DNA from: Dehalobacter sp. DCA
GTDB taxonomy: Bacteria > Bacillota > Desulfitobacteriia > Desulfitobacteriales > Syntrophobotulaceae
Reading direction: 5' to 3'
Assembly: GCF_000305775.1 (NCBI RefSeq)
Contig: NC_018866.1
Location: 930,001-994,000, forward strand
Length of the DNA: 64,000 nucleotides
The notes beneath the pieces were generated by a model. The model did no database searches. It was not told where the DNA came from and worked only from the letters and a program-made list of their open reading frames with translations. The position numbers and the translations under genes are program-made. How positions within the stretch are numbered: the first letter of the stretch is position 1; each line of letters starts with the position of its first letter. Positions 1 to 64,000 of the stretch are shown in pieces.

Positions 1-125
1 TCGCCATAATTAGAGCTATAGCCAGGTTCCAGCATGTCTCTCGCCTTCAGGTCGGCTTTGGTGCCGTGGTAGAAAGGTCCGTGATCCATTGTTTTAGACG
101 GTGTCCGTTCGTTCTGTATATTCAT
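1..125 (-). CDS. arr: Rifampin ADP-ribosyltransferase Arr, 5' part only
   Basis: The minus strand from the ATG at 123-125 reads into the window edge and gives 41 codons. They include FYHGTKADLK followed by LEPGYSSNYG, which is the N-terminal signature of Arr (FYHGTK/YLHGTK, then a DLLxxG/GYxSNYxxG segment). Arr inactivates rifampin by transferring ADP-ribose from NAD to the drug. Arr enzymes are about 140 residues, so roughly two thirds lie outside the window. The ATG overlaps the stop of an upstream 14-codon leader peptide (ATGA), implying translational coupling. The gene lies in the cassette that ends at the attC-like site 336-410; arr-2 and arr-3 are well-known integron cassette genes. Whether the rest is intact cannot be seen. 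Confidence 0.85.
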   Translation of the reverse strand, partial: MNIQNERTPSKTMDHGPFYHGTKADLKARDMLEPGYSSNYG

Positions 126-166
126 TTCCTATCCTTACCTCCCCGTGGTAAACAGGTTGTTTCCAT
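122..166 (-). CDS. Leader peptide 2 upstream of arr (14 aa)
   Basis: On the minus strand an ATG at 164-166 follows a GAGGAG ribosome binding site at a 6 nt spacing and encodes METTCLPRGGKDRK before a TGA. The TGA overlaps the arr start codon (ATGA), so ribosomes finishing this peptide are placed on the arr start. No homologue is recognised. It could be a coupling or attenuation leader, but it could also be a fortuitous short frame; the good Shine-Dalgarno sequence and exact overlap favour translation. Confidence 0.55.
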   Translation of the reverse strand: METTCLPRGGKDRK

Positions 167-183
167 TACCTACTCCTCGAATA

Positions 184-228
184 TCATTTTTTAATTTGAT
201 CACGATTTATTCCGTTTTTATATGGCAT
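184..228 (-). CDS. Leader peptide 1 upstream of arr (14 aa)
   Basis: A minus-strand ATG at 226-228 lies 7 nt after AAGGAG and encodes MPYKNGINRDQIKK, ending in TGA at 184-186. It is followed 17 nt later by leader peptide 2 and then arr, giving three consecutive well-spaced translation starts. A TATAAT hexamer lies just upstream on the same strand (about 260), so the cassette probably has its own promoter. Function unknown. Confidence 0.5.
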   Translation of the reverse strand: MPYKNGINRDQIKK

Positions 229-335
229 AATTTTTCTCCTTATAACACCAAGCTTCTACTTAATTATACATATTTGTTCATTATCTCCTGTGTTTTTACA
301 CAATCTGAGGATGGCGCGTCTTTGCATGATATTTC

Positions 336-410
336 GTAGAACGTCTCGCGAAGTTCCGCAGCGTCTTAATACATTCATCTATTCTAAGTTGCGGAACTTC
401 GCTGTTAGAC
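336..410. other. attC-like recombination site 1
   Basis: Left box GTAGAAC (336-342), 5 nt spacer, 13 bp stem GCGAAGTTCCGCA (348-360) paired with TGCGGAACTTCGC (390-402), a loop containing ACATTCAT, one spacer base, and right box GTTAGAC (404-410). The right box is exactly complementary to the GTCTAAC left box of site 2, which bounds the next cassette. The left box belongs to the arr cassette, whose far end is outside the window. A GC-rich hairpin-like segment (GATGGCGCG) lies just left, as at the other sites. Confidence 0.85.
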
Positions 411-826
411 GATGGACCATGCCCCCAAATTCAGAGACGACCAGGACGGGAGTCCCTTAAACGTCCCATCTAACTATATTTGATGTACTCAATAAGAATA
501 ATGCGAAGAACTCTATATCAACTCTTTGTTCAATTGGATTTTGGTCCCTTGTTTTAGTGATTTGGCAAGTCGAAATCCAAGGTCATCTATTCGAAATGTT
601 GGATGACCCCGACGACGATTTGTTGCTAAACAACCTCTTTCAGGGTCAAACCAACCGCCACCACGAAAAATTCGATAAGGACCATATACTTTCTCATCAT
701 AGATATCCCAACACCATTCCCAGACATTTCCTAACATATCATACAATCCCCATGCATTCGGCTCTTTTGTCCCTACTTCATGTGTTCTACCTTCAGAATT
801 TTCTTTATACCATGCAATCTTATTAA

Positions 827-2487
827 CTGAAGTTTCGCACCCATAAAACAGCCGAAAATTCGGCTTAGAATAAGACGAAAAAACGATAAAAATCCGCATG
901 AACACTAGGTTTTTGGTATAATAAGATGCTACTCCAAATCAACCAAAAATGAGGTGTTATCATGCGGAAACCTGTCAAAGAAATTGAAAACGTACTCCAA
1001 AATCACGGCTATTCGATTAACAATATTATATGTGAAGTTATGAAGACGTTCAAGCTTAAAACGCTTTGCCGCAAAGTTGGTTTTCTGAAACAGGATGGTT
1101 ACAGTTCCGCGGAAATCCTCTCACTAATGTTGATGTTGCCCCTAATGTTACTGAAAAGTGTCCACGCGTTATATAAAAGCGATTTCCAAAAGGTTACTAC
1201 TATGAAGAAAGATTCCATATATCGACTGAAGAACAATGAAAAAATGCCTTGGAGAGCATTGCTGATCGGTATATCCAAACAGTTTCAACGATTGGTTAAT
1301 CCTACGAACGAAGTGGATGAAAAGTCCGCTTTCATTCTAGATGATACAACTCTTGCTAAGACAGGTCGAAGAATTGAACAAATGACCCAGGTGTTTGACC
1401 ATGTTGCAGGGAAGAAAGGTAGCAAATTAGGCTTTAAAAATTTAACCCTTGGTTTCTTCGATGGTAAAAGCCTCACGCCTATAGACTTCACTTTACAAGT
1501 GGAAAAGCCCTTAAAAAAGGCAAGGCACCGTAAAGAACGGTTCAAAAAGCAACGAGACCCCAAATCTGCTGGGGCTAAACGGATCAGAGAATGCCATGTT
1601 AGCAAAATTTCGAACGGTCTGGATATGATAAAACGGGCGGTAAAACAGGGGTTTAAGGCTAAATATGTCCTGGTTGACAGCTGGTTCAGCAGTTACGAGT
1701 TCATTCAAACGATTCGAGGATTAGACAAAAAATCGATGCATTTGGTCTGTGGTGTTCGGCAAGATACGAGGAAGTATCGCTACAAAGAGACTTCCCTTAA
1801 TGCCAGCCAATTAAAATCGGTCCTCAAAAGTGAGGGAAACGAAAAACGCTGTAGGAAACGGAATATCCGTTATTTCGAAGTCCTTGTTGATTATGAAGGA
1901 ATCGGACAAATCAAACTGTATTTTTGCCGGTTTCCCTATCAAAAGAAATTTAGACTGTTCCTCTCGACGGATATATCTCTTAGTTTATTGAGTATGTTGG
2001 AGATTTACAGTATCCGTTGGACCATCGAAGTCTTTTTTAAGGAAGCCAAGCAGCATTTGAAGCTCGGGACTTGTCAATCGAGGGATTTCGATGCGCAGAT
2101 TGCCCATATCACGACCTGCTATCTCCTCTATACACTCCTAGCCTATTTTCGACGAGTAAACGCCTACGAATCCTTAGAAGGATTATTTGCGGAAATCAAG
2201 GACGAACTCATAGAGAAGAATGTAGCGGAGCGGCTCTGGGAATTATTTGATGATTTGCTGCAAGTGGTGATCACCAGCATCGCCAAGTCTGGTTTAGTGG
2301 ACATTTTGGAATTTAGGAATTCCAGTGAATATGAACATTTGAAAGAACTATTTGAGAATTCTTTTCTTAGTAATCAGCTTATAGCCCTTAAAAATGCCAG
2401 TTAATCGGTAATAATCAGAAGGAACCACTGGCATTAGGATACCTTTAAATTAGAGATACAAGGGTTTTGAGGGGTGCGAAACTTCAG
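827..2487 (+). mobile_element. IS4-family insertion sequence, 1661 bp
   Basis: The element is bounded by perfect 16 bp terminal inverted repeats, CTGAAGTTTCGCACCC at 827-842 and its complement at 2472-2487. It is flanked by a 7 bp direct duplication TTATTAA at 820-826 and 2488-2494. It carries one transposase gene. A short hairpin at 850-867 lies between the left end and a TATAAT-containing promoter near 917. Intact ends, intact duplication and an intact transposase frame point to a recent insertion into the FGE-like cassette gene. Confidence 0.95.
962..2404 (+). CDS. IS4-family DDE transposase
   Basis: A 480-residue transposase filling the IS. Catalytic acidic residues are visible at about D127/D128 (ILDDTT), D239 (LVDSWF) and E356. 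Around the last lies Y349-R352-E356-K363, an exact match to the Y-(2)-R-(3)-E-(6)-K signature of IS4-family enzymes. The N-terminal about 110 residues are probably the DNA-binding part. The frame is intact from ATG to stop with no internal frameshift, so the element may be active. It would act on the 16 bp terminal repeats at 827-842 and 2472-2487. Confidence 0.92.
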   Translation: MRKPVKEIENVLQNHGYSINNIICEVMKTFKLKTLCRKVGFLKQDGYSSAEILSLMLMLPLMLLKSVHALYKSDFQKVTTMKKDSIYRLKNNEKMPWRALLIGISKQFQRLVNPTNEVDEKSAFILDDTTLAKTGRRIEQMTQVFDHVAGKKGSKLGFKNLTLGFFDGKSLTPIDFTLQVEKPLKKARHRKERFKKQRDPKSAGAKRIRECHVSKISNGLDMIKRAVKQGFKAKYVLVDSWFSSYEFIQTIRGLDKKSMHLVCGVRQDTRKYRYKETSLNASQLKSVLKSEGNEKRCRKRNIRYFEVLVDYEGIGQIKLYFCRFPYQKKFRLFLSTDISLSLLSMLEIYSIRWTIEVFFKEAKQHLKLGTCQSRDFDAQIAHITTCYLLYTLLAYFRRVNAYESLEGLFAEIKDELIEKNVAERLWELFDDLLQVVITSIAKSGLVDILEFRNSSEYEHLKELFENSFLSNQLIALKNAS

Positions 2488-3127
2488 TTATTAATATCTC
2501 CGTATCTAACTTCTTTTTTTCCACCTTGACATGCATATTGCCATTCTGCTTCGGTCGGGAGTCGATAGCCGTCTTCTTCTTTATTACATGTGACTATATT
2601 TCCTTCACTGCTTATTGAGTAGTATTCTGACAATCCTTCATTTTGAGATAGCAGATTGCAAAACTCTATCGCTTCACTCCAAGAAATATTCTCGACAGGG
2701 TTTCGATCTCCTTTGAAAGCAAAAGGAGATTTTTGGGTAATAGCAAAATATACATCTTGCGTTACCGGATATTTTGATAAGAGAAAGGGCTGTATTTCAA
2801 CCTTCCATGTATGTTTTATTCTATCGTCTCTCAATTCTATTTCTCCATATGGAATTCTTACCATTTCATCATTAAAAAGGTTCTTTAGTCCTCTATTCAT
2901 TCTATCTCCCTCTAAGCCATATTCTGTTTGTTTCGCTATATCCAACAAATATGTATAATCCGATCATTAATTCGTTCTTTTCCAATCCGCGCATGGATGC
3001 GCGGCGTCCCGCATGGTCTTTCGTCGTCACGGTAGAGATGCCGGTCGCCCGACACCCCCCGCACAGATCCCGGCGTGCGGAACTACCGCACCGGGCTCTT
3101 CAAGAGTATTCGCTTCCGTAATAAAGC

Positions 3128-4474
3128 TTAAAACCCAAAGCTAAGCTGCTTCTGGTTTGTTTCGACTATCCTTGGGGTTAGTACTCCATACCTTTTTAAT
3201 ACCCTATTAAACTCGCTCCAATCAAAGCTTTTCCTTTGACTCCTTCTATTCAGCCATTTGTACAGGGTTTTCATTGCCTGTTCGTAGAATTCTCTCAGCC
3301 TTCCAGAGTTTCCTATCAGCCCATAGTAGTTGTAATAGCCCCTTAATTTGCTGTTTAGCTCCGGGAACAATCGTCTTAGTCTTTTGTTCCGGTTCTCTCT
3401 GCACCATTCTTTGAAGTTTGCCAGGGACTTCCTTAACCTTTTCCTGGCTGTTCTCCTGGTGATTATTGTTTTCCCCCGGCGAGATACTCCCCATCGAAAT
3501 TCGAACCCCAAGTATTCAAAGCTGCTGCTTTGTTTTCTCAACCATCGATTGAATTGGATGATTTGGGTCTTATCCACTGCCAGTTCCAGTCCGAATTTCT
3601 CTAACCGTTTAGGTAGCGACCTGTAGAATTTGTCGGCATCTCCTTTATATTGGAACGCACATACAAAATCATCGCAGTACCTGCATAGATACGCTTCTCC
3701 TTCGCAGTTTGGTTTTACTATCTTCTCAAACCATAGGTCAAGTACATAGTGCAGATAAGTATTCGCTAGTATTGGACTAATGATTCCGCCTTGCGGACTT
3801 CCTGTTATTGGATGTTCCACTTCTCCATCCTGCTTTAAGATTCCTGCTTTGAGCCACTTTTTGATGAGTCCCAGAAATGCCTTGTCATCTATTCGTTGCT
3901 CTAGCATTCTTATTAGCCAAGCGTGGTCTATGTTTTGAAAGAATCCTTTGATGTCTGCTTCTACGATGTAGCTGTAGTCGCCATAGTTGAGTTCTTTGCT
4001 TAAGTCTTTGATTGCTGTGTGAGCACTGATTTTTGGCCGGTATCCATAACTACTTGCAAGGAAATCCTGCTCATAGATGGCTTCCAATATCTTTGCCGCT
4101 GCGCTCTGCACGAGCTTATCCGCTATGGCTGGTATTCCCAGCGGTCTTGTTTTTCCTTCCCCTTTCGGTATGTCTACCCTTCGTAACAACTTTGCCCGAT
4201 ATCTTTTCTTTTCCAGATGCTCTGCCAGGTTTTCTATGTTTTGCTTAAGCTCTTCTGCAAATTCCTTGGCTGTTACTTTGTCCACTCCGGCAGCTGCCTT
4301 TTTGTTGTTCGTTTTCCAGGCTTCTGTGAGTGAGCTGTAGTTGAGCATCCGGTATAAGTTGCGAAATCGATAGCTTTTAAGTCTTTTTGCTTTCTGTGCT
4401 ATTCCTTGCAGGGAAGTTCGCATCAATTTCTCCGATCCTGCTTGTCCGGTTGATGTTTCCTTTGCAAGCTGCAT
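3128..4474 (-). CDS. ltrA: Group II intron reverse transcriptase/maturase (IIC-like)
   Basis: A 448-residue intron-encoded protein. RT motifs are clear: RPLGIPAIADKLVQ, YGYRPKISAHTAI, GSPQGGIISPILANTYLH and the catalytic YCDDFV (YxDD with Cys in the variable position). A C-terminal maturase domain follows (FEYLGFEFRW, LNSKLRGYYNYYG). No HNH endonuclease domain is visible at the C-terminus, as is typical of class C introns, which use single-stranded or hairpin-associated targets. The protein would assist splicing and reverse-transcribe the intron into new attC-like sites. The start is the first Met; no competing start was resolved. Confidence 0.92.
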   Translation of the reverse strand: MQLAKETSTGQAGSEKLMRTSLQGIAQKAKRLKSYRFRNLYRMLNYSSLTEAWKTNNKKAAAGVDKVTAKEFAEELKQNIENLAEHLEKKRYRAKLLRRVDIPKGEGKTRPLGIPAIADKLVQSAAAKILEAIYEQDFLASSYGYRPKISAHTAIKDLSKELNYGDYSYIVEADIKGFFQNIDHAWLIRMLEQRIDDKAFLGLIKKWLKAGILKQDGEVEHPITGSPQGGIISPILANTYLHYVLDLWFEKIVKPNCEGEAYLCRYCDDFVCAFQYKGDADKFYRSLPKRLEKFGLELAVDKTQIIQFNRWLRKQSSSFEYLGFEFRWGVSRRGKTIITRRTARKRLRKSLANFKEWCRENRNKRLRRLFPELNSKLRGYYNYYGLIGNSGRLREFYEQAMKTLYKWLNRRSQRKSFDWSEFNRVLKRYGVLTPRIVETNQKQLSFGF

Positions 4475-4921
4475 ACTCTCGTTAACCCCTTCCCCATGTA
4501 GCCGGCTTTCCCGACCTCAGAGTAGTATGGGTTAATCCGACTCCCTGTCTGTCATCAACCTTCCTCTTTTTCGATTGGTAAGTCCTACCGGCTTTCGCCG
4601 GAACAAACAGGGTCTCCCAAGTTCCTGATCCTTCTCTCCATACATGCCATGTTCTCTGACCCCGGCAGACCCTCGGGAATCTTGCCTTTTCGATCCCTCT
4701 GTGTTGGCTTCCGTGACGTTAAACACGTCGCCATCTGCATTTATCACGTTTACGAGGCTGAATTTGCTTCAGGAGTTACGGTTCCCCCTATGGCCTATAT
4801 AGTTCTCTGTGTACGCTTCGCCTTACTGTTGCCAGTTTCGGCGCAACACTCGATATGGGTGGTTGGCTAGACCTTACCCAGCAAGGACTTTCACCTTGCA
4901 AGAAGTACCAAGCTTTGCTTG
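4475..4921 (-). ncRNA. Group II intron 1, 5' structured RNA region
   Basis: This gap between the RT start and the intron 5' end contains no convincing gene. On the minus strand it begins with the GTGCGCC end and then has GCAAGGTGAAAGTCC, typical of group II domain I 5' parts. It should fold into domains I-IV of the ribozyme. Confidence 0.7.
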
Positions 4922-5058
4922 GCGCACTAACGTTTCGCGTGTTTACGACGCGCCCCAACCACATTCATATTGGCAAAGTGTCGTAAACACGCTGTTATGT
5001 AAAGTTGGACGGCCCGAAATTCAGAGCCGACCACGGATGGGAGGCCCATAAACATTTA

Positions 5059-5529
5059 CTATTCCCCCAAATCTATTGCTTTCCGAACAAACTCTCCAGG
5101 CAATGAAGTTCTCTTACAAATATCCTCTACCGTCATTCCAGATTGAAAGTATCGAATTGCTACAGATTCCATTGATTCCCCTACTTCGATAATGTGATAA
5201 TCCGTATCATAAAACCGCATTACCCTTTGCCCCCATGGCTGCTCTCTTACCTCATGGATAAATTCTACTCCTACTTCTTTCATTTCATCAAATACTCTGC
5301 CAATTTCTTCTGTTTCAAAATATAATTCAAAGTTATTAGATTTATTCTGGATATTATTTTGCCCTATCCCTAGTAGTTTTTCATAATGTTCTTCCAGATG
5401 AATAGCAAAACCCCCATCAAACTCTATGTTTTCGCCAAAATCATATTTTACTTTTTGGCCTAACTTCTCATAAAAATACCTTGATCTTTGTACATCTTTC
5501 ACGACAATCAGAGAACAAACGTATTTCAT
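5059..5529 (-). CDS. VOC-superfamily (glyoxalase-fold) protein
   Basis: 156 residues starting MKYVCSLIVVKD at the ATG 5527-5529, preceded by GGAG. The beginning SLIVVKDVQRSRYFYEKLGQKV and the later repeat unit (FELYFETEEIGRVFDEMKEVGVEFI...QPWGQRVMRFYDTDYHIIEVGE) are typical of VOC proteins: paired beta-alpha-beta-beta-beta modules, His/Glu metal ligands possible at FAIHLEEH and HIIEVGE. VOC proteins include lyases, dioxygenases and bleomycin/fosfomycin-type resistance proteins; the exact activity cannot be assigned. A C-terminal tail (SVAIRYFQSGMTVEDICKRTSLP) resembles a small helix-turn-helix. It is the only gene of the cassette between sites 2 and 3. Confidence 0.85.
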   Translation of the reverse strand: MKYVCSLIVVKDVQRSRYFYEKLGQKVKYDFGENIEFDGGFAIHLEEHYEKLLGIGQNNIQNKSNNFELYFETEEIGRVFDEMKEVGVEFIHEVREQPWGQRVMRFYDTDYHIIEVGESMESVAIRYFQSGMTVEDICKRTSLPGEFVRKAIDLGE

Positions 5530-5593
5530 TTCCTTACTCCAAATCCTTTCTTTCAAAACGCGCGACACGATGTCGCGCACCCCGTCCAATTTT

Positions 5594-5669
5594 ATATAAC
5601 GTCTCGAGAATTTACGTAGCGTCTTTCCACATGCATCATTTGCAAAGTTACGTAAATTCTCTGTTCTAC
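5594..5669. other. attC-like recombination site 3
   Basis: Left box ATATAAC (5594-5600), 6/7 complementary to the GTTATGT box of site 2 (the mismatch would be a G-T pair). 5 nt spacer, 13 bp stem GAGAATTTACGTA with its complement in 5648-5661, loop with ACATGCAT, right box GTTCTAC (5663-5669). A perfect hairpin GCGCGACA-CGA-TGTCGCGC lies to the left at 5560-5578. Confidence 0.88.
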
Positions 5670-5762
5670 GACGTATCGTGCCTCCAGACTCAGCAGCGCC
5701 ACGGATGGCGATGCCTTAAACAATTACAGCAATTTCCGCTGCGTCAACGAATATATAAAACA

Positions 5763-6149
5763 TCACAATAATTTTTGCAAATATTGAAGTGCAATCTCAT
5801 CATATTCTTCTTCTTTTTCAAATCTTGATGGGCTGTTTGCTACCCTTTCCAACTCATCTCTTAATAAAAGTAACTGTCTTTCATTTAACAAAGGCATCAT
5901 ATGATAATAAACTGAGTATTCCCTCAACCCATCTGGTCTCTGTATTAAATCTTTTAGGTAAGGTATTATTAAATCATCAAACTTAACCAAAACTTTAACT
6001 AATTCTCTAGCAACTGGCCAGTTAATATCCTCAACCCATTCAAAAATTTGAGATAAAACTGGTTCAATACTCTCAATATCAGCATTCTTTATTCGCTCGA
6101 CAGATTCTATATCGAACTTATCTCTTGGTATTAAATAATCCTTATTCAC
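5763..6149 (-). CDS. DUF5071-like protein
   Basis: 128 residues, start GTG at 6147-6149 with GAGGAG 7 nt upstream. The segment EPVLSQIFEWVEDINWPVARELVKVLVKFDDLIIPYLKDLI matches the pattern of DUF5071 proteins (acidic alpha-helical, with a conserved W-D-N-W-P-V core), frequently seen as isolated cassette or toxin-neighbourhood genes. No catalytic motif is visible. It is the sole gene of the cassette between sites 3 and 4. AT-rich compared with the chromosomal genes to the right. Function unknown. Confidence 0.75.
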   Translation of the reverse strand: MNKDYLIPRDKFDIESVERIKNADIESIEPVLSQIFEWVEDINWPVARELVKVLVKFDDLIIPYLKDLIQRPDGLREYSVYYHMMPLLNERQLLLLRDELERVANSPSRFEKEEEYDEIALQYLQKLL

Positions 6150-6237
6150 TTAACCGCTCCTCATTGATTTGCTTGATTTGAAAATAATTACCCAGTCTTC
6201 ACCGCGCCATGGATGGCGCGTTTTTGCACGATATGTC

Positions 6238-6313
6238 GTAGAACGTGCCCGGTATTACCGTAGTGTCCTAATAACATGCATCTTTGCAAAGTTACGGTAA
6301 TACCGTGTTATCG
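6238..6313. other. attC-like recombination site 4
   Basis: Left box GTAGAAC (6238-6244) is the exact complement of GTTCTAC in site 3. 5 nt spacer, 13 bp stem CGGTATTACCGTA, loop with ACATGCAT, one spacer base, right box GTTATCG (6307-6313). Hairpins flank both sides: CGCGCC-ATGGAT-GGCGCG at 6203-6220 and GTGCGAC-AGGAC-GTCGCAC at 6340-6358. Confidence 0.9.
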
Positions 6314-6432
6314 GATGGATGAGGCCCCCCGAAGCCAGAGTGCGACAGGACGTCGCACCCTTAAAAATGCCTATAGGCAAAAATGGTTTCTGCTCTATAA
6401 ACCTCTTTTTTATGAAACTATAATAAGAAGAC

Positions 6433-6654
6433 CTATTCTATCCTCTCATAGGGATAAATATTCTTAAAGTTCCTGTGTAAATAAGAGCCAATTGAAGGTG
6501 CATTTAACAAGCCTTCAAATTCATGCATAGGTACTCCTTTATAGCTATAAAGTGTCCCATTGAGAAAACGAACATAAGTAATTTCATTTTCCTTATCATA
6601 ACCTACACTTTCTATATTAGAAGAACTTACAGGAACCATTTCAACATCTATCAT
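6433..6654 (-). CDS. KTSC-domain protein
   Basis: 73 residues from the ATG at 6652-6654, preceded by GGGGGAAG. The sequence VSSSNIESVGYD...YVRFLNGTLYSYKGVPMHEFEGLLNAPSIGSYLHRNFKN is a complete KTSC domain, a small fold of unknown function that occurs alone or fused to other proteins. The gene starts 11 nt after the HerA stop in the same transcript, so it is the third gene of the SIR2-HerA cassette. It may be an accessory of the defence pair or an independent passenger. Confidence 0.85.
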   Translation of the reverse strand: MIDVEMVPVSSSNIESVGYDKENEITYVRFLNGTLYSYKGVPMHEFEGLLNAPSIGSYLHRNFKNIYPYERIE

Positions 6655-6665
6655 TTTGCTTCCCC

Positions 6666-8441
6666 CTATAATTTTTGATTTCTCCAAAGAGATATCAATT
6701 CTTTATAATCATCTATTTTTGGTTCTTTTTCTTCCATCCATTTCTCTGAAACTTTCGGGTCTGAACTTTTATGAGCATTGGGAAGTTTGTAAAACTGAAT
6801 CCTCGAGGGAATTCTAACTCCTTCACCCGAAATTATTCCTTCACCAGTTCTTAAACTTGGCAACAAATCAATCATTGTTTGAAGTTCATCTTGAATTGCT
6901 GCACGAATATGTCCTCTATCTTTTGAATTATTCATGCGTAAAGCTATAATTGTACCACATTGACTTAATACCGTTTCATCTAATTCCGAAGGCCTTTGTG
7001 TTACTAAGCCTAATCCAACGCCGTATTTTCTACCTTCTTTAGCAATAGTTTGTACTGTCTTAGATGATATTGATTTTTCTCCGGCTTGAAGATAATTATG
7101 AGCTTCTTCTAATACAATAAGTAACGGTTGTTCTTTTCCTCCTATTTTAAGATTCTGTCCCCAAAATAAAGCATCATAAATTATTTTCAATAATGTCCCC
7201 GAAATTGATGTCATTATTTCGCTGGGAATCCCCGATAGGTCTAAAATTGTAATAGGTTCTTCACTGCCAAGCCAATTAAACAATAAATCACTCAAATCTT
7301 TATTGACTTCACCCTTTAAGTTGGGCGTATAATCACCTGGTTGAAACAAGAAATTATATGTCGAATCTTTCAATTTCAATCTTACACTATCAAGAAAACT
7401 TAAAATTCCCTTTGCTTGATTATTTAAGAAAGGCGCACCCCCTCCAGCACTTGCAGGTTGATACTCATTAGACATTAAATTTTCCGCATTACCTTCAATT
7501 TTTTTTGCTGTCTTCTTTTCAGGATTTGCTCTTTCTTGAAAAGTTTGTCTCTCAAAATCATCTAATTCAAACCACAATTGTTTAATACTAAATGGTATTG
7601 GAGAATCTGCAGTAACAAGTTCCTTTTCTATCTCGATTGCATTCTTTTCAACGGAATCTAATTTTGATTCAACAATTTTTGTTCTTATATAATCACGATT
7701 TTGATCAGTCAGATTTCCAGAAAAGATGCTCATTAATTCATTGAAAGGTAAAGCCCAAAAAGGAATATACAGCTCCTTTTCACTATCAGCTCTAATTTTA
7801 TAGACATTACTTTTGCCTTTTAAAACGCTATTATATTCACCATGAGGGTCAATAACAAGAATTCTACAACTCTTATAATCCTTATTGGCAATTGCATTTA
7901 AAATTACTCCAACTGAGTTTGATTTTCCACTACCTGTCGAGCCAAGAACCGCGAAGTGGCGAGCGATCAGTTTATCAAGATCAAGTTTTGCGTTTAGGCT
8001 CTCAGAGATACTAATATTACCAATATTAATTGAGTTTTTCTCATCATAGCCACCATAAATAACATCTAAATCTTTAATGGTTACTAAATGAACTGCGTCG
8101 CCCGTCGTAGGGGATTGAGAGACCCCTCGTGCAAATTTGTTACCGATTTGTTCTCCAACTAAAACCATATTAAGCCATTGTCTATTATCCATTTGCGTAT
8201 AATCTTCGATAATAGCTTCCTTAATCCGATCTGGAATAGCTGCAGCACCAATTTGCGTTACTATCCCATAAAGATTTGCATAACCAAGAGGAACTTTCAG
8301 GAATGATCCTATCTGCCCAATACGGTATACAATCCCCTCTATAACAGGCATATTTGATTTCATATTGTCAGAGAGTTGAACTGTAATCACATTTCCACTA
8401 ACACTGACAATTTCTCCAATTTCTGTTTGTATATCATTCAT
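6666..8441 (-). CDS. herA: HerA-like ATPase of a SIR2-HerA defence pair
   Basis: 591 residues. An N-terminal HAS-barrel-like region (about 1-100) is followed by a RecA-type FtsK/HerA ATPase: Walker A GSTGSGKS at 167-174, DPHGEY at about 198-203, Walker B LLIVLEEAH at 440-448, and sensor-like TQRPSELD at 481-488. HerA proteins form hexamers. In bacteria, HerA ATPases encoded next to SIR2-domain proteins make anti-phage complexes that hydrolyse NAD. The start overlaps the SIR2 stop by 4 nt (ATGA), so the two are translationally coupled. It lies in a 3.5 kb cassette bounded by complementary attC-like boxes. Confidence 0.9.
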   Translation of the reverse strand: MNDIQTEIGEIVSVSGNVITVQLSDNMKSNMPVIEGIVYRIGQIGSFLKVPLGYANLYGIVTQIGAAAIPDRIKEAIIEDYTQMDNRQWLNMVLVGEQIGNKFARGVSQSPTTGDAVHLVTIKDLDVIYGGYDEKNSINIGNISISESLNAKLDLDKLIARHFAVLGSTGSGKSNSVGVILNAIANKDYKSCRILVIDPHGEYNSVLKGKSNVYKIRADSEKELYIPFWALPFNELMSIFSGNLTDQNRDYIRTKIVESKLDSVEKNAIEIEKELVTADSPIPFSIKQLWFELDDFERQTFQERANPEKKTAKKIEGNAENLMSNEYQPASAGGGAPFLNNQAKGILSFLDSVRLKLKDSTYNFLFQPGDYTPNLKGEVNKDLSDLLFNWLGSEEPITILDLSGIPSEIMTSISGTLLKIIYDALFWGQNLKIGGKEQPLLIVLEEAHNYLQAGEKSISSKTVQTIAKEGRKYGVGLGLVTQRPSELDETVLSQCGTIIALRMNNSKDRGHIRAAIQDELQTMIDLLPSLRTGEGIISGEGVRIPSRIQFYKLPNAHKSSDPKVSEKWMEEKEPKIDDYKELISLWRNQKL

Positions 8442-9736
8442 TCATGTTGTCCCCCATATGGCTTATTTTGTAAGATCATGGATTGGAGAAAAGTCACAAA
8501 TTTCGCAAAATCAGATAGTATCACTTCTCCTTCTCCCGTCCAATTTTGACCTCCTTTTTTGACTTCTTCTTTCGGATCATCAACATTTAACGGGCCATCT
8601 TCATCGAAATATAGATTAACATTAATTGTATCTTCTTTATCTGGTTCTCTCTTTAATCTCCATTTTCCATACTGACAACCAATTACGGCATTACGACAAC
8701 CTAAGACAGAGATTTTACCGTTTGCTTTACCTAGTTTTGCTAGATTTGAATCTTCTAATAATGTATAACCGTTTCTTTTTCCATCTTTCCAAAGAATATC
8801 ATAGTATAAAACATATACGTGGGCAGCTGTATTAGATTTTAATGCTGTTAAAATTCTTTCGTTAATATGTAAGTCTCCAAATGAATATCCACAAATAATA
8901 AGGATCGTATCCGGTTGTTTAAGAAAATTTGTCAACCTATCCATCAATGCTATATAAGGTTGCTTTTTAGAATCAGCATATTTTAGCGTAGATGGATAAA
9001 TCAAAATATCTTGACAATCAGAATCCCTTCTCCAAACCTTTTCAATATTTTTGTCAATATCACTATCTAAATGCCAGCCTAAAGAGCCATGTAATTTCCA
9101 AAGTTTTGTTTGCTTGGGTAAATAGGATAAATCATCAACTGATTCAGGAAAGAAAAAGGGCTTATAACTCCCTGAAAACCCATCAAAATATGGAATATTT
9201 TTCTCTTCCATACCTAATTCTAAAAAATAGTCGTAATTTGTTGTAAAAATTTCTACAGCACACTTCCTATCAGCACGACCAATCCACTCTGCAAAATCAA
9301 CATGTATTAGGTTGCTTAGTTCTTTTTTCTCTAGTATTTTCTCATGAACACAAACAATTTCTCTAATTTGATTCTTTGTTTCAACTATTAAAGAATCAAA
9401 GTCACCCAATTTGAGACCATTTAAAATTCCATTTCCAATAATATGTTTTTTCTCTTCTATGTTAGAAAGAAATGTTTCAATGTTAAATTCTTTTTCACCT
9501 ATTTCTTGTTTTATTTCGGATATAGCAGATTTGTATTTTTCCGTTTTGCTTAGCTCTGTTTCAATCATTTTAGTCATCTTCCCAATAGCAGGAACAACTA
9601 AAGATGTTTCATTTTTCTTTGCTAAGGAAGTTCCTGCTCCAAACAAAAATGCAATTTTCTTCTTGTCTGATATTAACAGTTGTTGTAACCCTCTGATATA
9701 CTCTGATGGATCATGCGTTATTTCATTCATTTTCAT
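8438..9736 (-). CDS. SIR2-domain protein of a SIR2-HerA defence pair
   Basis: 432 residues with SIR2-family NAD-binding motifs: FLFGAGTS (GAGTS at 33-37), FTTNYDYFLE (TTNYD at about 165-169) and WKLHGSLGW with the candidate catalytic His at about 216. The C-terminal GYSFGDLHINERIL is also typical of SIR2 defence proteins. Such proteins act as NADases that deplete NAD on phage infection. It is the first gene of the SIR2-HerA-KTSC operon; start ATG with AGGAGGAAAAGG just upstream. Strongly AT-rich, unlike the chromosomal genes downstream of 13.6 kb. Confidence 0.9.
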   Translation of the reverse strand: MKMNEITHDPSEYIRGLQQLLISDKKKIAFLFGAGTSLAKKNETSLVVPAIGKMTKMIETELSKTEKYKSAISEIKQEIGEKEFNIETFLSNIEEKKHIIGNGILNGLKLGDFDSLIVETKNQIREIVCVHEKILEKKELSNLIHVDFAEWIGRADRKCAVEIFTTNYDYFLELGMEEKNIPYFDGFSGSYKPFFFPESVDDLSYLPKQTKLWKLHGSLGWHLDSDIDKNIEKVWRRDSDCQDILIYPSTLKYADSKKQPYIALMDRLTNFLKQPDTILIICGYSFGDLHINERILTALKSNTAAHVYVLYYDILWKDGKRNGYTLLEDSNLAKLGKANGKISVLGCRNAVIGCQYGKWRLKREPDKEDTINVNLYFDEDGPLNVDDPKEEVKKGGQNWTGEGEVILSDFAKFVTFLQSMILQNKPYGGQHE

Positions 9737-9845
9737 TTCCTTTTCCTCCTCAACTGTCGTTTTTCAACACACTCTATTCACTGCCAGCCAACAACACTAA
9801 ATGTTAATAACCGCCGCAGGACGCTGCGGCCTTGCCTCATCTTTC

Positions 9846-9922
9846 CGATAACGGCTTGCGAACTCCCGAAGTCTGCATATTACATTCATATTCTCTCAGA
9901 TTTTGGGAGTTCGCTGTTAGGC
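9846..9922. other. attC-like recombination site 5
   Basis: Left box CGATAAC (9846-9852) is the exact complement of GTTATCG in site 4, across a 3.5 kb cassette. 5 nt spacer, 10 bp stem GCGAACTCCC (plus near pairs), loop with ACATTCAT, one spacer base, right box GTTAGGC (9916-9922). Hairpin GCCGCAG-GACG-CTGCGGC at 9813-9830. Confidence 0.9.
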
Positions 9923-10036
9923 GATGGACCATGCCCCCAAGTTCAGAGACGACCATGGACGGGAGTCCCTTAAACGTTCCCTCGCACTATATTGATGTAA
10001 TAAATAAGAATAATACGACTCAACTAAACCATTTTA

Positions 10037-10447
10037 CTATTTCATTTCTTCTCTATCACCTTTTACATTCCAGGCAAAATAAATAAGTGCCAAAGCGACC
10101 ACTCCAACTGAATACTCAAGTATTGAATATGCAAGGGGTGCAACCTCAGGTTGCATAAGGTGTAGTTGGTCAGCGAAAATCTGGAGGATGTTGAGGACTG
10201 CTGCAACGATGGCAAATTTTACTCCAAGTTTTGGACGTTTGAAAATCAATGGAATGGTTGCTATTTCGGTGACTAAAATAAGAATAAAAAATACTAGCCA
10301 AAACATTGAGACATCACCTTGTGGTCTAGTTTCAAAGCCAATCGGAGGTGGAAACTCTAATACGGTAAGAATCAAAATTATTATAACAGATATAAGAACT
10401 CCTCTTTTTGCCCATTGAATGCTTATTTTTCGATTTATCTTAGACAT
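10037..10447 (-). CDS. Small four-helix membrane protein
   Basis: 136 residues from an ATG with GGAGGG upstream. Four hydrophobic segments are visible: VLISVIIILILTVLEF (about 17-32), MFWLVFFILILVTEIATIPLIF (about 48-69), VKFAIVAAVLNILQIFA (about 76-92) and ILEYSVGVVALALIYFAWNV (about 109-128). Short positively charged ends flank them. No enzyme motif is seen. It is the sole gene of the cassette between sites 5 and 6. Function unknown. Confidence 0.8.
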   Translation of the reverse strand: MSKINRKISIQWAKRGVLISVIIILILTVLEFPPPIGFETRPQGDVSMFWLVFFILILVTEIATIPLIFKRPKLGVKFAIVAAVLNILQIFADQLHLMQPEVAPLAYSILEYSVGVVALALIYFAWNVKGDREEMK

Positions 10448-10686
10448 TTAAATACCCTCCATCCATAAATTTAACCTTAAAATTAAATTAATTATTCTAT
10501 AAAATATTTAATTCTCTTTTATGCACCTACGATTTGTATAAAATTAAAAAATGATTAAATCCATTTATTTCTTAAATCAGTTTTTACGATATTATCACAT
10601 TATCTAACGAGTGTTCATTAATGAAAAATCCATCTACAGTCTTTCCAAATCCGCGCATGGATGCGCGGCCTTCCGCATGGTCTGTC

Positions 10687-10763
10687 GCCTAACGTCCTGC
10701 GAATTTGCGAAGTCTGGTTATTACATTCATATCCTCTCAGATTTTGCAAATTCGCTGTTCTGC
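10687..10763. other. attC-like recombination site 6
   Basis: Left box GCCTAAC (10687-10693) is the exact complement of GTTAGGC in site 5 and matches the canonical RYYYAAC. 5 nt spacer, stem GCGAATTTGC paired with GCAAATTCGC, loop with ACATTCAT, one spacer base, right box GTTCTGC (10757-10763). Hairpin CCGCGC-ATGGAT-GCGCGG at 10651-10668 is identical to the one left of site 2. Confidence 0.9.
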
Positions 10764-10873
10764 GACGTATCGTGGTAGAGTGAAAGGCTGAGTTATCAGC
10801 CCCTCCTCATCAAACCGTACGTGAGGTTTTCCCTCATACGGCTTTCCGATGTTCGTCATTTATGAGCTTTCGG

Positions 10874-12193
10874 TTATGCAAGTTTTAAAAGATTATGCTG
10901 TTTTAACATCGCACCCACTTGACGCCATACGCTTGTGCGGCGTCTTTTTGTTTTCTTGGTATAGTAACGGCAGAATCGCTCAAGAACGTACCAATCCAGT
11001 TTCGCCATTTTATCATGGCTGTATGGCGTGGCATAATAATTCTTCCATCCACGGATTTTGGGGTTGAGATATTCTACATGGTCTTCGACTGAGAGCATTC
11101 GTGCTGACGGTGGAGCCAGTCTTTGTTTAATCTCATCCCGTATATGTTGTTCTGCCTTCTTACTCAGCCATTGCTGAGTCGTGTAATATACCTGCGCTTT
11201 TGATGTTTCTGCTTTGGTTTTCCGATGGTGCATCCCTAAAAAGTCAAAGCCTTCTTCCCCGGTCCACATCCCAACAAGTCTTGTTTTCGTGGGATGTAAG
11301 GTTAAATCCAGTCTTTTCATGATGGCCTGCACGATAACCATTGCTTTGTCTGCGTCCTTTTTGGTTTTGCAGATAATCACAAAGTCATCAGCGTACCTTG
11401 TTAGTTCTCCACTCTCTTTACCATGCTTTTCCCATAATAGGTCAAGTACGTTTAAGTAGATATTGGATAATAGCGGCGAAATGACTCCACCTTGCGGGGT
11501 TCCGATGTCTGTTCGGGTAATTACCCCTTCTTCCATAACGCCTGCCTTAAACCATTTCCTTATGAGTTTCAATACTTTCTTATCGCTGATCCGCATCTCG
11601 ACTAGCTTCATCAGTTTTTCCTGGTTAATGTTGTCAAAGTAAGACTGGATATCAACGTCGCATACCCAGTTACCTTTACGGTTACAGGCTTTTCTCACTC
11701 GGTCTAGGGCTTGTTTGGCACTGCGTTTTGGCCTAAAGCCGTAGGATGATTCGTGGAAATCTGCTTCAAAGATTGGCTCGATTACCAGTTTGACCGCCAT
11801 CTGAATGACTCTGTCTCGGATGACTGGGATTCCTAAGGGTCTCATTTTTCCGTCTTTCTTGGGAATATACTGTCTGCGTACCGGCATAGGTCGATAGTTG
11901 TTTTCTTTTAGGCTGCGCTGGCATGTTAGGAGAAATTTCTCTACTCCCATTTCTTCGATGTCACTTAATGTCTGCTTGTCGATGCCGGCTGCTCCTTTGT
12001 TGGCTCTTACTTTACGCCATGCTTCTTCCAGTACATCCCACCGGTAAACCTTGTCATACAGTGCGTGAAATCTTCTTTTCTTGCTCTCCTTGGCTGCATA
12101 ACCTAGCTTTTCTTGGAGTTCTTGAACTTTTTCTTTGGGTGTAGTTAGCCTTACGGCATTCACTATTCTTACCTCCTCGAATTGCTTGAACAA
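10874..12193 (-). CDS. ltrA: Group II intron reverse transcriptase/maturase
   Basis: 439 residues with RT motifs RPLGIPVIRDRVIQ, YGFRPKRSAKQAL, GTPQGGVISPLLSNIYLN and catalytic RYADDFVI, followed by a maturase domain (FDFLGMHHRK, LNPKIRGWKNYYA). Only distantly similar to the other RT in the window: different motif details and YADD rather than YCDD. No clear HNH endonuclease motif. It would promote splicing and mobility of the host intron. Two unrelated group II introns have thus invaded sites in the same array. Confidence 0.92.
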   Translation of the reverse strand: MFKQFEEVRIVNAVRLTTPKEKVQELQEKLGYAAKESKKRRFHALYDKVYRWDVLEEAWRKVRANKGAAGIDKQTLSDIEEMGVEKFLLTCQRSLKENNYRPMPVRRQYIPKKDGKMRPLGIPVIRDRVIQMAVKLVIEPIFEADFHESSYGFRPKRSAKQALDRVRKACNRKGNWVCDVDIQSYFDNINQEKLMKLVEMRISDKKVLKLIRKWFKAGVMEEGVITRTDIGTPQGGVISPLLSNIYLNVLDLLWEKHGKESGELTRYADDFVIICKTKKDADKAMVIVQAIMKRLDLTLHPTKTRLVGMWTGEEGFDFLGMHHRKTKAETSKAQVYYTTQQWLSKKAEQHIRDEIKQRLAPPSARMLSVEDHVEYLNPKIRGWKNYYATPYSHDKMAKLDWYVLERFCRYYTKKTKRRRTSVWRQVGAMLKQHNLLKLA

Positions 12194-12677
12194 AGCAGAG
12201 GCCCTTCCCTCCAGCAGGTTGTGTTGTCCTGCTGTTCCTGGGTACTATGGCCTCCTCCGACTCCCTTCCTGCAAATTACCATTTCACCTTTTGGCTTATA
12301 GGTTCTCTCTTTACAAGTTCCCTTGTGCAGAGTAGGGTCTCCCCAGTTCACTGCATTATCTTTGTTACCATACCGCTCTCTCTACGCCGAGAGGTTCTTC
12401 GATGCTGCTCCAAGTTCTTTGCATCTTCCATGGCCTTCGTCCATGAGGGCGAGACTCGGCTCCTCTTTTTCCCCTTGCGAGGCCTGATTGACGACGCGGC
12501 AAGATTCACTTGATGTTACGGTCTGGTGACTTGCTCGCCCTTTCATTGAAAGGTACTTCTGTCGATGCGCCTCTACGCACAGATTTCTCTCTACGCAGGC
12601 ATCCTAGCTACGGGGCGCCTTGGCACTTACCCCGACTGGACTTCCACCAGTTAGATAATGCGTGCTTAGCTGGGCAC
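12194..12677 (-). ncRNA. Group II intron 2, 5' structured RNA region
   Basis: The region upstream of the RT contains no gene-like frame with a ribosome binding site. By position it is ribozyme domains I-IV. It begins at the GTGCCCAGC end and is GC-rich compared with the AT-rich cassette genes. Confidence 0.65.
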
Positions 12678-12783
12678 GCCCCTCAGACTCAGGCAGCGCC
12701 ACGGACGGCGCTGCCTTGAATTCACCCGTAATGCCTCTAATGCGCAAAATTAGAATGATGCACATTAATATTTAAAAATTACA

Positions 12784-12969
12784 CTAATCAACATCTTTTT
12801 CAATAACAATATATGCCTGTCCTGTGTTTATGCTTTCGCCTAAAGCACATGCAGATATATGCTTAACTTTCCAGCCTTCTTCTAAATACCTGTTTACGAT
12901 ATCCAAACCGTCATCTTCTTTTGCACCTATCATTTTTCCATTACTTCTAACCCATATAACCTTTATCAA
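12784..12969 (-). CDS. Small DUF4177-like protein
   Basis: 61 residues starting at a TTG (12967-12969) with AAGGAG just upstream, though the spacing is short. The pattern VIWVRSNGKMIG...LDIVNRYLEEGWKVKHISACALG...TGQAYIVIEKD resembles DUF4177-type proteins (N-terminal strand, helix with a GW motif, C-terminal strand). It is the only gene of the cassette between sites 6 and 7, besides the intron. Function unknown; the start codon is uncertain. Confidence 0.65.
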   Translation of the reverse strand: MIKVIWVRSNGKMIGAKEDDGLDIVNRYLEEGWKVKHISACALGESINTGQAYIVIEKDVD

Positions 12970-13088
12970 ACTCTCCTTTTATATATTTATTAAGAATGTG
13001 TAATTGCACATAATCCTACTACTGCAAAGAAATACTACAAATTCCTTTCGTCCGCGCCAAGGATGGCGCGGCCTTTGCACGATATGTC

Positions 13089-13165
13089 GTAGAACGTTTT
13101 TTTCCGAACTAGTTTCGTATTATATCTATATTTGGTGGTATTTCCGAACATGGTTCGGGAATATT
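13089..13165. other. Terminal, degenerate attC-like or attI-like site 7
   Basis: Left box GTAGAAC (13089-13095) is 6/7 complementary to GTTCTGC of site 6, so it closes the last cassette; a hairpin CCGCGCCA/TGGCGCGG lies at 13052-13071. To the right the arms are irregular (CCGAACTAG near 13104, CCGAACATGGTTCGG at 13144-13158), and no GTT box follows at the expected place. It is either a decayed site or the array's primary attachment site; the sequence alone cannot decide. Confidence 0.6.
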
Positions 13166-13181
13166 TCCTTTAAGTGTAATC

Positions 13182-13600
13182 AATCATCAAAAAGTCGACT
13201 ATCATTACGGACATTATATAAATAAATATCACTGATCTTAGACCCATTTCTTAACGTTAATTCCACATTATCCCTTAATTTCCTTTATATTTATTCTCTT
13301 TACCTTCTAAATATTGAAAAGAACAAATAACAAATAATCACAGCTTTTCAAATCATCGGACCGGGCGGCAAAGGCAATCCCCCCAAAAGTCTGAAAATTT
13401 AGTCCACTTGCTATAGTATTATTGCCTCTCAACCTCAACTAGAGGTCTATTTGAGTATTTGCCCTGTGAAGCCCAGAATATTTTTGGAAGGACAGTAGCC
13501 GAAAAGAAAAGTAAAGGCCTTATAAGGCTAATAAAGCTTAACTAAATCTTACTTTTCGCAAAGTGAAGCAATTGGCAATGGCTTTAAGGTGTTTTCCCAA
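13182..13600. other. Intergenic region at the right edge of the cassette array
   Basis: No supported gene. AT-rich up to about 13340, then a mixed segment with inverted repeats: GGCAAT near 13374 matching ATTGCC near 13424, and ACCTC-AACTA-GAGGT near 13440. It does not match a riboswitch or T-box consensus that I can recognise. It marks the switch from the AT-rich cassette array to chromosomal genes. Confidence 0.5.
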
Positions 13601-13640
13601 AATCAAAAGACCGTAACGATTTCAACCATCGTTACAGTCT
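13601..13640 (-). terminator. Rho-independent terminator after the QueG-like gene
   Basis: Stem AGACCGTAACGAT (13608-13620) and ATCGTTACAGTCT (13628-13640) with one mismatch. On the minus strand it is followed by CTTTTGATTTT. Confidence 0.8.
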
Positions 13641-13688
13641 CTTTGCATTGGTCTTCCTTATTCTCTTTGTTTAAGCCCGTTTAATTGA

Positions 13689-14717
13689 TTATCTATTGAA
13701 GATATCTTTGCAGATCATCTGTGCTATATCGCGAATCTTTTCATTTTCATTATTGCATGCCTCCAAGATATATTGCTTGTAGCTTTCCTGATAATTATTC
13801 CGCATGAAATTCAATACGTTTACTTTCCATTTCCATAATTCGTCCGGAGAAAGGTAAAAGAATTTTGGCTGTATGTTATGCTTATAAAATTCTTCTTCCA
13901 TTTTCATTATATTTTCTGGTGTAAGACAAAGCGATATTTCTAAGACACCGGGGAATTCATCCTTCTCCGTCCATTTGCCACTGTTCATCGGGCATGCGTC
14001 CTGGCAGGCATCGCACCCGTAGATCCAGGTTCCAATACTCTTGCCGAGAGGATCGTTTGCCAAATCACGGCCGCCAAAAGTGGTAAGAAAGGAGACACAG
14101 CTGAGCGGATTCATTGTATAAGGCGATGAAAGAGAACAGGTGGGGCAGGCTTTGATACAATTGGAGCAGCCTTCAGGACAAATCGGTAAATTGGTTGATT
14201 CAACCAGTTCCATATCCCTGTCGGTAATCCACGCTTCTAGTCCTACCCAGGAACCGGATTCCGTATAAAAGAAATTATTTTTGCGGATGATTCCAAGCCC
14301 GGCCTTCATGGCCGCCCAGCGCAATCCGACGATGCCAAAATTCCGGTTTGAGGCTGTTTTGAGTCCCAGGTCCTGCAGAAATTGTTCCATCGCAACGCTT
14401 CTCTTGAATTCCTTAGATTCCGTATTGACACGTCCGTCAAATAGATAGTGTTTAGCGATATGACCTTTTAACTGCTCAGGTGCTTTATAATGTCCGAAAT
14501 GAGAAACAGCGACGATAACAGATTTTGCCCAGGGGTACCGCCCTTGCAGATCCGTCAAACGGCTTTGGCTCCGATAGAACATCTTCGAGGCGGGGACTTT
14601 ATCGATACGTTCCCTTAGACATTTATCATAACCTTCTAAATCCTGAATACGGACAATCCCACACTTTTCATAACCGAATTCATAAGCCTTATCCTGAATC
14701 AAATTCTCTACACGCAT
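13689..14717 (-). CDS. QueG-like double [4Fe-4S] protein (epoxyqueuosine reductase family)
   Basis: 342 residues from the ATG at 14715-14717 (AAGGAG 9 nt upstream; an earlier in-frame Met lacks such a site). Two ferredoxin-type cysteine motifs are visible: CPEGCSNCIKACP and CDACQDACP. This is the cluster architecture of QueG, a cobalamin-dependent epoxyqueuosine reductase that is also related to reductive dehalogenases. The first motif departs from QueG's usual CGxCxxC spacing, so it is probably a paralogue rather than canonical QueG. No Tat signal is present, so it is cytoplasmic. It sits downstream of a MarR gene and has the same palindromic operator in front, suggesting MarR control, perhaps by an aromatic or halogenated ligand (inference). 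Confidence 0.75.
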   Translation of the reverse strand: MRVENLIQDKAYEFGYEKCGIVRIQDLEGYDKCLRERIDKVPASKMFYRSQSRLTDLQGRYPWAKSVIVAVSHFGHYKAPEQLKGHIAKHYLFDGRVNTESKEFKRSVAMEQFLQDLGLKTASNRNFGIVGLRWAAMKAGLGIIRKNNFFYTESGSWVGLEAWITDRDMELVESTNLPICPEGCSNCIKACPTCSLSSPYTMNPLSCVSFLTTFGGRDLANDPLGKSIGTWIYGCDACQDACPMNSGKWTEKDEFPGVLEISLCLTPENIMKMEEEFYKHNIQPKFFYLSPDELWKWKVNVLNFMRNNYQESYKQYILEACNNENEKIRDIAQMICKDIFNR

Positions 14718-14748
14718 GATTTTGCTCTCCTTATATAACATAGTTTAT

Positions 14749-14760
14749 GTGTATATACAC
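14749..14760. promoter_or_regulatory. MarR-type operator upstream of the QueG-like gene
   Basis: Perfect 12 bp palindrome GTGTATATACAC, 31 bp upstream of the QueG-like start. The same 12-mer occurs upstream of the adjacent marR gene at 15226-15237. Confidence 0.75.
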
Positions 14761-14772
14761 GAATAAGGCAAA

Positions 14773-15204
14773 TTAAGATCCCAACCTCTCAATCACGGAA
14801 AGGAGAGATGTTAATTTTTCAATATTTTCTTTTCCAAGTTCCTGTTCAATGAAATTCTGCGCATCGTTCCACAGGTATTTCGCCTCAATGTATTTCTCAA
14901 TCCCTTTTTGGGTTAATTGAAGCTGACGGTTTCGGGTGCCTTTTTGAGAAACATCAATAATTAAGGATGCAGCTTCCAGAGGTTTAAAGCTACGGACTAA
15001 AGTCGTCCTGTCCAACCTGATTTTTATAGCCAGGTCACTGACACTGATGGGACCAAAAAACTTTAGATGCTTCAAAATTGAATACTGGCTGACTGTCAAT
15101 CCGCTTGGGCCCAGCTTTTCATCATATATTTTTGTAATTGCCGAAGCAGCCCTACGTAAATTCAGACAATTACAGATTGACGGCTTCTTTTCATTGTTCT
15201 TCAT
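14773..15204 (-). CDS. MarR-family transcriptional regulator
   Basis: 143 residues from the ATG at 15202-15204 (AGAGGTGA upstream). A longer frame would run through the operator and is unlikely. The winged helix-turn-helix is clear: LTVSQYSILKHLKFFGPISVSDLAIKIRLDRTTLVRSFKPLEAASLI, then the wing ..QKGTRNRQLQLTQKG. MarR proteins bind palindromes as dimers and are released by small ligands. The N-terminal CNCLNLRRA has two cysteines that might respond to oxidation. Operators in its own promoter and in front of the QueG-like gene suggest autoregulation and control of that neighbour. Confidence 0.9.
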   Translation of the reverse strand: MKNNEKKPSICNCLNLRRAASAITKIYDEKLGPSGLTVSQYSILKHLKFFGPISVSDLAIKIRLDRTTLVRSFKPLEAASLIIDVSQKGTRNRQLQLTQKGIEKYIEAKYLWNDAQNFIEQELGKENIEKLTSLLSVIERLGS

Positions 15205-15223
15205 ATAGTAAGTCACCTCTATG

Positions 15224-15239
15224 TAGTGTATATACACTA
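15224..15239. promoter_or_regulatory. MarR-type operator in the marR promoter
   Basis: Perfect 16 bp palindrome TAGTGTATATACACTA about 20 bp upstream of the marR start. It contains the 12-mer found at 14749-14760. Confidence 0.8.
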
Positions 15240-15353
15240 TATGCATGCTACTATAAAATGATTATGTTGTCAACATTACATTAAAGAACCTTATTTGCTT
15301 TGAAATTTTCAAATTACACGGCCTTTTGTCACGGATGACACAAAAGAAAATCA

Positions 15354-15388
15354 AAGACCGCAATGATTTCAACAATCATAGCGGTCTT
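15354..15388 (-). terminator. Terminator of the ilv-leu operon
   Basis: Stem of 15 bp with one mismatch (15354-15368 and 15374-15388). On the minus strand it is followed by TTTGATTTTC. Located directly after leuB. Confidence 0.85.
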
Positions 15389-15409
15389 ATTCTTAATCAT
15401 CGTTAAGCC

Positions 15410-16468
15410 TTACAGCGCAGCCACCACTGCGTCTCCCATTTCTTTGGTCCCAAGCACTTTATCGCCGGGTTTGGCCAGGTCAGCCGTCCGGTAACCCTGA
15501 TCCAGCACTTTGGCCACAGCATTTTCAATTCTGCCGGCTTCATCGTTCAGGTCAAACGTATAGCACAGCATCATCGCAGCCGAAAGGATGGTCGCCAGCG
15601 GATTTGCCTTATTCTGGCCGGCAATGTCCGGCGCGGAACCGTGAGCTGGCTCATACAGTCCTTTTTTGCCACTCAGGCTGGCTGAAGCAAGCATCCCAAT
15701 CGAGCCGCCGAGCATCGAAGCCAGGTCGGTCAGGATATCTCCGAACATGTTCTCCGTCACGATGACATCGAACTGTTCCGGATAACGCACGAGCTGCATC
15801 GCAGCATTATCAACATACATATGCGTCAGTTCGACATCCGGATATTCCTTGGCCACTTCTTCAGCAATCTCCCGCCAGAAACGAGAAGACTCGAGCACAT
15901 TGGCCTTATCGACCGAACAAAGCTTTTTCCGTCTGCCTCTGGCAGTTTCAAAACCAAGCTCAATGATCCGTCGGACTTCTTCTTCATTATAAAGCAGAAC
16001 ATCATATGCGGCCTTTGGGTTTTCGTTTCTTCCCTTTTCGCCGAAGTAGATCCCACCGGTCAGCTCACGGATCACAACCATATCCACATTCCTGACAACT
16101 TCTTCCCTTAAGGTGGAAGCTGAAATGAGCGAAGGAATCATTTTGACTGGACGGATATTTGCGAAGAGACCGAGTTCTTTTCTGATCGGCAAAAGCGCGC
16201 CGAGTTCAGGCCTTTCCTTAGCCGGCAGTGTATCCCATTTTGGTCCGCCGATCGCGCCTAAAAGCACCGCGTCGGCCTTCTTGCAGGCATCCAGTGTTTC
16301 GGCGGGCAGCGCTTTGCCGACTTCATCGATTGCGGCTCCGCCGATCAGATAACTGTCGAATTCGAACTTGACCGGGCAGTCTTTTAATACTGCCTGAAGC
16401 ACTTTCAGTGCTTCAGGGATGATCTCTCTTCCAATCCCGTCACCGGGTAATACGGCAATTTTAGGCAT
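15410..16468 (-). CDS. leuB: 3-isopropylmalate dehydrogenase
   Basis: 352 residues, [15 protein letters not shown] at the start. It carries the beta-decarboxylating dehydrogenase motifs [10 protein letters not shown] and [26 protein letters not shown], plus [21 protein letters not shown] near the C-terminus. It oxidises and decarboxylates 3-isopropylmalate to 4-methyl-2-oxopentanoate with NAD in leucine synthesis. Its start overlaps the leuD end by 8 nt. It is the last gene of the ilv-leu operon and is followed by a terminator. Confidence 0.97.
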
Positions 16469-16949
16469 TCTTTCTTTTCTCCTTTACGTACGGAACCAGC
16501 CCACCGGCTTTGATCAGTTCCTGCATAAATGGCGGAAAGGGAGTTGCCTGAAAACTTGTTCCCTTGCTGACGTTTCGAATCGTGCTGTTCTGAAGATCGA
16601 CCTCAATCTCGTCACCGGACTCAATGCCTTTGACAGCTTCCGGACACTCCAGAATCGGCATCCCGATGTTCAGCGCATTCCGGTAAAATATCCGCGCATA
16701 GGATTCTGCGATGATGGCTTTGACACCGGCAGCTTTAATCGCCAGCGGAGCATGTTCCCTGGAAGATCCGCAGCCAAAGTTTTTGCCGCCAAGCATAATA
16801 TCCCCTGGCTTCACGTTGGCCGCAAAAGAAGCATCCGCATCTTCCATACAGTGGGCGGCGAGATGTTCCGGTTCAAAGCGGTTCAGATAGCGGGCCGGGA
16901 TGATGACATCCGTATCAATATCATTGCCGAATTTCCAAGCTTTACCCAT
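16461..16949 (-). CDS. leuD: 3-isopropylmalate dehydratase, small subunit
   Basis: 162 residues from the [11 protein letters not shown], which has GGGAGG 9 nt upstream and overlaps the leuC stop. The short form contains the swivelling-domain motifs [13 protein letters not shown] and [15 protein letters not shown]. It pairs with LeuC to isomerise 2-isopropylmalate to 3-isopropylmalate. Its length (about 160 aa) is that of the LeuD type common in archaea and many Firmicutes, not the about 200 aa enterobacterial form. Confidence 0.96.
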
Positions 16950-18216
16950 TATCAACGACCTCCCTCGGATGAACGATTTGTCCGCATATGGCTGAAGCCG
17001 CAGCGACTGCCGGATTGCACAGGTATACTTCGCTTTCGGGATGACCCATCCGGCCTACAAAGTTCCTGTTTGTGGTGGACAGTGCCCGCTCACCTTTGGC
17101 CAGAATCCCCATATGGCCGCCCAGACATGGCCCGCAGGTCGGCGTACTGACTGCTGCTCCGGCTTCGATCATGGTCTGAATCCAGCCGCGGCTCATCGCT
17201 TCAAGCAGGATATCCTGGGTGCCCGGGAAAATCAGGCAGCGGATATTCGGATGGATCTTCTTCCCTTTCATGATTCTGGCTGTAATTTCGAGATCCTCAA
17301 GGCGACCGTTCGTGCACGAGCCGATCACAACCTGGTCTATTTTCAAACCCTTTGCTTCATCCACGGATTTTGTGTTTTCCGGGAGATGCGGGAAAGCGAT
17401 TTGCAGCGGAATATCTTCTGTGTTAAATTCGTAGACTTTCTCGTATACGGCATCCGGGTCGCTATGATAGACTTTATAATCTCTTTTTGCTCTTGCTTTG
17501 ACGTACTCGAGCGTAATCTCGTCCGGTTCAATGATCCCGGCCTTGCCGCCGGCCTCGATTGCCATATTGCACATCGTCAGCCTGTTGTCCATAGAGAGTG
17601 CTTTGATGCCGTTTCCGGCAAATTCCATCGCTTTATAGCGGGCACCGTCAACGCCGATTTTGCCGATGATATACAGAATCAAATCCTTGCCGCCGACATA
17701 GGGCTGAAACTTAGTACCGTGAAAAACAAATTTTAAAGTTTCGGGGACTCTGAACCAAGCCTCACCTGTGGCCATCCCTGCTGCGCAATCGGTACTGCCG
17801 ACGCCGGTCGCAAAAGCGCCGAGTGCGCCATACGTGCAGGTGTGGGAGTCGGCGCCGATAATCAGGTCACCGGGTAGAACCACGCCCTGTTCCGGGAGCA
17901 GACAGTGCTCGATGCCGACTCTTCCGGTATCCCAGTAATGTTTAATCTCATGTTTCCGAGCAAATTCCCTGACAGTTTTGCATTGTTCCGCGGAGGCAAT
18001 ATCCTTGTTCGGGGTGAAATGGTCGGGTACCAACGCTACTTTTTCCTTGTCAAATACCTTTTCAATTCCTAACTTTTCAAACTCCTTGATCGCCACCGGA
18101 GCCGTAACGTCATTGGATAAGACTATATCCAATTTGGCATTGATGATTTCTCCGGGAACAACTTTATCTACTCCGGCATGGGCTGCCAGAATTTTTTCGC
18201 TTATCGTCATACCCAT
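16942..18216 (-). CDS. leuC: 3-isopropylmalate dehydratase, large subunit
   Basis: 424 residues beginning [15 protein letters not shown] at the ATG 18214-18216 (AAGGAGGG, 8 nt spacing). Aconitase-superfamily features: [37 protein letters not shown], and the cluster cysteines in CGPC (with SCTNG the third). It forms the [4Fe-4S] half of isopropylmalate isomerase with LeuD. A 134 bp gap separates it from leuA. Confidence 0.96.
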
Positions 18217-18350
18217 GGGCAATACCCTCCTTTTGCCTATGCTCCTGTTCATATGATATTATCTCATCTGCGTGAACATTCAGTACGTGCGAGATGAGAT
18301 GATAAGTATCCTCAATCATGCATCATCGCGGCCTGTTTTGTCTTCTGCTG

Positions 18351-19895
18351 TTATCTTTGCTTCAGGCTGATCCAGCCTTTGCTGAGTGCCCTGTTGACAG
18401 CCTGGACATACGCTTTGACGCTGGCCTCAATAATATCCGGACTGACACCCCGGCCGGCAACAGTGTGATCACCGAATGAAACCGTTACGGTCACTTCACC
18501 CTGAGAATCTTCACCGACGTCAATCGCCTGTAACGAGAAATTCTGCAGTTTTCCTTCAATCCCGACGATCTTATCGATCGCCTTATAGGCAGCCGCTACA
18601 GGACCGTCGCCATAAGCAGCTTTCACCAGCTCACCATGATGCTCTTTCCCATCTTTCAGCTCTAAGCCGATCGTTGCCGTAGGCTTCAAGTTATTGCCGC
18701 TTAGAATCTGCCAGTAATTTAAGGCCAGCGTTTCCTCTGCCTCCTGCGTTTCAGCAAGCGCATAAAGATCAGCTTCCGTGATAATCTTTTTCTTTTCAGC
18801 AAGGGTTTTGAAGTCTTCAAAAAGCTTCTCAAAGCGTTCCTCACTGACTTCTATGCTCAGGTCGTCCAGAGACTGTTTGACCGCATGCCTCCCGGAATGT
18901 TTGCCGAGGACAATCGTATTCATGTCCAGTCCGATGGCATCCGGGGACATAATTTCATACGTACTGCGTTCTTTGAGAACCCCGTCCTGATGAATGCCTG
19001 ATTCGTGCGCAAAAGCGTTCTTACCTACGATCGCTTTATTTGGCTGGACCCTCATACCGGACAGTCTGCTGACCAGACTGCTGGTCCGGGAAATCTCCCG
19101 AGTGATGATACCTGTCTCGGCCTCATAAAGGTCTTTCCGGGTATGCAGCGCCATGGCCAATTCTTCCAGCGCAGCATTCCCGGCCCGTTCTCCGAGGCCG
19201 TTGACCGCACATTCAATCTGATGAATGCCTGCCTTAACCGCGGCCAGGGAATTCGCGACGGCCAGTCCGAGATCATTATGGCAGTGGACGCTTACTTTGA
19301 CTTTTTCAATGCCATCGGTTTTGTCCATGATCGCTTTGACAAACTGAGCGAATTCTGCGGGCATCGCATACCCGACGGTATCCGGGATGTTGATCACAGT
19401 AGCTCCAGCCTTAATGACCAGTGAGAATACTTTGGCCAAAAAATCTATGTCGCTGCGCGAAGCATCTTCAGCACTGAATTCTACATCACTAACTTTGGAT
19501 TTTGCCAGTTTGACCCCATAGACAGCGCGTTCCAACACCTCATCTGGTGTTTTTCTGAGTTTGTACTGCATATGAATCGGAGATGTCGCAATAAACGTAT
19601 GGATTCGTGGGCTTTCTGCAATATGAATTGCCTCCCAGGCTCTTTCAATATCCTTGGCTTCTGCCCTGGCAAGCGCAGCAATGGTCGTATTTCTAACCTT
19701 TTCGGCGATCAAAGATACGGCCTCAAAATCGCCCGGAGAAGTGATTGGAAAACCTGCTTCAATGATATCCACGCCCAGCTTTTCCAGCTGACGTGCAATC
19801 TGCAGCTTCTCCTCCATATTCAGCGCAACGCCGGGAGACTGTTCCCCGTCCCGCAGTGTCGTATCAAAAAATTCAATCCGTCTCACCTTATCCAC
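18351..19895 (-). CDS. leuA: 2-isopropylmalate synthase
   Basis: 514 residues, start GTG (GTGGATAAGG; GCAGGGG upstream). N-terminal HMGL-like TIM barrel with [13 protein letters not shown], metal-binding [13 protein letters not shown] and [14 protein letters not shown], then the C-terminal allosteric LeuA dimer domain (about 380-514), usually the site of leucine feedback. It condenses acetyl-CoA with 2-oxoisovalerate. It is separated from ilvC by a 396 bp gap that holds two hairpin repeats. Confidence 0.97.
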
Positions 19896-19943
19896 CCCCT
19901 GCGCTTCGAATCAATTTTATACATAAAGATTTTTTCCGGGTAG

Positions 19944-20047
19944 GTCTCCGTAATATATAGCCGCTTACGGCAATTGAGCCCTCCTGGCTCAAAAAGCCGC
20001 GCTGCGCACTCCTTGCTCCGCTTACGCTGGCTATATATTACGGAGAC
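19944..20047. repeat. Hairpin repeat, copy A
   Basis: Outer arms of 17 bp, perfectly inverted (GTCTCCGTAATATATAG at 19944-19960; complement at 20031-20047). The interior shares the family core CCGCTTACGGC...GAGCCCTCC...GCCGCGC...CCTTGCTCCGCTTACGC with copies B and C. Lies between leuA and ilvC in the operon, 49 bp upstream of leuA. Confidence 0.85.
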
Positions 20048-20154
20048 TGATCTCTGAAGATATACGTTAAATTATTCTAAGAAATACACTTTGAAATCAA
20101 CATGCAAGTATAACATTCTAGATATAAATAACTACTGTATCTTACTTAAGATCA

Positions 20155-20259
20155 GTCTGGGGCTCACAGTTTCGCGATAAGCGGAGCACGGATGCGGAGC
20201 GCGGCTGTTTGTGCCATGGAGGGCACAACAGCCGAAAAGCGGTATTGTGAGCCCCAGAC
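20155..20259. repeat. Hairpin repeat, copy C (opposite orientation)
   Basis: Outer arms of 14 bp (GTCTGGGGCTCACA at 20155-20168; complement at 20246-20259). Read on the minus strand the interior is CCGCTTTTCGGC...GTGCCCTCCATGGCAC...GCCGCGCTCCGCATCC...GCTCCGCTTATCGC, the same family as copies A and B. Located just after ilvC. Confidence 0.85.
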
Positions 20260-20291
20260 CCGCTCAAAAAAACAAAATATTTATTGGTGAC

Positions 20292-21287
20292 TTATTTCTT
20301 CTTAAGCCAAGGCATCATGGAACGAAGCTCCTGGCCAACTTTTTCAATTTTGTGTTCGGCATCCCTGCGAGTTATGGCATTGAATACCGGACGTCCAACC
20401 TGATTTTCGGAGAGCCATTTGCGGGCAAACTCCCCGTTCTGGATTTCAGAAAGAACTTTCTTCATTTCTTTGCGGGTTTCTTCCGTAATGATCCGTCTGC
20501 CGACCATCAGGTCTCCGTACTGGGCAGTATCGGAAACGGAGTAGCGCATCCGGCTGATTCCACCTTCATACATCAGGTCGACAATTAATTTCAGTTCATG
20601 CAGACACTCAAAGTAAGCAATTTCCGGCTGATAACCGGCTTCTACAAGTGTATCAAAACCGGCGCGGACCAATTCTGAAGCGCCGCCGCAAAGTACTGCC
20701 TGTTCACCGAATAAATCGGTTTCGGTCTCTTCAGCAAACGTAGTTTCAATCAGCCCTGTACGGGTGCAGCCAATCCCTTTGGCATAAGCAAGACCAATCT
20801 GGTGGGCGTTGCCGGTAGCGTCCTGATAGACGGCGATCAGTCCCGGTGTCCCTGCACCTTCAGTGTAGGTTCGACGTACGAGATGTCCCGGGCTCTTCGG
20901 AGCGATCATGATCACATCGACATTAGCCGGCGGCACGATCTGACCGAAATGAATGTTAAAACCGTGTGAAAAGCAAAGTACTTTTCCGGCAGTGAGCGAC
21001 GGTTCGATTTCTTCCCGGTAGATCCTGCTCTGGGTCTCATCAGGCAGAAGGATTTGGATTAAGTCTGCTTTGGCTGCTGCTTCAGCAACCGTCATCACCG
21101 TCAGACCGGCTTCTTCGGCTTCTTTCCATCTTGGGCTGTTTTTGCGCAAGCCCACAATGACGTTTAAACCGGAATCTTTAAGGTTCTGTGATTGGGCATG
21201 ACCCTGGCTTCCCCAACCCATTACCGCAATCGTTTTTCCTTTCAGCAGTCCCATATCAGCATCTTGATCATAATACATTTTAGCCAT
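20292..21287 (-). CDS. ilvC: Ketol-acid reductoisomerase
   Basis: 331 residues from [12 protein letters not shown] at the ATG 21285-21287 (GAGGAG upstream; an earlier in-frame Met is weaker). N-terminal NADPH-binding domain with [13 protein letters not shown], then the all-helical catalytic domain with [12 protein letters not shown] and ETETDLF metal ligands. Class I length. It converts acetolactate to dihydroxyisovalerate. 34 bp after ilvN. Confidence 0.97.
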
Positions 21288-21321
21288 GTTATTTACTCTC
21301 CTCATTTATTATTTCTTCATT

Positions 21322-21801
21322 TTAATTATCGGATCGGGCAATTGCAATTTTACCGGTTCTGACAAGTTCGAGAATGCCGTAAGATCGCATCGTTCTGACA
21401 AACGCATCGATCTTATCTTCATCTCCAGTAAGCTCGATCGTTAGGTTATTTTTGCCCATATCAACGACTCTGCCCCTGAAGATGTCTACCGTCTGGAGTA
21501 CTTCGAGCCGTGTATCCGATTTAACCTTGACCCGGATCAGGGCCAGCTCCCTGTTCACCACGGACTCCTGACTCAGGTTGGTCACCTTATGAACGACAAC
21601 CAGTTTATGCAGCTGCTTGGTGACCTGTTCAATGACCTGGCTGTCACCCTCGACCACGATCGTCATCATGGAAAGGCCCGGATTTTCAGTCTGACATACC
21701 GTCAGGCTGTAGATATTGTAGCCCCGCCGGGAAAACAGGCTTGATACCCGGGCCAGGACCCCCGGATCATTTTCAACCATTACAGCGAGTGTATGCAGCA
21801 T
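21322..21801 (-). CDS. ilvN: Acetolactate synthase, regulatory small subunit
   Basis: 159 residues with an N-terminal ACT domain (LAVMVENDPGVLARVSSLFSRRGYNIYSLTV) and a C-terminal half typical of IlvH/IlvN (FRGRVVDMGKNNLTIELTGDEDKIDAFV). It activates the catalytic subunit and mediates valine feedback. It abuts ilvB with a 1 nt stop/start overlap. Confidence 0.96.
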   Translation of the reverse strand: MLHTLAVMVENDPGVLARVSSLFSRRGYNIYSLTVCQTENPGLSMMTIVVEGDSQVIEQVTKQLHKLVVVHKVTNLSQESVVNRELALIRVKVKSDTRLEVLQTVDIFRGRVVDMGKNNLTIELTGDEDKIDAFVRTMRSYGILELVRTGKIAIARSDN

Positions 21802-23552
21802 TATTCCTTCCCCTCCAGTATCTCTGTAATTCCCTGCCCGGCAGGGACAAAAGGAAGTACAACTTCATCCGGTGAGATCGTGAAATCCAACAAAAAAGGT
21901 CCGGGGGTTGCAACAGCTTCCTTCAAGGCGTCTTCAACCTGGTCGGTCTGCTCGACTCTGCGCCCTTTGATCCCGTAGGCGTCAGCGAGTTTCACAAAAT
22001 CAGGATTGGCATCCAGCTGGATTTGGCTGAAACGCTCGTTAAAGAGCATTTTTTGCATCTGCCTAACCATGCCTAAAACCCCGTTATTCATCAGGACTAT
22101 TTTTATGGGAAGGTGATATTGGACCGCGGTGGCGAGCTCATGGATGCTCATTTGTAAAGAACCGTCTCCGGTAACCAGAAAGACCAGACTGTCCGGTTTC
22201 GCAAACTGGGCGCCAATTGCACCCGGAAGACCAAAACCCATCGTTCCCAGACCCGCACTGGTAATAAAATGTCTTTCTTGATTAATCGGACAGAATTGGG
22301 CCGCCCACATCTGGTGCTGACCGACATCCGTCACCACGATTACTTCTTCCCCGCTGATTTTCCCCATCGCTTCCAAAATCGTCTGCGGATTGAGGCGGCC
22401 ATCCTGCTCATAGCTTAACGGGTATTCCTTTTGCCAGCTCCTGAGTTCGTTCCACCAATCCTGAATAGCCGGCGGATTGATTTTGGTAAGGAACTCTTCC
22501 AGCACAAGTCTGGCATCTCCGACAATCGGGATATGTGCCCGGATGACTTTGCCGATCTCGGCAGGGTCGATATCGATATGAATGATTTTTGCCTTCGTAG
22601 CAAAACGGTGTTTCAGCCCGCTCGTGACCCTGTCGTCAAAGCGGACACCGATCGCAATCAGTAAATCACACGCATCTACGGCAAGATTTGCCGTAATGGT
22701 TCCATGCATTCCGACCATCCCTAAATGATTCGGATGTTTAGATGGGACACTGCCAATGCCCATCAGCGTCGTGACCACAGGAAGATTGGTTTTTTCGAGT
22801 ACTTCCTGAAGAATCTTGCCGGCTCCGGAGGTTATGACGCCTCCCCCGGCATAAACAACCGGTTTTTTGCTTTGGGCCAGTACTCTGGCTGCTTCAGAAA
22901 TCTGACCGGGGTTTCCCTTGGTAAAAAATTTATAGCTTTTCAGCGCTACTTTGGATGGATAAGGCTCAGTGACCTCTGCTGCCATAATATTCTTCGGCAG
23001 ATCGATCAGGACCGGACCCGGACGTCCTGTACTCGCAATGTAAAACGCTTCTTTCACGATACGCGGAATGTCTCTGGCATCTTTGACCAGATAGGAATGC
23101 TTCGTAATCGGCATCGTGATTCCCGTAATGTCAACTTCCTGAAAAGAATCCGTCCCCAACAAATGGGTCGATACCTGACCGGTTAAGATCACAAGCGGAA
23201 TGGAATCCATATACGCATTCGCAATTCCTGTGACCATATTGGCGGCTCCCGGACCTGAGGTGGCCAGACAGACACCAACCTTGCCGCTGACCCGTGCGTA
23301 GGCATCGGCAGCATGAACAGCACTCTGCTCATGTCTTGGCAGGATATGACGGATCGAGCTGTCCAGAAGCGCATCATACAGTGCGAGCAAAGATCCGCCG
23401 GGATACCCGAATATCAGCTCTACCCCCTCCTGGTCCAGTACGTCGAGCAGCGCTTTGGCGCCATTATAATTATCCAAAGCAAGACTTTCTTCGTCTTCCC
23501 AGGTAATTTCAGGGTCTCTGGCTATTAAGGCGTCTTCTTTGGACTTATCCAT
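21801..23552 (-). CDS. ilvB: Acetolactate synthase, catalytic large subunit
   Basis: 583 residues with the three TPP-enzyme domains: N-terminal GVELIFGYPGGSLLALYD and catalytic-Glu region ILPRHEQSAVHAADAYAR, central FAD/DHS-like domain, and C-terminal TPP-binding GDGSLQMSIHELATA...NN. It makes acetolactate or acetohydroxybutyrate from pyruvate. Lies 4 bp after ilvD in the same operon. Confidence 0.97.
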   Translation of the reverse strand: MDKSKEDALIARDPEITWEDEESLALDNYNGAKALLDVLDQEGVELIFGYPGGSLLALYDALLDSSIRHILPRHEQSAVHAADAYARVSGKVGVCLATSGPGAANMVTGIANAYMDSIPLVILTGQVSTHLLGTDSFQEVDITGITMPITKHSYLVKDARDIPRIVKEAFYIASTGRPGPVLIDLPKNIMAAEVTEPYPSKVALKSYKFFTKGNPGQISEAARVLAQSKKPVVYAGGGVITSGAGKILQEVLEKTNLPVVTTLMGIGSVPSKHPNHLGMVGMHGTITANLAVDACDLLIAIGVRFDDRVTSGLKHRFATKAKIIHIDIDPAEIGKVIRAHIPIVGDARLVLEEFLTKINPPAIQDWWNELRSWQKEYPLSYEQDGRLNPQTILEAMGKISGEEVIVVTDVGQHQMWAAQFCPINQERHFITSAGLGTMGFGLPGAIGAQFAKPDSLVFLVTGDGSLQMSIHELATAVQYHLPIKIVLMNNGVLGMVRQMQKMLFNERFSQIQLDANPDFVKLADAYGIKGRRVEQTDQVEDALKEAVATPGPFLLDFTISPDEVVLPFVPAGQGITEILEGKE

Positions 23553-23556
23553 TCAT

Positions 23557-25254
23557 TCATTCCTCCTTAACTGTCCGGAAAGCTGCTCCTTTATTGGCCG
23601 ACTGGGCAAATTGGACGTAACGTCCCAGATATCCTGTCCGGCCTGCTACTTTATACACTTTCTCCAACCCTTTTTTGGGGTCAAAGCTGTTTCTTCTTTC
23701 TGCTTTTTCAGATTCGGGCAGAAGCCAGTCAATGGTCCGTTTTTCTAAATCAATCCGAATTATATCGCCGTTCTCGACGAACGCAATCTCCCCGCCGAGC
23801 GCTGCTTCCGGAGAAATGTGCCCGATCGAAAGTCCCCGGCTGCCTCCGGAAAAACGTCCGTCGGTGAGCAGCGCCACGGAAGAATCAAGGCCCATTCCTG
23901 CTAGGGTTGCTGTTGGTCCGAGCATCTCTCTCATACCAGGTCCGCCTTTCGGTCCTTCATAGCGGATAATCACGACATCGCCTTCTTTGATCACGCCGCT
24001 GCGGATCGCTTCCGCCGCCAGGTCTTCTCCGTCGTAAACCTTGGCCGCGCCCTCGAAGACAATATCTCTGTTCGCCAGCGCACCTACTTTGATCACGGCT
24101 CCTTCCGGTGCCAGGTTGCCAAACAGGACACAGAGTCCGCCTTTGGCGGAGTACGGATCAGTTAGCGGCCGAATCACACTCGGATTTTTGACAGCCGCGC
24201 TGCTTAGTCTTTCCGCCATGGTACTGCCGGAAACTGTCATCCCGGAACCATCAATCAAACCGGCATCCAGCAAGCTCTTCAAAACGGCACTGATCCCGCC
24301 TGCTTCATTGACTTCGACGAGATAATGCCCGTTCACCGCCGGACTCAGTTTACAGATCTGAGGGGTCCGGTCACTGATTGCATTGATCTCGGCCAAATCA
24401 AATTCGATTTCTCCTTCAAACGCGATCGCGGGCAGATGAAGGATGGTATTGGTTGAACACCCTAACGCCATATCGGCGGCAATGCTGTTCCTGATTGAAG
24501 TGCTCGTTACAATATCACGCGGCCGGATATTGTCCCGCAGCAGGTTCATAACCTGATAACCGGTTTCTTTGGCCAAGCGTATTCTCTCGGAATAGACAGC
24601 CGGTATCGTACCATTGCCGGGTAGCGCCATGCCGATCACCTCTGTCAGGCAATTCATGGAGTTTGCCGTAAACATCCCGGCGCAGGAACCGCAGGTCGGG
24701 CACGCATTCTGTTCGAGGCCCTGAAGCCACTCCTGGCTTTCCTGGCCGCTGTAGACTTTACCGACGCCTTCGTAGACGGTGATAAAATCAACATTTTTTC
24801 CCTCGTGACGACCCGGCAGCATCGGCCCGCCGCTCACGACGATGGACGGCAGATTCAGCCGCATCGCAGCCATCAGCATTCCAGGGACAATTTTGTCACA
24901 GCTCGGAATAAATACCAGGGCATCGACAGCATGTGCTCTGGCCATAATCTCAATGGAGTCGGTAATCAGCTCCCTGCTCGCGAGGGAAAAATGCATCCCG
25001 ACGTGTCCCATGGCAATGCCGTCACATACACCAATCGTCGAAAATTCGAGCGGCGTACCGCCATTTTCTCTGACTCCGGTTTTGACTGCTTCGGCAATTT
25101 GACGCAGATGCATATGCCCGGGCACAAATTCATTAAAGGAGTTTACGATACCGATCAAGGGTTTATTGATTTCCCGGTCGGTAAGTCCGAGAGCTTTAAA
25201 TAGAGACCGGTGAGGCGCCCTGTCAACTCCGACTTTTACTGCATCACTGTTCAT
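23557..25254 (-). CDS. ilvD: Dihydroxyacid dehydratase
   Basis: 565 residues, ATG with AAGGAAG upstream. Cluster cysteines in PSCDKIVPGM and CPTCGSCAGMFTANSMNCL, and the C-terminal LLTDGRFSGGSRGLSIGHISPEA motif. It dehydrates dihydroxyisovalerate and dihydroxymethylvalerate to 2-oxoacids and needs an Fe-S cluster. Separated from ilvE by 222 bp containing hairpin repeat B. Confidence 0.97.
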   Translation of the reverse strand: MNSDAVKVGVDRAPHRSLFKALGLTDREINKPLIGIVNSFNEFVPGHMHLRQIAEAVKTGVRENGGTPLEFSTIGVCDGIAMGHVGMHFSLASRELITDSIEIMARAHAVDALVFIPSCDKIVPGMLMAAMRLNLPSIVVSGGPMLPGRHEGKNVDFITVYEGVGKVYSGQESQEWLQGLEQNACPTCGSCAGMFTANSMNCLTEVIGMALPGNGTIPAVYSERIRLAKETGYQVMNLLRDNIRPRDIVTSTSIRNSIAADMALGCSTNTILHLPAIAFEGEIEFDLAEINAISDRTPQICKLSPAVNGHYLVEVNEAGGISAVLKSLLDAGLIDGSGMTVSGSTMAERLSSAAVKNPSVIRPLTDPYSAKGGLCVLFGNLAPEGAVIKVGALANRDIVFEGAAKVYDGEDLAAEAIRSGVIKEGDVVIIRYEGPKGGPGMREMLGPTATLAGMGLDSSVALLTDGRFSGGSRGLSIGHISPEAALGGEIAFVENGDIIRIDLEKRTIDWLLPESEKAERRNSFDPKKGLEKVYKVAGRTGYLGRYVQFAQSANKGAAFRTVKEE

Positions 25255-25335
25255 GGGATCGCTTCCTTTCCTGAAAAAATTTCCGTCTTTAATCTATCGT
25301 TTGTCTTCAATCTATTAATATAATCATTTGGGTCT

Positions 25336-25442
25336 GGTCTGCGCGCCACATTCCGCTCTCGGCAGATAGCGCCCTCCATGGCGCTAACAGCCGCGCTCCG
25401 CATCCATGCTCCGCTTACGCTGGAACTGTGGCACACAGACCC
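25336..25442. repeat. Hairpin repeat, copy B
   Basis: Outer arms GGTCTGCGCGCCACA (25336-25350) and an inverted partner ending ACAGACC near 25442, with two mismatches. Interior core CCGCTCTCGGCAGATAGC, GCCCTCCATGGCGC, AACAGCCGCGCTCCGC and GCTCCGCTTACGCTGG. Lies between ilvE and ilvD inside the operon. Confidence 0.85.
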
Positions 25443-25476
25443 GGCTATGAAGGTTTAAGTTATTTAGAAATGCTTA

Positions 25477-26343
25477 CTAGATAGGCTCGCCTTCTGTTTT
25501 GACATATTCGTGGAATTTAGCCAGCAGCTTTTTAAATACGGGTCCTGGTTTACCGTCCCCGATCTTTCTGGAATCCAGCATAATAATCGGAATCAGCTCA
25601 GCCGCCGTACCGGTCAGGAAGCACTCATCGGCACTGTAGACATCAATCAGATGAAACAGCTCTTCTTGAACGGTGATCCCTTCCTGGCGGGCTAAATCAA
25701 TAACCGAATCACGGGTGACGCCTTTTAAAATCCCGGCATAAACTGGAGGTGTGGTTATAACTCCGTCTTTGATAATGAAAATGTTATCGCCGGTGGCTTC
25801 ACTGACATACCCTTCCTGATTCAACATCAATGCTTCCATCAGACCTGCCCTGTTGGCTTCAATCTTGGCCATAATATTGTTTAAATAGTTCAGGGATTTG
25901 ATTCTCGGGCTTAACGCATCTGAACTGTTCCGTCGGGTTGCAGCCGTAATGATCTCCATCCCGTTTTCGTACATGCTCTGCGGATACAATGAAATATTGC
26001 CGGCAATACAAATAATTTCCGATTTAGGGCATTTCCTTGGGTCTAAGCCCATATCTCCGACCCCTCTGGAAATAATCAGGCGGATATAAGCATCTGTAAG
26101 GTTGTTTTTTCTTACAGTTTCTACAACGATATCCATCATTTCCCGACGGCTTACCTCAACGTTTAACAGAATCGCATTAGCGGACTCATACAGTCTGTCA
26201 ATATGTTCCTTTAATTTGAATACCCGGCCGTTATAGGCCCGGATCCCTTCAAATACACCGTCTCCGTAAAGAAAGCCATGATCAAATACAGAAATTTTCG
26301 CCTCCTGGCTGTCAACAAATTTACCATCGCAATAGATAATCAT
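25477..26343 (-). CDS. ilvE: Branched-chain amino acid aminotransferase
   Basis: 288 residues of the class IV PLP aminotransferase fold: YGDGVFEGIRAYNGRVFKLKEHIDRL at the N-terminus, lysine in SLNYLNNIMAKIEA, and YVSEATGDNIF / TGTAAELIPI. It transfers the final amino group in Val, Leu and Ile synthesis. It is the first gene of the minus-strand operon, with GAAAGGAG upstream and a clear promoter at 26391-26419. Confidence 0.95.
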   Translation of the reverse strand: MIIYCDGKFVDSQEAKISVFDHGFLYGDGVFEGIRAYNGRVFKLKEHIDRLYESANAILLNVEVSRREMMDIVVETVRKNNLTDAYIRLIISRGVGDMGLDPRKCPKSEIICIAGNISLYPQSMYENGMEIITAATRRNSSDALSPRIKSLNYLNNIMAKIEANRAGLMEALMLNQEGYVSEATGDNIFIIKDGVITTPPVYAGILKGVTRDSVIDLARQEGITVQEELFHLIDVYSADECFLTGTAAELIPIIMLDSRKIGDGKPGPVFKKLLAKFHEYVKTEGEPI

Positions 26344-26390
26344 GTGAATACTCCTTTCCGAAAATCAATTTTGATTTCAACACTATCTAT

Positions 26391-26419
26391 ATTGTAACGA
26401 AACACAATCAACATGTAAA
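26391..26419 (-). promoter_or_regulatory. Promoter of the ilv-leu operon
   Basis: Minus-strand TTTACA (26414-26419), 17 bp spacer, TACAAT (26391-26396), 48 bp upstream of ilvE. No T-box (AGGGTGGNACCGCG) or long attenuator is seen between it and the gene. Confidence 0.75.
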
Positions 26420-26642
26420 ATATACCTTAATAAAAAAAAACAGGGAGTCTAATTGCTACACTTCCTAACGTGCATATTCATATATGAGAAAAACTCTACG
26501 GACTTTCTGAACCATCATTATCTCGTTAACGCTGTGTTATAGCACATATAATTATTTTATCTAAGTGTATATGATACAGTTAACTGTGTCAATATATTTG
26601 GAATATACTTTTCATCCTGCAGTGGGCCGATCAAAAATATCC

Positions 26643-26671
26643 TTGCCAATTTCGGGATAGCTTGGTATAAT
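26643..26671 (+). promoter_or_regulatory. Promoter of hom-thrB
   Basis: TTGCCA (26643-26648), exact 17 bp spacer, TATAAT (26666-26671), 53 bp upstream of hom. The 220 bp between this and the ilv promoter are AT-rich with no gene seen. Confidence 0.85.
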
Positions 26672-26724
26672 GTCCACTGTACAGAAACACTTGTTCATTC
26701 AGAGGGGATAGGGAGGAAATATTT

Positions 26725-28014
26725 ATGAAGAAAATTGTAATTGGTTTACTGGGTTTTGGAACTGTGGGATCAGGTACAGCCGCCATACTGGAAAATAACC
26801 GGTATGACATCAGTACCCGTACCAACGCAGATATAACTATAAAGAAGGCTTTAGTCCATGATATCCATAAACCTCGGCCGGATTGCCGCGGCATTATTTT
26901 GACAGACGATCCCAGGGAGATCACGGATGATCCGGAAATTGACATTGTTGTCGAAGTAATGGGCGGTATCGAGCCAGCCCGCACGCTTATCCTGACTGCA
27001 ATGGCAAACGGCAAAAATGTAGTTACCGCCAATAAAGATCTTTTAGCTCAAAATGGAGAAGAACTGCTTGAGGCTGCGAAAAAGAACGGCCGAGATTTGT
27101 ATTTTGAAGCCAGTGTCGCTGGCGGTATCCCGATTATCGCTGCCTTAAGGCAATCCCTGACCGCCAACCGGATCTCCTCACTGCTTGGGATTATTAACGG
27201 TACGACCAATTATATTTTGTCTGCTATGACCGAACAGGGACGCAATTTTGCTGATGTCCTGAAAGAAGCCCAAGAGCTCGGCTATGCTGAAGCAGATCCG
27301 GTCTCCGACGTAGAAGGGCTTGATGCCGCCCGCAAACTTGCGATTCTTTCTTCCCTGGCTTTTAATACGCGCGTGACGTTTAACGATGTTTATGCCGAAG
27401 GAATTTCCAACGTTTCTCCGGAAGATATCCACTATGCCGATGAGCTCGGCTGCGTGATTAAGCTGCTGGCCATTGCCAAAAATCAGGAAGAAGGGATCGA
27501 AGTCAGGGTGCATCCCGCCCTGATTTCCAAAAAACATCCGCTGGCCAATATCAGCGGTGTGTACAACGCGATTTATGTCACCGGTGATGCTATCGGAGAA
27601 ACAATGTTTTACGGGAAAGGCGCCGGAGCCTTGCCGACAGGCAGTTCCGTTGTAGCCGACATTATCCAGATTGTACGCAATATGTCCGCCGGATCCGAAG
27701 GACTCCTGAATTGCGGCTGTTACCGCAACTATCCGATCATCTCAACGGATGATTTTACAACCGCTTATTACATCCGGCTTAAAGTTAAAGACGAGCCAAA
27801 AGTCTTTGCAACACTGGCGTTATTCTTTGCTGAAGCTGATATTAGCTTTAATTCCATCATCCAGAAACCGCGGCCGGATAAAAGCGCCGAAATCGCACTG
27901 GTGACCCACCCCTGCCGGGAAGGACAGCTCCGTCAGGCCATCCAGTCCCTAAATTCCTACAGCAAATTGGATAAGATTTATAATGTTATCCGGTTGGAGA
28001 CAAGCGGAGTCTAA
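26725..28014 (+). CDS. hom: Homoserine dehydrogenase
   Basis: 429 residues: NAD(P)-binding GLLGFGTVGSG at the N-terminus, VTANKDLLAQNG, catalytic-domain GIINGTTNYILSAM and EADPVSDVEGLDAARKLAIL, and a C-terminal ACT domain (about 350-429) for threonine feedback. It reduces aspartate semialdehyde to homoserine. GGAGG ribosome binding site upstream. Followed, after a hairpin repeat, by thrB. Confidence 0.97.
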   Translation: MKKIVIGLLGFGTVGSGTAAILENNRYDISTRTNADITIKKALVHDIHKPRPDCRGIILTDDPREITDDPEIDIVVEVMGGIEPARTLILTAMANGKNVVTANKDLLAQNGEELLEAAKKNGRDLYFEASVAGGIPIIAALRQSLTANRISSLLGIINGTTNYILSAMTEQGRNFADVLKEAQELGYAEADPVSDVEGLDAARKLAILSSLAFNTRVTFNDVYAEGISNVSPEDIHYADELGCVIKLLAIAKNQEEGIEVRVHPALISKKHPLANISGVYNAIYVTGDAIGETMFYGKGAGALPTGSSVVADIIQIVRNMSAGSEGLLNCGCYRNYPIISTDDFTTAYYIRLKVKDEPKVFATLALFFAEADISFNSIIQKPRPDKSAEIALVTHPCREGQLRQAIQSLNSYSKLDKIYNVIRLETSGV

Positions 28015-28044
28015 TATCGTAATACTTTTGCTTTGCTCGGGTTA

Positions 28045-28147
28045 GTCTCCATAATGGATAACCGCTTTCGGCAGATAGTGCCCTCCTTGGCTTGTCGCTC
28101 CTTGCTATTGCATAGCATCGCGACATTAGTCCATCCATTATGGAGAC
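28045..28147. repeat. Hairpin repeat, copy D
   Basis: Perfect 15 bp outer arms (GTCTCCATAATGGAT at 28045-28059; complement at 28133-28147). The first half of the interior, CCGCTTTCGGCAGATAGTGCCCTCC, matches copy B; the second half (ATCGCGACATTAGTCCATCC) matches the different repeats near 55.0 kb. Between hom and thrB. Confidence 0.8.
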
Positions 28148-28279
28148 GTAGTCTGGAACTGATGAAATTAACGTTATTTGAGATTGAACTGCTAGCTGTT
28201 TACTTCGCCCAGTAATTGTTATAGAATTTATACGAAGTTCAGACACAAATCGATATTATCAGCAAAAATGGAGGAAACG

Positions 28280-29179
28280 ATGTTCCAAGTAAAAGTACCA
28301 GCAACTTCAGCAAATCTCGGACCAGGTTTTGACTGTATGGGACTGGCTTTAAGGCTATATAACTATATCCAGGCTGAAGAAAGTGAAAAACTGGAGATTA
28401 TCCTTAAAGGCACCTATACGAGCAATATTCCGGCAGATGAAACAAACCTTTTATGGAAAACAGCCTGCAGGCTGTGGCAGAAAATTGGTTTCCAGCCTAG
28501 ATTCTTAAAAATCACCCTGGAAAGCCATGTTCCGCCTGCCCGCGGACTGGGAAGCAGTTCCACCGCCGTTGTCGGCGGGTTGATTATCGCAAACGCGGTA
28601 GCCGGAAGCCCCTTAAACAAGCTTCAATTGCTTGAAATCGCTTCTGAAATCGAAGGCCACCCGGATAATGTCTCGCCTGCTCTTTGCGGCGGGATCACCT
28701 TGACAGTCATGGATGAAAACAAGCTTATTCCGAGGACGCTGGCGAAGTCTCCAAAATTCAAAGCCGTCGTCGTGATCCCGGATATTCTCGTTAAAACTGA
28801 AAAAGCGCGCGGGATACTGCCTGCTTCTGTTTCCAGGACTGATGTGATCTTTAATGCTTCCCGCGTCGGCCTTTTAGTTGATGCGTTTGTTAAAGAGGAA
28901 TACGATTTATTGGCGATTGCCACTCAGGACAGGATCCATCAAAATCAGCGAGCTTCTCTGATCCCCGGTATGCCCGAAGCCTTAAAATCTGCTGTCCGCG
29001 CTGGCGCGTACGGCGCAGCCCTGAGTGGTTCCGGACCGACTCTGATTGCTTTTTGCCCCTATGGAAAAGAAGATCAGATAGCCATGACGATGAAGAACGT
29101 ACTCCAGGAGAATGGTTTGTCTTCTGCAGCCCTGACCCTGGATATTGATTCTGAGGGAGCCGTGCTGACTGAAATTTGA
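28280..29179 (+). CDS. thrB: Homoserine kinase
   Basis: 299 residues from the ATG at 28280 (GGAGG at 5 nt), MFQVKVPATSANLGPGFDCMG. GHMP kinase motifs: ATP loop PPARGLGSSSTAVVGG and C-terminal GAYGAALSGSGPTLIAF. It phosphorylates homoserine for threonine synthesis. No thrC lies in the window. Confidence 0.96.
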   Translation: MFQVKVPATSANLGPGFDCMGLALRLYNYIQAEESEKLEIILKGTYTSNIPADETNLLWKTACRLWQKIGFQPRFLKITLESHVPPARGLGSSSTAVVGGLIIANAVAGSPLNKLQLLEIASEIEGHPDNVSPALCGGITLTVMDENKLIPRTLAKSPKFKAVVVIPDILVKTEKARGILPASVSRTDVIFNASRVGLLVDAFVKEEYDLLAIATQDRIHQNQRASLIPGMPEALKSAVRAGAYGAALSGSGPTLIAFCPYGKEDQIAMTMKNVLQENGLSSAALTLDIDSEGAVLTEI

Positions 29180-29187
29180 TATTTTGG

Positions 29188-29345
29188 GTAAGCCCTAAAC
29201 AAGCGTAAATGAACCTATAAGATACTGTTAATCGTTTATACTATTGGCAGTATTTTTTTAACTTAGGGCTTACGTCATGTACCCTAACCGCTCTTCGGCT
29301 ATTGCACCATCCTTGGCGAGTCGCTCCTTTGCCATTCATGACCGT
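29188..29345. repeat. Hairpin repeat, variant copy E
   Basis: Arms GTAAGCCCTAA (29188-29198) and TTAGGGCTTAC (29263-29273) enclose an AT-rich loop. Just right is a fragment of the family interior, AACCGCTCTTCGGCTATTGC...CATCCTTGGC...GTCGCTCC. It looks like a rearranged or partial member, between thrB and the next gene. Confidence 0.5.
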
Positions 29346-29424
29346 CAAAAAGTCAAAGAACATGACAAAATTCTTGCTATTGCTTTGAAATCACTTCATA
29401 ATTAATCCTGAGGTGGGATTATTA

Positions 29425-30975
29425 ATGACTTTTGCAGAAAAATTAGATTTCTTAATGAATATTACGAAAACAAGTAATAGCGCTCTGGCTCAGCAGATCT
29501 CCGTAGATGCGTCTTTGATCAGCCGTTTTCGGCGCGGAGAACGCCAGCCTTCCCGCAACGCCAACTATCTGAAGACAATGTCTTCCTATTTGGCGCAGCG
29601 CTGTACCAAAGCGTATCAAATCACTGCTGTATTTGAACAGCTCAACATGATGCCAACCGCAGAATCTCAGATCGAGCAGTTTAAAATCCTGGTCCATCAG
29701 TGGCTTTCAGGTGAAATCGGCAATGATACCGAAACAGTCAGCGAATTTTTAAACGGACTGTCCAATTTTAAGTTCAAAAACCTGTCTCTGTTGGAAAGCA
29801 GCGAGGAACCGGAACTTGTCATGGAGCTGAAGATGGATGGTGCCGTCTTCTTTGGTGAGGAAGGTAAACGGGAAGCTGTGAGTACATTTCTGACCATGCT
29901 GCTATCCGGCAAGATTCCCCAAACGCTTCTTTTATATAGTGACGAGCGGATAGACTGGTTAACCGGGGATTATTCCTTTACGAAGAAATGGTCGGCCTTG
30001 CTCAGAAAGGCGATTCTGGCTGGAAATAGGATCAAAATCATCCACACGCTCAGCAGGGATTTGGATGAAATGCTCTCGGCAATCACCCAGTGGATGCCCA
30101 TCTATATGACCGGAGCCGTGGAACCCTATTATTGCCCAAGAAAACGGGATGGGATTTTCGGACGGACTTTGTTCATTGCCCCCCAAACCGCCGCCTTAAC
30201 TTCAACTTCTGTAGAAAACAAGACAGCGAATGCCGCTAATTTTCTGGTGACAGATAAAAAAACGGTCAGCGCTTTGACCGATGAATTCAACGATTATCTG
30301 TCCGTCTGTCGTCCACTGATGAACATCTATACCCTCGGAAATCAACAGGAATATCAGAAAAGATATTCACTGGCGCTGGCCCATTTTGACAGTGCGGAAG
30401 CTGATACAATCCTGAAAACAGAATCACTTTCCATGGTAACCATGCCTTCTGCAACCTTCGAACATATTTTGACCCGGATCGGCAGCACGGAAAAAAGAAA
30501 CATCCTGTCTTACCATAAAAGCCGGATCAAAACTTTTGAGAAAAACCTTCTCCTACATCAGTACTATGAAATTGCGGCTCTCCCCGATCCTATCCTTATG
30601 AAAAAAGGTGAACTGCGCATCGGTTTCTCTTCCTTCATCATCCACGATCAGGAACTATACTATACGCAGGAAGAATACACGGCTCATCTCCAGCACCTTA
30701 TCTTTCTGCTCGAAAATCATGAGAATTATCATCTGCGTCTTGTTTCCGAGGAAGAAAAGAAGGACTATCTGATCTATGCCAAAGACGCGGTCGGCGTGAT
30801 GATTGCGAAGACCGCCCTGCCTTTTGTTGTATTTGAAGTCAATGAAAGCAATATGACCTCGGCTTTTTGGGACTCTCTCCGTAGTGTTGCAGTCAAACAA
30901 AAAAGCAAAAACGACAGACAGCTTACGATTGCTAAATTAAAAGCATTTATTCACGCCCTCCGGAATGTTGAGTAG
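29425..30975 (+). CDS. Large XRE-type helix-turn-helix protein of unknown role
   Basis: 516 residues from the ATG at 29425 (GAGGTGGG upstream; a GTG four codons earlier is less likely). The N-terminus TFAEKLDFLMNITKTSNSALAQQISVDASLISRFRRGERQPSRN is an XRE-like HTH (about 1-50). The remaining about 460 residues have no motif I recognise; they contain mixed alpha/beta stretches such as LLLYSDERIDWLTGDYSFTKKWSALLRKAI. The 3' end overlaps the convergent transglycosylase gene by 29 nt. It could be a ligand- or stress-sensing regulator. Confidence 0.75.
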   Translation: MTFAEKLDFLMNITKTSNSALAQQISVDASLISRFRRGERQPSRNANYLKTMSSYLAQRCTKAYQITAVFEQLNMMPTAESQIEQFKILVHQWLSGEIGNDTETVSEFLNGLSNFKFKNLSLLESSEEPELVMELKMDGAVFFGEEGKREAVSTFLTMLLSGKIPQTLLLYSDERIDWLTGDYSFTKKWSALLRKAILAGNRIKIIHTLSRDLDEMLSAITQWMPIYMTGAVEPYYCPRKRDGIFGRTLFIAPQTAALTSTSVENKTANAANFLVTDKKTVSALTDEFNDYLSVCRPLMNIYTLGNQQEYQKRYSLALAHFDSAEADTILKTESLSMVTMPSATFEHILTRIGSTEKRNILSYHKSRIKTFEKNLLLHQYYEIAALPDPILMKKGELRIGFSSFIIHDQELYYTQEEYTAHLQHLIFLLENHENYHLRLVSEEEKKDYLIYAKDAVGVMIAKTALPFVVFEVNESNMTSAFWDSLRSVAVKQKSKNDRQLTIAKLKAFIHALRNVE

Positions 30976-31531
30976 CATAAAGGGCCAAATATTTTTCATA
31001 ACTTCTGTAAACCTTCTCGACATATTCCCTGGTCTCTGTAATTGGAATTTCCTCAATACGGTACGCATTCGGGTCCTTCGGCCAATCATCCAGCCAGCTT
31101 TGCACCCTGCCAATCCCGGCGTTATAAGCTGCCAGGGTAAGAACCGTATTGCCGGAAAACTCCTTGCTCAAAGAAGCAAGATACCAGGTTCCGTAACGAA
31201 TATTGGTTTCTGGATCAAGTAAATCAGTCTTCGCGTAATCCTCTTTCAGCCAGACAGCTACCTCTTTAGCTGTCCCTGGCATCAGTTGCATCAATCCGAC
31301 CGCCCCTTTGGATGATTTCGATTTGGTGATGAACCTGCTCTCTTCCCTGATTACGGCAATCACCAGCAAAGGATCCGTATCATACTGTGCAGCATATTTT
31401 TCAACGGTCTGTTTGTATGGAAAAGGATACATCATTCTGCCGACAAAGTTTGACTGGTATACAGCCAGGATCATAAATAATAAAAAAATAATTGTTATGG
31501 TCTTAACAATTTTCTTCTTTGCGATAAACAA
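30947..31531 (-). CDS. Membrane-anchored lytic transglycosylase (SLT domain)
   Basis: 194 residues. An N-terminal signal-anchor (KKKIVKTITIIFLLFMILAVYQ) is followed by an SLT domain with catalytic Glu in VIREESRFITKSKSSKGAVGLMQLMPGTA and the AAYNAGIGRVQSWL motif. It cleaves peptidoglycan glycan strands with 1,6-anhydro product. Possibly a cell wall turnover or sporulation enzyme; convergent with the upstream XRE-type gene. Confidence 0.93.
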   Translation of the reverse strand: MFIAKKKIVKTITIIFLLFMILAVYQSNFVGRMMYPFPYKQTVEKYAAQYDTDPLLVIAVIREESRFITKSKSSKGAVGLMQLMPGTAKEVAVWLKEDYAKTDLLDPETNIRYGTWYLASLSKEFSGNTVLTLAAYNAGIGRVQSWLDDWPKDPNAYRIEEIPITETREYVEKVYRSYEKYLALYATQHSGGRE

Positions 31532-31686
31532 AATGCACCCATCCTATTTCAATATTCTAACCTTTTGATTATCAGTATGTTGATCTGAGCAAAGATATGA
31601 TTTAATTCTGAAACATTATATACGACAAAGCTGCTTCAATGCAAGCCGAGACCTTGAATTACAGATAAATCTATGGAATGGAGATT

Positions 31687-32271
31687 TCAGGAAAACAGTT
31701 CTTTCCAGATCATTTCAAGTTGTTTTTCAGTTTCTCTCCAGTTCCTGGAATTATCAATGACCCGGTCGGCTTTCCTTTTTTTGTCCTCCAGCGGCATTTG
31801 CGCAGCAAGCCGCCGCTCAGCCTCTTCCCTAGTTAAGCTGTTTCGTTCCATCAGCCTGGTGATTTGTATTTCAGCAGGGACATAAACGACCCAAACCTCG
31901 TCGACAAATTTCCCCCATCCCGTTTCCAGAAGCAGCGGAATATCCAGGATAATCAGCTTTTCACTTTGGATTTCTGCCTTCAGGCATTGATCCTGCATCT
32001 GCTGCCGGATCAAAGGATGAACAAGTTCCTCAAGCCTTTGCCTGGCCTCAGGATCGGCAAATATGATTTTGCCTAGCTCCGCCCGGTCAATCTTCCCATC
32101 TCGGACGCATTCAGATCCAAACTCTTTTCCGATCAAAGGGATCAACGGCCCGTCATACAACCTATGAACTGCGTCATCCGCGTCAAAAATTGGGATGCCC
32201 TTCTGCGCAAACCAGCTGGCAACACGCGTCTTGCCGCTTGCTATTCCTCCTGTAAGTCCAATTTTGATCAT
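31687..32271 (-). CDS. coaE: Dephospho-CoA kinase
   Basis: 194 residues from MIKIGLTGGIASGKTRV (ATG 32269-32271, GAGG upstream). Walker A GGIASGKT, DADDAVHRLY and LLLETGW motifs are those of CoaE, the last step of CoA synthesis. It is followed at a distance on the same strand by coaD (47.2 kb). Confidence 0.96.
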   Translation of the reverse strand: MIKIGLTGGIASGKTRVASWFAQKGIPIFDADDAVHRLYDGPLIPLIGKEFGSECVRDGKIDRAELGKIIFADPEARQRLEELVHPLIRQQMQDQCLKAEIQSEKLIILDIPLLLETGWGKFVDEVWVVYVPAEIQITRLMERNSLTREEAERRLAAQMPLEDKKRKADRVIDNSRNWRETEKQLEMIWKELFS

Positions 32272-32279
32272 GTTTAACC

Positions 32280-32942
32280 TCAAATTATTTTTAATGACCC
32301 GATGAGTATCAGGACGATCCCCGGCAGATACCTGACTCTCGCCATAACGCTCGCCGGAAGCCTGCCTGTCAATACCTGACCGGTAAAGATCATCAGAACC
32401 TGCATCAGCGTCACCATCCCGATGACATACCAGAAAATTCCTGTCAGTGCAGCGGCTACACCCGAAGCAAACGCATCCAGGGACAATGCCACGCCGAGAA
32501 GCAGACTTTCATTCAGCGTAATGACTCCGGAGCCGTCAATGTCTGCCGCATCCGGTGTCTGCAAAACCTGAATGACCAGACCAAAGAAATTCAAATTAAT
32601 ACTGAACAAAGTACGATACGGATTGTCATCTCTCTGCCCGACTGAAGCTACCATTACCGGGACAGCTTCAGGCAGTTCCGCTCTGTTTCTCAAAGTCTGA
32701 ATCAATTGATACAAGCCGATTGCAATAAGAACGACTGCTCCCAGAATACCGGGATGGATCACCGTAAGCTGAGACGTGATCAGATGTCCGCAGTACATCG
32801 AGACTGTCATGGCGAGTGCCGTACAAAAGCCAATAATCATCATGGAACTGAGCGGTATCCGAATCCTCTTCAGACCGTAGGCCATCCCTACCCCAAAACC
32901 GTCAAGACTCAAAGCCAAAGCAAGGATCATTGCCATTCCCAT
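32280..32942 (-). CDS. ytaF: Sporulation membrane protein YtaF (MntP-like)
   Basis: 220 residues, six hydrophobic segments in two halves. Each half starts with the paired signature: ALALSLDGFGVGMAYGLKRIRIP and GVALSLDAFASGVAAALTG. These Asp-containing repeats are typical of YtaF/MntP-type transporters. YtaF is associated with sporulation in Firmicutes. It lies 8 bp upstream of coaE, as in many spore-formers. Confidence 0.9.
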   Translation of the reverse strand: MGMAMILALALSLDGFGVGMAYGLKRIRIPLSSMMIIGFCTALAMTVSMYCGHLITSQLTVIHPGILGAVVLIAIGLYQLIQTLRNRAELPEAVPVMVASVGQRDDNPYRTLFSINLNFFGLVIQVLQTPDAADIDGSGVITLNESLLLGVALSLDAFASGVAAALTGIFWYVIGMVTLMQVLMIFTGQVLTGRLPASVMARVRYLPGIVLILIGSLKII

Positions 32943-33050
32943 ATTCTTTTACCCCTTAAGTATTTCCTTCGGGATAATATATGGCTGTAACCTCGTTTTG
33001 GTGTGCCGCGCCGGCTCATCTGTGGTCGTCGGTCTGTCGGGTTTCCCGTA

Positions 33051-34925
33051 TTAATCCTGGTAAACCAGCCACTCCTCCATCAGATAATCGAGCTCTGCCT
33101 GCACTTTCTCATACGACTGGTGCAGTGACAATGTCAGTTCATAATCACTGGCTGCGGCATCGAGCTTATCCTCAATTTCTTGAAGCAATAATTCTGTATC
33201 CGCAATTTTTTCCTCGATTTGCTTGATCTTTTTTTCTATCCGTTTGGTATTCTTGGACTCTTCCCTGTAATCTCTGGCTTTTTGAGCCTCTTCATTTTTA
33301 CAGGTCTGATCTTCAGTGGCTTGAACAGATTCCATTTCTTCATTTTCACTCTTCTCGCTCATCTCACGATAGGCTGTGTAGTCTCCCTCAAATACCTTCA
33401 GACCATTCACTGTAAGCAATGCAATCTTATTCACGATTCGGTTCAGAAAGTACCGGTCATGGGATACGGTCAAAATTGTCCCGTTGTAATCCTGCAACAC
33501 TTCCTCCAGGACTTCTCTCGTCTCCATATCGAGATGGTTGGTCGGCTCATCAAGCAAAAGCAGGTTTCCCTGATTCAGAAAAAGCTTGCAAAGCGCCAGC
33601 CTGCTTTTCTCTCCCCCGCTTAAACCAGCAACAGGTTTGAAAACGTCCTCTCCCCGGAAGCCAAACCGGGCCAAAACATTGCGTATTTCCGGGTCATCAA
33701 GCGTTGATGAATAACGGATTTCGTCCATGACAATTTCTCTTAATCCAATATTCTCATGCTCCTGGGAATAGTAGCTGACGGAGACATTCGCCCCGGTCCG
33801 GATCGTACCGTCATACGGAATTTGTCCTGTAACAGCTCTTAACAGCGTCGTCTTTCCGACCCCGTTTCTGCCGAGCAGGGCAATCTTATCACCACGGCGC
33901 AATTCCAAACCTACATGTTCAAATATGGTCTTCTGCCCGTACTTAACGGCCAGATCGTCTATCTCGAGAACCCGGTCACCTGAGCGGGTCTTGGCCTGGA
34001 GGCTTATGCTGAGTTTTTTCGAATCTTTCGGCGCATTCACCGGCGTAATTTTTTTCAGCATGGATTCCCTGCCCCGGGCCTGTTTGGCCTTGATTCCGGC
34101 ACCATGACGCCGGATATACTCCTCCAGGTCCGCAATTTTTTTATTGATCCGTTCCGCTTCTCTGGTCAGCGATATTCTTTCAATATTCCGCTGCAGTTCA
34201 AATTCCGAATAGTTGCCGTTGTAAGCTTTCAGGAACCCATCCTCAATCAGGAAGGTGCTGTCCACGACTCTGTCCAGGAAGTACCTGTCATGGGAAACGA
34301 CAAGCACAGCTCCAGCATAATCTCCCAGGTAATTTTCGAGCCATTCCAGTGCCTCAATATCGAGATGGTTCGTAGGCTCGTCAAGAATCAGAACGTCCGG
34401 ATCACGCAGCAGAAGCTTACCAAGCGCCAGACGGGTTTTCTGACCACCGCTTAAATGATTAGCTTCAGTCGTCTGATGCCGGTCCATCCCGAGTCCGGTC
34501 AGGATCTTGCGGATCCTGGCTTCGAGCGCATAACCACCCGCCCTTTCATACTGTTCCGTAAGCAGACTGTACCTTTCGAGCGTTTTCTCATCGGCCTGCT
34601 CCGCCATTTTGTTTTCCAAGGATCTGAGGCTGTCCCGCATATCAAGAATATCCCGGCGTTCCGCCAGCATTTGTTCAAATACTGTACCGTGTTCTGCTGT
34701 GGATGCAGTCGTCTGCGGCAGATAGCCGACAGTACCCTGCCAGTTGATATCTCCGTTTTCATGAGCAATTTCTCCCATGACAGCCCTGATCAGTGTTGTT
34801 TTACCTGCCCCATTGGCTCCGACCAGGCCGGCTTTTTGACCCTTTTCCAAACGCAGCGTTATATGATCCAGCAGGGTGCTCCCTGCTACTTCAATTTCAA
34901 GTCCATTGCAATAAAGTATGCTCAT
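33051..34925 (-). CDS. ABC-F family ATPase
   Basis: 624 residues from MSILYCNGLEIEVAG (ATG 34923-34925; an upstream extension is unlikely). Two ABC domains in one chain without membrane segments: Walker A GANGAGKTT and GRNGVGKTT, signatures LSGGQKTRLALGKLLL and LSGGEKSRLALCKLFL, and a linker between them. A C-terminal coiled coil follows (KRIEKKIKQIEEKIADTEL...). ABC-F proteins act on the ribosome E site in translation control; some give antibiotic protection. The subtype cannot be fixed from the sequence; YfmR/YdiF-like by architecture. Confidence 0.93.
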   Translation of the reverse strand: MSILYCNGLEIEVAGSTLLDHITLRLEKGQKAGLVGANGAGKTTLIRAVMGEIAHENGDINWQGTVGYLPQTTASTAEHGTVFEQMLAERRDILDMRDSLRSLENKMAEQADEKTLERYSLLTEQYERAGGYALEARIRKILTGLGMDRHQTTEANHLSGGQKTRLALGKLLLRDPDVLILDEPTNHLDIEALEWLENYLGDYAGAVLVVSHDRYFLDRVVDSTFLIEDGFLKAYNGNYSEFELQRNIERISLTREAERINKKIADLEEYIRRHGAGIKAKQARGRESMLKKITPVNAPKDSKKLSISLQAKTRSGDRVLEIDDLAVKYGQKTIFEHVGLELRRGDKIALLGRNGVGKTTLLRAVTGQIPYDGTIRTGANVSVSYYSQEHENIGLREIVMDEIRYSSTLDDPEIRNVLARFGFRGEDVFKPVAGLSGGEKSRLALCKLFLNQGNLLLLDEPTNHLDMETREVLEEVLQDYNGTILTVSHDRYFLNRIVNKIALLTVNGLKVFEGDYTAYREMSEKSENEEMESVQATEDQTCKNEEAQKARDYREESKNTKRIEKKIKQIEEKIADTELLLQEIEDKLDAAASDYELTLSLHQSYEKVQAELDYLMEEWLVYQD

Positions 34926-34999
34926 CCTTCTGTGAAATACTCCTCCTGGATTCTTTCTTCCTGCATGAAAAGTTATTCCTTCTTCAAAACAAATTTCAT

Positions 35000-35821
35000 C
35001 TATTTCTGGCAGTTCGGACAGTACACCGTTGTCCTTCCGGCTACTTTGATTTTGGCCAATTGGCCTCCACAATATTTACACTCCTGACCGCTGCGTCCGT
35101 AAACCATCAGATTTTCCTGAAATGCACCCTTCTTGCCGTCTGCATCACGATAATCACGAAATGATGTTCCGCCAGCCGTGATTCCTTCCTGCAGAACCTC
35201 ACAGATCGCATCGTAAAGCAGAATAATCTCCGACACCTTTAACGAAGCCGTATTCCTATCCGGCAAAATACCTGCGCGGAACAGGGCCTCGTCCGCATAA
35301 ATATTTCCGATACCGGCTACGACGGTCTGATCCAGCAGCGCAGCCTTGATCGTACTCTTTTTCCTGGCCAGTCGCATCCCGAGCTGATCAAATGCAAATG
35401 ACTCGTCCAGCGGTTCCGGCCCAAGTTTAGCCAAGCAGGCAGCCTTAAATGCCATTTTAAAAGACACCAGCTGTATTCTGCCAAATTTCCGGATATCGGA
35501 GTAATGAAGTTCTCCCTGATCGAGCCTAAACACAACATGCGTATGTTTATCCGGCTCGTGCTGCTCAGGATAATAGATCAAACGCCCGGTCATCCTGAAA
35601 TGAATGATCATCGTAAGGCCGTGACTCAGGTTCATGAGCAGATACTTGCCACGTCTGTCAAGGCTTTCAATCGTCCGGTTCCTGACCAAAGCGCTGAAAT
35701 CCTCATCCGCCAGAGAAACTGCTGCCGGAAGCCATCGGACTTCGACATCTTCAATTGTCTTTCCCAAGATCCTTGCAGCCAGGGACAGCCGGATACTTTC
35801 TACTTCGGGAAGTTCAGGCAT
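35000..35821 (-). CDS. mutM: Formamidopyrimidine-DNA glycosylase
   Basis: 273 residues beginning MPELPEVESIR, with catalytic P2/E3, the GIGNIYADEALF helix motif and a C-terminal zinc finger CKYCGGQLAKIKVAGRTTVYCPNC. It removes 8-oxoguanine and formamidopyrimidines in base-excision repair. It follows polA by 12 bp, a typical polA-mutM pairing. Confidence 0.97.
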   Translation of the reverse strand: MPELPEVESIRLSLAARILGKTIEDVEVRWLPAAVSLADEDFSALVRNRTIESLDRRGKYLLMNLSHGLTMIIHFRMTGRLIYYPEQHEPDKHTHVVFRLDQGELHYSDIRKFGRIQLVSFKMAFKAACLAKLGPEPLDESFAFDQLGMRLARKKSTIKAALLDQTVVAGIGNIYADEALFRAGILPDRNTASLKVSEIILLYDAICEVLQEGITAGGTSFRDYRDADGKKGAFQENLMVYGRSGQECKYCGGQLAKIKVAGRTTVYCPNCQK

Positions 35822-35833
35822 CGGATCGACCTC

Positions 35834-38635
35834 CTAAAACAACAGCGCACCTACCTGATAAGGGACCATATCATACCAGTTGCTTCCGACTTTGCAGTCT
35901 ACCAGCAATGGAACAGAAATCGGGAAAGCCTGCTCCATCTCTTTCTTGACAATTGCTGCGACCTTGGGAAGCGCTGACGGTTCGACTTGGACTACCAGTT
36001 CGTCGTGAACCTGAAGCAGAATTTCTGCCTGCAGGCCCCCAAGCGCTTCAGCTACTTTAATCATCGCAATTTTCATAATATCAGCCGCGGTTCCCTGGAT
36101 CGGGGTATTCTTGGCAATCCGTTCGCCAAACTGCCGCGTCATTCTGTTTGGATGAGACAATTCGGGGATTTTCCGCAGCCGGTTCAGCATCGTACGAACC
36201 TCTCCCTTTTCTTTGGCTTCAGCGACGGCCTCCTCAAGATAACGGTGAACACCGCTGTATCTTTCAAAATACTGACTGATATAGTATTTTGCCTCTTTTC
36301 TGGAAATGGTCAGATCCCTGGCCAGTCCAAAGTCCGTCAGACCATACATTAAACCAAAGTTAACCGCTTTGGCCTTGCGCCGCATATCTGAATTGACTTC
36401 GTTCAGCACTACGTCAAACACCTCGGCAGCTGTACGTCTGTGCACGTCTTCCCCAATCAGGAAGGACTCACAAAGTATTGGATCTTTCGAATAATGCGCC
36501 AGAATTCTTAATTCAATCTGAGAATAATCCGCGGATAACAAAAGCCAGTCTTCCTGAGTTGCCTGGAAAACCTTCCTAAGTTTCCGGCCTTCTTCCAGAC
36601 GGATTGGAATGTTTTGCAGATTCGGTTCTGTACTGGAAAGTCTGCCGGTAGCTGTAACCGTCTGCTGAAACGTGGTATGAATTTTGCCGTCACAACACTG
36701 GGCCAACAGGCCCTTGACATAGGTGGAATTCAGTTTGACCAGCTGCCGGTATTCCAGTAGTTTCTCCACGACAGCGTGCTCCGTCCGCAATTCTTCCAGC
36801 GTTTCCGCATCCGTTGAATAACCCGTTTTAGTTTTTTTGAGTGGCGGAAGCCCTAAATTCTCAAATAGAATCCTGCCAAGCTGCTGCGGCGAATTGATAT
36901 TAAAGTTTTCACCGGCCAGATTGTAAATCTCACTTTCCAATCGGCTGATCTTAACCTCAAGTTCCTGACCATATTCCTGGAGTTTCACCTTGTCCAGGGC
37001 AATTCCGGTCTTTTCCATCCTGGCCAATATGAGGCTTAAAGGCTCTTCAACCTCATGCAAGAGCTTTTCAAGATCGTCTTCCGCCAGTTTTTCCATATAG
37101 GAAGCGGCAAGTTTCCGTAGCAACGCGGCCTCACGGGCCGGAGTAAACGAAAACAAATCTGTCGCATAATCCCTGAGCAGCTCCGAAGCGCTAAAATTGG
37201 ACCGATTCGGATTCAGCAAATAAGCGGCCAGGCTTAGGTCCAGATCAACGCCGGCGAATGTCTTATTCTCATTGAGAAGCAGTGAATACAGCCCCTTGCT
37301 GTCTGCAACCACTTTGCGGACACCGTCGTCAGCCAGGATTTCTTCCCAGAGACGCAGCACACTTGGAGCAGCAGCATACCGGTTTAGCGAATACGTATGA
37401 TGTTCATCGCAGATCCCCATTTCAGTCCAGAGCCCCTGATGAATATTCCTGCCCTCAAAACGATAACTGAGTGCGAGGACCGGTTTCTGCTCAAGCCAAG
37501 TATTCAGCAGCTCCAGCCAGCCTTCTCCGTCCATGTTCTTTTCTTGCTGGACCGTATCAATGATCTCTGCCTTGTGATCTTTCATGCCGCCTTTATACTG
37601 ATCTATATTCGGCTCTCCATCTAAATCTTTAAATAAATCTCCATATAGGTCATCAATTAAATCTGGCTTAGAAGAAGCTATCCCGTGAGTCTTAATTTCC
37701 TGATTTCTGTTACCTGATGCTTTTTGCTTCTTGCCTTTTTCGATCATTTGCTCAGGACCCGTTACCGCAGTGAGGCTCTGTTCAAACAGCGATGCGACTT
37801 TATATAAGCTGTAGCCATGGAGGATCTTTTTGCAGGCAACTTTGTCCGGCTCCATCCATCTTAAGTCGTCAAGAGAAAACGTAACCGGCACATCGTGAAT
37901 CATTGCTGCGAGCTTTTTGCTTAAGAGTGCCTGATCAGCGTATTGATTCAGCAGTTCCTTTAATTTATTGCCTTTGACCTCATCCTTGTTCTGCAGCACA
38001 TTTTCGACGGACCCGTATTCGTGAAGCAGTTTCAGTGCGGTCTTTTCCCCCACACCGGGAATCCCGGGGATATTGTCCGAAGCGTCCCCCATCAGGCCTT
38101 TCAGATCGATAATCTGGGCAGGCTTCAGCAGATATCTTTCTTCCAGCCGTTGTTCGTTATAACACTCAACTTCCGAAATCCCTTTCATTGTCAGCAGCAC
38201 AGAGCTATGCGGTGAAATCAGCTGAAGAGCGTCCCTGTCTCCGGTGAAGATTAAAACTTCTATTTGCTGGGCAATCGCCAGATCGTTTACTGTCGCTATG
38301 ATATCATCCGCTTCGTAACCTTCCAGTTCCAGCATCGGAACGGCCATCACCCGCAGAATCTCTTTCAGATAATTAAACTGCGGCCGCAAAGTCTCCGGTG
38401 TCTCTTTCCGGTGCGCTTTGTAGCCTGCAAACTGCTCGATGCGGACCGTTGCTTTCGTCTTGTCAAAAGCTACGACCCAATAGTCAGGCTTCTGCTCTTT
38501 CTGGAGCCTGAACAGCATCGTCAGAAAGCCGTGCACGGCATTCGTGGGAAGCCCTTCGTCGGAATTAAGCGGTGGAAGCGCATAGAAAGCTCTATATATA
38601 AGACTGTTACCGTCTAAGATCAGCATTCGGGGCAT
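35834..38635 (-). CDS. polA: DNA polymerase I
   Basis: 933 residues from MPRMLILDGNSLIYRAFYALPP at the ATG 38633-38635 (AAGGAG upstream; an earlier Met lacks one). Domains in order: 5' nuclease (1-300, with ELEGYEADDIIATV and GLMGDASDNIPGIPGVG), a degenerate 3'-5' exonuclease region lacking the DxE proofreading motif, and the A-family polymerase domain with motif A SADYSQIELRI, motif B RRKAKAVNFGLMYG and motif C QVHDELVVQ. It acts in repair and Okazaki fragment processing. Confidence 0.97.
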   Translation of the reverse strand: MPRMLILDGNSLIYRAFYALPPLNSDEGLPTNAVHGFLTMLFRLQKEQKPDYWVVAFDKTKATVRIEQFAGYKAHRKETPETLRPQFNYLKEILRVMAVPMLELEGYEADDIIATVNDLAIAQQIEVLIFTGDRDALQLISPHSSVLLTMKGISEVECYNEQRLEERYLLKPAQIIDLKGLMGDASDNIPGIPGVGEKTALKLLHEYGSVENVLQNKDEVKGNKLKELLNQYADQALLSKKLAAMIHDVPVTFSLDDLRWMEPDKVACKKILHGYSLYKVASLFEQSLTAVTGPEQMIEKGKKQKASGNRNQEIKTHGIASSKPDLIDDLYGDLFKDLDGEPNIDQYKGGMKDHKAEIIDTVQQEKNMDGEGWLELLNTWLEQKPVLALSYRFEGRNIHQGLWTEMGICDEHHTYSLNRYAAAPSVLRLWEEILADDGVRKVVADSKGLYSLLLNENKTFAGVDLDLSLAAYLLNPNRSNFSASELLRDYATDLFSFTPAREAALLRKLAASYMEKLAEDDLEKLLHEVEEPLSLILARMEKTGIALDKVKLQEYGQELEVKISRLESEIYNLAGENFNINSPQQLGRILFENLGLPPLKKTKTGYSTDAETLEELRTEHAVVEKLLEYRQLVKLNSTYVKGLLAQCCDGKIHTTFQQTVTATGRLSSTEPNLQNIPIRLEEGRKLRKVFQATQEDWLLLSADYSQIELRILAHYSKDPILCESFLIGEDVHRRTAAEVFDVVLNEVNSDMRRKAKAVNFGLMYGLTDFGLARDLTISRKEAKYYISQYFERYSGVHRYLEEAVAEAKEKGEVRTMLNRLRKIPELSHPNRMTRQFGERIAKNTPIQGTAADIMKIAMIKVAEALGGLQAEILLQVHDELVVQVEPSALPKVAAIVKKEMEQAFPISVPLLVDCKVGSNWYDMVPYQVGALLF

Positions 38636-38767
38636 CGTAATACTCCTTTCAAGAACCGTTTCTTCAGAATCTCCCTCGGAATCATTCGTCAAAACAATTC
38701 CTTTGAATATACCTTTCTATATCATAACCTTTTCTGGAATCAAGTACAACAAGTACACAGCACAGAA

Positions 38768-38800
38768 AAATAAACGGCTGCATTACTGCAAGCCGTTTAA
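38768..38800 (-). terminator. Terminator after the bactofilin gene
   Basis: Stem AAACGGCT (38772-38779) and AGCCGTTT (38791-38798), followed on the minus strand by ATTTTTC. The rest of the about 305 bp gap between polA and the bactofilin contains no gene-like frame. Confidence 0.7.
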
Positions 38801-38940
38801 TATCCGCTGATTTCAGTCATTCACACTTCTTTGTCCGCTGCATCATTGATTTCGATCATTCATCATGCTATTCTCTGAAAAGTATCGGAGAGCTCCTGGA
38901 TACTGGCATTGACCTCCGAGGGTAGACAGTTCCCACCTCT

Positions 38941-39423
38941 CTAAGACATCCTGTTATAGACAATAGGCTTAAAGGAAAGTTTCGACTTCTTCTTTCCTTC
39001 TAAAAATTCGGGATTGTCAGAAGGCTCACTTTCATATTCAGTCTCAGGCTTAGTTTCTAGTTCAATTATACCGTCTGCCTGATCATGATTTTGACTCTTC
39101 CCTATGAACCTTGCGCCCTGTTCAATCTGAAGTCCTTTTGTTTTTATATCACCATAGACTACGGCAGTTGAAGCTATTACCAATAAGTTTTCAGCTGTAA
39201 TATTTCCATGTACTTCTCCCTGTATCCGGGCGTTTACAGCAAAAATTTCTGCTTCTACTTTTCCGTGCGGACCCACAAGCAGATCTGCTTTTGTTTCGAC
39301 TGTACCTTCAAGCTCCCCGTCAATTATCACATTGGTTCTGGAGTTTATTTTCCCTGTTATTTTGCATTCTTTGGCAACGTACACGTCATTATCCGTTTTT
39401 TTACCAAATTCGACAGCTTCCAT
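38941..39423 (-). CDS. Bactofilin
   Basis: 160 residues. The central about 100 form the beta-helical bactofilin domain with the ladder of short G-containing repeats (KITGKINSRTNVIIDGELEGTVETKADLLVGPHGKVEAEIFAVNARIQGEVHGNI). An acidic tail ends SKLSFKPIVYNRMS. Bactofilins polymerise without nucleotide and scaffold cell-shape or envelope processes. The ATG has AAAGGAAAAG upstream. Confidence 0.93.
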   Translation of the reverse strand: MEAVEFGKKTDNDVYVAKECKITGKINSRTNVIIDGELEGTVETKADLLVGPHGKVEAEIFAVNARIQGEVHGNITAENLLVIASTAVVYGDIKTKGLQIEQGARFIGKSQNHDQADGIIELETKPETEYESEPSDNPEFLEGKKKSKLSFKPIVYNRMS

Positions 39424-39667
39424 CTTCTTTTCCTTTCACTCTTCCATTATTAAACAGTATATTTAAATTTAGGATATGACAACGGAGCCAAATATTATAT
39501 AGGCCATTAGTCCTATTTTTATACAATAGTTACAAACAGTGATATGTAAATCTACAATAATTTAGGGTAATCAGCCGAAATATATAGGATTGGGCATATA
39601 GTGGAAAATAGAAAGAGGACACAGCAAAAGTTGCATCCTCTTTTCTTATGTCAATTATCCTGTACGT

Positions 39668-41356
39668 TTATTCGGACCGTGAGTCCTTTTCCCTGATTTC
39701 AACCCTGCGGATTTTGCCGCTGATGGTTTTGGGAAGCTCGGTCACAAACTCAATCACCCTCGGATATTTATAGGGTGCGGTTACCTTTTTGACATGATCC
39801 TGCAATTCCTTAATCATGTCTTCCGAAGGTTCGTAACCTTTGTTCAGTACGATCGTCGCCTTGACGTTAAATCCTCTGATAGGATCCGGAACGCCCGTTA
39901 CCGCTGATTCCAGAACAGCGGGATGCTCTGCGAGCGCCGACTCGACTTCGAAAGGCCCGATGCGGTAACCGGATGATTTAATAATGTCGTCATTCCTGCC
40001 GATATACCACAGGAAACCAAGCTCATCACGGTAGGCCAGATCGCCGGTATGATACAGGCCGTCATGCCAGGAACGCTGCGTATTCACTTCGTCCCGGTAA
40101 TAGCCCATGAAAAGACCTTTCGTCTTGGTCGCGTAATCCGGAGCTTTGATGCAGATTTCCCCGGTTACACCAGGGTCAACCTCTTTGCCGTCTTCATCCG
40201 CAACAACCATCTGATAACCCGGTGTGGGCATCCCCATCGAACCGGGTCGCGGCTGCACCCATGGGTACAGGATCGAGCAGCAAACGGTTGTCTCCGACTG
40301 CCCAAAGCCTTCAAAGATACGCAGTCCGGTAGCCTGCCGCCATTGATTGAACACTTCCGGATTTAAGGCCTCTCCTGCGGTACAGCAGTGTTTCAGCGCC
40401 GACAGGTTGAAGTTCTTAACATCTTCCCGCAGCATAAAGCGGTACATGGTCGGCGGTGCACAGAAAGTGGTTATTTGGTATTTCTCCAGTTTCTGCAAAA
40501 TATCCGCGCCGTTAAAGGTATCAAAGTCATATGTGAATATCGCTGATTCACCTAACCACTGGCCATACATTTTGCCCCAGAGGGATTTCAACCATCCAGT
40601 GTCGGAGATTGTGAAATGCAGACCGCCAGGCTCTACCCTGTGCCAGAAAATGCCCGTCATAATATGTCCTAAGGGATAAGCATGATCATGCGAGACCATC
40701 TTGGGATAGCCGGTCGTGCCGGAGGAAAAGGCCATAATCAGCATATCCGTGACTTTGGTCGCTTCTTCGCCGGTAGGGCGTTCCCATTTGTCAGACGCAG
40801 CTTCAACCCCGGCTTCAAAATCGAGCCAGCCCTCTCCTGCCTCCTTATGTTTCGTAACCGCTTTCATCTGAACCGTTTTACATTCTGGAGCAGCCTCGTC
40901 AAAATGCCGGGTACAATCACCGTCTGCGGTAATCACGGCCATCTTGATACCTGCCGCCTGGCAGCGATAGATATAATCTTTAGCCGTCAGCAGGTTCGTT
41001 GCTTGAACGGCCACTGCGCCAATTTTATGCAGGGCCATCATGGCATACCAGAACAAATAGCTTCTTTTTAAAACCAGTAGGACAAGATCTCCTTTTTTAA
41101 TGCCAAGTGACTTAAAATAATTCGCCGTCTTATCAGACCAGCGTTTCATTTCAGCAAAAGTAATCCTTTTTTCTTCACCGCTATTGCTTACCCAGAGCAT
41201 CGCCAGCTGATCGGGTTTCTCCTCAGCCAATTTATCAAGGACATCGTAGGCAAAGTTAAAATCATCCGGACAGGTCACCTTAAAATTCTTATATAAATCT
41301 TCCAGCGTGACATAGTCGTCCCGGTGTCTGCCAATATACTTCTCATACATGATCAT
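39668..41356 (-). CDS. AMP-forming acyl-CoA synthetase (acetyl/medium-chain type)
   Basis: 562 residues of the ANL superfamily: AMP-binding P-loop MAFSSGTTGYPK, ATP motif FEGFGQSETT, YHTGDLAYRDELGFLWYIGRNDDIIKSSGYRIGP and the C-terminal catalytic lysine in LPKTISGKIRR. It activates an acid to acyl-AMP, then acyl-CoA. Substrate not determinable; it is the last gene of the 2-oxoacid oxidoreductase operon, so it could act on a branched or aryl acid related to that enzyme. Confidence 0.9.
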   Translation of the reverse strand: MIMYEKYIGRHRDDYVTLEDLYKNFKVTCPDDFNFAYDVLDKLAEEKPDQLAMLWVSNSGEEKRITFAEMKRWSDKTANYFKSLGIKKGDLVLLVLKRSYLFWYAMMALHKIGAVAVQATNLLTAKDYIYRCQAAGIKMAVITADGDCTRHFDEAAPECKTVQMKAVTKHKEAGEGWLDFEAGVEAASDKWERPTGEEATKVTDMLIMAFSSGTTGYPKMVSHDHAYPLGHIMTGIFWHRVEPGGLHFTISDTGWLKSLWGKMYGQWLGESAIFTYDFDTFNGADILQKLEKYQITTFCAPPTMYRFMLREDVKNFNLSALKHCCTAGEALNPEVFNQWRQATGLRIFEGFGQSETTVCCSILYPWVQPRPGSMGMPTPGYQMVVADEDGKEVDPGVTGEICIKAPDYATKTKGLFMGYYRDEVNTQRSWHDGLYHTGDLAYRDELGFLWYIGRNDDIIKSSGYRIGPFEVESALAEHPAVLESAVTGVPDPIRGFNVKATIVLNKGYEPSEDMIKELQDHVKKVTAPYKYPRVIEFVTELPKTISGKIRRVEIREKDSRSE

Positions 41357-41370
41357 GTGCGCGTCCTCCT

Positions 41371-41922
41371 TTATTTCATGACGATGGCCAGGAATTTTGC
41401 CGGAGCATCGCCATGGGTCTTCATCGCGTGGGGAACGGACGAATCGAAGTAAACGCTGTCACCCTCACCGAGTTCGTAAACCATCTCACCGATAAAAAAG
41501 TCCATGGATCCTGAAACCAGGTAATTGAATTCTTGCCCGTCATGGGAATGACGTTCCGGTATCGCATTGTTCGGTTCTACTGTCACCATAAATGGTTCAG
41601 CTTTCTTATTGCGGAAGGTGAAGGCCAGGTGCTTGTAATCGTAAGCTTTTCGGCGGTTGATCTCATACCCGCCGCCGGCTCTGACCACGCAGCAGGTGGA
41701 TAGCTTCGGTGACTCGCCACTGATGATATCCAGTACGTCAACCCCTAAAATACCTGCAACATTGTACAGAAAACTAAACGAAAAATCTTTTTCTCCTGCT
41801 TCATATTGAAGATAATCCGCAACCGGAACATCGAGTATCTCAGCAATTTTTTCCGGCGTGAAGCCCGTTGACTCGCGCAGCATCAAGAGACGTGCACCCA
41901 TATCCTTTAGTTGATCAGTCAA
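41371..41922 (-). CDS. XRE-cupin transcriptional regulator
   Basis: 183 residues: an N-terminal XRE HTH (about 8-62, LLMLRESTGFTPEKIAEILDVPVADYLQYEAGEK) and a C-terminal cupin (about 110-183, VTVEPNNAIPERHSHDGQEFNYLVSGSMDFFIGEMVYELGEGDSVYFDSSVPHAMK) with likely metal/ligand His residues. Such proteins regulate neighbouring metabolic genes on binding a small molecule. Between the oxidoreductase and synthetase genes; an AT-rich palindrome in front may be its operator. Confidence 0.92.
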   Translation of the reverse strand: MTDQLKDMGARLLMLRESTGFTPEKIAEILDVPVADYLQYEAGEKDFSFSFLYNVAGILGVDVLDIISGESPKLSTCCVVRAGGGYEINRRKAYDYKHLAFTFRNKKAEPFMVTVEPNNAIPERHSHDGQEFNYLVSGSMDFFIGEMVYELGEGDSVYFDSSVPHAMKTHGDAPAKFLAIVMK

Positions 41923-41963
41923 GTTAATGGCACCTCCTTATAATTTGCCTGTTTTAAGTAAAA

Positions 41964-42003
41964 CTTGGCTGAAGCCAAGCCTTGGCTAAGGCTACAGCCT
42001 TAG
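41964..42003. other. Two tandem hairpins in the gap upstream of the XRE-cupin gene
   Basis: CTTGGC-TGAA-GCCAAG at about 41965 and CTAAGGC-TACA-GCCTTAG at about 41986. They lie between the oxidoreductase operon end and the regulator, and could be processing or attenuation structures. Confidence 0.5.
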
Positions 42004-42096
42004 CTGCACTTATGTAAAGCAGAAAGCGTTTAGAGCCTTCCTGCTATACTAAAATAATTGCCGAATCATACTACTATACTATAACACTATGTTTCA

Positions 42097-42114
42097 ATAG
42101 TATTATAATACTAT
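42097..42114. promoter_or_regulatory. Candidate operator of the XRE-cupin regulator
   Basis: Perfect 18 bp palindrome ATAGTATTATAATACTAT in the 280 bp between the gamma subunit gene (ends 42203) and the XRE-cupin start. Overlaps an AT-rich, promoter-like stretch. Confidence 0.5.
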
Positions 42115-42202
42115 GCTGTAATACAATACGGCAATACTTTTACAAGACTTTTTTAAAATACTTAAGTCAAAACTGTATTACTTAAGTTAAGACGCTACGA
42201 CT

Positions 42203-42742
42203 TTAGTTAAATTTATACCCGATTTCTATCGCTTTGATATTGGATGCCAGAAGATCTTTCTTTCTCTCCGGAATCGACTTGGATACTGCTTTATTCAGCA
42301 TCTCCAGATCAAAAATATCGGCTTGCTTGGCAATTTTCCCAACCATGACCATATTCGCGAGTCCTTTCAGGCCGGCGTCTTCAGCCAGCTTCGTGGCCGG
42401 TATATAAAAGGTCTGAACATCGGTACGCTGTACCTGGATCGGGATCAGGGAGGAATCAATGATGATTGTCCCGTTTTGCTGGACGTCACTTTCAAATTTT
42501 TCGAGGGATGGCTGGTTCATCGCAACCAACATCCCGGGATAGGTAATAATTGGTGATCCGATCGGCGTATCGCTGACAATCACGTTAATATTCGCTGTGC
42601 CGCCGCGCATTTCCGGCCCGTAGGACGGAAGCCAGCTGACTTCCTTACCCGCCAGCAGCCCGGCATAGACAAGAATCTTGCCGGCGAAAAGCACACCCTG
42701 TCCGCCGAAACCTGCAATCATAAGTTCAAGTGTCGTGCTCAT
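42203..42742 (-). CDS. 2-oxoacid:ferredoxin oxidoreductase, gamma subunit
   Basis: 179 residues, EMIAGFGGQGVLFAGKILVYAGLLAGKEVSWLPSYGPEMRGGTANINVIVSD is the characteristic GFGGQG...SYGPEMRGGT of the gamma (PorG/KorC-like) subunit. Its start overlaps the end of the beta gene by 1 nt. With beta, alpha and ferredoxin-like genes it forms a four-subunit enzyme. Confidence 0.95.
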   Translation of the reverse strand: MSTTLELMIAGFGGQGVLFAGKILVYAGLLAGKEVSWLPSYGPEMRGGTANINVIVSDTPIGSPIITYPGMLVAMNQPSLEKFESDVQQNGTIIIDSSLIPIQVQRTDVQTFYIPATKLAEDAGLKGLANMVMVGKIAKQADIFDLEMLNKAVSKSIPERKKDLLASNIKAIEIGYKFN

Positions 42743-43485
42743 TAAAAAACCTCCTTATCCTTATAGACACCCAGCGGGTAGTAAGGAATCAGGTTCTCGC
42801 GCAGCCAGGTGAGCGCTTCAACAGGCTCTAGCCCCCAGTTGGTCGAGCAGGTCGACAGAACCTCGACAATCGTAAAGCCTTTCCCGGCGATCTGGTATTC
42901 AAAAGCCTTTTTGATCGCCTTCTTGGCGTTGATCACATTTTTAACACTATCGACAGATACGCGCTCGGCGTAGGCCGTCCCGTCAATCGTGGAAAGCGTT
43001 TCGCAGACTTTCAAGGGGAAGCCTGCATACTTCGGATCCCTCCCGTAAGGAGAGGTCTGCGTGATCTGCCCCGGGATGGTCGTAGGGGCCATCTGTCCGC
43101 CGGTCATGCCATAAATGGCATTGTTGACGAAGATAATGGTAATATTTTCACCTCGGGCTGCTGCATGAACGGTCTCAGCCGTCCCAATAGCTGCCAGGTC
43201 TCCGTCCCCCTGGTACGTAAATACGATATTGGACGGATTGGCGCGCTTAAGGCCTGTCGCAACTGCCGGAGCCCGGCCGTGCGCTGCCTGCGCCATATCA
43301 CATTCAAAATAGTTATAAGCAAGTACAGCGCAGCCAACAGGGGCGACACCGACTGTTTTTCCGGTAAGATCAAGTTCGTCAAGAACTTCTGCCACCAGCC
43401 TGTGAATAATCCCATGGGTACAGCCGGGGCAATAATGACTGGATACATCTGAAAGTGCTTTCGGTCTTTGAAAAACAATTTCCAT
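42742..43485 (-). CDS. 2-oxoacid:ferredoxin oxidoreductase, beta subunit (TPP-binding)
   Basis: 247 residues. SSHYCPGCTHGIIHRLV at the start and the TPP-binding GDGDLAAIGTAETVHAA...NNAIYGMTGGQMAPTT motif define the beta subunit. It binds thiamine diphosphate and an Fe-S cluster. Lies 2 bp after the alpha gene. Confidence 0.95.
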   Translation of the reverse strand: MEIVFQRPKALSDVSSHYCPGCTHGIIHRLVAEVLDELDLTGKTVGVAPVGCAVLAYNYFECDMAQAAHGRAPAVATGLKRANPSNIVFTYQGDGDLAAIGTAETVHAAARGENITIIFVNNAIYGMTGGQMAPTTIPGQITQTSPYGRDPKYAGFPLKVCETLSTIDGTAYAERVSVDSVKNVINAKKAIKKAFEYQIAGKGFTIVEVLSTCSTNWGLEPVEALTWLRENLIPYYPLGVYKDKEVF

Positions 43486-43487
43486 AA

Positions 43488-44552
43488 TTAACTCCTTTCC
43501 GCCTGCGCAGCGTTTTCTATTGCTTCCAAGACAGCTTCTGGAGTCGGAACCATCCCGCCGGTACGGCTGCAGAGATGCACCGGGCGGCTGCAGCGGATGC
43601 TCAGCTCCACATCCTGGATCATTTGTCCCATACTCATTTCAACCACCACAAAAGCCTTTGCTTTTTCCGCTGCGGCTTTCAGCTGGTTTTTCGGGAACGG
43701 CCATAAAGTAACCGGACGAATCAACCCTGCTTTTATGCCTTTTTTACGGGCTTCGTTAATCGCATTTCGGGCTATTCTGGCGCAGATACCATAAGCAACG
43801 ATAATTACTTCCGCATCCTCGGTCAGGCAATTGTCCGTTCTGGCAATTTTTTCAACTTCCGCGTATTTTTCAAAACGTTTCAAGTTAAGCATCTCGAGCT
43901 CTTCGGCTTCGAGATAAAGCGAATTAATGACATTTCTTTTTCTCTGACCTTTTGTTCCAGTCAGCGCCCAATCCTTGGTAACGTTCGACGCCGCTTCGCC
44001 GCGGCTGATGTCCACAGGCTCCATCACCTGTCCAAGCATCCCGTCGCCTAAAATCATCGCGGTCATCCGGTACTGGTCAGCCAGTTCAAAAGCTTCTACC
44101 GTCAGGTCGAACATTTCCTGAACGTTATTCGGTGCAAGCACAATCATATGAAAATCTCCGTGACCGGAAGAACGTGTTGCCTGGAAATAGTCGGACTGGG
44201 ACGGACGGATTCCGCCAAGTCCAGGACCGCCGCGTTGAATATTGACCAGCACTGCAGGCAGATCGCTTCCTGCCATATAGGATAAGCCTTCGCTTTTCAG
44301 GGAAATTCCCGGGCTCGATGAAGACGTCATCGCTCGGACTCCCGCTGAGGACGCTCCGTAAACCATGTTGATGGCCGCAATTTCACTTTCCGCCTGCAAA
44401 TAAGTTCCTCCGATTTTCGGCATACGTTTGGCCATATAAGCTGCAACCTCGGTCTGAGGCGTTATCGGATAACCGAAGAAATGACGGCAGCCGGCCATAA
44501 TTGCGGCTTCGGCAATTGCTTCATTTCCCTTCATTAATACTTTCTCCGCCAT
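43488..44552 (-). CDS. 2-oxoacid:ferredoxin oxidoreductase, alpha subunit
   Basis: 354 residues (VorB/KorA-like): MKGNEAIAEAAIMAGCRHFFGYPITPQTEVAAYMA and the AESEIAAINMVYGASSAGVRAMTSSSSPGISLKSEG motif. The subunit family converts 2-oxoacids to acyl-CoA with reduction of ferredoxin; VorB-type proteins use branched-chain oxoacids and KorA-type use 2-oxoglutarate. Sequence alone does not settle which; the nearby acyl-CoA synthetase and the ilv operon make branched-chain acids plausible. Confidence 0.93.
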   Translation of the reverse strand: MAEKVLMKGNEAIAEAAIMAGCRHFFGYPITPQTEVAAYMAKRMPKIGGTYLQAESEIAAINMVYGASSAGVRAMTSSSSPGISLKSEGLSYMAGSDLPAVLVNIQRGGPGLGGIRPSQSDYFQATRSSGHGDFHMIVLAPNNVQEMFDLTVEAFELADQYRMTAMILGDGMLGQVMEPVDISRGEAASNVTKDWALTGTKGQRKRNVINSLYLEAEELEMLNLKRFEKYAEVEKIARTDNCLTEDAEVIIVAYGICARIARNAINEARKKGIKAGLIRPVTLWPFPKNQLKAAAEKAKAFVVVEMSMGQMIQDVELSIRCSRPVHLCSRTGGMVPTPEAVLEAIENAAQAERS

Positions 44553-44557
44553 TTTCT

Positions 44558-44782
44558 TTAATTCACCTCTTTTTCAATCTGAATACAAACATCCGGACAC
44601 ATGATCGCGCAGAATCCACAGGCCGTGCACGCTTGCTGATCTGTCATTTCCGCAGGATGAAATCCTTTGCTGTTAAGGGTTTCGGGCGAAAGTCTGAGCA
44701 AATTCTTAGGACAAGCGTTTACACAAAGAGAGCAGCCTTTGCATCTGTCTGCCTCGATTGTTAGTTTCGTCACTTTTGCCAT
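44558..44782 (-). CDS. 2-oxoacid:ferredoxin oxidoreductase, delta (2[4Fe-4S]) subunit
   Basis: 74 residues with two ferredoxin motifs, CKGCSLCVNACP and CTACGFCAIMCP. It shuttles electrons from the alpha/beta subunits. It overlaps the end of the upstream ATPase gene by 13 nt and precedes alpha by 5 bp. Confidence 0.95.
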   Translation of the reverse strand: MAKVTKLTIEADRCKGCSLCVNACPKNLLRLSPETLNSKGFHPAEMTDQQACTACGFCAIMCPDVCIQIEKEVN

Positions 44783-45435
44783 TCATACTCCTCCAAATCT
44801 ATTGGAAATATATTTTGAATATTACTTGCCAGTTCCGCTGCCAGACTTCTCTGCACGGTTGTCATCACAATCGGCAGTCCCGTCCTTTCAGAGATTTGCT
44901 CTGCGTAAGGAAGCGAATTCATAACATCGGAGGCGGTAGTAGCATTACCCAGGTTAGAATTATTAATAATTCCGGAAAATTTGATTCGCGCTGCCGCTTC
45001 AATTTCGTATTTAATTTTAATCGTCGCTTCGGCATCGCGGCTTAAAGGCCGGTACATATTTACAACAATGTAGGCAGCAGCATCTGTACGGTGGAGCTGT
45101 TCGTAATAGCGGCCGAGAGCATAGGCGCCTCTGTCGTCTCCGCCAACGTCAATCACCGCATAGGCATCGCGTTCGTCAAATATCGCATTGATTTCTCCCG
45201 GAACAGCAGGAATATCAACATTCGAATTCGCATAATCCGAGGAAATCAGCTTAATCCCTGACCTTTTCAGCACCTGCGCGCTATCTTTGGTTCTGAAATA
45301 AGGGTTAACAATATCCAGATCGGCAATGGTGACTTTCTTATGACTTTTTTTCAGCCACAAGGCGTAGTTTACAGCAACACTCGTCTTGCCGCTGCCATAG
45401 TGACCGGCAAAAATGGTAACCCTTGCACTCTGCAC
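44770..45435 (-). CDS. P-loop (ParA/CobQ-like) nucleotide-binding protein
   Basis: 221 residues from a GTG at 45433-45435 (AGGAGG at 6 nt; the longer frame beginning upstream is not favoured). FAGHYGSGKTSVAVNYALWL is a deviant Walker A, DLDIVNPYFRTKDSAQVL and a DVGGDDRGAY segment look like MinD/ParA-type switch regions. First gene of the 2-oxoacid oxidoreductase operon; perhaps a cluster- or cofactor-loading ATPase. No specific assignment. Confidence 0.75.
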   Translation of the reverse strand: MQSARVTIFAGHYGSGKTSVAVNYALWLKKSHKKVTIADLDIVNPYFRTKDSAQVLKRSGIKLISSDYANSNVDIPAVPGEINAIFDERDAYAVIDVGGDDRGAYALGRYYEQLHRTDAAAYIVVNMYRPLSRDAEATIKIKYEIEAAARIKFSGIINNSNLGNATTASDVMNSLPYAEQISERTGLPIVMTTVQRSLAAELASNIQNIFPIDLEEYEWQK

Positions 45436-45607
45436 ACGAGACCTCCTAAAGTAAGAATTATAAGACAATTAAAATTAATAATACCACAAATTCACGTTTG
45501 ATATCAACTTCAATACATATTAAATACTCAATTTTCGGCTTATTTAATGGTTACTTCGTTGTTTTTTATAATCCAAATAAATCCTTTAATTTCAAAGCGA
45601 AACAGCA

Positions 45608-45652
45608 AATACGGGTGTTTAGACTCAGATCCGAATCATAAACACCCGTATT
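45608..45652 (-). terminator. Candidate terminator after the 45.8 kb gene
   Basis: Perfect 14 bp stem AATACGGGTGTTTA (45608-45621) and its complement (45639-45652). Lies 160 bp downstream of the minus-strand gene at 45815. The U-run is weak, so it may be another structured RNA. The rest of the 45436-45814 gap shows no gene. Confidence 0.5.
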
Positions 45653-45814
45653 CGTGAATTGCCGATTGCAAATTTGTTCTACCTTTTAGTATGTAACCGT
45701 TTTACACTGGAACAATGTAAAACCTGCCAATTTACTTGCAGTTTTCTAAATTCTTCATGGCAATAGAACTCAAAAAACTTAAAGTAATTGTGAGGGTTAC
45801 GGAAAGGCACGCAA

Positions 45815-46117
45815 TTACTTCTTTGGACCAAATAAATAAATGGAAAAGTATTCTTCTCCATCTTTTTCAATCCTATACATTACTTTTTTCTGTTTCGAAG
45901 GCATTTTCACAATATTAAAATTATTGGTTATAAAATACCCGAAACCTAGTTCGTTCATTGGGAAGTATAATATCCCGTTATCATCTTTAATTGGTTTAAA
46001 CGTATCATAAGAGATTTGCTGGATTTTTATGCCATCCGGAGCCTGTTCTGAAAAGATAAGCTGGCAGTGTTGATACATCTCAAAGTCATGATACAGTTCA
46101 GCAAATTGGTTTTCCAT
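45815..46117 (-). CDS. Conserved hypothetical, 100 aa
   Basis: 100 residues, ATG with GGGGGGATTGAA upstream. Sequence is polar with a hydrophobic core (FAELYHDFEMYQHCQLIF, GFGYFITNNFNIVKM) and ends EEYFSIYLFGPKK. No family recognised, no membrane segment. Isolated, flanked by noncoding DNA on both sides, AT-rich. Confidence 0.6.
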   Translation of the reverse strand: MENQFAELYHDFEMYQHCQLIFSEQAPDGIKIQQISYDTFKPIKDDNGILYFPMNELGFGYFITNNFNIVKMPSKQKKVMYRIEKDGEEYFSIYLFGPKK

Positions 46118-46363
46118 TTCAATCCCCCCTTTCCGGTTTTATTACTTCGCTATGAAGATTTCATTTCCTGCCCCAAAACTCAAAATTTGGCTAAAATCCT
46201 TGATTTTATACAGGTATATACAATTATATATAGGTACTGCTTGCAAGCATAATAAGCTTCTTTTTGGCAATCCCGCTCATCGGATACAGCCAAAACAAAA
46301 CGACAAAACCAAGGAAATCCCCGGTCTAAATGTTAAAAACTTACTGAATTAAAATAAACTACC

Positions 46364-46393
46364 TGTGTATTTTATTCCTATATGCAGATACTA
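46364..46393 (+). promoter_or_regulatory. Candidate sigma-G-type promoter of the spore protein gene
   Basis: TGTGTA (46364-46369), 17 bp, GATACTA (46387-46393), about 32 bp upstream of the ATG. Resembles the forespore sigma-G pattern TGAATA-N17-CATACTA with differences. The AT-rich 46118-46363 stretch shows no gene. Confidence 0.45.
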
Positions 46394-46424
46394 CAGATAA
46401 ATAAACAAAAAGGAGGGATATCTA

Positions 46425-46574
46425 ATGGCTAAGTATAAACTGCCGGTTAACAAACAAAGCGTTGCCAGCGAGCTTAATGTTAACTTAGGTCCAGACACCT
46501 CCGCAAGACAAAACGGCTCTGTTGGAGGTAGCATGGTTAAGAAAACCTTTGAATACATTAACGGTAAAATCTAA
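46425..46574 (+). CDS. Alpha/beta-type small acid-soluble spore protein
   Basis: 49 residues, ATG at 46425-46427 with AGGAGG. KQSVASELNVNLGPDTSARQNGSVGGSMVKK is a compact version of the SASP alpha/beta pattern (helix E-x2-LGV..., then N/DxxSRxxGxVGGxMVK). SASPs coat DNA in dormant spores and supply amino acids on germination. Single gene with its own promoter and a terminator 20 bp later. It shows the organism is a spore former. Confidence 0.85.
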   Translation: MAKYKLPVNKQSVASELNVNLGPDTSARQNGSVGGSMVKKTFEYINGKI

Positions 46575-46595
46575 ATCATCCAGCCATGACAGCGA

Positions 46596-46625
46596 AAGCC
46601 CCGAAGGATCACTCCCTCGGGGCTT
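46596..46625 (+). terminator. Terminator of the spore protein gene
   Basis: Stem AAGCCCCGA (46596-46604) and TCGGGGCTT (46617-46625), 22 bp after the stop, with a weak T-rich tail. Confidence 0.7.
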
Positions 46626-46740
46626 CGATGTTCTATATCTTTCACTGCCTGTTTATAGAAATTCTTGGCTGCACACGCCAGAACATTGATGATCTTGTAA
46701 AAAGACAAAAAATAAAAAGGCCCAAAAGCCTTTAAATTAC

Positions 46741-46829
46741 TGGTGCCGAAGGCCGGGGTCGAACCGGCACATCCTCACAGATATCGGTTTTTGAGACCGA
46801 CGCGTCTGCCAATTCCGCCACTTCGGCAC
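46741..46829 (-). tRNA. tRNA-Leu (anticodon CAA)
   Basis: Reading the minus strand: acceptor GTGCCGA, D-arm GGCGGAATTGGCAGACGC, anticodon stem-loop TCGGT-CTCAAAA-ACCGA giving CAA, a long variable arm, T-arm GGTTCGACCC and an encoded CCA end. Length 89 nt, as for a class II tRNA. It stands alone. Confidence 0.97.
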
Positions 46830-46937
46830 GCCTTACTTTTGCTATTTTATAGTATCAGCGTCAAAAACGCAAGTACATTGCCACTTTTTTTACGGCTATT
46901 TTCATATTATTTTTTACTCCGATAAAGACAACTTGGA

Positions 46938-47135
46938 TTATGAACGCATAATACCGGTCAGAATCTCGTTGGCTTCCTCAGCCTCCGACTCCGGCACGAG
47001 TATTTCGACGCTTACGTCGGTGGATTCCTGTGAACCAACTGCTTTTAGCTGGACTAAAATACCTTCGTCTGCAAATGCTTTTTGATATTTTTCAGCAACT
47101 GCTTTATTTGGCGCTATATAAATGACTGTCCACAT
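46938..47135 (-). CDS. Small DUF2007-like protein
   Basis: 65 residues. MWTVIYIAPNKAVAEKYQKAFADEGILVQLKAVG...VSVEILVPESEAEEANEILTGIM is a beta-alpha-beta pattern resembling DUF2007-type proteins. 21 bp after the coaD gene's stop, in the same direction, so probably co-transcribed. Function unknown. Confidence 0.7.
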   Translation of the reverse strand: MWTVIYIAPNKAVAEKYQKAFADEGILVQLKAVGSQESTDVSVEILVPESEAEEANEILTGIMRS

Positions 47136-47156
47136 ATTCTATCCTCCAATAAGCGT

Positions 47157-47642
47157 TTAGACCATCTTATTATACTTTTGAATCATTGCTTTCTCCACAT
47201 TCGGCGGAACTAATCCTGAAACATCTCCTTGCAGACTTGCCGCCGATTTGATCGAGCTGGAACTGATGAACGAATACTCGCTTTTTGTCATTAAAAAGAC
47301 GGTCTCGATGTCGGGAGCCAGCTTTTTATTCATCAAAGCCAGCTGAAATTCGTATTCGAAATCAGTCATGGCCCGCAAGCCTCTGATCAGCGCAATAGCT
47401 TCGCATTCACGCGCAAAATCCACAGTCAGACCGCCAAAAGACATGACTTCAACATTTTCCATATCGCTGGTTTCGCATCTCAACAGCTTCTGTCTTTCTT
47501 CCAAGGAAAAAAGCGTCTGTTTGTTACTTTCGGAAGCTACCGCCACAATGACACGGTCAAAAAGATAAATGGCTCTATGCAGGATATCAAGGTGTCCATT
47601 GGTTACTGGATCGAATGTCCCCGGGTATATTGCAGTTCGCAC
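47157..47642 (-). CDS. coaD: Phosphopantetheine adenylyltransferase
   Basis: 161 residues. It starts MRTAIYPGTFDPVTNGHLDILHRA with the nucleotidyltransferase T/HxGH motif (NGHLD), and has GLRAMTDFEYEFQLALMN and SEYSFISSSSIK. It makes dephospho-CoA from phosphopantetheine and ATP. The family length is about 160. Confidence 0.97.
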   Translation of the reverse strand: MRTAIYPGTFDPVTNGHLDILHRAIYLFDRVIVAVASESNKQTLFSLEERQKLLRCETSDMENVEVMSFGGLTVDFARECEAIALIRGLRAMTDFEYEFQLALMNKKLAPDIETVFLMTKSEYSFISSSSIKSAASLQGDVSGLVPPNVEKAMIQKYNKMV

Positions 47643-47740
47643 AAAAAATCTCCTTCAGTCTAGAAAATATCTTAGTGTCATAAAATCTATTTATGGGATT
47701 CGCCTCAAAGTAGCAATATCCTGCCTCTTCCAACAAATTA

Positions 47741-50700
47741 TTATTGCCATCTTACCTGATCTTTTCCCAAAAGCGCAATAAGCGCCCTGTCAAGCTCTTC
47801 AGATGGCCTGACAAAATAATTTGGACTTATCTCAAAGGTCTTCTTATTATCCTGGCAAAAGAAATAGACAGGATGCGTTCCGCGAAATGCCCCAAGGACC
47901 GCCAGGATCTTATCGGTCAGCTCCGTATCCTGATTGCTTGGAATCTTCAGAAACAATTTATCCGGTTTGACGCTGTATTCCTCGATCGGCAGAACTTTTT
48001 CAGCAAATATTTTCTTCTCATCTTCATTCACATAATAACGGCCGTGAACAACCACAATATGGTCGTTATCCATCCTGACAACTTCCGGAAACAATCTGGG
48101 AAATACCAAAACCTCAATCGTTCCGGTCAGATCCTCCAGTAAGAAGGTAGCCATCATTTCCCCTTTTTTCGTTATTGTTTGCCGATAAGCATTTATTATC
48201 CCACCCAGAATGACCTTTTTTTCTTCCGCACTTTCGAGACAGGCCGCGATTTCTGAACTCGTGATTTTCCTGAACAGGTCATTCACGGAATAAAGTGGAT
48301 GGGCTGTGAGATAAATACCGATATACTCCCTCTCCATCTTCAGGATCTCGCTCTCGCTGAATTCCGGTATTTCGGGCATACTCAACCCTTCATCGAGGTC
48401 CTGATCGAGATCAAACAAAGACATCTGGCCGGATTCGCTGTCCTTTTGCCGGTTCTGGGCCAGCTCCAGGGCCTGATCCAGGACTTTCATAGCTTGAGCG
48501 CGGCTGCACAGTGACTGAAACGCGCCGGCCTTAATCAGACTTTCCAGGGTTCGTTTGTTTAGAACTTTAGCATCCATGCGTACAATAAAATCATAAAACG
48601 ACGCAAACGGGCCGTTCGCTCTTTCGGCGATGATCCTGTCAACCACCTGTGTCCCGACATTGCGGATCGCCTCGAGCCCAAAACGTATCGCTCCGTGTTC
48701 TATGGTAAAATCCCGGTAACTGTACTGGACATCGGGTGGCAGAATCTCTATGCCGCTGCTCCTGGCTTCCTGAATGTAAAAAGTGACTTTATCTGATGCG
48801 CCGATTACGGAACTCAGCAGCGCTGCAGTGTATTCGAGCGGATAATTCGCCTTCAGATACGCTGTCTGATATGAGATCATCGCATAAGCCGTGGCATGCC
48901 CCTTGTTGAATCCGTACTCGGCAAATTTGGCCATCAGATCGAAAATCTCTTCAGCATCCTTTTCGCCTATACCCAGACGGAGCGCTCCCGGCACAATCCA
49001 TTCACCGTCGCTGTCTTGCAGGCCGTAGATAAAGTTCTGCTTTTCTTCGGCCATGATCTTCTTGTCTTTTTTCCCCATGGCCCTGCGCAGAAGATCTGCT
49101 CGTCCAAGAGAGTATCCGCCAAGATTCTGAGCAATCTGCATGACCTGTTCCTGGTAGACGATAATCCCGTAGGTCGGTCTTAAAATCTCTTCTATTTTTG
49201 AATGCAGGACTTTGATCAGCCCGCCATGCTTCCGGCGCACGAACTCCGGAATCTGTTCCATCGGACCGGGCCGGTACAGCGCGTTTACCGCAATAATATC
49301 TTCAAAACAACTGGGCTTCAAATCTTTTAAGATGGCCCGCATGCCACCGCTTTCCAGCTGAAATACACCTGTACTGTTCCCATCGGAAAGCAGCTGATAC
49401 GTTGCTTGGTCGTCGAGCGGTAAATGGTTCAGGTCAAGCCGGATATCGCGGGCCTGTTCAATATTCGCAAGCGCTTTGGTCAGGATCGTCAGGTTCCGCA
49501 GGCCCAGGAAATCCATCTTCAGCAGTCCGATCTCCTCAACCGTTTTCATCGGAAACTGCGTCATCAAGAGCCCGTCGGAGGTTTTCTGAAGCGGAAGGTA
49601 ACTGGTCAATTCGTCCCTGGCAATCACGACGCCGGCAGCATGCGTGGAAGCATGTCTCGGCATTCCCTCCAGGGACTTGGAAATCTCATACAACTTTTTG
49701 ATTTCCTCTTCTTCCCTAACCATTTTCTGCAGTTCAGGAGAAACGGCCAGCGCTCTTTCTAGCGTCATGCCCAATTCATACGGCACTGCTTTGGCGACTT
49801 TATCGACTTTGCTGAGCGGTATATTCAGGACTCTTCCGACATCCCTCAGCACGCCCTTGGCGCCCATGGTACCAAACGTAATGATCTGGCAAACTTTCTC
49901 TTCCCCATACTTTTCTGTTACATATTTAATAACTTTTTCCCGGCCTTCCGGGTCAAAGTCGATATCAATATCCGGCATGGATATCCTTTCCGGATTTAAA
50001 AAACGTTCAAAAAGAAGATCATGCCGCAGCGGCTCCACGGAGGTGATGCCGAGCAAGTACGCAACCATACTCGCAGCTGCCGAACCACGCCCCGGACCGA
50101 CCGCAACATCATGCTCCCGGGCATACCGGCAGAAATCGGACACAATCAGAAAATACCCGGAAAAACCAGTCTGGGTAATAATCCCAAGCTCATATTCCAG
50201 CCGCTCACGCTGTTCCGGCGTTGCATCGGGGTAGAATACCGGGAACGCCTTCCAGCATAATTCCCGCAGGTACTCGTCCAGGGTGCAGCCTTCCGGAACC
50301 TCGTAGACCGGCAGATAATGCTGGCCAAACGAAAAGCTGACGTTGCAGCGCTCCGCAATCTCATTCGTCTGGCGTAAAACCTCGGGCGTCTCCCCAAAAA
50401 GCAAATTCATCTCCTGCTTGCTTTTCAGATAATACTCCCTGCCCTCAAAGCTCATCCTGGAGCTGTCAGCCAGCGTCTTTCCTGTCTGGATGCACAGCAG
50501 GATATCCTGAACCGACGCATCTTCTTTCCGAATATAATGGACATCGTTGGTCGCTAGCAGCGGAATCCGTGTCTCCCGGTGCAGGTCCCAGAGGCCGGCA
50601 TTGACTTTTCTCTGATCGGTGATGCCATGATCCTGCAGCTCCAAATAAAAGTGTTCCGGACCAAAAATATCGAGATACTCCATCGCCGCCGCTCTGGCTC

Positions 50701-51154
50701 TGGCTGGATTGTCCTGCATCAGGTACTCCGGGATCTCTCCGCCCAGACAGGCGCTCAATGCAATTAAACCTTTACTGTGCTGCTGCAACAGTTCCTTGTC
50801 GGCCCTGGGTTTGTAATAAAAGCCGTCCACATTGGCCTGCGAGACAATTTTCACCAGGTTCTGATAGCCCTCGTTCGTTTCGGCAAGAAGGACCAGATGA
50901 TAGTTCTTGTCATCTTTGCCTAGGACCCGTTCCGTTCTTTTTCCGGGAGCCATATAGATCTCACAGCCGATGATAGGCTTAATTCCCTGTTTGCCGCAGG
51001 CTTTATAAAAATCCAGCACGCCGTACATCACGCCGTGATCGGTGATCGCGAGCGCCGGCATTTCCAGCTCAGCAGCAGAATGCACAAGGTCATTGATTCT
51101 GGCCGCGCCGTCCAGAAGGCTGTATTCGGTATGAACATGAAGATGTGTGAACAT
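47741..51154 (-). CDS. dnaE: DNA polymerase III alpha subunit
   Basis: 1137 residues. An N-terminal PHP domain (FTHLHVHTEYSLLDGAARI), the C-family polymerase domain with SMPDIDIDFDPEGREKVIKYV supplying the catalytic Asp pair, and a C-terminal OB fold (about 985-1070). The family length is about 1100-1170. It is DnaE-type rather than PolC; the proofreading exonuclease is absent. Lies 3 bp after the CBS/DRTGG gene in the same direction. Confidence 0.97.
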   Translation of the reverse strand: MFTHLHVHTEYSLLDGAARINDLVHSAAELEMPALAITDHGVMYGVLDFYKACGKQGIKPIIGCEIYMAPGKRTERVLGKDDKNYHLVLLAETNEGYQNLVKIVSQANVDGFYYKPRADKELLQQHSKGLIALSACLGGEIPEYLMQDNPARARAAAMEYLDIFGPEHFYLELQDHGITDQRKVNAGLWDLHRETRIPLLATNDVHYIRKEDASVQDILLCIQTGKTLADSSRMSFEGREYYLKSKQEMNLLFGETPEVLRQTNEIAERCNVSFSFGQHYLPVYEVPEGCTLDEYLRELCWKAFPVFYPDATPEQRERLEYELGIITQTGFSGYFLIVSDFCRYAREHDVAVGPGRGSAAASMVAYLLGITSVEPLRHDLLFERFLNPERISMPDIDIDFDPEGREKVIKYVTEKYGEEKVCQIITFGTMGAKGVLRDVGRVLNIPLSKVDKVAKAVPYELGMTLERALAVSPELQKMVREEEEIKKLYEISKSLEGMPRHASTHAAGVVIARDELTSYLPLQKTSDGLLMTQFPMKTVEEIGLLKMDFLGLRNLTILTKALANIEQARDIRLDLNHLPLDDQATYQLLSDGNSTGVFQLESGGMRAILKDLKPSCFEDIIAVNALYRPGPMEQIPEFVRRKHGGLIKVLHSKIEEILRPTYGIIVYQEQVMQIAQNLGGYSLGRADLLRRAMGKKDKKIMAEEKQNFIYGLQDSDGEWIVPGALRLGIGEKDAEEIFDLMAKFAEYGFNKGHATAYAMISYQTAYLKANYPLEYTAALLSSVIGASDKVTFYIQEARSSGIEILPPDVQYSYRDFTIEHGAIRFGLEAIRNVGTQVVDRIIAERANGPFASFYDFIVRMDAKVLNKRTLESLIKAGAFQSLCSRAQAMKVLDQALELAQNRQKDSESGQMSLFDLDQDLDEGLSMPEIPEFSESEILKMEREYIGIYLTAHPLYSVNDLFRKITSSEIAACLESAEEKKVILGGIINAYRQTITKKGEMMATFLLEDLTGTIEVLVFPRLFPEVVRMDNDHIVVVHGRYYVNEDEKKIFAEKVLPIEEYSVKPDKLFLKIPSNQDTELTDKILAVLGAFRGTHPVYFFCQDNKKTFEISPNYFVRPSEELDRALIALLGKDQVRWQ

Positions 51155-51157
51155 AGC

Positions 51158-52480
51158 CTATCTTTTATCCCCCATCCGGGCTGTCATCATCCCTTTAGCC
51201 AGGACTCCGTTATCGTTAAAAACTTCAATTTCAATATTGCAGTTCTTTTTTGTTACTAGCAACAGCCTGGCCGAAATGCTGACGACTGTTCCGGCCGGAA
51301 CCGGATGGAATTGATAAAAGCTGAAATTTTCCGTGATCGCATCCAAGCGGTATTTTTTTCGGAGCGCAATGTAACCCGCCGTATTCATCAGGGTTACCAG
51401 AACACCGCAGCTGGCTGAACCAAATTCATTAACCATAAACTGCGTGATTTCGCCCCGAATGGTCAGGTATTCAGACTCTTCCACATAACCAAAGCCGCTT
51501 AAAACCAGATTATCCACGGTCTCGCCGAACTGAGGCTGCTTTTGGATCTGCTGAAAAGCCTCGAGTACATCCTGCAAGCTTATGATTCCGATCAGCTTGC
51601 CGTTTTCAAGTACGGGCGCAATCTCCCAGCCCTCCCAGACCATTTTGCGGGAGATATGGGTAACCGGATCGTCTCTTCCGACGGTCAGTGGATTCCTGTT
51701 CATGACTTTGGTGATCTTGACCTCGACGCCTTCGCCGGCGACATCGACCGCGGTCACAGTACCGAGCAAGTTATGCTGGCTATCGATGACCGGGAAGCGG
51801 CTGTGTCCGGTCTTTTGCGAAAGCTTATACCAGTCTCCGATCGTAGCACTGTCTTCCAGAACCTTCGCATCCTTGACCATGATATCTTCAATGAGCAATA
51901 GTTCCTTGCCGATGAGCCTGTCAAAAAGCGCCCGGTTGATCATCGTCGTAACTACGAAGGTATCATACGGGGAAATGATAATCACCGAATTCAGGCTCTT
52001 GGCCAGCGCCACGACCTCTTCCGTAGGTCCCGGGCCTCCGGAAATAAGCAAAGGAACATTATTTTTCAAGGCAAGGAGCTGGGCATCTGTCCTGTTGCCA
52101 ACGATACAAAGCGCGCCTTCTTCCAGATAACGCGCTAAATCTTTCAGTTCCATCGCCGCAATAATAAACTTATTCGGACATTCCGTCAGCCTGTTCTCTC
52201 CGCAGATAACAAGCCCTTCCACGATTTGGGCTACTTCCTGAAGCGTAAGATCTTCAATCTGTTTTTCTTTGACGCCTTCAATCCGCAGCGTCCCAACCTT
52301 CGGGATCGAACGGACAAACCCTTTGTTCTCCGCTTCTTTAATTGCACGGTAAGCAGTCCCTTCGCTGACATCAAGCTCTTTGGCAATAAACCGGACTGAT
52401 ACCTTGCTCCCTATGTCGAGATCCTCAATAAAATTAAGAATCTGCTGATGCTTTGTCTTTGTCAAATAAAAACGCCTCAC
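51158..52480 (-). CDS. YtoI-like HTH-DRTGG-CBS-hotdog regulator
   Basis: 440 residues. In order: a winged-helix-like N-terminus (HQQILNFIEDLDIGSKVSVRFIAKELDVSEGTAYRAIKEAENKGF), a DRTGG-type domain (about 85-185), two CBS domains (about 190-315), and a C-terminal thioesterase-like hotdog domain (about 330-435). CBS-DRTGG proteins in Firmicutes are nucleotide sensors, some c-di-AMP-responsive. It precedes dnaE by 3 bp; whether it controls it is unknown. Confidence 0.85.
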   Translation of the reverse strand: MRRFYLTKTKHQQILNFIEDLDIGSKVSVRFIAKELDVSEGTAYRAIKEAENKGFVRSIPKVGTLRIEGVKEKQIEDLTLQEVAQIVEGLVICGENRLTECPNKFIIAAMELKDLARYLEEGALCIVGNRTDAQLLALKNNVPLLISGGPGPTEEVVALAKSLNSVIIISPYDTFVVTTMINRALFDRLIGKELLLIEDIMVKDAKVLEDSATIGDWYKLSQKTGHSRFPVIDSQHNLLGTVTAVDVAGEGVEVKITKVMNRNPLTVGRDDPVTHISRKMVWEGWEIAPVLENGKLIGIISLQDVLEAFQQIQKQPQFGETVDNLVLSGFGYVEESEYLTIRGEITQFMVNEFGSASCGVLVTLMNTAGYIALRKKYRLDAITENFSFYQFHPVPAGTVVSISARLLLVTKKNCNIEIEVFNDNGVLAKGMMTARMGDKR

Positions 52481-52545
52481 CTGTTTTTTTCATTAATTAT
52501 ATCACATGGTGAGGCTTTGAACTAATTGTTGTTATATCGTAGTTT

Positions 52546-52764
52546 TTATTTATTGATCCGTTTTAATCTCTGAGACAACTTTCCGCCTATTTTCCCGGAA
52601 ATTCTCGGAGACAGGGAATCCCAGCCCTCGTTTTGGACCTGCTTGATGATGCCAAGTTCCGAAGCAATCTCCATTTTCATTTCCTCAATGAAGTCTGGTT
52701 TCTTCTTCCTGTTATCCTTTTTTTTCGTATTGCCTGTGTTTTTCTTGGTGATGTTTTCTCTCAT
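52546..52764 (-). CDS. Second alpha/beta-type small acid-soluble spore protein-like protein
   Basis: 72 residues with a lysine/asparagine-rich N-terminal tail (MRENITKKNTGNTKKKDNRKKK). Then EEMKMEIASELGIIKQVQNEGWDSLSPRISGKIGGKLSQRLKRINK, which fits the SASP pattern EIASELG...GW..L..R..GKIGGKL..RL. Likely DNA-binding in the spore. No membrane segment. Confidence 0.75.
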   Translation of the reverse strand: MRENITKKNTGNTKKKDNRKKKPDFIEEMKMEIASELGIIKQVQNEGWDSLSPRISGKIGGKLSQRLKRINK

Positions 52765-52780
52765 GCTTTAACGCTCCTGT

Positions 52781-52915
52781 TCAGAGTATGGAGACTGCGG
52801 CCAGTGAACCGTCCCGGTTAGGGCATTCGGGGGTTTTCAGCCCATGGTTGTTTTCCAGACGGCAGACGCCGTCCACAGCATAAATGCATTCTTTCGCGCA
52901 ATCTTTGGTTCTCAT
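52781..52915 (-). CDS. Small cysteine-rich protein (44 aa)
   Basis: A short minus-strand frame from ATG 52913-52915 (GGAGATGAAAACAG upstream) to TGA at 52781. It encodes MRTKDCAKECIYAVDGVCRL, then TPECPNRDGS. The cysteine spacing DCxxxC...GVCxL...xECP recalls a family of tiny cysteine-rich proteins common in Clostridia, some annotated as hydroxymyristoyl-ACP dehydratase-like, a name I do not trust. It is too short for automatic calling; function unknown. Confidence 0.55.
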   Translation of the reverse strand: MRTKDCAKECIYAVDGVCRLENNHGLKTPECPNRDGSLAAVSIL

Positions 52916-53105
52916 TCTGTTTTCATCTCCTTACAGTCTATTTTTGCCCTGAAAAGCAAAAAATATCCTGTAAGGGTTACAGGATTTTCTTTAAAACACA
53001 TCTATCTGTCTAATCTTATGATCAATATCGTTTTTATATCATAAATTTGCTTTGTCTTCCAGCTTTCTTGATATGATTTAGCACTGCATTAATGTCCTTT
53101 CGATT

Positions 53106-53801
53106 CTATAACTTCATATACTGTCCCGGCTCAAGAATCATTCCCTTGCTCTCCGGCGCTTTTCTGCTTAGCAGCGCGAGAAAGGCCTTGGCATCCTGCT
53201 GTTCTTCCTCAAATGTATTGTAATGCATCGGAACCACGACTTTGGCCTGGAGCATCTGAGCTGCTTCGGCCGCATCTTCCGGCCCCATCACAAAATTATC
53301 CCCGATCGGCAGCATAGCCAGATCGATTTCCGTCAGGCTGCCAATAAGCTTCATATCCCCGAACAAACCGGTATCCCCGGCATGGTAAAGCCGCTTGCCT
53401 TCGAGCTGAAGCAGAAAACCACAGGCCAAACCACCATACAGACAGGTTCCGTCAGCCTGCTCGATCCCGGAACCATGAACGGCCTGAGTCAGCTTTACAG
53501 TTCCAAACGGAAAGACGTGCTTACCCCCGATATGCATCGGATGAACCCTCACCCCAAAGGCCTCCGCATACCGGCATAATTCAAAATTGGAGATCAGAAC
53601 TGCCCCGGTCAATCTGGCCAGTTCGACCGCATCTCCCAAATGATCGCTGTGACCATGCGTGACCAGAATTGCATCAAGCGCTTTAAAATCAGGCGGTTTG
53701 ACCTTTGCTTTCGGATTCTTCCGTAAATATGGATCTATCATCAGCCGACCTGCGTCAGACTGGATTTCAAAACAGGCATGGCCGTGAAAGATAATATTCA
53801 T
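53106..53801 (-). CDS. Metal-dependent hydrolase, UPF0173 (metallo-beta-lactamase fold)
   Basis: 231 residues. Starts MNIIFHGHACFEIQSDAGRLMIDPYL; the zinc motif is THGHSDHLGDA, with further ligands in HAGDTGLFGDM and PMHYNTF. Typical of the about 225-residue UPF0173 family. Its start overlaps the preceding transferase gene by 4 nt (ATGA). Substrate unknown. Confidence 0.92.
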   Translation of the reverse strand: MNIIFHGHACFEIQSDAGRLMIDPYLRKNPKAKVKPPDFKALDAILVTHGHSDHLGDAVELARLTGAVLISNFELCRYAEAFGVRVHPMHIGGKHVFPFGTVKLTQAVHGSGIEQADGTCLYGGLACGFLLQLEGKRLYHAGDTGLFGDMKLIGSLTEIDLAMLPIGDNFVMGPEDAAEAAQMLQAKVVVPMHYNTFEEEQQDAKAFLALLSRKAPESKGMILEPGQYMKL

Positions 53802-54973
53802 ACTTTATTCCTCATTTTGATCTTTTCTTCTTGATTCTGCTCTTCTGGATTCTGCGTTTCTGCCTGACTCTGCTCTTCCGTTTTTTGCTGCATTCCCGCG
53901 TCATCCTTCTCCACGTCCTTCTTATCTTCCATGTCTGCAGAAACCGGTCTTGTCACCGTGTACCAGTTATGCAGGCGAAACTTTCTGAACATAATCCGCA
54001 AAATAATGCCGAGGTCAATGACCACCAGAATCGCCGCGATGTACCAGTGTCCATAGGCGGAGAAAATTGCCGCCAGCCCGAAACAAAGGCTGATTCCATA
54101 TAGAACAAACACTGCCTGGCGCTGGTTCAGGCCAGTATCAAGCAAACGGTGATGAAGGTGTCCCCTATCTGCCCGGACGATCGAATGTCCTTTCCACTTC
54201 CTCCGGATGATCGCAAACAGCATGTCCATCAAAGGCATGCCGAGCACCAGCAACGGGAAAACCAAACCGAGTACCGTAGCGGTTTTCAGCAAACCCCAAA
54301 TGGAGACTGATCCGATCATATAGCCGAGAAACATGCTCCCGGAATCACCCATAATGATTTTAGCAGGATTAAAGTTATAGAACAAAAAGCCCAGCGTTAC
54401 GCCGCTCAGGGCCAGCATCAGAAGATCGGCCCCCGGATAGGCTGAACGGATCGTTGCGGACCAGAATAATGTGATCGCCGCAATAAAGCAAATACCCGAA
54501 GCGAGGCCATCCATACCGTCGGATATATTCACAGCATTGACCAAACCGACAATCCATAGCACGGCAAAAATATTGCCGATCAAGCCAAGTTGGACAACAC
54601 CATATAGAGGCAGCGTGATATGCGGGACTGCCATGCCGAAAAAAATCAGTATTACCGCGGCTAGGATCTGCCAGAGCAGTTTGATCAGAGGCCGCATTCC
54701 TTTTACATCATCATAGATGCCGACCGCAAAAATAATTGTGCTGCCGAGGAAAAGTCCCATCAGCATTTTATTCACGGCTACCGTCAGAAAAACAGCCAGC
54801 CAAAAAGCCAGATAAATAGCAGCGCCGCCGAGACGCGGAATCGGGGCCTTATGTATTCTCCGCTCGCCCGGATAATCCATAACCCCCCATTTTCTGGCCA
54901 GGATAATGGAGACCGGTGTTAAAATCAAAGCAAATAGAACTGCCAGCAAAAACGTTGATAAATAAGAAAGCAT
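53798..54973 (-). CDS. WecA/TagO-like undecaprenyl-phosphate glycosyl-1-phosphate transferase
   Basis: 391 residues with about ten membrane helices. MraY/WecA motifs visible: RIHKAPIPRLGG, GIYDDVKGMRPLIKLLWQ, NISDGMDGLASG, FNPAKIIMGDSGSMFLGYMIG and RADRGHLHHRLLDTGL. It transfers a sugar phosphate (usually GlcNAc-1-P) to the polyprenyl carrier, starting teichoic acid or other surface polymer synthesis. The last about 45 residues are charged (DKKDVEKDDAGMQQKTEEQ) and cytosolic. Confidence 0.92.
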   Translation of the reverse strand: MLSYLSTFLLAVLFALILTPVSIILARKWGVMDYPGERRIHKAPIPRLGGAAIYLAFWLAVFLTVAVNKMLMGLFLGSTIIFAVGIYDDVKGMRPLIKLLWQILAAVILIFFGMAVPHITLPLYGVVQLGLIGNIFAVLWIVGLVNAVNISDGMDGLASGICFIAAITLFWSATIRSAYPGADLLMLALSGVTLGFLFYNFNPAKIIMGDSGSMFLGYMIGSVSIWGLLKTATVLGLVFPLLVLGMPLMDMLFAIIRRKWKGHSIVRADRGHLHHRLLDTGLNQRQAVFVLYGISLCFGLAAIFSAYGHWYIAAILVVIDLGIILRIMFRKFRLHNWYTVTRPVSADMEDKKDVEKDDAGMQQKTEEQSQAETQNPEEQNQEEKIKMRNKV

Positions 54974-54989
54974 ACTACCTCCGGATATC

Positions 54990-55140
54990 GTGAGTTAAAT
55001 GGCACCGCGACATTAGGCCCGTCGAATGCTTTGTCGTCCTGACGCATTCGACACTAGGCACATCGTGTGCCGTCGTCCGTGGCCTTGTCGCTCTTCGCCA
55101 TCCATGGCACCGCGACATTAGGCCATCCGTGGCCGTCACA
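54990..55140. repeat. Tandem hairpin/direct repeats
   Basis: A 21 bp direct repeat beginning ATGGCACCGCGACATTAGG occurs at 55000-55020 and 55104-55124. Between them are two more hairpins, CCGTCGAATGC...GCATTCGAC and GGCAC..GTGTGCC, each followed by GACATTAGG- or GACACTAGG-type sequence. The last part of hairpin repeat D (near 28.1 kb) contains the same ATCGCGACATTAGTCC motif. A frame read across it is not a gene. Confidence 0.7.
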
Positions 55141-55609
55141 CCTGGCCTGGGAAACCCCATTGACGCAGGACCTCATACGCAATCACCGCGACTGAATTGG
55201 ACAGATTTAAGGACCTCGCATCCTTTCTCATCGGCAGGCGGATCTGCCGGTCAGGATAGCGCTGTAGGATTTCCGGCGCCAGCCCCTTCGTTTCCCGTCC
55301 GAAAAGCAGATAGCAGCGGTCTGGAAACTCCACATCTGTATAGAACTTAGACGCTTTGGTCGTGGCCAAAAAAAACTGACCTTCAGCGTTCTGGGTTTCA
55401 AATTCGTTAAAATTTTCATAAACATGTACCTTTAAGAGATGCCAGTAATCGAGCCCTGCCCTTTTTAAATGCTTGTCGTCAATACTGAAGCCGAGAGGCT
55501 TCACTAAATGCAGGTCGGCCTGAACCGCTGCGCACAATCTGGCAATATTTCCTGTATTGGGAGGTATCTCGGGTTCAACCAGTACGATGTTTAACCTGTT
55601 GTCTGTCAT
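55136..55609 (-). CDS. trmL: tRNA (cytidine(34)-2'-O)-methyltransferase, SPOUT
   Basis: 157 residues if started at MTDNRLNIVLVEPEIPPNTGNIARL (three consecutive ATGs precede, so the start is uncertain by a few codons). SPOUT knot: CYLLFGRETKGLAPEIL and IRLPMRKDARSLNLSNSVAVIAYEVLRQ. It methylates the wobble base of leucine tRNAs. No TRAM extension. Confidence 0.93.
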   Translation of the reverse strand: MTDNRLNIVLVEPEIPPNTGNIARLCAAVQADLHLVKPLGFSIDDKHLKRAGLDYWHLLKVHVYENFNEFETQNAEGQFFLATTKASKFYTDVEFPDRCYLLFGRETKGLAPEILQRYPDRQIRLPMRKDARSLNLSNSVAVIAYEVLRQWGFPGQV

Positions 55610-55840
55610 CATCATTTTCTCCAAAAACTGCTCTTAAATCCAAGTAGTAAACACAACAGCTATATTATAACCCGAAAACAACGAAAAATGAACGTTTGAA
55701 ATATTCACACTGCAAAAAATCTACCCATACCTTAAAAAAATCTGCAATATTATGTATACTTTTTTGTTATACTGGATGAATCAGGCTCATTCTGTTATAT
55801 TATAAAGTTGGATCATAAATTAAATAAAGGGGTAAGAAAT

Positions 55841-57763
55841 ATGAAACAAAATTTAACACAAAAAATATTATCCGCCCATCTCATCTCCGGTGAACTTGGG
55901 GCCGGAGGAGAAATCGGCATCAAGATAGATCAGACTTTAACACAGGACGCCACAGGAACTATGGCTTATCTTCAGTTTGAAGCTGTTGGCATTCCAAGAG
56001 TCAAAACAGAATTATCTGTCAGCTACATCGATCACAACACACTGCAGACGGGTTTTGAAAATGCTGACGACCATGCTTTTCTCCAAAGCTGTGCTTCCCG
56101 CTTCGGGGTTTATTTTTCGCGTCCCGGCAACGGGATCTGCCACCAGGTCCATCTTGAGCGTTTCGGAAAACCTGGTAAAACCCTGTTAGGCTCGGATAGT
56201 CACACCCCTACCGGCGGTGGAATCGGCATGCTAGCCATGGGTGCCGGCGGCCTTGATGTTGCCGTAGCCATGGGCGGCGGAGAATTCTATCTGCCTGACC
56301 CCAAAGTCATCAAAGTCAATTTAACCGGGAAATTAGCTCCGTGGGTATCCGCCAAAGATGTCATACTGGAAATCCTGCGCCGCCTATCCGTAAAAGGCGG
56401 CGTCGGCAAGATCTTTGAATATGCCGGTTCCGGCGTATCCACCTTAAGTGTCCCTGAAAGAGCAACCATCACCAACATGGGTGCCGAACTCGGCGCAACC
56501 ACATCTGTCTTCCCAAGCGATGAACAGACCCGGATCTTCCTGAAAGCTCAGGGCCGCGAAAACGACTGGATTCTGCTTGAAGCCGACGCCGATGCGGTAT
56601 ATGATGAGGAAATCTGCATCGACCTTTCTGCCTTGGAACCGCTTGCAGCTCAGCCGCACATGCCTGACAACGTCGCTGCCGTAAGTACGTTAACGAATAT
56701 CAAAGTCAATCAGGTAGCGATCGGCAGCTGTACGAATTCTTCCTACCGCGACCTGATGACCGCCGCTGCCATCTTAAAAGGTAAAGTGGTCGATCCGAGC
56801 GTCAGCCTGGTGATCGCCCCGGGCTCCCGTCAGGTCCTGACCATGCTGGCCAATAACGGCGCGCTGACCGATCTGCTCGATTCCGGAGCCAGAATTCTGG
56901 AATCGGCCTGCGGACCCTGTATTGGCATGGGCCAGTCCCCTTCCTCAGGTGCCGTCTCTTTAAGAACCTTTAACCGCAACTTTGAAGGGCGTAGCGGAAC
57001 TGCGGACGCGGGTGTATATCTGGTCAGCCCGGAGGTCGCTGCTGCGAGTGCGCTGACAGGTTACTTTACCGATCCCCGCACGTTGGGTCCTGCTGCTGAA
57101 ATCCCAATGCCGGAAAATTTCCGGGTCGACGATTCGCTGATTATTCCGCCCGGTTCTCCGGATACTGCCATCGTGCGCGGCCCAAATATCAAAGCACTGC
57201 CGATTGCTCCGAAGCTTAAGCCGGATCTGGAGCTTCCTGTCGTAATCAAGCTGAATGACAATATTACCACAGACGATATCATGCCTGCAGGCGCCAAAAT
57301 CCTGCCGCTCAGATCCAATATTCCTGCCCTTTCCGAATATGTTTACAGCAAGATTGATGCCGGATTCTCAGCCAGAGCCAGACAGCTCGGTCAAAGCATC
57401 ATTGTGGCTGGTCAGAACTATGGTCAGGGCTCCAGCCGTGAACATGCCGCACTGGTTCCGATGTACCTCGGTGTCAGAGTTGTCCTAGCCAAGAGCTTTG
57501 CCCGGATTCATAAAGCCAACCTGATTAATTTTGGTATTCTTCCGCTTGCTTTTGTCAATGAGAGTGACTATGACCTGATTAAGGACGACAGCAAGCTTAT
57601 CTTTACAAATCTGACTGAAGCCCTATCAAACTCCGAAGAATTTGATATATTGTTAAGCGAAAAAAATGCTTCCATCAGGGTCAGCCATAACCTGACTGAA
57701 CGCCAGATTGGTATCATCCTGGCCGGAGGCTTGCTGAACTATACCAAAGAAGCCGGTAAATAA
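55841..57763 (+). CDS. acnA: Aconitate hydratase
   Basis: 640 residues from MKQNLTQKILSAHLISGELGAGGEIGIKIDQ (ATG 55841, GGGGTAAG upstream). Aconitase superfamily: GSDSHTPTGGGIGMLAMGAGGLDVAVAMGGG, IGSCTNSSYRDL, ACGPCIGMGQSP and the swivelling domain GQNYGQGSSREHAALVPMYLG. The short single-chain form (about 640 aa) is typical of anaerobic Firmicutes. It interconverts citrate and isocitrate, and may serve glutamate synthesis in an incomplete TCA cycle. Confidence 0.95.
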   Translation: MKQNLTQKILSAHLISGELGAGGEIGIKIDQTLTQDATGTMAYLQFEAVGIPRVKTELSVSYIDHNTLQTGFENADDHAFLQSCASRFGVYFSRPGNGICHQVHLERFGKPGKTLLGSDSHTPTGGGIGMLAMGAGGLDVAVAMGGGEFYLPDPKVIKVNLTGKLAPWVSAKDVILEILRRLSVKGGVGKIFEYAGSGVSTLSVPERATITNMGAELGATTSVFPSDEQTRIFLKAQGRENDWILLEADADAVYDEEICIDLSALEPLAAQPHMPDNVAAVSTLTNIKVNQVAIGSCTNSSYRDLMTAAAILKGKVVDPSVSLVIAPGSRQVLTMLANNGALTDLLDSGARILESACGPCIGMGQSPSSGAVSLRTFNRNFEGRSGTADAGVYLVSPEVAAASALTGYFTDPRTLGPAAEIPMPENFRVDDSLIIPPGSPDTAIVRGPNIKALPIAPKLKPDLELPVVIKLNDNITTDDIMPAGAKILPLRSNIPALSEYVYSKIDAGFSARARQLGQSIIVAGQNYGQGSSREHAALVPMYLGVRVVLAKSFARIHKANLINFGILPLAFVNESDYDLIKDDSKLIFTNLTEALSNSEEFDILLSEKNASIRVSHNLTERQIGIILAGGLLNYTKEAGK

Positions 57764-57895
57764 ATTTTTTATCCAAGAAAAACTGTCCCGCTTGTGGAGC
57801 TCTGAATCCTAGCATGGCCAAAAGATGCTGCTCAGGAAGAGAAAGCAGAGAGAAAATTAGCCATGACACTGTAAAGTAATCTTATTGCATGCGAT

Positions 57896-57945
57896 AGAAA
57901 GCCCGAAGGCCAAGGAATCATAACTCCTTGAACTTCGGGTTTTTA
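57896..57945 (+). terminator. Terminator of the aconitase gene
   Basis: Stem with CCCGAAG and CTTCGGG arms (57902-57908 and 57933-57939), nested AAGGA/TCCTT pair and a TTTTT tail. Lies 135 bp after the stop. No gene in the remaining 57764-58038 gap. Confidence 0.85.
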
Positions 57946-58038
57946 TCTGGATCCAATACTCTTCTTGATACTCTTCTTGTTTGAATACTAATCTTGTTCA
58001 AATAAAAGATATAATTCTAATGGGGCATCTCGTCTTTT

Positions 58039-58632
58039 TCAGCTGATAGAAAAAGTCTGGTCCTCTTCCTGCCTGTCCGGTTTGGGATCGAAAAGATCGC
58101 TGACGGCTTTCGCAAATGTAAGATAAAGCTTCTTAAAATCATCATCCACCGGAGGATGCATAAAGCTTTGCACGAGATTACGGTAATACCATTCCTGCTT
58201 CTCCCTGCCCCGGTTAAACCGCGTCCAAAGCTTCTCGCCTTCTTTTTGATAGTCTTCCAGCATCGTCAGAACATTATGCAGCTTGTCGGCGCAGGCTACG
58301 GCCTTGATCACCGGTATCGCCGTTTTCAGGTATTCAATGGTATGTTCTTTGCGTTCTTCCCACGGTAACGATTTGTCCGGTTCCGAACATCCTTCTACGA
58401 TCAGGGCAACCTTGTTGCCAAATTTATTGCGGAGATATTCCAGATTAATGATGGTATCCTCAACGGTATCATGCAGGATACCAGCAACAACAATGTCTTC
58501 CGCACATCCTTCTTTCTGCAGGATCATTCCAACTGCATACGGGTGTGTAATATAGGGCGTATTGGTCCCTTTCCTGAACTGATTCTTATGGGCATTTGCT
58601 GCGATGTCTATTGCGGCGAATACTTTGTTCAT
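58039..58632 (-). CDS. HD-domain phosphohydrolase (RelA/SpoT-hydrolase-like)
   Basis: 197 residues. AAIDIAANAHKNQFRKGTNTPYITHPYAVGMIL and VVAGILHDTVEDT carry the HD metal-binding residues of the (p)ppGpp hydrolase/MESH1 type; CADKLHNVLTM supplies a further conserved D. No synthetase domain is present. The substrate is unproven, (p)ppGpp or another nucleotide. Confidence 0.85.
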   Translation of the reverse strand: MNKVFAAIDIAANAHKNQFRKGTNTPYITHPYAVGMILQKEGCAEDIVVAGILHDTVEDTIINLEYLRNKFGNKVALIVEGCSEPDKSLPWEERKEHTIEYLKTAIPVIKAVACADKLHNVLTMLEDYQKEGEKLWTRFNRGREKQEWYYRNLVQSFMHPPVDDDFKKLYLTFAKAVSDLFDPKPDRQEEDQTFSIS

Positions 58633-58767
58633 TCTTCCTCCTAAAGGTTAACCCCAAAATAATCAACTATCAATTTAACGCTTTTTTGAAATCCTGTCCA
58701 GTCAAGAATGTAGGATTTCCTGTTTTTTAACCATTATCCCGACAACGATTAGACAACGATCAGACAA

Positions 58768-58980
58768 CTACTCAAACACATCACGGGCCAGTATATCAAT
58801 TTCCGCTTTCAGTCTGGCTGTTTGATTTTGATCAAGCTGCCATTTACCATCATTAAATACGACGATATCGCCTTCCTTAATCCCCGCAGGAAGATCAGTG
58901 AGGTTAATATTCTTTCTGTTGTTGCCGTCAAACTCCACCACGGCGACGCTGCCTTCGAAACGATCAATAACACCGTTCAT
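58768..58980 (-). CDS. DUF3006 protein
   Basis: 70 residues, MNGVIDRFEGSVAVVEFDGNNRKNINLTDLPAGIKEGDIVVFNDGKWQLDQ. This is the short beta-rich DUF3006 pattern. Its placement just downstream of a ComEC-like MBL gene in the same direction is a recurrent pairing in Firmicutes. Function unknown. Confidence 0.85.
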   Translation of the reverse strand: MNGVIDRFEGSVAVVEFDGNNRKNINLTDLPAGIKEGDIVVFNDGKWQLDQNQTARLKAEIDILARDVFE

Positions 58981-59022
58981 TTTGATGCCACCTTTTTGGG
59001 ATAATCAAACCCATCAGTCCCA

Positions 59023-59979
59023 TTATTTTGATGTAATCTCCAGCGTATGAAATGTCACTTCTGATCCGTCGGATACCGCAACACTCGTCCCATCCAGGTC
59101 AGTCCTGAATACCTTGACTCCCCTATCCCTTAGCTTATCCAGTGTTGCCTGTGCAGGATGATCATAATCATTTTCTTTCCCGACACAAATCATTGCATAT
59201 TCGGGGTCTACCAAATCCAGAAAGGGCTCGGATGTTGCGTCGCCGCTGCCATGATGCCCAACTTTTAGGACTGTCGACTTCAGAGCATACATGCTCACAT
59301 TCCGCAGCATTTCTGACTCTGACACTTTTCCGGCATCACCGGTGAATAAAAAAGACGTGCTGCCGAATGCTATCCTGATCACAGCGCTGTAATTGTTCAG
59401 ATCTTCATAATCTGAACCGTTCGGAGCGAGTACAACGGCAGTCACACCGTCCCCTAAGTCCAGCTTAACACCTGTTTTCGCCGATGTTATTTTGAGGCCT
59501 TTATTTTTCACCGCGCTAAGTACATCCTTGAACGTTTCAGTCGTATGTGTTTTGCCCGGCATGATGACTTGCCCGACTTTAAAGGTGTCGATTACGGCAT
59601 CAAGACCCCCGATATGGTCCTCATGAGGATGGGTGCCAATGACAATATCCAGTTTACTTATTTTTTGTTTTTCTATGTACGAGGTAACCGCTTCTGCATC
59701 TTCATTATTCCCTGCATCGATCAGCATGGTTTTCCCCGAAGGGGCTTTGATTAGAATGCAATCCGCCTGCCCGACATCAATGAAATGGACTTGAAGGGTG
59801 CCGGTATTGGAGGCATTCGGATTTGACGGCAGCGTACCTTTTTGATCTTCGACCACAGTCGCTGTCTGCTGCGACTGATCCGTAAAAGCCGGTGAGCTGC
59901 CGTTCAGTGAGCTGTAACCAAGTAAAACTAGCACGGTTAGACAAAGAATGGTTAGAAGTAATCTTTTTTGCTTTTTCAT
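59023..59979 (-). CDS. Secreted ComEC-like MBL-fold hydrolase
   Basis: 318 residues with an N-terminal signal segment (KKQKRLLLTILCLTVLVLLGYSS). Then a metallo-beta-lactamase domain like ComEC's C-terminal part: VHFIDVGQADCILIKAPSGKTMLIDAG, IGTHPHEDHIGGLDAVI, FLFTGDAG and KVGHHGSGDAT. It lacks ComEC's membrane channel, so it is a secreted or lipoprotein-type hydrolase. 42 bp upstream of the DUF3006 gene in the operon. Confidence 0.9.
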   Translation of the reverse strand: MKKQKRLLLTILCLTVLVLLGYSSLNGSSPAFTDQSQQTATVVEDQKGTLPSNPNASNTGTLQVHFIDVGQADCILIKAPSGKTMLIDAGNNEDAEAVTSYIEKQKISKLDIVIGTHPHEDHIGGLDAVIDTFKVGQVIMPGKTHTTETFKDVLSAVKNKGLKITSAKTGVKLDLGDGVTAVVLAPNGSDYEDLNNYSAVIRIAFGSTSFLFTGDAGKVSESEMLRNVSMYALKSTVLKVGHHGSGDATSEPFLDLVDPEYAMICVGKENDYDHPAQATLDKLRDRGVKVFRTDLDGTSVAVSDGSEVTFHTLEITSK

Positions 59980-60010
59980 TGAACTTCCTTTTCATATAAT
60001 GATGATCGTT

Positions 60011-60442
60011 TCACATTTCTTTTTCATATTTTGATCTGTAATAGATACCTGAGAATACTACAAATAAATATGAAATAACCAATATGATAATCGCCATCAA
60101 ATCAATCTGCATTAAACCAAATGCCAGGATTATCGCGCCATATACATAGATCATTTTATCATAAGCCTTAGCTTTGGCCTTATTGGTAATTGTTAGATTT
60201 CTTTCATCATTTTGCTCAATTTCTATTTTCCTAACCTCATCCGGATAATTTTTCAGCGCCATACTGCTAATGATTTTTCCTAAATGGTGACCAAATAGTC
60301 CGCATCCAATACCAACACAGACGTATGGCAAGACTTGCATACTCCTTTGTGGTTCATGAATGGCCTTTATCAAAACGAACCCTATTATGATTAATAGTAC
60401 TCCTAAAATGGAAAAGCCAATTGCTTTAATATTCTTTGTCAT
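60011..60442 (-). CDS. Four-helix membrane protein linked to an XRE regulator
   Basis: 143 residues. Two N-terminal hydrophobic segments (IGFSILGVLLIIIGFVLI, VLPYVCVGIGCGLFGHHLG) and two near the end (IYVYGAIILAFGLMQIDLMAII, VISYLFVVFSGIYY). Positively charged C-terminus. It resembles the permease-type partners encoded with short XRE regulators. It starts 3 bp after the XRE gene, implying an operon. Confidence 0.8.
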   Translation of the reverse strand: MTKNIKAIGFSILGVLLIIIGFVLIKAIHEPQRSMQVLPYVCVGIGCGLFGHHLGKIISSMALKNYPDEVRKIEIEQNDERNLTITNKAKAKAYDKMIYVYGAIILAFGLMQIDLMAIIILVISYLFVVFSGIYYRSKYEKEM

Positions 60443-60444
60443 AT

Positions 60445-60645
60445 TTATTCTTCCCCCTCATAAATAAATATTTCTTCAACATTCATCCCAAAGAAGCGTG
60501 CAATTTTGAATGCTAAGATGATGGATGGATTATACCGTCCATTTTCAAGTGAACCTATGGTTTGTCTAGATACTTCCAAAGCCGCGGCGAGCTCTTCCTG
60601 CTTTATTCCCCGCTGCCTGCGTATTTCTTCTAATCTGTTTTTCAT
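60445..60645 (-). CDS. Short XRE-family transcriptional regulator
   Basis: 66 residues from the ATG at 60643-60645 (AGGAGTGA upstream; longer frames upstream lie in the promoter). LEEIRRQRGIKQEELAAALEVSRQTIGSLENGRYNPSIILAFKIARFFGMNVEEIF is a complete HTH of the YozG/XRE type. A 9+9 bp inverted repeat lies in its promoter, so it is probably autoregulated. Shared operon with the downstream membrane protein. Confidence 0.9.
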   Translation of the reverse strand: MKNRLEEIRRQRGIKQEELAAALEVSRQTIGSLENGRYNPSIILAFKIARFFGMNVEEIFIYEGEE

Positions 60646-60663
60646 AGAGTCACTCCTAACGTT

Positions 60664-60719
60664 TATGGAAAGTCCGCTTTCCATATATATAACATATTCC
60701 AGATAGGATGTAAAGTCAA
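60664..60719 (-). promoter_or_regulatory. Promoter and operator of the XRE regulator
   Basis: Minus-strand TTGACT (60714-60719), 17 bp, TATGTT (60691-60696). A 9+9 bp inverted repeat TATGGAAAG-TCCG-CTTTCCATA lies at 60664-60685, overlapping the likely start point; a half-copy CTTTCCATA recurs at 60718-60727. Confidence 0.75.
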
Positions 60720-60871
60720 CTTTCCATAAAAATAAATATCTTACAAAAAAAGAGGTAAAAAAAATCAGAAAATCCAAGAAATTTATCCAAATCCGCAAAG
60801 TTTAATGAATTGCAGAGGTTGCATATGTGGAATATTCTGAGGAAAAGTCTGAGGAAAATCATAAGATGAGG

Positions 60872-60901
60872 TTGTTATCTGCTATCTTCTTATGCTATTA
60901 T
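60872..60901 (+). promoter_or_regulatory. Candidate promoter of the Lrp-aminotransferase pair
   Basis: TTGTTA (60872-60877), 18 bp, TATTAT (60896-60901), about 46 bp upstream of the regulator gene. Confidence 0.5.
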
Positions 60902-60946
60902 GATTTAATAATATCAATTCAGAAGCGCAGAAAGGAGTTTTAGAGA

Positions 60947-61444
60947 ATGTTGTCCGAAGATGATCGGCGCCTCCTTCATATCCTATCCCAGGACTGCCGT
61001 CTGACTGCGGAAGACTTAGCCGTTCAGACTGGCCTGACAGCGGATTATATTAAAAAGAAGATCAAGCAGTGGGAAGATGATAAGGTCATCGCTAAATACG
61101 GTGTACTGATCAATTACGACCAGCTGGAAGAAGACAGGGTTACTGCATTAATCGATGTCAAAGTCCTGCCCCAGCGCGGCAATGGCTACGATAAAATTGC
61201 CCAGCGGTTCCAAAAATTCAATGAGATCAAATCAGTCTATCTGATGTCGGGAGATTTTGACCTGTGTTTAATCATTGAAGGCCATAATATGCATGAAATC
61301 GCCCAGTTTGTTTCCGATAAACTATCCCCGCTGGATGTGATTCAGTCAACTTCGACTCGCTTTATTCTGCGCAGGTATAAGCAGGATGGCATAGAATTTC
61401 ACGGAGAGGAAGAGAGACCGCAGCGTCTCATGATAACGCCATGA
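60947..61444 (+). CDS. Lrp/AsnC-family transcriptional regulator
   Basis: 165 residues: N-terminal winged HTH (LLHILSQDCRLTAEDLAVQTGLTADYIKKKIKQWEDDKVIAKYG) and C-terminal RAM/ACT-like effector domain (VTALIDVKVLPQRGNGYDKIAQRFQKFNEIKSVYLMSGDFDLCLIIEG). Binds amino acid ligands and regulates metabolic genes. Its stop overlaps the aminotransferase start (ATGA), so the two are coupled, and likely control the same pathway. Confidence 0.93.
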   Translation: MLSEDDRRLLHILSQDCRLTAEDLAVQTGLTADYIKKKIKQWEDDKVIAKYGVLINYDQLEEDRVTALIDVKVLPQRGNGYDKIAQRFQKFNEIKSVYLMSGDFDLCLIIEGHNMHEIAQFVSDKLSPLDVIQSTSTRFILRRYKQDGIEFHGEEERPQRLMITP

Positions 61445-62604
61445 AGCAATACTTATCACCACTGGCTTTAAATCTGAAGCCGTCAGGAATACGAAAGTTT
61501 TTTGACCTGGCCGCCACTGTGGAAGACGTAATCTCCCTCGGTGTCGGAGAGCCTGATTTTGCGACTCCCTGGGTCATGACAGAAGCCGCTATCTTTTCTC
61601 TGGAACAGGGTCAGACCATGTATACCAGCAACGCGGGTCTGATCGAACTTCGCAGAGAATTATCCAAATATATGGCCAAACATCAAGGCTTAAATTATAA
61701 TCCCGACGAGGAAATCCTGATCACCGTCGGTGCCAGCGAAGCGATCGACCTGGCGATGCGCGCTTTGATCGTGCCGGGCGACGGTGTACTGATTCCGGAT
61801 CCTTCCTTTGTGGCCTACGCCGCCTGTGCGGAAATCAGCGGCGCAGAGGTTCATTATGTTACAACAAGTGCAGAACACGATTTTCGTCTGCAGGTTGAAG
61901 ACCTTCAGATGGCTTATACGCCAAACTGCAAGATTTTGGTTCTGTCTTATCCAAATAACCCCACCGGCGCAGTCATGACCAGAGAGGATTTGCTGCCGAT
62001 TGCCCGGTTTGCATCCGAAAACGACCTCATCGTCATTTCCGACGAAATTTATTCAGATCTAAACTACGGCGGAGAGCATACGCCGTTTGCATCGTTGCCT
62101 TATATGTGGAACCGCACGCTTCATGTCAGCGGTTTCTCGAAGGCCTATGCGATGACAGGCTGGCGGATCGGCTATGTTGCCGGCCATCCTGACCTGATCC
62201 AGGCCATGCTGAAAATCCATCAGTACACGATTATGTGCGCCCCGATTATGGCGCAGGTTGCTGCACTGGAAGGACTGAAATCTGGAGAAACGGCCAAACA
62301 GGAAATGGTGATGGAATATGACCGCCGCCGCCGGATTATGGTCCACGGTCTCAGAGAAATGGGCCTTACCTGCTTTGAACCCTTAGGCGCTTTCTATGTC
62401 TTCCCCGACATCACAGCTACCGGATTAAACTCCGAAGAATTTGCTGAACAGCTGTTGAAGGAAGAAAAAGTCGCCGTTGTTCCGGGTACGGCTTTCGGTC
62501 CGGCCGGCGAAGGACATGTCCGCTGTTCCTACGCCTACTCAACGCAGCAGCTGCAGGAAGCCTTAACAAGAATGGCCCGATTTGTTAAGAAAAGGATAAA
62601 CTAA
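61441..62604 (+). CDS. Class I/II PLP-dependent aminotransferase
   Basis: 387 residues. Fold-type I: PLP lysine in VSGFSKAYAMTGWRIGYV, substrate-binding NPTGAVMTREDL, and ISLGVGEPDFATPWVMTEAA at the N-terminus. Resembles aspartate/aromatic (PatA-like) aminotransferases. The coupled Lrp gene suggests it is feedback-controlled. Donor/acceptor not known. Confidence 0.93.
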   Translation: MKQYLSPLALNLKPSGIRKFFDLAATVEDVISLGVGEPDFATPWVMTEAAIFSLEQGQTMYTSNAGLIELRRELSKYMAKHQGLNYNPDEEILITVGASEAIDLAMRALIVPGDGVLIPDPSFVAYAACAEISGAEVHYVTTSAEHDFRLQVEDLQMAYTPNCKILVLSYPNNPTGAVMTREDLLPIARFASENDLIVISDEIYSDLNYGGEHTPFASLPYMWNRTLHVSGFSKAYAMTGWRIGYVAGHPDLIQAMLKIHQYTIMCAPIMAQVAALEGLKSGETAKQEMVMEYDRRRRIMVHGLREMGLTCFEPLGAFYVFPDITATGLNSEEFAEQLLKEEKVAVVPGTAFGPAGEGHVRCSYAYSTQQLQEALTRMARFVKKRIN

Positions 62605-62631
62605 ACTAGAGTATTTGATTCGCTGATCGAA

Positions 62632-62764
62632 GAAACCTTACACGTGTAAGGTTTCCTTTCATTTGAAAACTATTTGATAGTGAAGATTCCCGACCTAAAG
62701 AAGACATGAACGTCATCTCAAATTCGCAACCGGTTGCGAATTTGAGACCTTACACGTGTAAGGT
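62632..62764. repeat. Three consecutive perfect palindromes
   Basis: A 24 bp palindrome centred on CTTACACGTGTAAG (62632-62655), a 30 bp palindrome centred on GCAACCGGTTGC (62717-62746) and an 18 bp palindrome ACCTTACACGTGTAAGGT (62747-62764). The first and third share an ACCTTACACGTGTAAGGT core. The first directly follows the aminotransferase gene and is followed by a T-rich tail, so it may terminate transcription. Confidence 0.8.
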
Positions 62765-62825
62765 TTCTTAGAATCCGGGAATTATCTCACAACGAAGAAT
62801 AACACCAGAAAACTTGACGACACCC

Positions 62826-63488
62826 TTACTTCGTCTTTCTGAAATAAGCATATGTCATCGGCTCACCGCTGCCACGGACTTCGGCTGCTGTGACTCTGCC
62901 CAAAAACAGGGTGTGCGTGCCGGTATCCATCGAATTCACAACTTCTGCATCCATGGTGGTCAGCACTTCGTTGGGGAGCATAATGCCGGACGGCCCGCGG
63001 TGCGCTTTGATTCCTTCGAATTTATCGGCATCCCTGCCGGACCTGTAGCCGAATCTTCTAACGAGATCATGTCCATTCTGATCCAGGACGGATATGCCGA
63101 ATTTGCCGCTTTGCATGATCAGTTCATGCGTGTAGTTTTTCTTATTAATACCAATCGCAATCTGCACGGGATCGGAAGTAATCTGGAAACAAGTATTGGC
63201 TGCCTGCCCGTTGTCTTTGCCATTGTAGGCCGCCGTAATAATAAACAAACCGTAGGAAATGGACTGCACCGCTTTAACAATCTTCTCCTCGGGGCTTAAT
63301 CCGGTCTGAGCTGGACTCGTCAGGGCAGCTTCGTCATTCTTGACGGAATCGTTCTTGCTGTTTTCGTTCTGCTTCGTTTCCTCCTCCACCCTGACAAAGT
63401 TGCTGGAATCAACACCGCAGACCGGACAGGCTTCCGGAGGATTATCTCCTTCATGTATGTAGCCACAAACAACACAGCGCCATTTCAT
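62826..63488 (-). CDS. Rubredoxin-flavin reductase fusion
   Basis: 220 residues. N-terminal rubredoxin-like CVVCGYIHEGDNPPEACPVCG (CxxC pairs, about 5-26), a linker rich in charged residues (about 34-60), then a flavin reductase-like FMN domain (about 70-205, SYGLFIITAAYNGKDNGQAANTCFQITSDPVQIAIGINKKNYTHELI). Electrons likely pass from FMN to the iron centre, serving oxygen or peroxide detoxification in anaerobes. The rubredoxin lies at the N-terminus. Confidence 0.88.
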   Translation of the reverse strand: MKWRCVVCGYIHEGDNPPEACPVCGVDSSNFVRVEEETKQNENSKNDSVKNDEAALTSPAQTGLSPEEKIVKAVQSISYGLFIITAAYNGKDNGQAANTCFQITSDPVQIAIGINKKNYTHELIMQSGKFGISVLDQNGHDLVRRFGYRSGRDADKFEGIKAHRGPSGIMLPNEVLTTMDAEVVNSMDTGTHTLFLGRVTAAEVRGSGEPMTYAYFRKTK

Positions 63489-63543
63489 ATCTCCACACTC
63501 CTTTTTATAACAATAATTTATTTATAATCATTGTAACTTACTT

Positions 63544-63972
63544 TTACAGATTTTTAAACTCCCAATATACTTTTTTTAGAAAAGCATGATTTAATTCCTG
63601 CTTCATTTCTTTCATGGCTTTTTCGCGGACAAGATCCTTAAAGGTTCCGAGACTCGAGCCGCTTAATCCCTGCTGTATCGCATACTGCCGGAATAGTTTC
63701 CAGTCAAGCTGCATCAGGTTTTCTTTCTGCCACAAAGCCACCGCGATCAATTCGGCAAAAATTCTTTCAAAAATATTGTTCTGAGTAGTGGTATGAAGTT
63801 TTCCGGCCTGATAATCTGCTTTCCATAAAATCAAGAAATCATGGATGTTCTTTAATTCAAAGTTTCTGCCGTCCCAACAGACTTTCCAAACGAGCTCCGC
63901 CGCTCTGTTCTTGAAAGACCGCTTGGCAAATTCTCCTCTGAACTCCGGCATGAATACGAGTGTTGCCTGCAT
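63544..63972 (-). CDS. Hypothetical alpha-helical protein
   Basis: 142 residues, mostly helical and basic/aromatic (KRSFKNRAAELVWKVCWDGRNFELKNIHDFLILWKADYQAGK, then FERIFAELIAVALWQKENLMQLDWKLFRQYAIQQGL). No motif recognised. Same direction as the rubredoxin gene, 55 bp upstream of it. Start is the first Met; the upstream sequence ends at the window edge. Confidence 0.6.
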   Translation of the reverse strand: MQATLVFMPEFRGEFAKRSFKNRAAELVWKVCWDGRNFELKNIHDFLILWKADYQAGKLHTTTQNNIFERIFAELIAVALWQKENLMQLDWKLFRQYAIQQGLSGSSLGTFKDLVREKAMKEMKQELNHAFLKKVYWEFKNL

Positions 63973-64000
63973 ATGATTCTCAACAAGTTTTATAAGCCTT

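Follow-up and report, generated by a model that had tools for sequence, protein, structure and literature searches.

A three-gene SIR2-HerA-KTSC operon of probable antiphage function carried whole in one integron cassette of Dehalobacter

The operon and its three genes

The window analysed here is a stretch of 64,000 nucleotides, corresponding to positions 930001-994000 of the complete chromosome (3,069,953 bp) of Dehalobacter sp. DCA, and near its beginning three minus-strand genes lie in the order SIR2, HerA, KTSC, tightly packed as a single operon. The first gene (8438..9736) encodes a SIR2-like NADase of 432 aa, which matches the PADLOC model SIR2 PDLC04093 at 373 bits and Pfam SIR2_2 at 54.8 bits. 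The second (6666..8441) encodes a HerA ATPase of 591 aa (PADLOC HerA PDLC04105, 513 bits; DUF87, 138 bits), and the third (6433..6654) a KTSC domain protein of 73 aa that scores 80.9 bits against Pfam PF13619 (cut-off 25). SIR2 and HerA share a 4-bp overlap, ATGA, and the KTSC start codon ATG (6654) follows 11 bp past the HerA stop, with the Shine-Dalgarno sequence GGGGG in front of it. The gene families and close spacing named in the original prediction are thus borne out, as is its recognition of the adjacent SIR2 and HerA genes as a defence-type pair.

All three reading frames are intact. The catalytic-type residues Asn167 and His216 of SIR2 are invariant among 15 relatives, and both the Walker A motif (GSTGSGKS) and the EEAH motif of HerA are conserved. 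The NCBIfam antiphage models score these proteins far under their equivalog cut-offs (82 against 500 bits for SIR2, and 240 against 850 bits for HerA), and the SIR2 and HerA of the window therefore represent a different subfamily from those models, while the KTSC protein matched none of the PADLOC models. A scan of the operon leader yielded no convincing promoter, so that expression of the operon is uncertain.

Cassette borders and attC sites

A local-alignment scan for inverted repeats detected six attC sites in the window, all on the minus strand, with a background of 0-2 weak matches per 13.5 kb shuffle. Identical coordinates were returned by a covariance model trained solely on 21 attC sites from another genome, among which six of nine stem pairs carry compensatory changes, with E-values from 1.6e-13 to 7.7e-12. 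The attC of the SIR2-HerA-KTSC cassette occupies 6238..6313 (E=3.6e-12; folding z -4.9), and comprises the R'' box CGATAAC of this cassette at 6313-6307 and the R' box GTTCTAC at 6244-6238, which belongs to the next cassette. On the other side of the operon, the attC of the upstream cassette lies at 9846..9922 (E=7.7e-12; folding z -3.5), and its R' box GTTATCG (9852-9846) forms the 5' edge of the SIR2-HerA-KTSC cassette. Each of these two flanking sites folds better than all 200 of its 200 shuffles. The other minus-strand sites are the attC of the downstream DUF5071 cassette (5594..5669, E=8.7e-13; gene 6149-5763), that of a glyoxalase-like cassette adjoined by a group II intron (4925..5000, E=1.6e-13; gene 5589-5059), one farther down the array (336..410, E=5.2e-13), and one upstream of a membrane-protein cassette (10687..10763, E=1.6e-12; gene 10447-10037).

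The original prediction had placed the cassette at 6308-9846 between exactly complementary boxes. The boxes GTTATCG and CGATAAC are indeed exact, being parts of two attC sites, and the cassette is real; the interval itself leaves out the cassette's own attC, and the excisable unit is 6244..9851 on the minus strand (3,608 bp, cut from G|TT to G|TT). The start and end of this cassette are complementary at 17 of 19 bases, as compared with 9-11 of 19 with the other cassette ends in the window, and such matching of a cassette's own ends is general in both this array and that of a second genome of the genus (G399, below). No attC was scored inside the operon, from 6313 to 9846, in the covariance search. 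The SIR2-HerA-KTSC operon is a single integron cassette.

The same operon in other integrons

The same operon (locus L122) occurs as a cassette in G399, a complete genome of 4.5 Mb from the same genus, where it has identical GTTATCG/CGATAAC boxes and different neighbours, the array numbering well over 20 attC sites. There, an IS21-type element separates KTSC from the attC of the cassette. DNA identity between the two cassettes is 81% across 3,429 bp, starting at the box that marks the cassette edge, as against 74-77% for the leu/ilv genes beside the window array. Exchange since the two species diverged could account for this pattern, although a single comparison is no proof of it.

A third example, L034 (WGDO01000079.1, Patescibacteria by bin label), has the operon flanked by 132-bp attC sites whose boxes, GTTAGGC/GCCTAAC, are complementary, and of which one folds well (z -6.6) and the other weakly (z -1.4). 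Its DNA identity to the window (73%) is confined to the three genes, and the cassette ends are unrelated; thus, the module became a cassette, or switched attC type, at least twice. When attC sites were sought around the remaining relatives (Bacillota, plasmid and genome), only L034 and L122 had the operon between them, and a search across the genus with a guessed DNA motif for attC gave no matches. The operon is therefore present as a cassette in three arrays with two attC types, in agreement with the original prediction that large multigene immune modules move as cassettes, and we infer that the window cassette was mobile in the past.

The recombinase and present mobility

Present mobility is another matter. 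The only integron-type recombinase recognised next to attC sites in the window genome has decayed, with stops and a frameshift, and for this reason the cassette can probably no longer be moved by the cell's own integrase. An integron-integrase model found no match at E 1e-40 across 25 genomes of the family. In G399, an intact recombinase of 363 aa adjoins the attC array; its scores are 207 bits against a cut-off of 265 (integron-integrase model) and 233 bits against a cut-off of 220 (XerA model), and when compared with IntI4 (2a3v) it has 18 residues in place of 60 at the position of the insert, making it about 42 residues shorter there. From this alignment the integron-specific insert, which has been described as required for attC recombination (PMC9668308; PMC7790495), appears to be missing. 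Neither the window genome nor G399 yielded the mark of a complete integron, an integrase that is intact and carries the integron-specific additional domain. The three remaining genomes of the genus hold fragments of the G399-type recombinase, likewise next to attC sites. We consider the chances evenly balanced that the genus has a class of integron of its own, in which attC hairpin cassettes would be moved by a Xer-like recombinase without the I2 insert and with an extra N-terminal region, and which would carry immune modules larger than those in known integrons, including the three-protein SIR2-HerA-KTSC complex.

Linkage of KTSC to HerA

The original prediction suggested that KTSC could be an undescribed third component, and its co-occurrence with SIR2-HerA was surveyed by searching 84,980 species genomes, together with Bacillota genomes, plasmids and IMG/VR contigs, with a HerA profile. 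Loci were picked by HerA similarity and not by KTSC, and a few of them are near-copies. HerA scored at least 619 bits in 50 loci, every one of which has KTSC, either directly downstream (48 loci) or fused to HerA (L039 and L135). SIR2 lies upstream in 49 of these 50 loci, and the remaining one starts at a contig edge. Below 619 bits, KTSC was found only in L061 (498 bits), as a weak match, and 17 lower-scoring SIR2-HerA loci are without it. In a FastTree phylogeny the KTSC loci form one clade with a support of 100, in which 51 of the 52 rows are KTSC-positive and the sole negative row, L153, is cut off by a contig end. The hosts of this clade include Bacillota, Pseudomonadota, Bacteroidota, Campylobacterota, Spirochaetota, Actinomycetota and Gemmatimonadota, as well as the archaeon Natrinema, where the locus is on a plasmid; other members reside on plasmids and proviruses, and the SIR2-HerA-KTSC gene order occurs outside integrons, too, in many phyla. 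KTSC itself is rare, being present in 14 of 398 Bacillota genomes, where six of its 15 copies adjoin a clade-type HerA and the rest occur in phage-like or unrelated settings.

KTSC is thus a built-in component of one SIR2-HerA subtype, a fact already partly visible in public data. The window locus, in which KTSC comes next after HerA, belongs to this subtype, which is recognised by KTSC in that position or fused to HerA. Of the original proposal, the role of KTSC as a component has held up; its description as undescribed is not quite right, inasmuch as KTSC is known fused to HerA in a solved complex and a HerA-KTSC association is mentioned in PMC9503650.

Structural evidence

The nearest solved relatives of the window HerA and SIR2 are PDB 8wiv (E=4e-154) and 8w9l (E=4e-52), respectively, which are two halves of one SIR2/HerA complex. 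The 8wiv HerA chain is 696 aa long, and a KTSC domain makes up residues 627-696. An AlphaFold model of the window KTSC protein (pLDDT 94), with the element order E-E-E-E-H-H-E, matches the HerA chains of 8wld, 8wof and 8wiv with TM 0.85-0.88, and also matches the solo KTSC proteins 7x8c (TM 0.91) and 4rgi. Since a KTSC domain lies in the HerA chains of the solved complex, the domain is physically part of a known SIR2/HerA assembly. The fold search with this model produced no other relative of note, and nucleic-acid binding by KTSC therefore rests on the literature, in which the domain is stated to be DNA-binding (PMC9503650).

Proposed mechanism and alternative readings

Our main reading, to which we assign a probability of about 0.8, is that SIR2, HerA and KTSC make up an antiphage operon of three genes, which a single integron cassette carries in its entirety. 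In relatives, as reviewed in PMC12198126, SIR2 forms a two-layer dodecamer bound by a HerA hexamer, and the NAD+ pocket is opened by HerA binding in a system of Staphylococcus aureus. By analogy, a HerA hexamer would dock on and activate the SIR2 oligomer, and once infection is sensed, SIR2 would destroy NAD+ and cause abortive infection; both NAD+ depletion and phage protection at the window locus are extrapolated from these relatives. KTSC would most likely bind HerA stoichiometrically, as it does covalently in the fusions, and may sense for the complex or gate it, perhaps through nucleic-acid binding. This sensor or gate on HerA is the role we favour for KTSC, if by a slender margin of confidence.

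Another possibility, which we hold to be rather unlikely, is that KTSC sits in the complex as a brake, that is, as an antitoxin-like inhibitor of HerA or SIR2. KTSC is small, last in the operon and strictly linked, as an immunity or antitoxin partner would be. However, antitoxins are seldom fused to their partner, and the fusion of KTSC to HerA in 8wiv, L039 and L135, like its presence in the cryo-EM chains of the assembled complex, speaks against a brake without being decisive. A role of KTSC that is neither sensor or gate nor brake is a little less probable again.

As regards the cassette rather than KTSC, it may be silent, a dead weight in an array with neither a working integrase nor a promoter. 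Decay of the recombinase, absence of a canonical integron integrase from the 25 family genomes and the lack of a clear promoter would fit, and we regard this possibility as no better than that of a brake; yet the three frames have stayed intact, and identity to L122 exceeds that of the neighbouring leu/ilv genes, which suggests selection or recent exchange. That KTSC is an independent passenger without function in the system is highly improbable: KTSC genes do exist without HerA, as the Bacillota copies show, but KTSC is adjacent or fused in all of the clade loci, and with so few genomes carrying the domain, chance is no explanation for its linkage to HerA. Least credible of all is an arrival of the three genes as separate cassettes whose attC sites have since been lost, for which there is nothing in favour, the covariance search between 6313 and 9846 included, and against which stand the ATGA overlap and 11-bp spacing, the identical gene order outside integrons in many phyla and the cassette ends that match each other.

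Comparison with known systems

The SIR2-HerA pair itself is already known, and the membership of KTSC is implicit in the solved structure; what is new is that a three-gene immune complex takes the form of a cassette, with attC sites of two kinds, and that its linkage to KTSC is strict. Like the window locus, the SIR2/HerA antiphage complex 8WIV/8WLD/8WOF/8W9L (released 2024) combines SIR2, HerA and a KTSC domain. In that complex the C-terminus of HerA bears KTSC as a fused domain, whereas in the window it is a separate gene of an operon within an integron cassette. The catalogued SIR2-HerA systems (PADLOC; NCBIfam NF042942-NF042944) share the two-gene SIR2 and HerA core with the window, but PADLOC holds no match to KTSC and the window proteins stay below the NCBIfam equivalog cut-offs. 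Two-gene descriptions leave out KTSC, a partner that is always present in one large subtype, and laboratory tests of just SIR2 and HerA taken from that subtype may therefore fail or mislead. In the arrangement reported as an unpublished observation by Iyer et al. 2022 (PMC9503650), HerA is coupled to a KTSC gene, as in the window, and an endoDNase replaces the sirtuin that is found here.

With regard to integrons in Bacillota, CALIN, i.e., attC arrays without a recognised integrase, have been recorded in several Firmicutes genera, and one complete integron, that of Limnochorda, was known (IntegronFinder 2.0, PMC9024848); in contrast, the arrays of the present genus adjoin a recombinase that appears to lack the integron-specific insert. 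A search of the literature on integrons in Dehalobacter found nothing relevant. Antiphage genes have been described as cassettes in Vibrio and mobile integrons (Darracq 2025, Getz 2025, Kieffer 2025), as cited in PMC12409362 and PMC12444791. Those cassettes are small, whereas that of the window holds three genes in 3.6 kb and belongs to Bacillota. A review states that integrons contain no defence systems with more than two genes (PMC12409362), to which the window operon is an exception. Single cassettes of two attC types with a three-gene immune complex thus widen the size range of defence ascribed to integrons, and this in Bacillota, a phylum in which integrons are held to be rare.

Recombinase and recombination sites

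The recombinase gene adjoining the large attC arrays lies on the minus strand at L165:6212-7303, together with L122, the locus bearing the operon cassette in a genome of the same genus, and L166, and is also found at loci L012, L125, L167 and L168. Its product (L165) appears to be missing the integron-specific insert, having ~42 fewer residues than the integrase IntI4 at that place, and carries ~90 additional residues at its N-terminus. The genus possibly holds a non-canonical integron class, which, if real, would escape standard integron finders. The chromosome holding the window carries at least two more attC clusters, near 1.72 Mb and at 1.97-1.98 Mb (L012, L128), one of them adjoined by a decayed recombinase. 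Palindromes of the CCGAAC-GTTCGG type near array ends (window ~13105-13165; L127:11514-11574; L128:16185-16241) are possible attI or recombinase sites. Complementarity of the cassette ends does not stop at the 7-base boxes but runs on for ~12 bases, which lengthens the attC stem. GC-rich hairpins lie just inside these ends (window 6203-6220 and ~9812-9829) and beside the other attC sites.

Operon settings and array insertions

In the archaeon Natrinema, ADP-ribosylglycohydrolase genes (L028:5874-6851) follow the SIR2-HerA-KTSC operon and perhaps encode an additional component of the system. At locus L169 (~1447-3176) an OLD-like ATPase gene follows a KTSC gene, a pairing that is a possible second defence setting for KTSC. 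Within the window, an FGE-sulfatase-type gene (513-2948; parts 905-513 and 2948-2484) is interrupted by a transposase gene (962-2404). Two group II introns, at ~3000-4920 (reverse transcriptase 4474-3128) and ~10790-12690 (reverse transcriptase 12193-10874), are both inserted beside attC sites, in the manner of IIC-attC type introns.
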